The notes beneath the pieces were generated by a model. The model searched no databases, had not been told where the DNA came from, and saw nothing but the letters and a program-made list of their open reading frames with translations. Of a stretch of DNA of 30,278 nucleotides, positions 1 through 30,278 are shown piece by piece; the stretch's first letter is position 1; each line of letters opens with the position of its first letter. A program made the position numbers and the translations under genes. This DNA comes from a virus: IMG/VR virus record IMGVR_UViG_3300033144_001811, positions 1 to 30,278 of that record. One strand, given 5' to 3'.

Positions 1-3
1 CAA

Positions 4-399
4 TCATGCTATGCCTTCATTGAGTCGAGCCATAGCCAGATCATCAGCGGCCACAATGCGATGCTCTATTGCTTCGATCAGCGCATCCTTGAGGCTGCTC
101 TGGTAGTTGCCCCACGCCTTGTAGCCGTATCCCGCCATTGTCGTGGCCTCTGGGTCAATGGCCAGATGCGCGGCGCTGGCGTTCATCAGCTTGGCCTCAA
201 TGCTGCCCCGGCTGCGGTCTGCCAGAAATGGCACACGTTGGCCGGGTACGTGGTCAAGGTCTAACTGTTCCCGCTCTCGGCGAATCATGGCCGCCTTGTT
301 GTAGCTCTGGCCAGCGATGGCCTTGTCAAGCATTGCGAAATACAGCGCCACAAGTGCGGCGTTTTCTTGGTCGTTCCATGGTGCTGGTCGTTTGCTCAT
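4..399 (-). CDS. Stand-alone DUF3883-associated N-terminal-type domain protein
   Basis: Protein of 131 residues, distal gene of the leftward operon. The sequence resembles the N-terminal domain I know from DUF3883-type and similar defence or restriction-associated proteins. Shared marks are a W-x-x-x-E-N start (PAPWNDQENAALV), an aromatic-rich YFAML helix, G-x-x-YNKAA, RSRGSIEAK, and GYKAWGNYQ near the C-terminus. In those proteins the domain is followed by a larger effector region; here nothing follows, so only the domain is encoded. The start is supported by AAGGAG about nine bases upstream of the ATG at 399. There are no membrane segments or catalytic motifs. Family membership is from memory of the motif pattern. 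Its function, perhaps nucleic-acid binding or interference with a host system, is inference. Confidence 0.7.
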   Translation of the reverse strand: MSKRPAPWNDQENAALVALYFAMLDKAIAGQSYNKAAMIRREREQLDLDHVPGQRVPFLADRSRGSIEAKLMNASAAHLAIDPEATTMAGYGYKAWGNYQSSLKDALIEAIEHRIVAADDLAMARLNEGIA

Positions 400-450
400 T
401 GGTCTAACTCCTTGGTGTTGGGATGATTCCCCGCTAGCCCTCGGTTCCCC

Positions 451-486
451 AAGGGCTAAAAGGGTGTCAAGGGCTAAAAGGGTGTC
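451..486. repeat. Two perfect tandem 18-bp repeats between leftward genes
   Basis: The unit AAGGGCTAAAAGGGTGTC occurs at 451-468 and again at 469-486 without mismatch. An inverted partner of its AGGGCTA part lies just beyond, in GCTAGCCCT near 433-441, so 436-457 can fold as an imperfect hairpin with no T-run. On the leftward strand the repeat junction reads TTGACA, but no matching -10 box is found 16-18 bases on. It lies between the stop of the papain-like gene and the ribosome-binding site of the last operon gene. A regulator site or a slippage duplication are both possible. Confidence 0.8.
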
Positions 487-488
487 AC

Positions 489-968
489 TTAGAATAGTCT
501 CATTTGGCCATTAGTCTGTGGCATCTTTGGCGCCGGGATATTGAGCAGCGCCGGAGCAACAACTACAGCCCGCGGCGTGATGTCGTAAACGGCCCGGATA
601 CGGTGTAGTCGTCCCTCGGTCCAGTCAACAACCTCGCCGCCTTTCATGGCTGCAACGTGGCCGCTGGTGCTGAGGATTACCGGCGAATTGCCTATCAATG
701 AATCGCGGCCCGCGGTGCGTACAGTCTTGGCCCGGTAGCCGTTGCGTGGTCGCTTGGCCATTTCAAAGCCCAGCCGCTTGGCTGCCCGGATCATGCTGTG
801 GACACTTGAGCGGCCTCGATTTCTGCGGCCTTCGGCTTTCATCGCTGCGTGAACTGCGTCATAGCTGCAGCCCGTTGTGATGGCCAGCGCCTTAACAGTG
901 CAATCATTGCGCTCGCCGTTGTCGTTGCTGGCTTCCCAGATGGCTGCTTTCAATGTCGCGGCCTTCAT
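489..968 (-). CDS. Papain-like fold phage protein (putative Cys/His/Asp triad)
   Basis: Protein of 159 residues starting MKAATLKAAIW. The N-terminal RNDCTVKALAITTG is the pattern of a recurrent phage family with a papain/C39-like fold, in which a Cys at the start of a helix pairs with a later His and Asp. Here the candidates are C23, H104 (SGHVAAMKGG) and D115 (VVDW). The start at 968 is chosen because it overlaps the stop of the upstream gene as ATGA, indicating translational coupling, although the GAGGA is only a base or two from the ATG. A longer reading extends upstream but overlaps that neighbour heavily. The C-terminus is proline-rich. A peptidase or transglutaminase-like activity is inferred from the triad geometry; it could be inactive. 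Confidence 0.75.
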   Translation of the reverse strand: MKAATLKAAIWEASNDNGERNDCTVKALAITTGCSYDAVHAAMKAEGRRNRGRSSVHSMIRAAKRLGFEMAKRPRNGYRAKTVRTAGRDSLIGNSPVILSTSGHVAAMKGGEVVDWTEGRLHRIRAVYDITPRAVVVAPALLNIPAPKMPQTNGQMRLF

Positions 969-1183
969 TCCTCGGCGCCTGTGGCTTCGCGATATATCTT
1001 GTAGAACAGCCCAACACAAAGGCCGCACAAGGTCGCCATCCCAACCCAGCCCGAATAGGTGGCCAGTGTCTTGTAACCGTCGAGAGCGGCGCCGAGTGTT
1101 ACTGAGTACTCAACACAAAGAACAAACATCCAGATGATGCAGCGACCAGTGAAATCATGGTCGGCTTGTTCTTGGCGGTTCAT
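965..1183 (-). CDS. Small two-helix membrane protein
   Basis: Protein of 72 residues starting MNRQEQADHDF. Two hydrophobic segments are visible, roughly residues 14-33 (CIIWMFVLCVEYSVTL) and 46-62 (VGMATLCGLCVGLF), joined by a short GYKT loop and ending in a charged tail. It is linked to both neighbours by ATGA overlaps: its ATG at 1183 overlaps the stop of the 28-residue peptide, and its stop overlaps the start of the papain-like gene. The size and topology would suit a holin or antiholin, but no endolysin gene lies nearby in the window, so that role is only a possibility. An inner-membrane modulator of host functions fits equally well. Confidence 0.7.
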   Translation of the reverse strand: MNRQEQADHDFTGRCIIWMFVLCVEYSVTLGAALDGYKTLATYSGWVGMATLCGLCVGLFYKIYREATGAEE

Positions 1184-1266
1184 GTCGAAGCCCTGAAAGT
1201 GGGCGCTAAAAGAGCGAAGCCGAAAAGCACGATAAAGAGAAGTGCGGCGTAGTCTTGTGGTGTCAT
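1180..1266 (-). CDS. 28-residue single-pass membrane peptide
   Basis: First gene of the leftward operon, starting MTPQDYAALLFIVLF. Almost the whole peptide is one hydrophobic segment (about residues 8-23) followed by a short polar tail, FRAST. Though very short, it is well supported: AAGGA lies eight bases upstream of the ATG, a promoter with correct spacing lies just before that, and its stop overlaps the next start as ATGA. Upstream in-frame ATGs (up to 1377) would put the start in front of the predicted promoter, so they were not used. Its function is unknown. A small membrane toxin-like or holin-associated peptide is one reading. Confidence 0.6.
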   Translation of the reverse strand: MTPQDYAALLFIVLFGFALLAPTFRAST

Positions 1267-1300
1267 GGTGAATTTCCTTGGTGGGTTGAATTCGTCTCCG

Positions 1301-1329
1301 ACGATACCGGCACAATGTGCCATTGTCAA
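1301..1329 (-). promoter_or_regulatory. Sigma70-type promoter with palindromic operator in the spacer
   Basis: Read on the minus strand, TTGACA (1329-1324) is followed by a 17-base spacer and TATCGT (1306-1301), about 35 bases before the first gene of the leftward operon. Inside the spacer sits a perfect odd palindrome, GGCACATTGTGCC (1321-1309 on that strand). A protein bound there would block RNA polymerase directly, the classic layout of a repressed early phage promoter. The boxes and palindrome are seen in the sequence; control by a repressor is inferred, and no repressor gene is in the window. Confidence 0.6.
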
Positions 1330-1377
1330 GCGATGCGATGAAATGAGCTTGGATGCGGTAAACTCAGGGCCCAGCAA

Positions 1378-1392
1378 TGTGTCTTAGACACA
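1378..1392. promoter_or_regulatory. Perfect 15-bp odd palindrome before the small terminase gene
   Basis: TGTGTCT and AGACACA flank a single central T. It lies about 33 bases upstream of the terminase start and about 50 bases behind the leftward -35 box. It is therefore well placed as an operator for either divergent unit. It has the same arrangement (arms of six or seven bases, one central base) as the palindrome at 1309-1321 but a different sequence. No clear promoter boxes for the rightward genes were found around it. Confidence 0.5.
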
Positions 1393-1424
1393 ATTAGTCA
1401 GCCCATGCCGCGGAGTGCCAAGCA

Positions 1425-2099
1425 ATGACCAAGCGCAGCAATAGCACCACCTTGCAAGCTAAGGACACAAAGACCAAAGAGACAAAGCCAAAGCCGCGCC
1501 GCGGTCCACCATGTCCTATGACTGAGGCGGTGCAGCTTGAGATTTGCGCACGTATTTCAGAGGGCGAGACACTGACCAAAGTATGCAAAGACCCAAGGAT
1601 GCCGAACAGGAACACAGTGACTAAGTTCGCCGCCGGGAGTGGTCCTGAAAATACTCAGTTCGCAGGCCGTTATGCGTTGGCGCGGGACAGGCTGCTGGAT
1701 GTCTACGCCGAGGAAATCATCACCATTTCGGACGATGGGACGACTGATTACATCATCAAGACCGGCCGCAATGGGCACGAATACATGGCTGTAGATCAGG
1801 AGCACATCCAGCGATCTAGGCTGCGTGTCGACTCCCGGCGATGGCTGCTATCCAAGCTGCGGCCCAATGAGTACGGGGATAAGGTAGTCACTGAGGTATC
1901 CGGCTCAATAGATCACAAGCACGACATAGCCAGCCTGTCGGAGCGTGAGAAGATGCGGCGCCTTGCCCTGTTCATGGTCGAGGACCAGCGCCAGCCCAGC
2001 CCGCCCATTGATGGCCAAGCCGTGGAAGTTTCCAGCCCATTAAAGGAGTTGAACAGCACCGATGCCATCCCTGCAAGCAAGCCCGAAGAGAATCAATAA
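1425..2099 (+). CDS. terS: Terminase small subunit (Sf6 gp1-like)
   Basis: Protein of 224 residues that recognises the phage packaging site and loads the large terminase. A basic N-terminal tail (residues 1-30) is followed by a helix-turn-helix region at about 38-70 (EICARISEGETLTKVCKD, then MPNRNTVTKF), the pattern of the Sf6-type small subunit. The conserved block RLRVDSRRWLLSKLRPNEYG at about 132-151 is a hallmark of this family and contributes to the oligomer core. The C-terminal 60 residues are low in structure and proline-rich. GGAG nine bases before the ATG supports the start. It opens the rightward packaging module, with the large subunit about 1.9 kb downstream. Confidence 0.9.
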   Translation: MTKRSNSTTLQAKDTKTKETKPKPRRGPPCPMTEAVQLEICARISEGETLTKVCKDPRMPNRNTVTKFAAGSGPENTQFAGRYALARDRLLDVYAEEIITISDDGTTDYIIKTGRNGHEYMAVDQEHIQRSRLRVDSRRWLLSKLRPNEYGDKVVTEVSGSIDHKHDIASLSEREKMRRLALFMVEDQRQPSPPIDGQAVEVSSPLKELNSTDAIPASKPEENQ

Positions 2100-2232
2100 C
2101 AAGGCGGCGCTGCGGCTGCGAATGTTCGAGGGGGGCGCCAATCGCGGAGGCGGGCACCCCGCTGGCGACGGCGCGACCACGGTGGTTGGGGAAGCCTCTC
2201 ACACATTTCAAAAAATCTGAGCTGGGGCGGTT

Positions 2233-2287
2233 TTGTAAACTTACACCTCGAATCTTGTAAACTTACACTTTTCTTGTAAACTTACAC
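2233..2287 (+). promoter_or_regulatory. Three direct repeats TTGTAAACTTACAC, possible promoter/operator array
   Basis: Identical 14-base copies lie at 2233-2246, 2255-2268 and 2274-2287, offset by 22 and 19 bases. Each copy contains the dyad TGTAA-N2-TTACA. The copies also look like promoter parts: TTGTAA of copy 2 (2255-2260) is 16 bases before TAAACT of copy 3 (2277-2282), which would start transcription near 2289, the A of the next ATG. The array could instead be binding sites for a regulator or for the terminase, whose small-subunit gene ends just upstream. The repeats are certain; their role is inferred. Confidence 0.6.
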
Positions 2288-2288
2288 A

Positions 2289-2597
2289 ATGGAAGCCCCC
2301 AAATGCCGGTTGTGTGAGAAACGCCATTACGGATCGTGTGCGGAATCGGTGGTGCCCGCTGAGCCCAGGTCGCGTAAATCGAGGAAGCCTGCCCGCCGTT
2401 CTGTGAAAAAGGCAATTCGTGAGTTGCGTAACCTTGCTTCGGAGGAAGCCCGATTGGTAGGGACTGGCGAATTGCTGGCCCGGATCGAGTCGTTGGAGTC
2501 TCGGGTTCAGGAGTTGGAGGGGAGGAAGCGGTACATGCGGGAATATCAGCGGGCGCGTCGTGGTGAAAAAAAATCCGGAGAGGGTGGTGGCGGATGA
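2289..2597 (+). CDS. Small zinc-knuckle-like, coiled-coil phage protein
   Basis: Protein of 102 residues. The N-terminus has a C-x2-C-x3-H-x3-C cluster (CRLCEKRHYGSC, residues 6-17), a probable small metal-binding knuckle of a type often seen in phage hypothetical proteins. A basic stretch follows, then a heptad-like segment (about residues 62-85, ARIESLESRVQELEG) and the basic tail RYMREYQRARRG. DNA or RNA contact is plausible but unproven. No Shine-Dalgarno sequence precedes the ATG, and an in-frame stop at 2277 rules out any earlier start, so the direct repeats end one base before the start codon. Its stop overlaps the next start as ATGA. Confidence 0.7.
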   Translation: MEAPKCRLCEKRHYGSCAESVVPAEPRSRKSRKPARRSVKKAIRELRNLASEEARLVGTGELLARIESLESRVQELEGRKRYMREYQRARRGEKKSGEGGGG

Positions 2598-2890
2598 ACC
2601 TTGAAGTATTGCCGAATGGGACTAAGTCGCTTTTGGAGCATTTGGGATATGAGCTGGTGAGGCCGGATAATGTTGTGGAGCATGCGCACTGGCAGCCGGC
2701 TGTGGAGGTATCGATTGAAGATGCGGTGCCGATGAATGCTCATGCGTTGCGGCAGCGTCGGACGGAGGGCTGGATGCAGCACAAGTATTATATGGAGTCT
2801 GTTAAAGACGATCAGGAGAGCAGTAATGGCAAAGAAAACGGCAAAGAAGGCCAGGAAGGAAAAGAAGGTGGTCAAGACGGCGGGAATTGA
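2594..2890 (+). CDS. Hypothetical protein with acidic, glycine-rich tail
   Basis: Protein of 98 residues starting MNLEVLPNGTKSLLEHLGY, coupled to the previous gene by ATGA. The first 75 residues look like an ordinary small globular domain, including MNAHALRQRRTEGWMQHKYYM. The tail after residue 75 is a low-complexity run of N, G, K, E and Q. That tail is the part read in a second frame by the next gene, whose product is correspondingly lysine-rich, so its odd composition may be a by-product of the overlap. I do not recognise a family. The position between terminase subunits suggests a packaging or morphogenesis accessory, which is inference. Confidence 0.6.
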   Translation: MNLEVLPNGTKSLLEHLGYELVRPDNVVEHAHWQPAVEVSIEDAVPMNAHALRQRRTEGWMQHKYYMESVKDDQESSNGKENGKEGQEGKEGGQDGGN

Positions 2891-2981
2891 TCGGGACGCG
2901 ATCAAGCGTAATTTTGGTAAAAATGCTGGCGACAAAGAGCAGCTCAAGCGCGAGAGGAACGCGGTAAAAGCAAGCGCGTGA
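2826..2981 (+). CDS. Small highly basic protein overlapping the previous gene
   Basis: Protein of 51 residues, MAKKTAKKARKEKK at the N-terminus and rich in Lys and Arg throughout. Its first 65 bases lie inside the preceding gene in another frame. The internal ATG at 2826 is preferred to the start at 2736 in the same frame because AGGAG sits about eight bases before it, whereas the longer form begins with an unlikely sequence. Its stop overlaps the GTG of the next gene (GTGA). The lysine-rich N-terminus could bind nucleic acid or neutralise charge. No family is recognised. Confidence 0.6.
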   Translation: MAKKTAKKARKEKKVVKTAGIDRDAIKRNFGKNAGDKEQLKRERNAVKASA

Positions 2982-3373
2982 AGATTGTTGATGACTGGCC
3001 GCCGAACATAGCGGCGATACGCGAGGTGTTGCCGGTTAGTAGGGGCAACATTTTCGCCTATGACCATGTCATTTACAATCCGGGCGGCGCGAGGCTCGGC
3101 GATGAGTTGGTGGCGCATGAGAGTGTGCATTTCGCGCAGCAGGATAAAATTGGCGTGGATGTCTGGTGGAAAAATTTTCTGGCAGATCCCAAGTTTCGTT
3201 TGCTTATGGAGATCCCGGCGCATCAGGCTGAGTATCGGGTGTGGTGTTCAATGCGGCCCAGGGCACGAAATCACAGGCGGGTGATGTTGAAGGTTTTGGC
3301 CAAGCGTCTGGCGGCGCCGATGTACGGGAGTATAATTTCGGTGGGCAAGGCGAAAAAGGAGATTTCGAGATGA
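2978..3373 (+). CDS. Putative small zinc metalloprotease-like protein (HExxH)
   Basis: Protein of 131 residues with a GTG start in a GTGA overlap. The central motif LVAHESVHFAQQ gives H47-E48-x-x-H51, followed by VDVWWKNFLADPKFRLLMEIPAHQAEYR, in which E78 is a candidate third metal ligand. This arrangement (HE-x-V-H-x-x-QQ, a WW-containing helix, then E-x-x-A) is a recurrent phage hypothetical family that I recognise by pattern only. The spacing is that of gluzincin-type zinc peptidases. There is no signal peptide. The substrate is unknown; processing of a head or tail protein, or of a host target, would fit its place in the packaging module. A non-catalytic role cannot be excluded. Confidence 0.7.
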   Translation: MKIVDDWPPNIAAIREVLPVSRGNIFAYDHVIYNPGGARLGDELVAHESVHFAQQDKIGVDVWWKNFLADPKFRLLMEIPAHQAEYRVWCSMRPRARNHRRVMLKVLAKRLAAPMYGSIISVGKAKKEISR

Positions 3374-3726
3374 CTGGTAAGCAGCTTTCGTGGGCGTTGG
3401 GCATTGTTGCGACATTGATCGCTATTGTTTCGGGTGGATTTGCGTTATGGCCGAGTGTTGGCTGGACTACGCCCTCGACGCACAATGCGGATATTACCGA
3501 GGTACAGATCAATATGGTTGCCAGCAGTGAGGCGATCATTGAGGCGATTTCTGGTCTTCGGGACGAGTGGAAGTGCGATGAGTATGATGAGGAGTTGTTG
3601 TATCTCGAGCATGAGCTTGCTGATGCAACTCACGTTGAGAATGCGACCGAGATTCAGCACGACATTGATAAGATCAAAGCGAAGATGCTGAAACTTGACT
3701 GTTCGCGATTTGAGGATTTTGGATGA
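3370..3726 (+). CDS. Single-pass membrane protein with helical tail
   Basis: Protein of 118 residues starting MTGKQLSWALGIVATL. One membrane segment spans about residues 6-27, followed by an extended, mostly helical, charged region (about 40-118) with two cysteines (C69 and C111). AAGGAG eight bases upstream and an ATGA overlap fix the start; an earlier in-frame ATG at 3241 lies deep inside the previous gene and was rejected. An N-terminal anchor plus a helical rod is also the plan of inner-membrane spanin subunits, but there is no nested outer-membrane lipoprotein, so that is only a possibility. Its function is unassigned. Confidence 0.65.
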   Translation: MTGKQLSWALGIVATLIAIVSGGFALWPSVGWTTPSTHNADITEVQINMVASSEAIIEAISGLRDEWKCDEYDEELLYLEHELADATHVENATEIQHDIDKIKAKMLKLDCSRFEDFG

Positions 3727-3986
3727 TTGAGAATTTGCGAGATTATCTACGCTCAAAGTGCAAGCAGCACAATCCGATGTCGGCGTTTCCCGGCAAGCTG
3801 TGTCTGGTGAAGTTTCGCCGAGTTGGGACGTTCATTGGTTCCCGACTTGATGCGCATTATTTGTGTATTCAGTATCCGTGTTACGGCTATTCGCTCATCA
3901 TGGACAGAAAGTGCTGGCACAGAAATGTTTGGAAAATCCATCTGGGTGATGTGACGGTCGATGAGCAAAAGGCGTCTGTTGTATGA
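3723..3986 (+). CDS. Hypothetical cysteine- and aromatic-rich protein
   Basis: Protein of 87 residues, MIENLRDYLRSKCKQHNP at the start, linked by ATGA overlaps at both ends (previous gene and large terminase). It has five cysteines and many aromatics, with a basic beta-rich middle (LCLVKFRRVGTF). There is no C-x2-C pair or other clear metal-binding motif and no membrane segment. I do not recognise a family. Tight coupling to the large terminase suggests production in step with the packaging motor. Confidence 0.6.
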   Translation: MIENLRDYLRSKCKQHNPMSAFPGKLCLVKFRRVGTFIGSRLDAHYLCIQYPCYGYSLIMDRKCWHRNVWKIHLGDVTVDEQKASVV

Positions 3987-5638
3987 GTGAAGAGTCGGCG
4001 CTGCTCGATGACATGCTGGCCCGTTATGCGGGTTTTTCGGACGAGAAAAAGGCGCAGATGGACAAGCTCGTTGGTGAGCGATCGCTGAACAGATTGTGGT
4101 TTCCAACGATAGGCCCGCAACTCGATGCAGTGAATTGCGAGGCTGATATTTTGCTCTACGGCGGCACCGGCGGTTGCGGCAAGACGGACCTGATTGTTGG
4201 CACCGCGATTGAAAATCATCAGCGTTCTTTGGTGATTCGCAAGCACTACACTGATTTGAACGCCATTACCGATCGCGCCAAGGCAATCAATGGCACGGAT
4301 AAGGGCTATAACGGCTCGATTCCTCCGCGATTGAAAACGGTGAACGGTAAAATCATCGATTTTGGCGGTCTGGCCAAAACGACCGACCATGAGCACTGGC
4401 AAGGGCAAGCGCACGATCTTTTGGCGATTGATGAGGTGGTGCAGAATCGTGAGGATCAGGTACGGTTTTTGATGGGCTGGGTGCGCAGTGAGGATCCCGA
4501 ACAGCGATGTCGTACCATTTTTGCCTCCAATCCTCCGGTGGATTCCAAAGGTGACTGGATTATTCCGATGTTTGCGCCGTGGCTGGACAGGAAATTCAAA
4601 GGCCCGGGTGGGCCGGCCAAGCCCGGTGAATTGCGCTGGTGTATATCCGATGAGGACGGTCAGGACTTTTGGGTTGATGGCCCGGATGCGTTGATTGCCT
4701 CCGGTCAATACGATGATGATGGCCAGCCAAAGTATTTGAAACCGATGTCGAGGACTTTCATACCGGGAACGCTTGACGACAATCCATTTTACAAGGACAC
4801 CGGTTACGCCGCCCAGCTCGATGCACTTCCAGAGCCTTTGCGATCGGCAATTCGCGATGGCAACTTTATGGCCTCAAGAGAGGATGACGCCTATCAGGTT
4901 ATTCCCTCGAGTTGGATTGCGGCGGCCCAGGGTCGTTGGACGAAGGAAATCCCTTACGGTATTCCGCAATGCGCGATGGGCGTTGATGGTGCCCGCGGCA
5001 AAGATGAGGTTGCAGTTGCCATTCGCCACGATGGATATTTCAGGGAGTTGATTACCGCCAAGGGCCGCGATATTGCTTTGAATAAATCCAAAGAGGTTCA
5101 CGGCACGGATCTGGCGGCCTTTGCGATCAAGCATCATCGCAACGAAGCGGTCATTATTTTCGACTGTGGCGAGACAACCGGTGCGCAAGCGTTCGGTCAT
5201 TTGAAAGAAAAGGGTATGGAGGTGCGGGCGCATCTGGGTGTTGATAAGACGCATCGAAAGACCGAAGGCAAAAAGAAACTCGGCTTTTACAACAAGCGGG
5301 CCGAGATCATCTGGCGATTTCGAGAGGCTCTGGATCCCGGTCAGGATGGTGGCTCGCCAATTGCCCTTCCCGATGATCCGATGCTGGTATCTGATTTGAC
5401 AGCAACGCATTGGGAGTTGACGCCGCAAGGTATCAAGGTGACGCCGAAAAAGGATGTGGTGAAGGATTTAGGCAGAAGTCCGGATCGCGGCGACGCTGTG
5501 CAGATGGCATGGAGCGATGGGATCAAGTCCCAGACACTGCTTCCTGACTGGCGACCAGACCAACGAGTTGGTACTCTTGCCGACAGAAATCGTCCGAGAG
5601 TTAATATGGGACCACGAAGAGGTCCGAGGAGACACTGA
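3983..5638 (+). CDS. terL: Terminase large subunit
   Basis: Packaging motor and nuclease of 551 residues. The N-terminal ATPase has a Walker A loop GGTGGCGKT at 60-68 and a Walker B LLAIDE ending D150-E151, with the coupling-type motif FASNPP at 180-185. The C-terminal RNase H-like nuclease shows acidic residues in the expected order: D335 (VDGARGKDE), D394 (IIFDCGE) and D501/D504 (SPDRGDAVQMAW). The length is normal for the family. The start is fixed by an ATGA overlap with the preceding gene. With the small subunit at 1425 and the portal at 5888 it makes a standard packaging set. The cutting mode (cos or headful) cannot be decided here. Confidence 0.95.
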   Translation: MSEESALLDDMLARYAGFSDEKKAQMDKLVGERSLNRLWFPTIGPQLDAVNCEADILLYGGTGGCGKTDLIVGTAIENHQRSLVIRKHYTDLNAITDRAKAINGTDKGYNGSIPPRLKTVNGKIIDFGGLAKTTDHEHWQGQAHDLLAIDEVVQNREDQVRFLMGWVRSEDPEQRCRTIFASNPPVDSKGDWIIPMFAPWLDRKFKGPGGPAKPGELRWCISDEDGQDFWVDGPDALIASGQYDDDGQPKYLKPMSRTFIPGTLDDNPFYKDTGYAAQLDALPEPLRSAIRDGNFMASREDDAYQVIPSSWIAAAQGRWTKEIPYGIPQCAMGVDGARGKDEVAVAIRHDGYFRELITAKGRDIALNKSKEVHGTDLAAFAIKHHRNEAVIIFDCGETTGAQAFGHLKEKGMEVRAHLGVDKTHRKTEGKKKLGFYNKRAEIIWRFREALDPGQDGGSPIALPDDPMLVSDLTATHWELTPQGIKVTPKKDVVKDLGRSPDRGDAVQMAWSDGIKSQTLLPDWRPDQRVGTLADRNRPRVNMGPRRGPRRH

Positions 5639-5639
5639 G

Positions 5640-5888
5640 ATGAGTGGGCTGAAAAACACATGGCGTCGTATTGGGGGCTTTCTTACTGGCCAGGGTTACA
5701 AGACCAGCAAGGAAAAAAGTGCCGAAGATCAAGTCAAGCGTCAGGACGAGATGGACAAGGTTTACGCTGGTGCCGAAGTGCCGGATGACGAGCTGCTCAA
5801 ACGCAACGCCCGCAGAAAGGCGGCCAAGCGTCAGGGCTCAAGAGCCAACACTGTACTGACCAACAACGATCAACTCGGACCTGGGTAA
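5640..5888 (+). CDS. Small protein between large terminase and portal
   Basis: Protein of 82 residues starting MSGLKNTWRRIGGF. It is charged, with a helical centre, and ends with the motif ANTVLTNNDQLGPG. That T-x-LT-x-x-x-x-LG ending recurs in small proteins next to podovirus portal genes. GAGGAG precedes the ATG, which lies one base after the terminase stop; an earlier in-frame ATG at 5517 falls inside the terminase gene and was rejected. Its stop shares a base with the portal ATG (TAATG). A role in the portal vertex or as a minor head component is inferred from position. Confidence 0.7.
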   Translation: MSGLKNTWRRIGGFLTGQGYKTSKEKSAEDQVKRQDEMDKVYAGAEVPDDELLKRNARRKAAKRQGSRANTVLTNNDQLGPG

Positions 5889-7510
5889 TGGGTCCGAAAG
5901 ACCTCATTCAGCGAGGTATGCAGCTCTTTGAAGAGCGCAAAGCGATCACCACGCTCTGGCAGGAACTGGCTGAAAACTTCTTTCCGCAACGCGCTGACTT
6001 CACCATCAATCGCTATGTTGGTGAGGAATTTGCGGAAAACCTGTATTCGAGCTATCCGATCATTGTGCATCGGGATCTTTCCAATTCTTTTGCGGCTATG
6101 CTTCGCCCGCGGGCAAAGAACTGGTTTGAGGTATCGGTCGATGATGAGGATTCTCTGACTCAGGCCGGCCGGGAGTGGTTGCAGTGGGCAACCAAGCGGC
6201 AACGCTCCGCGATGTACGATCGCAAAGCGCAGTTCATTCGGGCGACCAGTGAGGGTGATGCTGATTTCGCGCTGACCGGTCAGTGTTGCATTTCCCGGGA
6301 GATCAACTACAACGCTCGCGTTCCGCATCTGGTTTATCGTTGCTGGCATCTTCGCGATGTAGCCTGGAGCGAGAAGTCTGATGGCGCCATTGGTGAGATC
6401 TACGTTAAGTGGAAGCCCACCATCAAGCAGCTCAAGGAAATGCCGCTGAATCTGCACCATGAGATTGAGAAGCGCAAAACCAGCGAAAATTTGACGAAAG
6501 TCGATTGTATGCGCCTGATCGTGTCGACCGATATTTACAAAGGCCAGTCTGGAAAAGGCAACGGCTATCCGTGGATGCTGGTCTACCTCGATATTCAAAA
6601 CATGCACATCATGGGTGAATACGGGGTGAAGAGTCATGGCTTTACCTTGCCACGCTGGCAAACTGTCTCTGGTTCGCAATACGCCTATTCTCCGGCTGCT
6701 GTTGCCGGATTGCCCGATGCTCGCCTCCTCCAAGCGATGTCTTTGACGTTGCTCGAGGCTGGTGAGATGTCTGTCAGACCGCCGATGATTGCGACCACCG
6801 AGGCTGTTCGTGGTGACATTCAGCTATTTTCCGGCGGCATTACGTGGGTCGACGGCGATTACAACGAGAAGATGGGTGAGGCGTTGCGACCATTATCGCA
6901 AGATCGATCCGGATTGCCGCGAGGTTATGAGGTGAGAGATCACCAGATGGCGATGCTGGCCGAAGCGTTTTACATCAACAAGCTCACTTTGCCGCCGCCA
7001 GAAGGCGATATGACAGCGTTTGAAACCGGTCAACGGGTTGAGGAGTACGTTCGCGCCGCGCTGCCGTTGTTCGAGCCGATGGAGCACGAATACAACGGCC
7101 AGATCTGCGAGGACACTTTCGACGGTCTTTTGTCGGCTGGCTACTTTGGATCCGTTCAGGACATGCCGCGTGAGCTGCACGGCCGGGATGTTCATTTCAA
7201 GTTTGTCTCGCCGTTGCACGATGCGATCGAACGCAAAGAGGCGTCGAGTTTCCTCGAGTCGGCTGACATCATCGAACGCGCCATGGCGCTGGATCAGAAC
7301 GCACCGGTTATTCTGGATACCAATTCGGCCTTGAGAGCTGCCCTTACGGGTATTGGTGTTGAAGCTAAACATCTTCGCACTGAGGATCAGGTTGAGGAGA
7401 TTATGGCAGCCAATGCCGAGCAGGCGCAGCTTGAGGAGAAAGCCGAGCTTGCCAAAGGTGGTGCTCAGGCTATTCGCGATATTGCCCAAGCTGAACAGGC
7501 GGTGGCGTGA
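5888..7510 (+). CDS. Portal / head-to-tail connecting protein
   Basis: Protein of 540 residues, the size and pattern of the podovirus head-to-tail connector family (T7 gp8-like, Pfam Head-tail_con). Recognisable parts are the N-terminal helix with LWQELAENFFPQRADF, the DLSNSFAAMLRPRAKNWFEV block, and a C-terminal helical region with GDMTAFETGQRVEEYVRA followed by an Ala/Glu-rich tail. It forms the dodecameric ring at one capsid vertex through which DNA enters and leaves and onto which the tail adaptor docks. It is coupled to the preceding small gene by TAATG and to the next by GTGA, as part of one packaging and head operon. Confidence 0.93.
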   Translation: MGPKDLIQRGMQLFEERKAITTLWQELAENFFPQRADFTINRYVGEEFAENLYSSYPIIVHRDLSNSFAAMLRPRAKNWFEVSVDDEDSLTQAGREWLQWATKRQRSAMYDRKAQFIRATSEGDADFALTGQCCISREINYNARVPHLVYRCWHLRDVAWSEKSDGAIGEIYVKWKPTIKQLKEMPLNLHHEIEKRKTSENLTKVDCMRLIVSTDIYKGQSGKGNGYPWMLVYLDIQNMHIMGEYGVKSHGFTLPRWQTVSGSQYAYSPAAVAGLPDARLLQAMSLTLLEAGEMSVRPPMIATTEAVRGDIQLFSGGITWVDGDYNEKMGEALRPLSQDRSGLPRGYEVRDHQMAMLAEAFYINKLTLPPPEGDMTAFETGQRVEEYVRAALPLFEPMEHEYNGQICEDTFDGLLSAGYFGSVQDMPRELHGRDVHFKFVSPLHDAIERKEASSFLESADIIERAMALDQNAPVILDTNSALRAALTGIGVEAKHLRTEDQVEEIMAANAEQAQLEEKAELAKGGAQAIRDIAQAEQAVA

Positions 7511-7830
7511 GCCATATAAAAGATTCAATTGCTGAATGTGTACCGCAAGTAGACCCTCTGGCGCGTCCCTTCTACACGGAGGCCGAAATACAGGCCCTCC
7601 GTGCAGTTTGGGAGGGTCAGGCAACCGAGCGCCAGCAACGCATGTCGATGGAATATATGATTCGTGCATTCGGTGTGCATGATACGAGTTTTCGCCCTGG
7701 GGATCCGTACCTCACGGCATTTGCAGAAGGACGGCGATACGCCGGCACGACTTTGGTATGGATGCTAAAGGCGGCACCAACAAGGACTGACCCCGATAAA
7801 ATAGCATCACGAAATCTGGAGCAAGGATAA
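7507..7830 (+). CDS. Bbp19-like phage protein
   Basis: Protein of 107 residues with a GTG start in a GTGA overlap with the portal gene. The conserved part is the C-terminal half: a helix with the MEYMIRAFGVHD segment, then FRPGDPYLTAFAEGRRYAG and a hydrophobic WML. The EGRR motif after a small loop matches the family named for Bordetella phage BPP-1 Bbp19, which lies between portal and scaffold genes in such phages, as here. Its biochemical role is not known to me; a minor head-assembly factor is the likely reading. The scaffold gene overlaps its stop as TAATG. Confidence 0.7.
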   Translation: MSHIKDSIAECVPQVDPLARPFYTEAEIQALRAVWEGQATERQQRMSMEYMIRAFGVHDTSFRPGDPYLTAFAEGRRYAGTTLVWMLKAAPTRTDPDKIASRNLEQG

Positions 7831-8744
7831 TGGCAGAGAACGAACCGAACACCCCCCTCAATGACGATCCTCACTGGTCGGCCGAGCTGGTTGGCGATAA
7901 TGAGGAACGCGCAACAGCGATGGCCGCGTTTGAAACGCCGGCTGATTTTTTCGCAGCCAACGATACTGCGACCGACTGGCGGCGCGGTGTTGCCGGTGAC
8001 GACGACAAATATTATACGGAGTTGCAACGATTCGGTACGGCTCAGGATTACGGCAATTCATTTCGTGAGGCGCAGCAGACTATTCGCTCCGGCACCATGA
8101 AGGCCGAATTGAGTGCTGAGGCAAGCGAAGATGAGGTAAAATCATGGCGTGAGGATAATGGCATCCCGGCCGAGGCCGCCGGCTACCTTGAGAATCTTCC
8201 GGAAGGGCTGGTGATTGGTGAAAACGACAAAGACATCATGCTTGATTTTATGGGGGCAATGCACTCTAAAAACGCTGATCCTGCCATCGCTCATTCCGCA
8301 ATCGAATGGTACAACAACTTCGCCGAACGAGAACAAGAGGCGCAATCAGAGTTGGATACACAGCAGTCCACGGAAGCTAACGACCTTCTCCGGAACGACT
8401 GGGGTCCGGACTACCGGGCCAACCTCAATCTGGTGGAAGGATTTGTGAAATCGACTTTTGGTGAAGAGGCTGCAGCAAATCTTTTGAACGGTCGATACGG
8501 TGACGGTCGTGCGTTTATGAACGATCCTGATGTACTCAAGGGCCTTGCCAGTGTTGCTCGAGTGGTCACGCCGATCATGGAGATGGGTGGCGATCACCAC
8601 ACTGCGCAACAATCGCTGAACGATGAGATTACATCGATCGAGAAGATGATGTCCGACGATCGCACTGCTTACAACAAGGACGAGAAAGCTCAGGCTCGAT
8701 TGCGCCAGCTTTACGATATACGCATCAAGCAGGCGGCAGCGTGA
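7830..8744 (+). CDS. Capsid scaffolding protein
   Basis: Protein of 304 residues, very acidic, Gln/Ala-rich and mostly helical, with no cysteine-based or catalytic motifs. Position, size and composition (acidic N-terminus, long helices, basic residues near the C-terminal end YDIRIKQAAA) match podovirus scaffolds, which co-assemble with the capsid protein into the procapsid and then leave. The C-terminal helix would contact the capsid protein. It is the last gene before a strong terminator, so it can be set at a lower level than the capsid protein, which has its own promoter. Assignment rests on context more than on a sequence motif. Confidence 0.8.
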   Translation: MAENEPNTPLNDDPHWSAELVGDNEERATAMAAFETPADFFAANDTATDWRRGVAGDDDKYYTELQRFGTAQDYGNSFREAQQTIRSGTMKAELSAEASEDEVKSWREDNGIPAEAAGYLENLPEGLVIGENDKDIMLDFMGAMHSKNADPAIAHSAIEWYNNFAEREQEAQSELDTQQSTEANDLLRNDWGPDYRANLNLVEGFVKSTFGEEAAANLLNGRYGDGRAFMNDPDVLKGLASVARVVTPIMEMGGDHHTAQQSLNDEITSIEKMMSDDRTAYNKDEKAQARLRQLYDIRIKQAAA

Positions 8745-8746
8745 AA

Positions 8747-8759
8747 AGGACTTAGTCCT
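8747..8759. promoter_or_regulatory. 13-bp odd palindrome AGGACTTAGTCCT after the scaffold gene
   Basis: Arms AGGACT and AGTCCT surround one central T, two bases after the scaffold stop codon and just before the terminator hairpin. In RNA it would give only a five-pair stem with a three-base loop. The 11-base core GGACTTAGTCC is the exact reverse complement of the core of the palindrome at 21361-21375. It could be a protein-binding site, an RNA-processing stem, or chance. Confidence 0.4.
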
Positions 8760-8766
8760 ATTCGAG

Positions 8767-8794
8767 GGGCTGGTACTCCAGCCCTTTTGTTGTT
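8767..8794 (+). terminator. Intrinsic terminator after the scaffold gene
   Basis: A perfect seven-pair, GC-rich stem, GGGCTGG and CCAGCCC, closes on a TACT loop and is followed directly by TTTTGTTGTT. This is a textbook rho-independent terminator, 22 bases past the scaffold stop. It separates the packaging and head-assembly operon from the capsid operon. Confidence 0.9.
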
Positions 8795-8821
8795 GACAGA
8801 ACGAGTCAGTCGCGTTAGATT
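8793..8821 (+). promoter_or_regulatory. Sigma70-type promoter for the capsid operon
   Basis: A perfect -35 TTGACA (8793-8798), a 17-base spacer and TAGATT (8816-8821) as -10, four of six matching consensus. It begins inside the T-run of the terminator, so transcription is stopped and restarted within about 60 bases. It would give the major capsid gene its own strong host-polymerase promoter. No phage-type RNA polymerase promoter was noticed. Confidence 0.65.
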
Positions 8822-8986
8822 TCACTTCAACACATCCAGGACAGCCAACCTCTTTGAGCCCTGTCCGACTCCCGGCCCCTGAGCCGGCACTGTGCGAGGC
8901 CCCGCAAGGCTAACCCTCACACCGCCAATCAGGCCAACCCGATAAGTGGATAAACGGATTTTATTCTTTTTTCTGGGAGAGCCAAA
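8822..8986 (+). promoter_or_regulatory. Long, potentially structured 5' leader of the capsid gene
   Basis: About 155-165 bases lie between the predicted transcription start and the capsid ATG, with no convincing reading frame on the + strand. It can form a stem GGACAG (8839-8844) with CTGTCC (8861-8866) and holds a GC-rich segment around 8870-8910. A T-rich tract (about 8960-8970) then leads to the ribosome-binding site GGGAGAG six bases before the ATG. The leader may stabilise the mRNA or tune translation. Confidence 0.45.
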
Positions 8987-9847
8987 ATGGCCGAAACAGC
9001 CTTTCAAATCCAATACCGCCAAGAATTCATTTGCGGTTTTGAGCAGCTCCAGTCCCTGATTCGAACCTTTACGACCACAGAATCGGTCATTAAAGGCAAT
9101 CAGGCGACCTTTCTGGTAGCTGATTCCGGCGGCGCAACCGCCAAGACTCGCGGCGTAAACGGATTGATTCCGTCCCGCGGCGACAACCTCACACAACCCG
9201 TTGCAACCCTGGTCGAATGGCATGATCTGGTTCGCAAGACGGATTTCAACATCTTTGCATCGCAGGGCAACCAGCGAGCAATCATGCAGAAAACGTCCTA
9301 CGGCGTTGTCAATCGAAAGATCGATCAGGACATCCTGACCGAGCTGGCAACCGGAACCGTGAACATCGGTGCCGCGGTAGTCGCCACTACGCTTCGCACT
9401 CTTCGTGCGAAAACGGTCCTCGGTAATAACGATGTACCGTGGGACGGTAATATCACGTTCATCGCGACGCCGGCGTATGAGGCTTACATGATGGGTGAAG
9501 ACGACTTCTCGAGTCGTGATTACTCCATGAACGGCCCCATGGACATGGCTGATCTGGCATGGCGAGATCGAGCAGTTGCTTATCGCTGGCTCGGCATCAA
9601 CTGGGTAATTCATCCCAACCTGAATGGCAGCGGCGGCGCTGGCTCTGCGACTGAGGAATGTTATATGTTCCACAAGTCTGCGATCGGCCATGCGTATAAC
9701 GCTGACGACCTTGAGGCGCGGGCGGGGTACGACGAGGAGCAAGATTACTCCTGGTGCCGTACATCAATTTACATGGGCTCACAGCTTTTGCAGAACTCTG
9801 GAGTGTGCTTGGTTGCACATGACGGTTCAGCTCTCGCTGCAGCATAA
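8987..9847 (+). CDS. Major capsid protein
   Basis: Protein of 286 residues. It matches the podovirus capsid family found in BPP-1-like phages (HK97 fold expected). It begins with a helix (FQIQYRQEFICGFEQLQSLI), followed by VIKGNQATFLVADSGG, a type of segment near the start of the E-loop, then LVEWHDLVRKTDFNIF and an A-domain region with FIATPAYEAYM. The C-terminal part has the common ITFIATP and MFHKSAIGHAY patterns. A good ribosome-binding site (GGGAGAG) and a private promoter indicate high expression. The protein builds the icosahedral shell around the scaffold at 7830. Capsid identity is supported by position after the scaffold, by size, and by the decoration genes downstream. Confidence 0.9.
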   Translation: MAETAFQIQYRQEFICGFEQLQSLIRTFTTTESVIKGNQATFLVADSGGATAKTRGVNGLIPSRGDNLTQPVATLVEWHDLVRKTDFNIFASQGNQRAIMQKTSYGVVNRKIDQDILTELATGTVNIGAAVVATTLRTLRAKTVLGNNDVPWDGNITFIATPAYEAYMMGEDDFSSRDYSMNGPMDMADLAWRDRAVAYRWLGINWVIHPNLNGSGGAGSATEECYMFHKSAIGHAYNADDLEARAGYDEEQDYSWCRTSIYMGSQLLQNSGVCLVAHDGSALAAA

Positions 9848-9858
9848 GGGGTACTGAT

Positions 9859-10119
9859 ATGGCTTACGTTCCAGCACAAATGAACGTCATGGTCCCGCAT
9901 GTTGGCCAAGGTCCGGCTTGGTGGAATTACGTTGGTGTGGATGTTCATACCGATGTCGACGCCGCGGATTTCTTTTCAGATGGCGATGACAGGGGAATGA
10001 GAGTCGGTGACACCGTGTTGGTTCACGATTCAACGACACCCTTTGGCGTCACGGCCCATCGTGTCACTGTCGTAACGGCGGGTGGCGCAGCAAGCATCGG
10101 CGCGGCGCTTCTAGCTTAG
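9859..10119 (+). CDS. Small decoration-like head protein
   Basis: Protein of 86 residues, MAYVPAQMNVMVPHVGQGP at the start. It contains the pattern W-N-Y-x(13-16)-F-x(6-8)-R-GMRVGD-T-V-x-V-H-D, a small beta-rich domain often encoded just after podovirus capsid genes. The same domain recurs at the N-terminus of the next gene product (WSYV, then LGMQAGDIVHHRDS), so the two are paralogous. AAGGGG precedes the ATG, and the gene lies 11 bases past the capsid stop. A capsid-decorating or head-fibre-anchoring role is inferred from position and family. Confidence 0.75.
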   Translation: MAYVPAQMNVMVPHVGQGPAWWNYVGVDVHTDVDAADFFSDGDDRGMRVGDTVLVHDSTTPFGVTAHRVTVVTAGGAASIGAALLA

Positions 10120-10130
10120 GAGATTGAATT

Positions 10131-11042
10131 ATGTCTTATTCAACCAGTAATCCCCCGGCGCTGCTTTCGCAGCGAGTCGGCGGGGCTGGCGCTGAGTGGT
10201 CCTACGTGGATGGTGATGGTCTGGATGACGTTTGCGAGGTGAATTACATCACCAATGCAGCGGATCTTGGAATGCAGGCCGGTGACATTGTTCACCACAG
10301 AGACTCGACCGATCTGGTTACGACCGATCTGGTGGTGAACACTCATCGCACCTCGGGCACGGCAAGCGGGGCGTTGGCTAGTGCCATCGAACCAATTGGC
10401 GAAACATCCATCGCGCTGCAGAGTGCGGGTACAGGTACGTTCCTGATCGGTGACATTGTGAAGTTCGACAATGATCCCGATACCGAGTATCTGCTCACTG
10501 TCGGTGATGCGGATATTTCCGGTGGTGGCACACTCACCATTACTCCTGGGTTGGTAATCGCGACTGCGGTTGGTACTCCAATCAGGGTCAAGGCGGGCGT
10601 ACTCAATCTGTCGAGCGGCAAGAAAGGGTTTAACCTTGAAGCATCGCTCGCCGCAACGCAGACCATTACGCCATCAGAATCGGGCAGCGGATTTCTGCTC
10701 GATCGAGCGGCGGGGATTGTTTACACCTTGCCGGCAGCCGTTGCGGGACTTGAGTATTTCTTCTTCTGCACTGTCGATCTGACATCAAATGTCTACGACA
10801 TTGATGCAGCAAGCGGAGACTTTTTCCTTGGTTCGCTCAATGGTGCAATTGAAGGGGCAGCAACCGGTGAGGTGCATTTCGCTGACGGCACCGCCGACCT
10901 GACAATTTCCATGAACTTGACCACGACCGGTGGACTGATTGGGTCATATATCCACATAAAGGCCATCTCAGGGACCATCTGGGCTGTCGACGGCACGTTG
11001 TCTTGCACAGCCACACCGGCGACACCGTTCTTGACCAGCTAG
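10131..11042 (+). CDS. Multi-domain decoration / head-surface protein
   Basis: Protein of 303 residues with three parts. Residues about 15-85 repeat the decoration-type domain of the gene before it. Residues about 90-155 are Thr/Gly/Ala-rich beta sequence (GETSIALQSAGTGTFLIGDIVKF, beginning a likely beta-roll). Residues about 170-300 form a second beta-rich domain with GSGFLLDRAAGIVYTLP and a Trp near the end, as in several phage surface proteins. GGAG lies before the ATG. A terminator-like hairpin follows directly, so it is the last gene of the capsid operon. It may stand on the capsid surface as a head fibre; I cannot name a characterised homologue. Confidence 0.7.
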   Translation: MSYSTSNPPALLSQRVGGAGAEWSYVDGDGLDDVCEVNYITNAADLGMQAGDIVHHRDSTDLVTTDLVVNTHRTSGTASGALASAIEPIGETSIALQSAGTGTFLIGDIVKFDNDPDTEYLLTVGDADISGGGTLTITPGLVIATAVGTPIRVKAGVLNLSSGKKGFNLEASLAATQTITPSESGSGFLLDRAAGIVYTLPAAVAGLEYFFFCTVDLTSNVYDIDAASGDFFLGSLNGAIEGAATGEVHFADGTADLTISMNLTTTGGLIGSYIHIKAISGTIWAVDGTLSCTATPATPFLTS

Positions 11043-11062
11043 GTCGCATAGCGCGACAATGC

Positions 11063-11100
11063 AGGGGCAGGCTCATACCGGGTCTGCCCCTTTCTTGTTT
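11063..11100 (+). terminator. Probable intrinsic terminator after the decoration genes
   Basis: AGGGGCAG (11063-11070) pairs perfectly with CTGCCCCT (11084-11091) around a 13-base loop, followed by TTCTTGTTTT. The loop is larger than ideal, so termination may be partial. The ribosome-binding site of the next gene begins immediately after, so the downstream tail genes must rely on read-through or on a promoter not recognised here. Confidence 0.75.
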
Positions 11101-11112
11101 TGGAGATAGTGA

Positions 11113-11646
11113 ATGGCTAATCAAGCAGCAGAAAAAACAGAGGACGACAAAGCCAATTCGGGCGAGCAGAACAAAGCGTCTGAGTCTGAAAAGCCGACTT
11201 TGGAAGTAGTTGAAAGGCCGAGCCCGGTTCTCATACACCGGATGCAGCTTGCCGACGAGATCAACACTCGTTGGCATGCCTATGTGCCGCCGGGTGTAAC
11301 ACCGGACCAGTGCATGGACGAGGCGTTCTGGTCGCATGTTGGTACTCGCCTGACAATGGGCGACACCCTGGTTGTTCGACCGGACACCATGGAATGGGAA
11401 TTGGTATTGCACGTAGCTGGTTGCGGCAGAGAGTATGCCCATGTGGTGAAAAAGCATTACTACGATCTCAAGCACGACGCTACAAACAAACCCGAACCTT
11501 CTCGTTATTCAACGGACTTCGCTGGCGGTGTTCACAAATTCCGCTTCTTGCGTGATGGCGTTGTGATGAAGGACGGTTTTGCGAGCAAAGACCTTGCTGA
11601 AAGAGCAGCCAAGAATCATCAAATGGCTGTTGATCGAAGCAAATAA
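11113..11646 (+). CDS. Hypothetical virion-module protein
   Basis: Protein of 177 residues. The first 35 residues are polar and disordered-looking (E, K, S, N, A). The remainder is a compact domain with INTRWHAYVPPGVTPDQ, FWSHVGTRLTMGDTLVV and, near the C-terminus, a DGVVMKDGFASKDLAERAAKNH segment. This pattern (TRWHAY, LTMGDTLVVRP, DG at the end) occurs in other podoviruses between decoration and tail-adaptor genes, but I know no function for it. GGAG about nine bases before the ATG supports the start. Position suggests a minor head component or head-tail junction protein. Confidence 0.65.
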   Translation: MANQAAEKTEDDKANSGEQNKASESEKPTLEVVERPSPVLIHRMQLADEINTRWHAYVPPGVTPDQCMDEAFWSHVGTRLTMGDTLVVRPDTMEWELVLHVAGCGREYAHVVKKHYYDLKHDATNKPEPSRYSTDFAGGVHKFRFLRDGVVMKDGFASKDLAERAAKNHQMAVDRSK

Positions 11647-11700
11647 ACGCCGATCACGGACGAACATCATGCGCAGGGATGCGCTGGCTTGGAGTAAAAG

Positions 11701-12336
11701 ATGCCCTCACAATTATCGATTTACAATGGCGCCTTAAAAGTTCTCGGCGAGCGTCGACTGGCCGATCTGGATGAAACACGCGAAGCCCGGTTCGAGATGG
11801 ACAGTATCTGGGACAACGAGTTTTTGCAGCGGATCCTGCAGATGGGGCAATGGAACTTCGCGGCCCGTTCGGTCGAGCTGACTGCCTCACCGTCTGTTAC
11901 GCCATCGTTTGGCTACCAGTTTGCATTTGATAAACCGGAAGCGGATTTTATTCGCACCATGGCTGTTTGCTATGACCAGTATTTCGAGATCCCCATTACC
12001 CGTTATTCGGACGAAGGTCAGTGGATTTTCTGCGACACGGAAATCATCTATCTGAAATACGTGTCCAATGATGAGGAACACGGCACTGACTTGTCGCTCT
12101 GGCCGGCCAATTTCACAGAAATGGCTGAGCACTACATGGCCAAGAAGATCGCCCCTGTACTAATCGGGCTGGATCTGGGCGACGATGAAATCGATGTAAA
12201 ATTTGATAAGGCTCTACTGGACGCTAAGAATACTGACGCCATGGAATCACCCGCAAAATTTGCCCCGCAAGGTAGTTGGGCTAATTCCCGACGAGGTTAT
12301 CGAAAAGGTGATCGCGGTAACCGGCATCAATTTTAA
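11701..12336 (+). CDS. Tail tubular protein A-like adaptor (T7 gp11 family)
   Basis: Protein of 211 residues. The N-terminal helix IYNGALKVLGERRLADLDE, then a helix leading into the QWNFAARSVEL motif (W51-N-F-A), is diagnostic of the gp11-like adaptor that docks on the portal and starts the short tail. The C-terminal third is a long helix with DAKNTDAMESP and a basic end. GGAGTAAAAG before the ATG supports the start. Its stop shares a base with the start of the nozzle gene (TAATG), and the pair forms the tail tube, as gp11 and gp12 do in T7. The 54-base gap before it holds a small GCGCA hairpin with no T-run. Confidence 0.9.
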   Translation: MPSQLSIYNGALKVLGERRLADLDETREARFEMDSIWDNEFLQRILQMGQWNFAARSVELTASPSVTPSFGYQFAFDKPEADFIRTMAVCYDQYFEIPITRYSDEGQWIFCDTEIIYLKYVSNDEEHGTDLSLWPANFTEMAEHYMAKKIAPVLIGLDLGDDEIDVKFDKALLDAKNTDAMESPAKFAPQGSWANSRRGYRKGDRGNRHQF

Positions 12337-15065
12337 TGACTTCTGAAAACCACGAAATATTAGCATTCAATCGAGGTGTTATTTCATCGAAGGGCTTAGC
12401 TCGAATAGATCTTGAGCGCATGGCCATGTCGTCCGAGATTCAACGTAACTGGATGCCCAGGGTGCTGGGTTCGATGATGTTTCGACCGGGGCTTGAACAC
12501 ATTGGCAACACCATTAACAACAATGTTGCTCGTCAAATTTCTTTCACATTTGGTGTTGATGACACGGCCCAGCTTGAAATAAGTAACGTCCGTATGCAGG
12601 TTCGCATTGATGATGTACTTGTTACTCGGCCAGCGATTACAGCCGCAATATCAAATCCTGAGTTTGCTTCCGATGTAGCAAGCTGGACGGATAATGATGA
12701 GGCAGGTGCTACCAGTTCGTGGGTAAACGATGCGACATGGGGAGGCGTTTTAAGTCTTGTCGGCGACGACATAAATGCGGCGATACGAACGCAACAAGTT
12801 ACAGTCAACGAGGTTGGTATTGAACATGCGATCGACTTCTCTGTAGTTAGAGGTACGGCAACTATCCGAGTGGGATCAACTGAGGGCGCCGATAACTATA
12901 TTTCTGAATCCTATCTGGGTAAGGGCGAACACAAGCTCGCTTTTACGCCCACCGGAAATTTTTGGATTGAACTGTCAAGCACCACAGAGCATGAGGTGTG
13001 GATTACTTCTGTCGATATGTCCGGAACCGGCGATATGTTTTTCATTTCGCCATGGGCTGAGGCTGATTTGCCAAACCTTCGTTTCGATCAATCGGGAGAT
13101 GTAATTTACGTTGCTTGCGACGGCGTGATGACCTCAAAAATTGAACGACGAAATATCAATGGTCGATCCTGGTCGATAGTGGATTATTTTCCATTGGACG
13201 GCCCATTTCGCGTTCAGAACACCGGGCCAATTACTATCACATCTGGCACAATATCAGGGCAGACAACACTTACCGCATCAAAACCAATATTTCGGGCCGG
13301 CCATGCTACCAATCATGCGCTGTTCAGAATGGGATCTCAGGGGCAGACGGTAACAGAGGCGATTAGTGGAGCAGATGTGTTTTCGGATCCTATCAGGGTG
13401 GTTGGATCTGAGAGTTCTCGGTTGTTTGGCATTATCGTTTCTGGGACGTTTGTAGCAACGGTCACGCTGCAGTTTGCTTTTTCAACGATAGGTCCATGGA
13501 ACGATCAGGGCAGTCAATGGACGGCCCCAATTTCAACCACGTTACAGGATGGGCAAGATGGCCAAATTATTTACTACCGCATTGGCGTAAAGGCTGGCAA
13601 TTACACCTCTGGAACAGCGACTTGTACGCTTACTTACACGGGTGGATCCATTCAGGGAATAGCGAGAATCAACGGGTTTACCAGTGCAACATCTGTCACC
13701 GCTTCTATTCTCAAGAACCTTGGATCAACCAGTGCCACTCGCGATTGGTGGGAGAGCGAATGGTCGGCGTATCGTGGTTATCCAACGAGCGTGATACTGC
13801 ATGAGGGCCGTCTTTGGTTTGCCGGCAATGACAAAATCATAGGGTCGATTTCGGACGCTTACGAGTCCTTCGATGATAACTTTGAGGGTGATGGTGGTGC
13901 GATCTCCAGAACCATTGGCTTTGGACCGATTCGGGTTATTCACTGGCTAATATCGATGGGTCGACTATTGTTTGGCACCTCTGATAATTCGGCAAATGTG
14001 GCTTCTGCCACAATGGACGGTAACAATCCTCTGGGCGCTCGCTCCAACTCATTTGATGAGCCGCTAACGCCAACTAATTTCAACGTCAAAACCATTGGCT
14101 CGCGCAGTGTGTTTGTCGATCGATCCAAGCAAAGACTTTATGAACTGACTTATAACCTTGACGATCAGGACTACAAGTCTCTTGATCTGAGTGTTTTTGC
14201 GCCAGACTTCAATGCTGTCGGCATTGTGCAGATTGCTGTGCAGACAAAGCCTGATATTCGGATACATTGTGTTCGTTCTGATGGCACGGTTGGGGTGTTG
14301 ATATTCGATCGCCTCGAGAATGTTATTTGCTGGATTGACATTGATTCTGCTGGTGCTGGTGGTTTGATCGAGGACGTTTCAGTTCTGCCCGGGACGGTTG
14401 AGGATCAGGTTTATTACATCGTTAAGCGCACAATCGATAGCAGCACAGAGCGGCATTTGTGTAAGTGGGCTCTTGAGTCTGAGGCTATTGGCGGTGATCT
14501 AAACAAGATGGCTGATTCGTTTGTTATCTATGATGATTTTGCAACGACGACACCATTCACCACAGAATTAGTGCATCTGAAAGGCGAAACGGTAGTGATC
14601 TGGGCCGATGGAAAAGATGTTGGAACTGATGTTGTAACGGCCGGAGGTGCGCTGACCAGTGCGCTGGCGGTAGCGGCGAGCAAGGTGGTGGCTGGGCTGT
14701 CCTATACCGGGCAGTACAAGAGCGCGAAGCTCGGTGCAATTACTGGCATAGGCTTGCTGGAGCGCAAGAAGGTCAATCGCATCGGGTTCATTGCTGAGAA
14801 CCTGCACTATCAGGGCCTGCAGTACGGAGCTGATTTCGATAACTTATCGCACTTGCCGAAAGTATCGAAAGGTCAGGCAATGCCTGATGACCATATTTAT
14901 GACAACTACCATGAGGATGATTTTCCGTTTGGTGGTACTTGGGACGAGGATTCGAGGATATGCCTGCAAGCAACAGCGCCACGGCCTTGTACGATCCTGG
15001 CAGCAATCGCGGAGTTCGAGTCGGTGGAGCATGTGAATCCCCGCAGCGCACCCCGACGATCATAA
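12336..15065 (+). CDS. Tail nozzle / tubular protein B-like
   Basis: Protein of 909 residues, coupled to the adaptor gene by TAATG. The N-terminal FNRGVISSKGLARIDLERM followed by QRNWMPRVLGSMMFRPGLEH (about residues 36-55) is the recognisable signature of podovirus tail nozzle proteins (functional counterparts of T7 gp12). A propeller-type beta-rich body follows, including GRLWFAGND near residue 490 and FGTSDNSANVASA further on, plus a variable beta insertion (about 100-220). It forms the distal end of the short tail through which DNA exits and to which fibres attach. The last 106 bases overlap the next gene. Assignment is from the N-terminal pattern and gene order. Confidence 0.87.
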   Translation: MTSENHEILAFNRGVISSKGLARIDLERMAMSSEIQRNWMPRVLGSMMFRPGLEHIGNTINNNVARQISFTFGVDDTAQLEISNVRMQVRIDDVLVTRPAITAAISNPEFASDVASWTDNDEAGATSSWVNDATWGGVLSLVGDDINAAIRTQQVTVNEVGIEHAIDFSVVRGTATIRVGSTEGADNYISESYLGKGEHKLAFTPTGNFWIELSSTTEHEVWITSVDMSGTGDMFFISPWAEADLPNLRFDQSGDVIYVACDGVMTSKIERRNINGRSWSIVDYFPLDGPFRVQNTGPITITSGTISGQTTLTASKPIFRAGHATNHALFRMGSQGQTVTEAISGADVFSDPIRVVGSESSRLFGIIVSGTFVATVTLQFAFSTIGPWNDQGSQWTAPISTTLQDGQDGQIIYYRIGVKAGNYTSGTATCTLTYTGGSIQGIARINGFTSATSVTASILKNLGSTSATRDWWESEWSAYRGYPTSVILHEGRLWFAGNDKIIGSISDAYESFDDNFEGDGGAISRTIGFGPIRVIHWLISMGRLLFGTSDNSANVASATMDGNNPLGARSNSFDEPLTPTNFNVKTIGSRSVFVDRSKQRLYELTYNLDDQDYKSLDLSVFAPDFNAVGIVQIAVQTKPDIRIHCVRSDGTVGVLIFDRLENVICWIDIDSAGAGGLIEDVSVLPGTVEDQVYYIVKRTIDSSTERHLCKWALESEAIGGDLNKMADSFVIYDDFATTTPFTTELVHLKGETVVIWADGKDVGTDVVTAGGALTSALAVAASKVVAGLSYTGQYKSAKLGAITGIGLLERKKVNRIGFIAENLHYQGLQYGADFDNLSHLPKVSKGQAMPDDHIYDNYHEDDFPFGGTWDEDSRICLQATAPRPCTILAAIAEFESVEHVNPRSAPRRS

Positions 15066-15403
15066 CCAGGCCGGCAAAGTCCAGCGACATCATTGAGTTT
15101 TTAGGTGAATCTCAACGCAGCACTATGCGGGCAATTGTGGCTGAGATGGATGGCCGTATTGAAGGCTTGATTGGCATAGCCAGAGAAGGTGGTTACGGCA
15201 AGTATTTCTGCAATTTTTCACCGAGGCTGCAACCGTACTTGCGATCCATTACTATATTGCGAGCAATTAAGGACAGTCTCAGGCTTTGCAGAGATTATCA
15301 CGGCCCACTAATCTCGGTTGCCGAACACGCCGAGGGATGCAGAATATTGAATAGACTGGGATTTATACATTTGCAGGGAGCATTATACTTATGGCCCAAA
15401 TAG
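14960..15403 (+). CDS. GNAT-fold phage protein (putative acetyltransferase)
   Basis: Protein of 147 residues from the first ATG. The conserved part starts at IITRPAKSSDI (about residue 34) and ends with AEGCRILNRLGF and GALYLWPK. N-terminal RPA-x-x-D, a middle strand GRIEGLIGIA, and a late N/A-x-x-x-L-x-x-LGF helix and strand are the layout of GNAT N-acetyltransferases. The acetyl-CoA loop Q/R-x-x-G-x-G/A is weak (AREGGYGK). Virion modules of podoviruses often carry such a gene at this spot. GAGG about ten bases before the ATG supports 14960, which places 106 bases inside the nozzle gene; no ATG, GTG or TTG lies nearer the conserved region. It may be a structural relic. Confidence 0.65.
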   Translation: MPASNSATALYDPGSNRGVRVGGACESPQRTPTIITRPAKSSDIIEFLGESQRSTMRAIVAEMDGRIEGLIGIAREGGYGKYFCNFSPRLQPYLRSITILRAIKDSLRLCRDYHGPLISVAEHAEGCRILNRLGFIHLQGALYLWPK

Positions 15404-15948
15404 CAATGTTAGCTATCATGGCTGTGTCTGCTCTGAATAAGGGAGCACAGGAAAGAAAAGTCAAATATCAGGAGGCCGAGGGCATTCGTGATGCCCGAAA
15501 CCGCCACATGGCTGCCACAACGGCCGCAATCTCTGAAAGAGAACGCGAGAAAAAGCGCATGTATTCCAGAGCTTTGGCTGTAAGTGCTTCCTCCGGTGCA
15601 GGGGTCGATGATCCCGGCATGGTGGCGATTATTGGTGATCTAAATGCCGAGGGTGAGTACCGAATACTGAGTCAATTGTATGTCGGTTCAAGTGAGGCCG
15701 AGGGCCTTCGGCACCAGTCTGAGATGGCCAGAGTTGAGGGTGAGGCTGCTCTTGAGGCCAGCTATATGAAAGCTGCAACAACGGTCATGTCTGCTTACGG
15801 TAGCTATGGGTCGATGTTTGCCGCGGCTGGATCACAGATTAGTTCGTTCAAAAACTTTGCTTATAACAAGCTCCCGCACGGCATAAGAGCAGGCAAGTCC
15901 AATCTTGGGACGATGGATTACACCACTAGCGGAGTGGCATACGGATGA
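15391..15948 (+). CDS. Internal virion protein (T7 gp14-like)
   Basis: Protein of 185 residues with an Ala-rich, helical sequence. It starts with a hydrophobic helix (MAQIAMLAIMAVSALNKG), continues with charged coiled-coil-like sequence (AAISEREREKKRMYSRALAV) and the marker ASSGAGVDDPGMVAIIGDL. The SG-x-G/D-x-x-x-P-M-x-x-I segment followed by a Y/R/L helix is typical of the gp14 class of small ejection proteins, which leave the virion first and form a pore in the outer membrane. It overlaps the GNAT gene by 13 bases and the next gene by ATGA. It heads a set of internal proteins continued at 16598 and 18520. Confidence 0.8.
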   Translation: MAQIAMLAIMAVSALNKGAQERKVKYQEAEGIRDARNRHMAATTAAISEREREKKRMYSRALAVSASSGAGVDDPGMVAIIGDLNAEGEYRILSQLYVGSSEAEGLRHQSEMARVEGEAALEASYMKAATTVMSAYGSYGSMFAAAGSQISSFKNFAYNKLPHGIRAGKSNLGTMDYTTSGVAYG

Positions 15949-16598
15949 CCGCTACACAAAATTATAGAATAGATGGTTTTGTAGGTGGGTTGGCGATGAA
16001 AGCTCCGTGCCGATCTGTTGCTCTGACCAATATAACATTGTCGGGTGTGCAGACAGTCGGTGGCGTTGCTGTTGTGACAAAAGACCGCGTATTGGTAATG
16101 GGTCAGACGGATCCGATCGAGAACGGCATTTACAATGTGTCTGCTTCGGCTTGGACTCGGGCGCCGGACTTTGATGGCAACCGCGATATTGTGAAAGGGA
16201 CTCAGGTGCCGATCTCGCTACCCAGCGGAACCGATGGGATCAATCAGTCTTACAAGGTTGAAACAGTCAATCCAATTACGATCGGCACGACAGCTATTGT
16301 ATTTTCCCGAGCTGATGGAGCTGGAATTGCCACAGTTGGCGATAAAGATACTTCGCTTACTGTCGGCATACAGCCCAAAACGCTGAACGTCACCGCCGCA
16401 TTGACCGCCAACCGAACTTGCACCCTGGTTACAACCAACGCAATCAACGGTGACAAATTCCGAATTGTTCGCACTGGACTTGGTGCATTCACCTACGATG
16501 TTGGTGGGTTGAAAACGATTGCCAATTCAACAGCGGCCTTTGTTGATGTTGAGTTCAATGGTTCGGCTTGGATTCTGACTGGGTATGGAGATCTGTAA
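15945..16598 (+). CDS. Tail fibre-like protein with KAPCR-type domain
   Basis: Protein of 217 residues. The N-terminal domain (about 15-125) carries a motif set very common in phage fibre and appendage proteins: KAPCRSVALTNITLSGVQ, GVAVVTKDRVLVMGQTDP, NGIYNVSASAWTRAPDF and VKGTQVPI. The C-terminal domain (about 135-217) is a second beta domain ending AWILTGYGDL. Interrupting the ejection-protein set with a fibre-like gene is unusual but seen in related phages. It could be a virion appendage or a structural component at the tail tip. It is coupled by ATGA to the gp14-like gene and by TAATG to the next. Confidence 0.75.
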   Translation: MTATQNYRIDGFVGGLAMKAPCRSVALTNITLSGVQTVGGVAVVTKDRVLVMGQTDPIENGIYNVSASAWTRAPDFDGNRDIVKGTQVPISLPSGTDGINQSYKVETVNPITIGTTAIVFSRADGAGIATVGDKDTSLTVGIQPKTLNVTAALTANRTCTLVTTNAINGDKFRIVRTGLGAFTYDVGGLKTIANSTAAFVDVEFNGSAWILTGYGDL

Positions 16599-18520
16599 TG
16601 GCAAGAATGCCACAAGACACTGATTACGGTCCTCGACAGTCATTGGCCGTGCGCCGAACAGATCGTCCAGGTACTGGTGGGGTTATCCTCGCCGATGCTT
16701 TGAACACGGCGGCCACTACGTTCAGCGCCGTCTTAACGGAGCGTAAAGCTAAAGAGGACGCGCTGAATTACGCGCTGGTCCGGAACAAGCTCCAGCAGGC
16801 TGATCTCGAATCTCGAGCTGAGCGTGAGGGTGACAAGGACTGGGCGAATTTCGATAAAAAATACTCGGCCAGCCTCAAGAAGCGATCCGATGAGATCCTT
16901 TCTCAGCACCCTCTGAGCGAGAACGATATGGCCATCATCTCCTCTGAGCTTGGCCTGATTGGCGCTCGCGGTCGTGTGGCTATGGGCGAGGCGGCTCGGA
17001 TTGTTGAGATCGACGAAGGTATTGGCAGCTATGAGTCCGGCAAGTTAGAGGCCAGACAGTCGCTGGCGTCAGCACTCGACGGTCCCAGTCGTAATGCGAT
17101 CGTCATTGGTCAACTCGATGCCATCAACGGCTTGGTGGAAAAGGGCTATCTGGATGAGGAATCAGCTCAGAAGGAGCGCGAGATTGTCACGCAGGATTTT
17201 GCGATGGCCTCTCTTTCCTTGTTGTCCCAGCCGGATCTGATTACCGTGCTATCAGCCTCACTGAAACATCGAAAAGAACATCAGGGGGCGTTGACCGCTG
17301 ATGACATTCGTGAAGGGAAAGGGACTAATTCCATCGCTGATTTTCTTCCCTATGATGTGGCGGCCATCATGCTGGAGAAGGCTGAACGCATCAACAAGGA
17401 GGACACTACCCGTAGTGAGGCTCAGGCTGTAATGGATGAGGCGGTAGAGATGTTTCCGGGCGGCGATCAAGCCAGTTTTGACCAGCGCATGAAGCACATA
17501 AAGGAAAAATTGGATGGCGATGCGCGAAAGATGGCCGAAACCGATACGCGCCAATTACGTAATGATGCGGTGGCTGCAGAAAGCGCTCGAGCAACAGAAC
17601 TGTACGACGATTACTCCCTGCAAATACTAACCGGAGATCTTCGTTTCTCGCAAATTGACACAAAGAAGCTCGATGAAATGAGTTCAGGGCAGATTCAAGA
17701 ATTGCGAAGGCTGTCCGATGATAGTGCTCGTGGTGAGCGCTGGCCGAGAGTTACGCAGGATTACGCAAACAGAGATAATGATGGCAATCTTGTGGATGAC
17801 GGTACTTTCTCCATGGAGCAGTGGCAGGATCTTCCGAACTATGCTGATGAAAGTCAGGGGCCGTACCATGAAGATAGCAAGGCGAATCTGAATCTACAGA
17901 GTGCGAAGGTACATAACGCATTCAACGAAAAGGATTTCAATTCGATCGAGGCTGAGCAGGCTTTGATTCAAAAACAGCAAAATTCTATCGTCACCGCTGG
18001 CACCCTCGACGCCAAAGCCATGGTCAACAGGTATTTGTCTGAGAACCTGATTATGCAGACAGATAAGCGAACGCCAGCTCAGCGCGGTTCTGCGGCTCGA
18101 TTTGAGAGAATGCTGCTGGACGAATTCACCCGGATGGAAGTTGAAAAGCTACCTGATGGCAAACTGAGCCAGACAGAAAAAGATCAAGGGATGGCTCGAG
18201 TGCTGGGGTCGATGGCATTTACGGATACGGGTACTTTCCCGTGGAGCGATAATTACGAAGATAAAGTCCACTTTGCCCTTATGACGCCGGAGCAGATAGA
18301 GGAGGGTTTCATCGATTTCAACAACGAGAAGTACTCCGGAAAATATCCAATTGGTGGTCAGGAACTGAGCTTGGAGCAAGTGGTTTTGCAGATGGGCAAA
18401 GATATGGTTCCGGCTTACACAAAAGATATGATTGGCAAGAATAACCTGGAGCGAGCTGCGTTTGCCCTTGTGAATGATCTGGGCAATGAAGAGGTCAGAC
18501 GGCGATTGAGGGGCGAATAA
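16598..18520 (+). CDS. Internal virion / DNA ejection protein (gp15-like)
   Basis: Protein of 640 residues, MARMPQDTDYGPRQSL at the start, almost wholly helical with many Asp, Glu, Lys and Gln and no membrane span. Its position between the gp14-like protein and a larger Gly-rich protein, its length and its composition match the middle ejection protein of T7-like and BPP-1-like phages (gp15 analogue), which builds part of the periplasmic DNA tunnel. The ATG at 16598 shares a base with the previous stop (TAATG) and is preferred to the upstream reading at 16568 inside that gene. No lytic domain is seen. Confidence in the role comes mainly from gene order. Confidence 0.75.
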   Translation: MARMPQDTDYGPRQSLAVRRTDRPGTGGVILADALNTAATTFSAVLTERKAKEDALNYALVRNKLQQADLESRAEREGDKDWANFDKKYSASLKKRSDEILSQHPLSENDMAIISSELGLIGARGRVAMGEAARIVEIDEGIGSYESGKLEARQSLASALDGPSRNAIVIGQLDAINGLVEKGYLDEESAQKEREIVTQDFAMASLSLLSQPDLITVLSASLKHRKEHQGALTADDIREGKGTNSIADFLPYDVAAIMLEKAERINKEDTTRSEAQAVMDEAVEMFPGGDQASFDQRMKHIKEKLDGDARKMAETDTRQLRNDAVAAESARATELYDDYSLQILTGDLRFSQIDTKKLDEMSSGQIQELRRLSDDSARGERWPRVTQDYANRDNDGNLVDDGTFSMEQWQDLPNYADESQGPYHEDSKANLNLQSAKVHNAFNEKDFNSIEAEQALIQKQQNSIVTAGTLDAKAMVNRYLSENLIMQTDKRTPAQRGSAARFERMLLDEFTRMEVEKLPDGKLSQTEKDQGMARVLGSMAFTDTGTFPWSDNYEDKVHFALMTPEQIEEGFIDFNNEKYSGKYPIGGQELSLEQVVLQMGKDMVPAYTKDMIGKNNLERAAFALVNDLGNEEVRRRLRGE

Positions 18521-21150
18521 TGGCCGACTTGGACGTTTATGCTGAGTTCCAAAAGCAAAAAGAGAACCAGCAGCACAGGCTTCAACTCGATGCAGCCAAT
18601 CGATTACAGGTCGACGAGGATCGGGCTGATCGGGTCTGGGCCGTTGCCGCAAAAACCCGGCTGCCGATGGAAGTGGTCGACGCGGATCTGGATAATCTTG
18701 AGGCCAAGCTCAAGGTAGAAGAGTTCAATTACGAGGACTACACCGCCAAGGATCTGGCCTCAGCCAAGCTCGGTGAGGTTGTTCGTGGCAATGAGGGCTC
18801 GCCGATCTTCAACCGGTTCGCAGCCGAGAATCCCTATAACTTTGCGGTGATGAAGCGCGATCGTGCGCACATGACGCGGCTTGAGAAAACCGTCAATTCC
18901 ATGTGGCTCGCCTCTCGGCGTGGCTGGGGGATGGGCGAGATGGGCAACCTTGTCACCCGCGAGGTATCCGGCAATGCACTGCCAGATGATGACGTTAGGC
19001 GCAAGGAGATACGCCAGCTCCTCGAGGGTGGTGACTTTGGGGCTGGTGGTATGGCCAAGTTCCTTACAGGGTTCTCTGAGCAGGCGACCCTGTTCGCACA
19101 CTCAGCCTATGATTCGGCCGATAAGATCATTGGTGGCGGTGTCATGGGAGCTTTAACCGGATCCTATATTGCTGGTATTGGCCCTCAGTCTCTTGCCGGC
19201 GCCCCGATTGGTTTTGGAACTGGAGCCGGTATCGCTTGGGCTGCCAACCGAGGCTGGGAATCCTTTGAGCTTGAGCGGGGTCTGGCGTATGACCAGTACC
19301 TGCAGCTTGGCATCAATAAGGAAGATGCCCTGAAAATGGCCAACTTGGTTGGTGGGATCAACGCACCGCTGGAATACATTGGATTCAATGCGCTGACAAA
19401 ACGCATTCCCGGCATCAATAAGATGATGCGAAACAACACGGATGCCGTTGTCAGAAAGATCTTTAATTCCCCGAAATTCACCCATGCGGCAGCGCGGTTT
19501 ACCATTGCCTACGGTGAGGGCGTTGGCACTGAGATTGTCACGGAGATTGCTCAAGAAACCACGACAATGCTGGGACAGGAGTACCTCAAGACTCAAGCGC
19601 GAGAAGCGGGTGATACCAGCCCTGATATGACAGCGATGACCCCTGCAGAGTTTCGCGCCAGCCTTGGTGAGATCATTGTAGAAACCGTGTATGCCGTCGC
19701 CATCATGGGTGCTGGTGGCCCGGTGATGAACTTCTACGCGGATTCAAAGAACTCGTATGCGTCGATGAAGCAACAGCAAATGTGGACAACGCTTGGCGAG
19801 GTGGCCAAGGACTCAGAAACCAGAAAGAAATCCCCGAACGCTTGGCAGGCATTTGTTTCCCGCGTTCAAGAAGATGGGCCTCTGAAAGAGATCTTCGTCG
19901 ACGGTAAGGGCTGGCGACGTTACTGGCAGTCTCAGGGGATCGATCCGGATGAGGCGGCCAAAGAGATGGGGATTGACTTAGAGGCCGCTGAGGCGACCGA
20001 TACCGACATCACCATACCATTTGATGTCTTTATCGATAAGGTCGCGCCTACGGAGCATCTGGGCGGCCTGATGAAGGATTTGCGCATTCGCAAGGACGAA
20101 ATGACGGGGCGCGAGGCCGAGGAATGGTATAAGGGCAGGAATGAACACATCGCGGAGCTGCAGGAGGCCCTGGGCGATGCGTATGACCCAACGGTTGAGG
20201 AGAGGATCGTTGGCGATCTGGTGCCGCAGCTCGTTGCTTCTGGGAAATACACCGAGGCCACGGCAAAAATTCAGGCGAAGTTTCATGCCGTAGTGACCAT
20301 GAACATGGCTCGTCGCGGCAAAATTGATCCTTGGGAGTATTACCGGCAAACGCTTCAAGGTGTTTATGCCGAGGTGCCGGGATCCCTTACGGCGGCCGGC
20401 GAAGACATTGATATGGACATGGATCCGATACTGGACAGTATTCGCGATAACACATTTCCCAAGCAGCGTGACATCTACGGTGAAAGCCTGATTGACATGG
20501 TTCGCAGGGTTGGCGGTATCAATGAAGAGGGCGGCGAGTTTGATGCCAAAGAGATCAATTTGCTGCGTCCCGGCACAGCGAGTAACACTGGACGATCGGC
20601 TGACGATCTGGCTGAAATTGCCCACGAAGCTGGGTTTATTGCGGAGCGCGATATTGGGATGTTCAAGGAGGCGTTCGACAGGGATCTGGCCGGCGATCCG
20701 GTGTTTAGCCGAACTCAGGTAGTGGATCAAGAGCTTGAAAGTTTACTTGGGCAACTCGAGGATGCGGCGGCGTTTCTCGAGCGAGAGGGTGTTGATCTCA
20801 ACGCACTCACCAATGCTGAGGTACGAAAGTATCTGGAGGGCATAAAAACGCTGGAACAGTCGGATGCTGATTCTTTGCAAGAATGGACCGATCTGGTTAT
20901 GGCGGTGACGCGAGCCAGTGAAAGAACTGCATCTCTCAAGCCGAATCAGGTAGACACGATGTTAGCTCAGGCCGAAGCAGCACTTCCCAGGGTGGCCTCA
21001 GCCCAAAATTTCAAGGATGTGAAGTTTACAGATACTGCAATTATCAATGGGAAGTCCGGTACTGTAGAGTATAGTGCTCAAGAGGCTTATGTCGAAGCCA
21101 TAAAAGCACGTAACGTACTGAAACAACTGGCGAAGTGTGTAAATGGATAA
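18520..21150 (+). CDS. Large internal virion / ejection protein (gp16-like)
   Basis: Protein of 876 residues. The N-terminal 200 residues are charged helices. Residues about 203-240 are a hydrophobic Gly/Ala-rich segment (KIIGGGVMGALTGSYIAGI), a possible membrane-insertion element. Two motifs place it with giant phage internal or polyvalent proteins: MVRRVGGINEEGGEF with a following DDLAEIAHEAGFI, and a C-terminal end EAIKARNVLKQLAKCVNG. It is coupled to the preceding gene by TAATG. It probably enters the host envelope with the DNA as the inner-membrane part of the ejection tunnel. No lytic transglycosylase signature is visible, unlike T7 gp16. It is followed by the short gene at 21143, which overlaps by eight bases. 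Confidence 0.78.
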   Translation: MADLDVYAEFQKQKENQQHRLQLDAANRLQVDEDRADRVWAVAAKTRLPMEVVDADLDNLEAKLKVEEFNYEDYTAKDLASAKLGEVVRGNEGSPIFNRFAAENPYNFAVMKRDRAHMTRLEKTVNSMWLASRRGWGMGEMGNLVTREVSGNALPDDDVRRKEIRQLLEGGDFGAGGMAKFLTGFSEQATLFAHSAYDSADKIIGGGVMGALTGSYIAGIGPQSLAGAPIGFGTGAGIAWAANRGWESFELERGLAYDQYLQLGINKEDALKMANLVGGINAPLEYIGFNALTKRIPGINKMMRNNTDAVVRKIFNSPKFTHAAARFTIAYGEGVGTEIVTEIAQETTTMLGQEYLKTQAREAGDTSPDMTAMTPAEFRASLGEIIVETVYAVAIMGAGGPVMNFYADSKNSYASMKQQQMWTTLGEVAKDSETRKKSPNAWQAFVSRVQEDGPLKEIFVDGKGWRRYWQSQGIDPDEAAKEMGIDLEAAEATDTDITIPFDVFIDKVAPTEHLGGLMKDLRIRKDEMTGREAEEWYKGRNEHIAELQEALGDAYDPTVEERIVGDLVPQLVASGKYTEATAKIQAKFHAVVTMNMARRGKIDPWEYYRQTLQGVYAEVPGSLTAAGEDIDMDMDPILDSIRDNTFPKQRDIYGESLIDMVRRVGGINEEGGEFDAKEINLLRPGTASNTGRSADDLAEIAHEAGFIAERDIGMFKEAFDRDLAGDPVFSRTQVVDQELESLLGQLEDAAAFLEREGVDLNALTNAEVRKYLEGIKTLEQSDADSLQEWTDLVMAVTRASERTASLKPNQVDTMLAQAEAALPRVASAQNFKDVKFTDTAIINGKSGTVEYSAQEAYVEAIKARNVLKQLAKCVNG

Positions 21151-21541
21151 AACGATCACAGAGATGGATCTCAAGGCATTAGGCAAATCAGCCAAGGTGA
21201 TAATGGATCCAGAGGCCCGCGAGGTTACGGGATTTGCAGAACTGGTCGACCTTCTCAAACAGGTATTGGCCGACAGTTCCAAGCGTACCCAAGCAGACCT
21301 CGAGCGTTCACAGTCGCAGCTCGAGGTGCTGGCTACACTGCAGAAGATGATTCGTGCAAATGGGACTAAGTCCCACGTTTCACATGAAACAATAGATTTG
21401 AAGCCACTCAAAGAAGTTCTGTTACAGATACATGCCAGCAATGATCGGCCGCCAGTCGTTTACAAGTTTGACATCAAGCGCCAAGAAGGCGGCGCGATGT
21501 CTCAAGTAATTGCAACCCCACTTCCACCAACCTTGAACTAA
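21143..21541 (+). CDS. Conserved phage protein with central linker and C-terminal KFDIKR domain
   Basis: Protein of 132 residues. A helical N-terminal part (about 25-70, LVDLLKQVLAD and RSQSQLEVLATLQKMIR) is joined by a polar linker (about 72-86, NGTKSHVSHETIDLK) to a C-terminal domain ending VVYKFDIKRQEGGAMSQVIATP. The ending pattern F-D-x-x-R-x-x-x-G-x-x-x-x-V-x-A-x-P is common to small phage proteins near tail genes. The coding DNA of the linker contains two adjacent palindromes, one resembling parS (21361-21391). It overlaps the ejection-protein gene by eight bases. Its function is unknown; a virion accessory or assembly chaperone role is possible. Confidence 0.7.
   Translation: MDKTITEMDLKALGKSAKVIMDPEAREVTGFAELVDLLKQVLADSSKRTQADLERSQSQLEVLATLQKMIRANGTKSHVSHETIDLKPLKEVLLQIHASNDRPPVVYKFDIKRQEGGAMSQVIATPLPPTLN
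21361..21391. promoter_or_regulatory. Adjacent palindromes: 15-bp TGGGACTAAGTCCCA and a parS-like site
   Basis: TGGGACT-A-AGTCCCA (21361-21375) is a perfect odd palindrome. The next 16 bases, CGTTTCACATGAAACA (21376-21391), match 14 of 16 positions of the chromosomal ParB site TGTTTCACGTGAAACA. Differences are the first base and one of the two central bases. Both lie in codons for the linker of the 132-residue protein, where sequence constraint from protein structure should be low. They are therefore candidates for a cis-acting site embedded in a gene. ParB binding is unproven. Confidence 0.5.
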
Positions 21542-21555
21542 AAGTGAGAAATACT

Positions 21556-21702
21556 ATGGCTCATTCCAAACATGAAGTAACCGCTAAATCCAATCCAAAT
21601 TTCAAGCCAGACCCAAACGCCCGTCATGTCTATGACGAGAAAAAGGGCGTGTTTCGTTTGGTGACTACCACAAAGCAATCCAAAGATAAGAGGAAAGACT
21701 GA
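21556..21702 (+). CDS. 48-residue basic hypothetical protein
   Basis: Reading MAHSKHEVTAKSNPNFKPDP at the start, with a Lys-rich end (TTKQSKDKRKD). It has a clean frame from 21556 to a TGA that shares two bases with the next ATG (TGATG), which argues for real translation. The upstream AGTGAG is a weak ribosome-binding site. No membrane segment, cysteine or known motif is present. The middle (ARHVYDEKKGVFRLV) may form a beta hairpin. The function is not recognised. Confidence 0.55.
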   Translation: MAHSKHEVTAKSNPNFKPDPNARHVYDEKKGVFRLVTTTKQSKDKRKD

Positions 21703-22151
21703 TGGCACAAGGCGACCTGACGCTGTTCAACGAGTTTCGTACACAGGTACTCGAAGGCGAACACGACCTCAACGCAACAGACACGATTAAAGTTGCGCTG
21801 ATTACTAATGCCACGGTTCCAACGGCATCCACCACAACCCCGGTTCTTGCCGACTTCACTGAGGTAACGGGCACGAACTATACGGCTGGCGGCGCGACAG
21901 TCACGACTCCAGTTGTGACAAACGTATCGGGGCCAACGTACAAGTTTGATGGTGACAACATTTCTTGGACCCAGAACGGGGCTGGTCCAACGGATATTTA
22001 CTACGCCATTTTGTACAACGACACCCAGGCCGCTGACATGGCAATAGCGTTCATCGACATGACTGTTGATTCGGGCACGACGCCAATTTCTCTTGCAGCC
22101 GGAAATGTGGCCATCAACTGGAATGCCTCTGGAATATTTTTGCAGGCTTAG
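21702..22151 (+). CDS. Phage tail-region beta-sandwich protein
   Basis: Protein of 149 residues of a family widespread in tail modules. It has an N-terminal helix (FNEFRTQVLEGEHDLNA), then DTIKVALITNATVP, TNYTAGGATVTTPVV, a Trp strand (DNISWTQNG) and a final AGNVAINWNASGI. The layout D-x-x-K-V-A-L, Y-x-x-GG, W-x, A-x-x-Y-N-D is shared with many phage structural proteins near fibre genes. It is likely a virion component at or near the tail base, function otherwise unknown. It resembles, in size and general plan, the next gene product, and the two may be distant relatives. Confidence 0.72.
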   Translation: MAQGDLTLFNEFRTQVLEGEHDLNATDTIKVALITNATVPTASTTTPVLADFTEVTGTNYTAGGATVTTPVVTNVSGPTYKFDGDNISWTQNGAGPTDIYYAILYNDTQAADMAIAFIDMTVDSGTTPISLAAGNVAINWNASGIFLQA

Positions 22152-22154
22152 GCT

Positions 22155-22562
22155 ATGGCAGGAATTACCCCACTTGAAGGGCAGGATTACATAGCCGAAG
22201 TTTTGTATTCGCAGGCGCTGGTTGCGCAGACGCTTATCATGGGCCTGTTTGTGGATGTCGCGGGCGTTTTGGTTGAGGCGTCGGTATGGGCCTCCATCAA
22301 CGAAGCGTCCGGTGGCGCCTATGCAGAAAACACACTGACAGCAGGTAGCTGGACTGTTTCATCCGGTGGCGTTGCTACTTTTCCGTCAGTCTCATGGGTT
22401 GCCACAGACTCATGGTTGCTGCCGGTATATGGATATTACGTTCGCACTGGTGAAGGTACGCCGCGACTTTTGCACTTTGAGTATTCGCCGAATGGCTCAA
22501 AGACAATGACCGAGAACGATATTTACACGGTAGACCCAAGCTCGAACACGGAATCAACGTGA
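22155..22562 (+). CDS. Phage tail-region beta protein
   Basis: Protein of 135 residues. Recognisable family marks are GLFVDVAGV near the start, NEASGGAYAENTLTAGSWTV in the middle and a VYGYYVRTGEGTPRLLHFEY segment. Similar proteins (EA-x-G-Y-A, L-x-x-x-x-W-T, GY-Y-V) accompany fibre genes in many phages. The ATG lies four bases after the previous stop, and its own stop overlaps the GTG of the large fibre gene (GTGA), so the product is probably made in proportion to the fibre. It could be an adaptor or small capping protein; that is inference. Confidence 0.68.
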   Translation: MAGITPLEGQDYIAEVLYSQALVAQTLIMGLFVDVAGVLVEASVWASINEASGGAYAENTLTAGSWTVSSGGVATFPSVSWVATDSWLLPVYGYYVRTGEGTPRLLHFEYSPNGSKTMTENDIYTVDPSSNTEST

Positions 22563-25500
22563 GTGTTCATTACGGCGAAACGGTATCCAACCCAGTAACC
22601 GTTACCCCGTCACCGCCGACGATGACGATGACGGCCATACCGCAGGACGTTACCGGGCTCACGAACAACCAAACGGACATTAGTGCCGGTCTGGACTCCA
22701 TGAGCATGTCGCCGCTTTCCACGCAGGTTGGCGCCAATGTCATTATCCGTCCCAATTCCCCGACGATGACAATGAGTGGGGAAACACCCTCCATTGTGTT
22801 CACCCCGGTACAGGGAAATATTGACGTTGATGCGAGTACCGGGCTGATGACGATGACGCCGATCAATGCCAATGTGGTCGCGCCGATTGCGGCCATTCTT
22901 GATTTGATGTCACTTGGCGGGGTGTCCAGTTTACCGAGTGCGCCGGGTAATACTTCCGACATTTTGTACAACCCGAACAACGATCTGTATTACACGGTCA
23001 TCAATGGAACGAACGGCAATCAGGATGTCTATTCAGTGTCGGGTGAGACATGGACGCATGAGGCAGATGTCTCGCGGAATCTTTCGCATTCTGATACAGA
23101 GGGGGTTTGCTGGTTACAACAGGGTGGCAATCGTTTTATGATGTGCGAGGAGAGCAGTGACAGCACTGTTTATGTTTTGGATTACACGGGTGGTGGCGCA
23201 CAGCAAGAGCATCACTTACCGGCTCGCGGGGTGTCCAACAAGGGTCTGGAAGGGGTCAGTTGGGCATCAGAGGCGCAACTTGCACAGGGCGCCCAACCTG
23301 CCGGCGCACACGGTAATGGTGCGTTTTATGTCGTACAGGAAGATCAACCACAGCGGGCCTATCGTTGCGAAATGCCGCCATACGATGGTCTGGATTATTC
23401 TTGGGACTATCCAGCCGATGACGGTCAGGCTTTGTTACAAATCACCGAGTTTACTGCCCCAGATGGCAGCAATTTAGAGGATTACCTTGAAAGCGTTGGT
23501 TGTAGCGATATGGCAGCAGTACTCTATGATCCACGAAATGGTGATGGCAGGTTGATCGTGGTTGCAGAACAGGCCAGACAGCTTTTTGAGTTCCAGATCA
23601 ATGCAGACAAATTAACCTATGTAGCCGATATTGCAATTGATTCTGAATTTCAATGGGAAGGTATTTGCCAGAACCCGGACGGTGATTACGTCATTGTCTC
23701 TGAGGGTAATTCCGGGGCGCCACGGATTCAAATTTTGACTTACACAGGAGATGTCATTGAATCCGCACCGTCTATAGCCGTTATGCAACACGTTACGATG
23801 GACAGCACTGATACGCTATCGGTAACAGCGATTCTCGACAGTGGTGGTGCGGCATCCTGGTATCTGAAAAAAGCACCCCCATCGGCCACCATAAACGTGT
23901 CCACTGGTGATATATCCTGGAACCCTGATGATGATCTTCCACGGGGTCAGGCTGTTTCATTCAGGATTGGTTGCTGCAACTCGTTCGGTCACGCAACACC
24001 AGTGAGCTTGATTGTTCATGTGAATTTTCCCGGACAAACCGGGCAGATTCATGTCACGGGTGAGGGTGTCATCAATATAAATATTGGACCTGCTGCAGAA
24101 CAGATTTTAGGTAATGATACGTTGATCGTAACCGGCACCAACCGCAACATTGCCTCCACGAATGACGGTGCAGCAGATGATCCCGATTACATCAACACCT
24201 TCGTTCGGGCCAATACAGGTGGTGGACAGTTCATAGCGCCGGGAGGAACGAACGCCCAATTAACGACAATCTGTGCCCAAGACCCGTTCCTGGTTGTCTC
24301 GGGTGCGCCGCATGCCGGGTTTCCTCACTGGACTAATTTCGGCCTGGACATGAGTGGTGGACAAAATGGATACGTCAAATTCATGGATTACACGATCCGA
24401 GAGGTAGGGCGCAAGGTGGCAGATATTGCTACTGACAACACCTTCTTTGATGGCATGGGATTCTACGATGCCGCGAACGAGTTTGAGGAAATTAACGGTC
24501 GCAAGCCAGCAACCAATTTAGATGCCGATGCCGGGCTAACCTCAAGGGCCGTTGTAGCCTTTTCAGGTGCCAGTGAATGCCTTACCGAGCTTTGTCATGT
24601 TGGCGGTAACGGTCGCTATATGTTCCAGGATGGATCAGGTGCTGGCGACAATAATATACGTCGATGGTGTGTAGCTCGTCCCGACGAGCATCATGGAGAT
24701 CAGCCCCGTGGTGGCTTCCTCATGTACTCCGTAAAGGGCGGCAGAGACTACAACAACACCTTGATAGACGGGGATCAGGAGGATTTTACTCCATTTTTTA
24801 AGTCGGTTGCCGGGGCTTATGCGCTTCCCGCAACTGGCAATGAATCTCGTCCAGAAGATCAGGAGCGACATCGTTGTGGAACTCTGAATACGCATATGTG
24901 TGTATTCGGATTGCTGGACGGTAGTGGCGGCGAGTTGCAGAGAGCGAGCTGGGATGACCATTGGGCATTTGATGTTGAAAGTCAAAGCGCACCGCAGTCG
25001 GGTAATAATTGCGATGCAATCGTCCAGTCGTCCAGTCAGTACTGCAATATCAATCGAGCCAGTATAGGCCGCGTCTGGAATCACAATCTTGCTACTCGGG
25101 TTTTTATGCGCGGTAGTAACAACAACATGACCAACTCCATTCTGTCGGAGATTGGCTGGAACGGTTCTGTCACTGTAAATATGGGCAATATGTTCAGTTC
25201 GATCAACTCCTTCACTGGCACGATTTACGCCTTCGCTGGCACGATTGGTGCTGGCGTTACACCTACCCGCACAACCAATCCACACGATAATGGTTGGGAA
25301 TATTTGCCGCGTATTGAGGCCGGCAGCACACTTGATGTGGCAGGCGAGGGCGCCCAGGCAGCATTCCTGAAAGGTAAACCATTCCATCGCAAGGGCGACC
25401 CTGATGAGGCTATGAACACCAATATCCCGGCTTGGCCTCACCCTATGGAAGATGTGTTCAGGCAGCACAATCGTAATTATTTCAAGACTGGGCTGGTTAA

Positions 25501-25897
25501 GAGGTTAGATGAGTTCAACGAGACTGGAACGCTGGACGGAAAGCGTGGCTTCTGTGTTGATAATGAGACATATTCGGAATATATTTGGGGTTACTTGGGA
25601 TTCATGTTGCCGCCAATGCGAATCGCCTATGCTGAATCGGGCGGTGTGGTGACGTTCGTCAATTTTCCACTGGAGTCCTTCCGCGAGGCCAACCGCACCG
25701 GCTGGCGCATCTACAAATCAACCGACTTGGAAAACCCGGTGGCAAGCGTTGCCTCTCGAACACGCTCGGTGGACGTTTCCGGATTGACCTCCGGTTCCTA
25801 TATCATCACAAATACATTCAACGCCTACTTGCCATCCAACTGGATGAACGGTGACGAGTCTGGTCCTTCAATTCAAACATTATCGGTGACAATCTAA
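22559..25897 (+). CDS. Large tail fibre/spike with TMTM repeats, SdiA-regulated-type propeller and beta-helix
   Basis: Protein of 1112 residues with a GTG start (GTGA overlap). Residues 19-110 hold four repeats centred on TMTM, SMSM, TMTM and LMTM (21, 47, 69, 97). Residues about 126-396 look like the SdiA-regulated (YjiK-type) beta-propeller: HSDTEGVCW, SNKGLEGVSW, DMAAVLYDP, VVAEQARQLFEF, QWEGICQNPDG and IVSEGNSG occur in family order. Residues about 408-490 resemble an Ig-like domain. Residues about 500-1030 look like a beta-helix or pectate-lyase-like body rich in N, G and aromatics. The C-terminus (about 1040-1112) resembles a fibronectin type III-like end. The protein likely binds or degrades a host surface polymer. 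The propeller call is the most specific. Confidence 0.78.
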   Translation: MSVHYGETVSNPVTVTPSPPTMTMTAIPQDVTGLTNNQTDISAGLDSMSMSPLSTQVGANVIIRPNSPTMTMSGETPSIVFTPVQGNIDVDASTGLMTMTPINANVVAPIAAILDLMSLGGVSSLPSAPGNTSDILYNPNNDLYYTVINGTNGNQDVYSVSGETWTHEADVSRNLSHSDTEGVCWLQQGGNRFMMCEESSDSTVYVLDYTGGGAQQEHHLPARGVSNKGLEGVSWASEAQLAQGAQPAGAHGNGAFYVVQEDQPQRAYRCEMPPYDGLDYSWDYPADDGQALLQITEFTAPDGSNLEDYLESVGCSDMAAVLYDPRNGDGRLIVVAEQARQLFEFQINADKLTYVADIAIDSEFQWEGICQNPDGDYVIVSEGNSGAPRIQILTYTGDVIESAPSIAVMQHVTMDSTDTLSVTAILDSGGAASWYLKKAPPSATINVSTGDISWNPDDDLPRGQAVSFRIGCCNSFGHATPVSLIVHVNFPGQTGQIHVTGEGVININIGPAAEQILGNDTLIVTGTNRNIASTNDGAADDPDYINTFVRANTGGGQFIAPGGTNAQLTTICAQDPFLVVSGAPHAGFPHWTNFGLDMSGGQNGYVKFMDYTIREVGRKVADIATDNTFFDGMGFYDAANEFEEINGRKPATNLDADAGLTSRAVVAFSGASECLTELCHVGGNGRYMFQDGSGAGDNNIRRWCVARPDEHHGDQPRGGFLMYSVKGGRDYNNTLIDGDQEDFTPFFKSVAGAYALPATGNESRPEDQERHRCGTLNTHMCVFGLLDGSGGELQRASWDDHWAFDVESQSAPQSGNNCDAIVQSSSQYCNINRASIGRVWNHNLATRVFMRGSNNNMTNSILSEIGWNGSVTVNMGNMFSSINSFTGTIYAFAGTIGAGVTPTRTTNPHDNGWEYLPRIEAGSTLDVAGEGAQAAFLKGKPFHRKGDPDEAMNTNIPAWPHPMEDVFRQHNRNYFKTGLVKRLDEFNETGTLDGKRGFCVDNETYSEYIWGYLGFMLPPMRIAYAESGGVVTFVNFPLESFREANRTGWRIYKSTDLENPVASVASRTRSVDVSGLTSGSYIITNTFNAYLPSNWMNGDESGPSIQTLSVTI

Positions 25898-26628
25898 TGG
25901 CAATCCCAGTAGTAGAAGGATTCGCAGTATCTTCCGATGCTAGTAGTGTCTCCAGTCTTGTTGTAGCGAAGGCGACAGGTGTAGTGGCTGGCGAAATTCT
26001 ATTGATGCTCGTCATCAACGAACGGGCCGATGTAACTACAGATACCTATAACGTTCCGACTGGATGGACCAAACTTGTTGCTCTGGTTTCGACCAGTAGT
26101 TCTCTAGATTGTTCGGGTATGTGGTACTGGCGAGAAGCTAGTGGAGATACTGGTGATGATGCGCCAACAGTTACTTGGACGGGTGGCGCACGATGTATTG
26201 GTTGGTATATCCGGGTGTCGGGTGCTGATGTTACGACCCCCATCAACATCGCTGGCGTTTTTGCGGCAGATATTGGAACCGAGATAATAGTACCGTCAAT
26301 TACTACTGATGCCGCTAATTGTTTGGCCTTTTACGGCGTTACATTTGATGGTGGTGATGGGGCACCATTCAGTGTAGCGGGTACGGGTTGGACGGAATCT
26401 GCCGAAGCTACGACTGGTGGTAGGTCATCCGGTTGCTGGGGTACAAAGGAGCAAGCCGCAGCAGCAGCCACGGGCACGGCAACCGTCACTATCGGAGGCG
26501 TTTCTGATGGCCTAATAGGAGTTCAGTTTGCTATTAACGAAGCTGCAGGGGCTGGCGGTGGACCAACGCTATTACAAACACAAAATTATCAAGGCATGAA
26601 CCGAATGTCTGGAGGGTTTAGAAAATGA
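25897..26628 (+). CDS. Tail fibre-associated beta-sandwich protein
   Basis: Protein of 243 residues, MAIPVVEGFAVSSDASS at the start. The sequence LVVAKATGVVAGEILLMLVI, PTGWTKLVALVSTSSSL, WYWREASGDTGDDAPTV and a late TATVTIGGVSDGLIGVQFAI follows a beta-sandwich family seen in fibre regions of many phages (P-x-GW-T, G-D-x-L-L). A Gly-rich spacer ends in a short basic tail. It is coupled by TAATG to the large fibre and by ATGA to the next. It probably forms a trimeric fibre component or receptor-facing tip. No catalytic residues are evident. Confidence 0.72.
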   Translation: MAIPVVEGFAVSSDASSVSSLVVAKATGVVAGEILLMLVINERADVTTDTYNVPTGWTKLVALVSTSSSLDCSGMWYWREASGDTGDDAPTVTWTGGARCIGWYIRVSGADVTTPINIAGVFAADIGTEIIVPSITTDAANCLAFYGVTFDGGDGAPFSVAGTGWTESAEATTGGRSSGCWGTKEQAAAAATGTATVTIGGVSDGLIGVQFAINEAAGAGGGPTLLQTQNYQGMNRMSGGFRK

Positions 26629-27851
26629 TTATTACGGCAGGCGCAACCGACAAGTCGGTGTACTTTTACATTACTGGCAATGCAGCACACGCAAGCCCTG
26701 GTGATCCTATAACTGGACTTTTGTTCTCTGACATAGAGACAGGCGGCTCAGCGTCCTATGCGCGACAAGGGGCGGTCAGAACAGACTTCGCTTTGATTAC
26801 CCTGGCATCTGCATCTGCCGCACATGCAGACGGTGGATTCATTCTTGTCGATGACACGAACATGCCCGGGGTTTATCGGTGTGATGTGCCTGATGCTGCA
26901 TTTGCAACGGGGGTCGATCAGGTGATTGTTGATTTGTTGGTGGCCTCGGCAAATAACGCCAACGTCGCGCCGCTGTTGATTGACATTACAGACGTTGACC
27001 TTCGTGATGCGGTCAGGGGCGGCATGACAGCACTACCGAACGCAGCAGCAGATGCAGCGGGTGGTCTACCAATATCCGATGCCGGTGGACTGGCGCTTGA
27101 TACACAGTTAGCGGCTACCAATGAGATCACTGCGGCACGTATGGGCGCCCTTACCGATTTGATTGACGGTGGCAGACTGGACCTGATTATCGACATCATC
27201 GCGGCAGATACGACAACGGACATCCCGGCACTGTTGTCGACAATCACTGGCTATCTCGACACTGAGATCGCCGCGATACTAACCGACACTGGTGAGCTGC
27301 AAACGGACTGGGCTGATGGCGGCCGACTTGATTTAATACTGGATGCTGCCAGTGCTCCAACAGCAGCAGCAGTTGCTGATGCAGTGTTGGATGAGGCGTT
27401 GAGTGGGCATGTTGCTGCCGGGTCGCTGGGTAAGGCTTTGGCCGATGTTGAAACCGATGCTACGGCCATTCTCGCTGATACTAACGAGTTACAGGGCGAC
27501 GACGTTCCTACCCTTATCGCAACGGCGCAAGCCGACTTGGACATCATTACCGGGGGCGCAGGTGTTGTTCTGGATACTGATGCAATCACGGCCGCAAAGA
27601 TGGCCGACAACTGCATTACCTCTGACCAGTGGGCAACCAGTGCAACCACGGCTATATGGGCGCAGATCATTGAAACGGTTGGCTCGAGAACCGCGCAACA
27701 AGCACTGTCCATTATCCTGGCAGCAGTAGCGGGTGTAACGGCAGACTCTGGCGCCACCATTAAGGATGCTGCTGGCACCAACACCCGGATCGCAGCAACG
27801 ATAAACGGTTCAAATGAGCGAACCGCTATGACGCTAACGCCATCGTCGTAG
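26625..27851 (+). CDS. Tail fibre protein with N-terminal BppU-like and repeated GGRLDLIL segments
   Basis: Protein of 408 residues. Residues 1-120 form the common fibre N-terminal domain (ITAGATDKSVYFYITGN, SYARQGAVRTDFALITLAS, GFILVDDTNMPGVYRCD and VDQVIVDLL). Residues about 130-340 have GMTALPNAAADAAGGLP followed by heptad-like repeats DLIDGGRLDLIIDII, DTGELQTDWADGGRLDLIL and DTNELQ, a rod typical of phage fibres. The C-terminus (QQALSIILAAVAGVTADSG and NGSNERTAM) is the trimer-forming end domain that also ends the next protein in a related form. It is the likely shaft of a receptor-binding fibre. Confidence 0.8.
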   Translation: MIITAGATDKSVYFYITGNAAHASPGDPITGLLFSDIETGGSASYARQGAVRTDFALITLASASAAHADGGFILVDDTNMPGVYRCDVPDAAFATGVDQVIVDLLVASANNANVAPLLIDITDVDLRDAVRGGMTALPNAAADAAGGLPISDAGGLALDTQLAATNEITAARMGALTDLIDGGRLDLIIDIIAADTTTDIPALLSTITGYLDTEIAAILTDTGELQTDWADGGRLDLILDAASAPTAAAVADAVLDEALSGHVAAGSLGKALADVETDATAILADTNELQGDDVPTLIATAQADLDIITGGAGVVLDTDAITAAKMADNCITSDQWATSATTAIWAQIIETVGSRTAQQALSIILAAVAGVTADSGATIKDAAGTNTRIAATINGSNERTAMTLTPSS

Positions 27852-27854
27852 GCC

Positions 27855-29105
27855 ATGAATTACTGGCACTCTGGTTATTGGCAAGCCAATTACTGGCACT
27901 CAGACTATTGGGGTGAGTTTGCAGCGCCGTCAAATGTTGGTGACTATTGGGGTGCCAATTACTGGCATACAAACTACTGGGCATCAGGGTACTGGGCGTT
28001 CGTTGAGGGCTTCACCACCACCATAAGCCAGACCAGTTCCCCGGTAATGACGATGATCGGGCAGCCGGTCACGATCGACATATCCCTGTTCGTTGCAACC
28101 ACCACGCCGACCATGACAATGACGGGTCAGGCGGTCGATGCGTCCAATGATGTAACGGTAGAGCAGGTTAGTACTCCGACGATGACTATGACCGGCGTTG
28201 GCATATCCGCTGATGCTGGCGAGTATTACGTTGCAGACATAGGCATTACGGTGTTCATGGCGAGTAACTTTGACTTTACCGACACCATAAACGCCAGCAG
28301 TCCGTCGACCATGACCATGAGCGGCAACATGGCGAACATCGAGGAAGGTGGTGCCCTGGTCGTCGGCGTGACCTCAACGCCCGGAATGACGATGAGCGCA
28401 TTGCCGACCGCTGTCAGCAACCCTGTTGTCATTATGCCGCTAACTCCAACCATGGCGATGACCGGCTTCGATGTGGCCACGGGATTTGGCACGTTAATCA
28501 CAGCAACATCTGAATCAATGGCGATGAGTACGCTACAAACAAACGTGTCTGGCGAGAGCGATGTCAATGAGCTTGATGTCACGTTCGATACCATGATTAT
28601 GTCCGAACTCAATGCGAGCGTCTTGGGTACAAATGTATCCACAGGTGCTGGCGATATTTACAATGCTGCTGCAGCGTTCCCGACTGGATCAACGGTTACT
28701 ATTGTTTTGTATGACCCCATTTTATTGACCGCCATACCGGTTGATAACGATTCATGCCTGGAGGTGGAGAGCACTGGGACGTATGTGTGGAACTCCAGCA
28801 AGCTGACTGTTGAGCCGACCGATTATCAGGAATACATTTGGAGTATGACTGACGGGATAACCTTTGAGGACGGAGTAATCCGTGTAAATGCTATGGGCGT
28901 AAATGACTTGATGACGTATGTCATGGAGAACGGCGAAACCTATGCTGAGCAAATTCGGCTAATTCGGGCCGATGCGGCTGGTACTGTAGTGCAGAATGCA
29001 AGTGGAGCCTACGGCGTTCGTGATGCTGCTGACAGCAAGGACAGGATCACCAGCGGCCCCGGTGCAAACAACGGCAGAACTGTCACGGCTACTGATGGCG
29101 CATGA
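27855..29105 (+). CDS. Fibre protein with YW pentad repeats and TMTM repeats
   Basis: Protein of 416 residues in three parts. Residues 1-47 have Tyr-Trp pairs at exact steps of five (3, 8, 13, 18 and again 31, 36, 41, 46), separated by a short linker. Residues about 60-262 carry eight TMTM-type cores (64, 86, 109, 152, 177, 199, 221, 246) at 22-25-residue steps, with one weak copy near 133. Residues about 275-416 form the fibre end domain (GETYAEQIRLIRADAAGTV, then VRDAADSKDRIT and NNGRTVTATDG). The start lies three bases after the previous stop with a weak ribosome-binding site. It is likely a second fibre or a connector to the shaft. Confidence 0.72.
   Translation: MNYWHSGYWQANYWHSDYWGEFAAPSNVGDYWGANYWHTNYWASGYWAFVEGFTTTISQTSSPVMTMIGQPVTIDISLFVATTTPTMTMTGQAVDASNDVTVEQVSTPTMTMTGVGISADAGEYYVADIGITVFMASNFDFTDTINASSPSTMTMSGNMANIEEGGALVVGVTSTPGMTMSALPTAVSNPVVIMPLTPTMAMTGFDVATGFGTLITATSESMAMSTLQTNVSGESDVNELDVTFDTMIMSELNASVLGTNVSTGAGDIYNAAAAFPTGSTVTIVLYDPILLTAIPVDNDSCLEVESTGTYVWNSSKLTVEPTDYQEYIWSMTDGITFEDGVIRVNAMGVNDLMTYVMENGETYAEQIRLIRADAAGTVVQNASGAYGVRDAADSKDRITSGPGANNGRTVTATDGA
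27858..27995 (+). repeat. DNA repeats encoding YW pentads
   Basis: AATTACTGGCACTC occurs at 27858-27871 and 27888-27901, with a third partial copy AATTACTGGCAT at 27957-27968. GACTATTGGGGTG occurs at 27903-27915 and 27942-27954. These underlie the two blocks of four Tyr-Trp pentads. The near-identical DNA suggests recent duplication and offers a route for copy-number change. Confidence 0.8.
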
Positions 29106-29281
29106 GCACTCACTATGAATCGTCACATTATGGAGGCACTCACTTTCTGTCGACGCATTACGGAAGGATTACGGACGATCACGTTCATCCCCCAGGCACA
29201 AGGCGTCGCCGGCAGATTCTGGAAGACGATGAGGTTATCATGGCCATCATCGTTGCCTTTCTACAGATGAAGGATCAGTAA
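29102..29281 (+). CDS. 59-residue protein with HY pentad repeats
   Basis: Starts in an ATGA overlap with the fibre gene and ends in TAATG with the next, so both ends are well placed. The N-terminal 20 residues, MSTHYESSHYGGTHFLSTHY, hold His-Tyr or His-Phe pairs at residues 4, 9, 14 and 19, the same step of five as the Tyr-Trp pairs in the preceding protein. A short turn (about 30-38, PPGTRRRR) leads to an acidic and then hydrophobic helix (IMAIIVAFLQMKDQ), perhaps a membrane or packing helix. No family function is known to me. The shared period suggests it pairs or co-assembles with the YW protein. Confidence 0.62.
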   Translation: MSTHYESSHYGGTHFLSTHYGRITDDHVHPPGTRRRRQILEDDEVIMAIIVAFLQMKDQ

Positions 29282-30278
29282 TGGCACTGCAAGATTGCAT
29301 CAACAAATTCAAAGGCGGGATCAGCGACAAGCAGGAACGCTCCTTGATGAATGCGTTGGCCAACGGAATGACCGATGAGCAGGCGGTTCGGGCGGTGCAG
29401 CTCATGGCTCACCAGAACGTCGTCGACATTGCCAGTCGTGCTCGCGATGAGGGTGCGGTTCTGGCGCCAGTCACAAACCCAGTGACAGAGCTGGTTCGCT
29501 TCCAGTCCAAAAAACTGGGGTCTATCGCGGAACGGAAAACTGAGGTAAAGCAGGAGCTGAAAGATCTATCCCGTAGACACGGAGATCAGACTATAGCTAT
29601 CAATAAACTCAGCTATTACGGCGTTGATGATGGTGTAAGGAATGACATCAGCGATGACAAGGTGCTGATGGATATTTTGCTGAAAGTCTTGTGGCAGGAC
29701 GAAGAGGCAAAGGCAAAGCTGGAACTCTTTGGCCTGTCAGGCAAGGATCAGTTTGAGCTATTTGATAATTTCCGGGCGCTACAGGTTGAGCGGCAGGAAA
29801 TAGTTGATGAGATGAGCAAGCTCGATGCCGAGCTAAAGCGTATCGATGAACAGGTCAACGTCATATTCTCAGGCACTGGTAAGCAAACCCTGTATCAGGC
29901 TGACATTCCAAAGCTGCAGGTACTTCACAACATCTCAGCCGAAAACCTTGGACTCGCTGACGGCCTTGGTGGGCTCGCAGTTCCATCACTGGCTGTAACG
30001 CAGCAAGGCGGTGGTTTGACTGGTTTTGGCAGAATCACATTTATCGGTACTGAGGACCTTGGTGATCCGAGCGCGGTTCCAATCTTTGATGCCGATGGCT
30101 ATACCGTTCGCTTTCCAATGCCAGATTACAAGGCGGCGAAAGCGGCCGATCGCGATGCGCTGTGGTATGAAGTTCTGCCCTACGTCATAAGGTTTGATCC
30201 AAAGGGAAGCCTTGGCTATTACCTGGATTTAGCTCTACGAGATCATCCCAATCCGCGAGATGCGATTTGGAAAATGTT
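29281..30278 (+). CDS. Large phage polyvalent-type internal protein (partial, 3' end beyond window)
   Basis: At least 332 residues, open at the window edge. The start MALQDCINKFKGG shares a base with the preceding stop (TAATG). Residues about 1-60 are helical, and residues about 160-200 are charged coiled coil (QVERQEIVDEMSKLDAELK). Then comes a pattern diagnostic of giant phage polyvalent or internal proteins: VLHNISAENLGLADGLGG, AVPSLAVT, LTGFGRITFIG and IFDADGYTVRFP. These proteins often carry enzymatic domains further on, and the continuation lies outside the window. It probably acts as an injected or internal protein. Size and later domains cannot be judged here. Confidence 0.85.
   Translation, partial: MALQDCINKFKGGISDKQERSLMNALANGMTDEQAVRAVQLMAHQNVVDIASRARDEGAVLAPVTNPVTELVRFQSKKLGSIAERKTEVKQELKDLSRRHGDQTIAINKLSYYGVDDGVRNDISDDKVLMDILLKVLWQDEEAKAKLELFGLSGKDQFELFDNFRALQVERQEIVDEMSKLDAELKRIDEQVNVIFSGTGKQTLYQADIPKLQVLHNISAENLGLADGLGGLAVPSLAVTQQGGGLTGFGRITFIGTEDLGDPSAVPIFDADGYTVRFPMPDYKAAKAADRDALWYEVLPYVIRFDPKGSLGYYLDLALRDHPNPRDAIWKM

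Follow-up and report, generated by a model that had tools for sequence, protein, structure and literature searches.

The window analysed here, a virus record of 30.3 kb (IMGVR_UViG_3300033144_001811; 30,278 nucleotides), encodes a 1112-aa protein in which a domain of the SdiA-regulated (YjiK-type) family PF06977, predicted to form a five-bladed beta-propeller, is followed by an Ig-like domain and a region of beta-helix type, and this order of domains recurs in proteins from two other viral contigs. From the position of its gene and its architecture, the protein would be a tail fibre, in which the propeller probably serves as a platform for binding the host surface. The layout of the gene and of the two small ORFs that precede it is given in Table 1.

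Table 1. Coordinates in the window of the fibre gene, its parts and the ORFs upstream of it.
Feature	Position	Strand	Remarks
Small ORF	21702..22151	+	Homologue (41.6%) directly upstream of the L199 fibre
Small upstream ORF	22155..22562	+	4-base overlap with the fibre ORF
Fibre-like protein with propeller	22559..25897	+	1112 aa, GTG start; most of the protein is homologous to other viral proteins
N-terminal beta-repeat stretch with TMTM motifs, residues about 7-111	22577..22891	+	Cluster of four TMTM repeats; no Pfam match
Predicted five-bladed YjiK/SdiA-regulated (PF06977) beta-propeller, residues 112-398	22892..23752	+	Profile, motifs, model, profile-profile comparison
Ig-like linker domain, residues about 399-492	23753..24034	+	Type inferred from sequence; kept in L189, L200 and L201; no Pfam match
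Right-handed beta-helix-type region, residues about 493-1024	24035..25630	+	Homology to relatives
C-terminal fibronectin-III-like segment, residues about 1025-1112	25631..25894	+	Alignment with L189, L200 and L201

A reading of the sequence alone had proposed that positions 22934-23746 (residues 126-396) encode an SdiA-regulated propeller fused into a phage tail fibre, citing six family-like motifs in the expected order and suggesting an HMM search as a check. That search returned a PF06977 match at residues 128-384 (window 22940-23710; E = 1.9e-7, 31 bits against a curated cut-off of 21 bits), spanning profile positions 21-243 of 249, and this was the sole Pfam family above its cut-off in the whole protein, the N-terminal beta-repeat, Ig-like and helix parts having no Pfam match; PHROGs and NCBIfam searches of the 1112-aa protein gave no match either. 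The six motifs (DTEG, NKG-x-EG, DMAAVLYDP, EQARQLFEF, EGI and VSE-x-N) were all found in order, in columns that agree with those of E. coli YjiK (NC_000913) and of Pseudomonas and plasmid homologues, and the set of motifs of the family itself (DxE, NxGxEG, ExxP, DxS, QxEG and VSExN) is complete apart from DxS, for which the window has DMA. In an alignment of the window propeller with 48 homologues, 17 of the 26 strictly invariant residues were retained, together with 25 of the 48 columns conserved at 90% or more, whereas 10,000 shuffles kept 3.5 such columns on average and never more than 12. A profile built only from four phage propellers (described below) matched the cellular YjiK profile with an E-value of 1.9e-29. 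Chance similarity was rejected on this comparison of profiles, on the shuffles and on the match of the phage-only profile to 3qqz given below. The window domain thus belongs to PF06977, a family of bacterial envelope proteins named for the regulation of its founding genes, an expression property; a structure has been solved, but to our knowledge there is no agreed function.

With E. coli YjiK (3qqz) the domain shares the family, by profile and by predicted fold, and the same invariant acidic and polar residues, which are retained in all four phage copies. Whereas the cellular members that we fetched are stand-alone proteins, the window domain, 18-26% identical to them, lies within a long phage protein and has about 14 extra residues inserted behind its NKGLEG motif. 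At positions 319, 336 and 339 the window propeller has alanine in place of a serine conserved in the family, and the ancestral site may therefore be altered.

The fold was predicted with AlphaFold2 from the 48-homologue alignment (pLDDT 77.4, pTM 0.82), giving five blades, four of them full and the fifth closed by the first strand, as counted from the strands listed for the model. Among solved structures, the best match of the model was YjiK itself (3qqz; Z 23.9, 2.4 Å rmsd over 224 aligned residues, Foldseek and VIA-align), followed by glutaminyl cyclases (Z about 20) and by the receptor-binding proteins of Staphylococcus phages phi11 (5efv, Z 17.7) and 80alpha (Z 17.6). The alignment consists of YjiK homologues, so the model leans to the YjiK fold, and prediction of a longer piece (residues 107-494) without an alignment gave nothing confident (pLDDT 36). 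Because such an alignment could bias the model, the profile of the four phage propellers alone was compared with solved structures; it returned 3qqz at 8.7e-14, the next best match having an E-value of 0.0037. The count of blades, which had been left to structure prediction, is thus five in the model. Neither of the two results that would have counted against the proposal, a missing HMM match and a fold other than a propeller, was obtained, and the proposal of a fused propeller is supported.

A search of viral sequences for the same fusion recovered it in two other contigs and an unfused version in a third. The first, L189 (IMGVR_UViG_3300032373_000080, a contig that also carries locus L199), encodes a 1481-aa protein with a PF06977 match at 2.3e-15, found in a scan with the helix half and 28.9% identical to the window fibre over 958 columns; the second, L201 (IMGVR_UViG_2886659792_000001), encodes a 1555-aa protein with a match at 6.5e-12, found in a scan with both halves and 30.3% identical over 1012 columns. 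Propeller, Ig-like domain and beta-helix follow one another in the same order in the window, L189 and L201. In the third, L200 (IMGVR_UViG_3300003691_000012), a 1414-aa helix fibre has repeats in the place of the propeller, and a stand-alone PF06977 protein (302 aa, 46.8 bits) is encoded directly upstream, its stop codon overlapping the start of the fibre gene (TAATG). The N-termini of the L189 and L201 proteins are related to each other and differ from that of the window protein, whose homology to them begins only at the propeller.

In a phylogenetic tree the four phage propellers grouped together against 52 other rows (98/85), a grouping weakened by long branches. A second PF06977 gene, downstream in L199 (10465-11355, 23.4 bits), encodes a protein with a secretory-looking N-terminus and does not clearly join the phage group. 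As to the viruses themselves, their backgrounds differ: L199 carries a phrog_1216 portal and a phrog_38 terminase, L201 an integrase and a phrog_332 adaptor, and phrog_2125 is common to the L200 and L199 records, whose viruses may on that account be kin; the large terminase of the window had no match in the L199, L200 or L201 viruses in a search run without a positive control. With the same propeller fused to, or encoded directly beside, the same second half in three other phages, the arrangement looks like a shared surface-binding module and not a one-off accident, a fibre module common to at least three kinds of phage.

A beta-helix after the propeller had also been proposed from the sequence; homology supports it, through relatives (vir555, L189-L196, L206 and L211) of which some match beta-helix models, while the window protein itself draws no Pfam call in this region. 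The region is 26% identical over residues 665-1018 to DBA35085.1 of Caudoviricetes sp. vir555, a virus that has been assigned to Methanomicrobiales, in which the homologous protein is likewise encoded behind the tail genes, as the last gene, but is 524 aa long, has a signal-like N-terminus and shows no propeller match. Further matches were found in several viral proteins and in cellular proteins, both with signal-like starts. The Beta_helix or Pel9A-like cut-offs are reached by two of the relatives, L193 and L211, and narrowly missed by L195; the Beta_helix match of L193 is at 612-767, which does not belong to the part of that protein that aligns with the window, and L211 has Pel9A-like and DUF1565 above their cut-offs and chondroitinase B just below. 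Glycosyltransferase genes adjoin L211 and L213, two cellular, secreted-looking relatives of the helix, and in L206, another cellular relative, Pfam fn3 is found at the position equivalent to the FN3-like segment of the window protein. Ten polar and aromatic residues (E677, R707, Y723, D737, Y915, E920, W959, E964, R996 and Y1008) are common to all 13 helix rows and two more (R686 and D709) to 12 of them; among these, R686, R707, D709 and D737 were noted with a view to a possible lyase or depolymerase activity. These relatives and conserved residues suggest that the helix half may bind or cleave polysaccharide. Where the cellular proteins have the lysine of an RYK motif, the window has Met, and any activity of the helix may have been lost. 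A 21-base tandem repeat (2.2 copies) is present at 25200-25245 in the part of the gene that encodes the helix.

The rest of the window encodes an Sf6-type small terminase, a head-tail connector, and Phage_capsid_2 and Bbp19-like proteins, together with a portal that matches those of Pelagibacter HTVC010P-type and other podoviruses and an 876-aa tail-region protein whose matches include Bordetella BPP-1. Relatives with portals up to 88% identical were gathered, and neither a PF06977 match nor a relative of the fibre was found in the 44 such records searched, many of which are fragments. Where these records extend far enough, several of them conserve the genes up to position 21541 as well as that at 29281, and the stretch of about 21702-27855 is replaced by unrelated proteins; the fibre ORF thus lies in a variable region behind conserved tail genes. 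Replaced stretches between conserved genes are typical of receptor-binding or host-recognition regions.

The TMTM repeats noticed ahead of the propeller are real: they form a cluster of four in the fibre ORF, and seven TMTM-type repeats are clustered in a 416-aa protein encoded at 27855-29105, which starts with YW-rich repeats. Among the loci compared for these repeats, no other had them. The last 75 residues of the 416-aa protein are conserved in L083 and L088. The last ORF (29281-30276, open at the window end) has a match at 2.1e-12 to the nuclease domain PBECR5 (Barnase/EndoU/ColicinE5-like) and is kept in several relatives.

Taken with the domain order and the recurrence in other phages, the location of the fibre gene in the variable region leads us to propose, as rather likely, an exchangeable modular host-recognition fibre with the propeller as surface-binding platform and the helix as a binding or depolymerising blade. 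In a fibre assembled on the virion, the N-terminal beta-repeats would serve to anchor the structure or to lengthen it. The YjiK-type propeller would come next as a platform, and beyond it an Ig-like hinge, the right-handed beta-helix and, as a short cap at the C-terminus, the FN3-like segment. Each blade opens with conserved acidic residues, and it is there that the propeller would bind its ligand on the host surface, a glycan that may be accompanied by a metal ion. The tip would thereby be kept at the envelope, where the beta-helix would bind or cut polysaccharide. The strongest argument that propeller and helix act together is their pairing as fused or adjacent genes. A metal is a fair candidate ligand because CarP of P. 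aeruginosa (PA0327) is a calcium-regulated propeller whose homologues are annotated as SdiA-regulated (PMC10574481).

Propellers are already known from phage receptor-binding proteins, and the YjiK-type domain would be a new variant. Gp45 of phi11 and the 80alpha protein (5efv, 6v8i) likewise place a five-bladed propeller in mid-protein, followed by beta domains, but the window protein has beta-repeats, an Ig-like domain and a beta-helix-type region instead of the coiled-coil stem and tower domains of phi11, and the two propellers are alike in fold only (10% identity). For the phi11 propeller, a platform, the holding of GlcNAc has been proposed, and PRD1 P2 and PhiKZ gp131C are further receptor-binding propellers (PMC4901313). 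The helix half would resemble tailspike depolymerases in that a region of parallel beta-helix type forms part of a phage host-recognition protein, although the window region draws no Pfam call and any depolymerising activity is putative.

The propeller might instead be a structural spacer or trimer platform that binds no ligand, with recognition confined to the beta-helix. Long multi-domain fibres do use Ig-like and repeat domains as spacers, the L200 fibre has repeats where the propeller would be, and the phi11 propellers make few mutual contacts in the trimer (PMC4901313). However, the acidic and polar residues of the family are retained in four divergent phage copies, more than a spacer needs, and L200 keeps a separate propeller gene beside its fibre, so we consider this reading unlikely. 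Glutaminyl cyclases as the next-best folds and secondary Pfam matches to Phytase-like (PF13449) would fit an enzyme, esterase/phytase-like or cyclase-like, acting on envelope material, but these matches all lie under the curated cut-off (in the window protein, 20.4 bits against 27.6), and we know of no demonstrated activity for PF06977; such a role is improbable. That the protein is secreted or host-modifying, as the secretory-looking N-terminus of the second L199 protein and the signal-like start of the vir555 helix protein might suggest, is improbable as well, since the window protein lacks a signal-like N-terminus, is encoded in the variable region behind conserved tail-region genes and shares its repeats with the neighbouring 416-aa protein.

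The repeated tie between PF06977 and a single type of phage host-recognition protein, by fusion or as a neighbouring gene, argues for a role in binding surfaces, and another kind of propeller would join the short list that phages use to touch their hosts. More tentatively, PF06977 propellers could be surface-glycan (or metal-glycan) binding modules, one of which phages have made into an exchangeable adhesin that is paired, by fusion or as a subunit of its own, with a particular beta-helix acting on polysaccharide; if true, the phage pairing would reveal the function of the bacterial family.

Single-protein scans of viral sequences and genomes with the propeller or the whole fibre returned nothing, the proteins being too divergent; a tblastn search of phage and plasmid records with the propeller was also negative, and none of the literature that we searched deals with PF06977 in a phage fibre. 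The YjiK matches in records labelled as phage, treated as likely bacterial DNA, lay in Salmonella contigs, in a Salmonella phage record of 1.5 kb and in a Pseudomonas phage record that is unverified and unannotated; this last record (phage Y10, OQ572411.1, L100 5001-5738) holds YjiK homologues without annotation, possibly through bacterial contamination. The motif pattern QxEG..VSExN retrieved one viral contig, with a near-bacterial copy (93% identity to a plasmid protein of P. aeruginosa), and since it missed L189, L200 and L201 it is no measure of the frequency of the domain. In that contig (L103/L202, IMGVR_UViG_2579779064_000009) the PF06977 protein lies beside phage-like ORFs, and the contig may be chimeric or host DNA. 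As candidate cellular donors, the best matches in 398 Pseudomonadota and 294 Planctomycetota genomes were set aside, looking like generic TolB- or PQQ-type propellers. The suggestion that the module was captured from a host stays plausible, although no close cellular donor was found and the phage propellers group apart; a capture would therefore be old, the module having since moved between phages.
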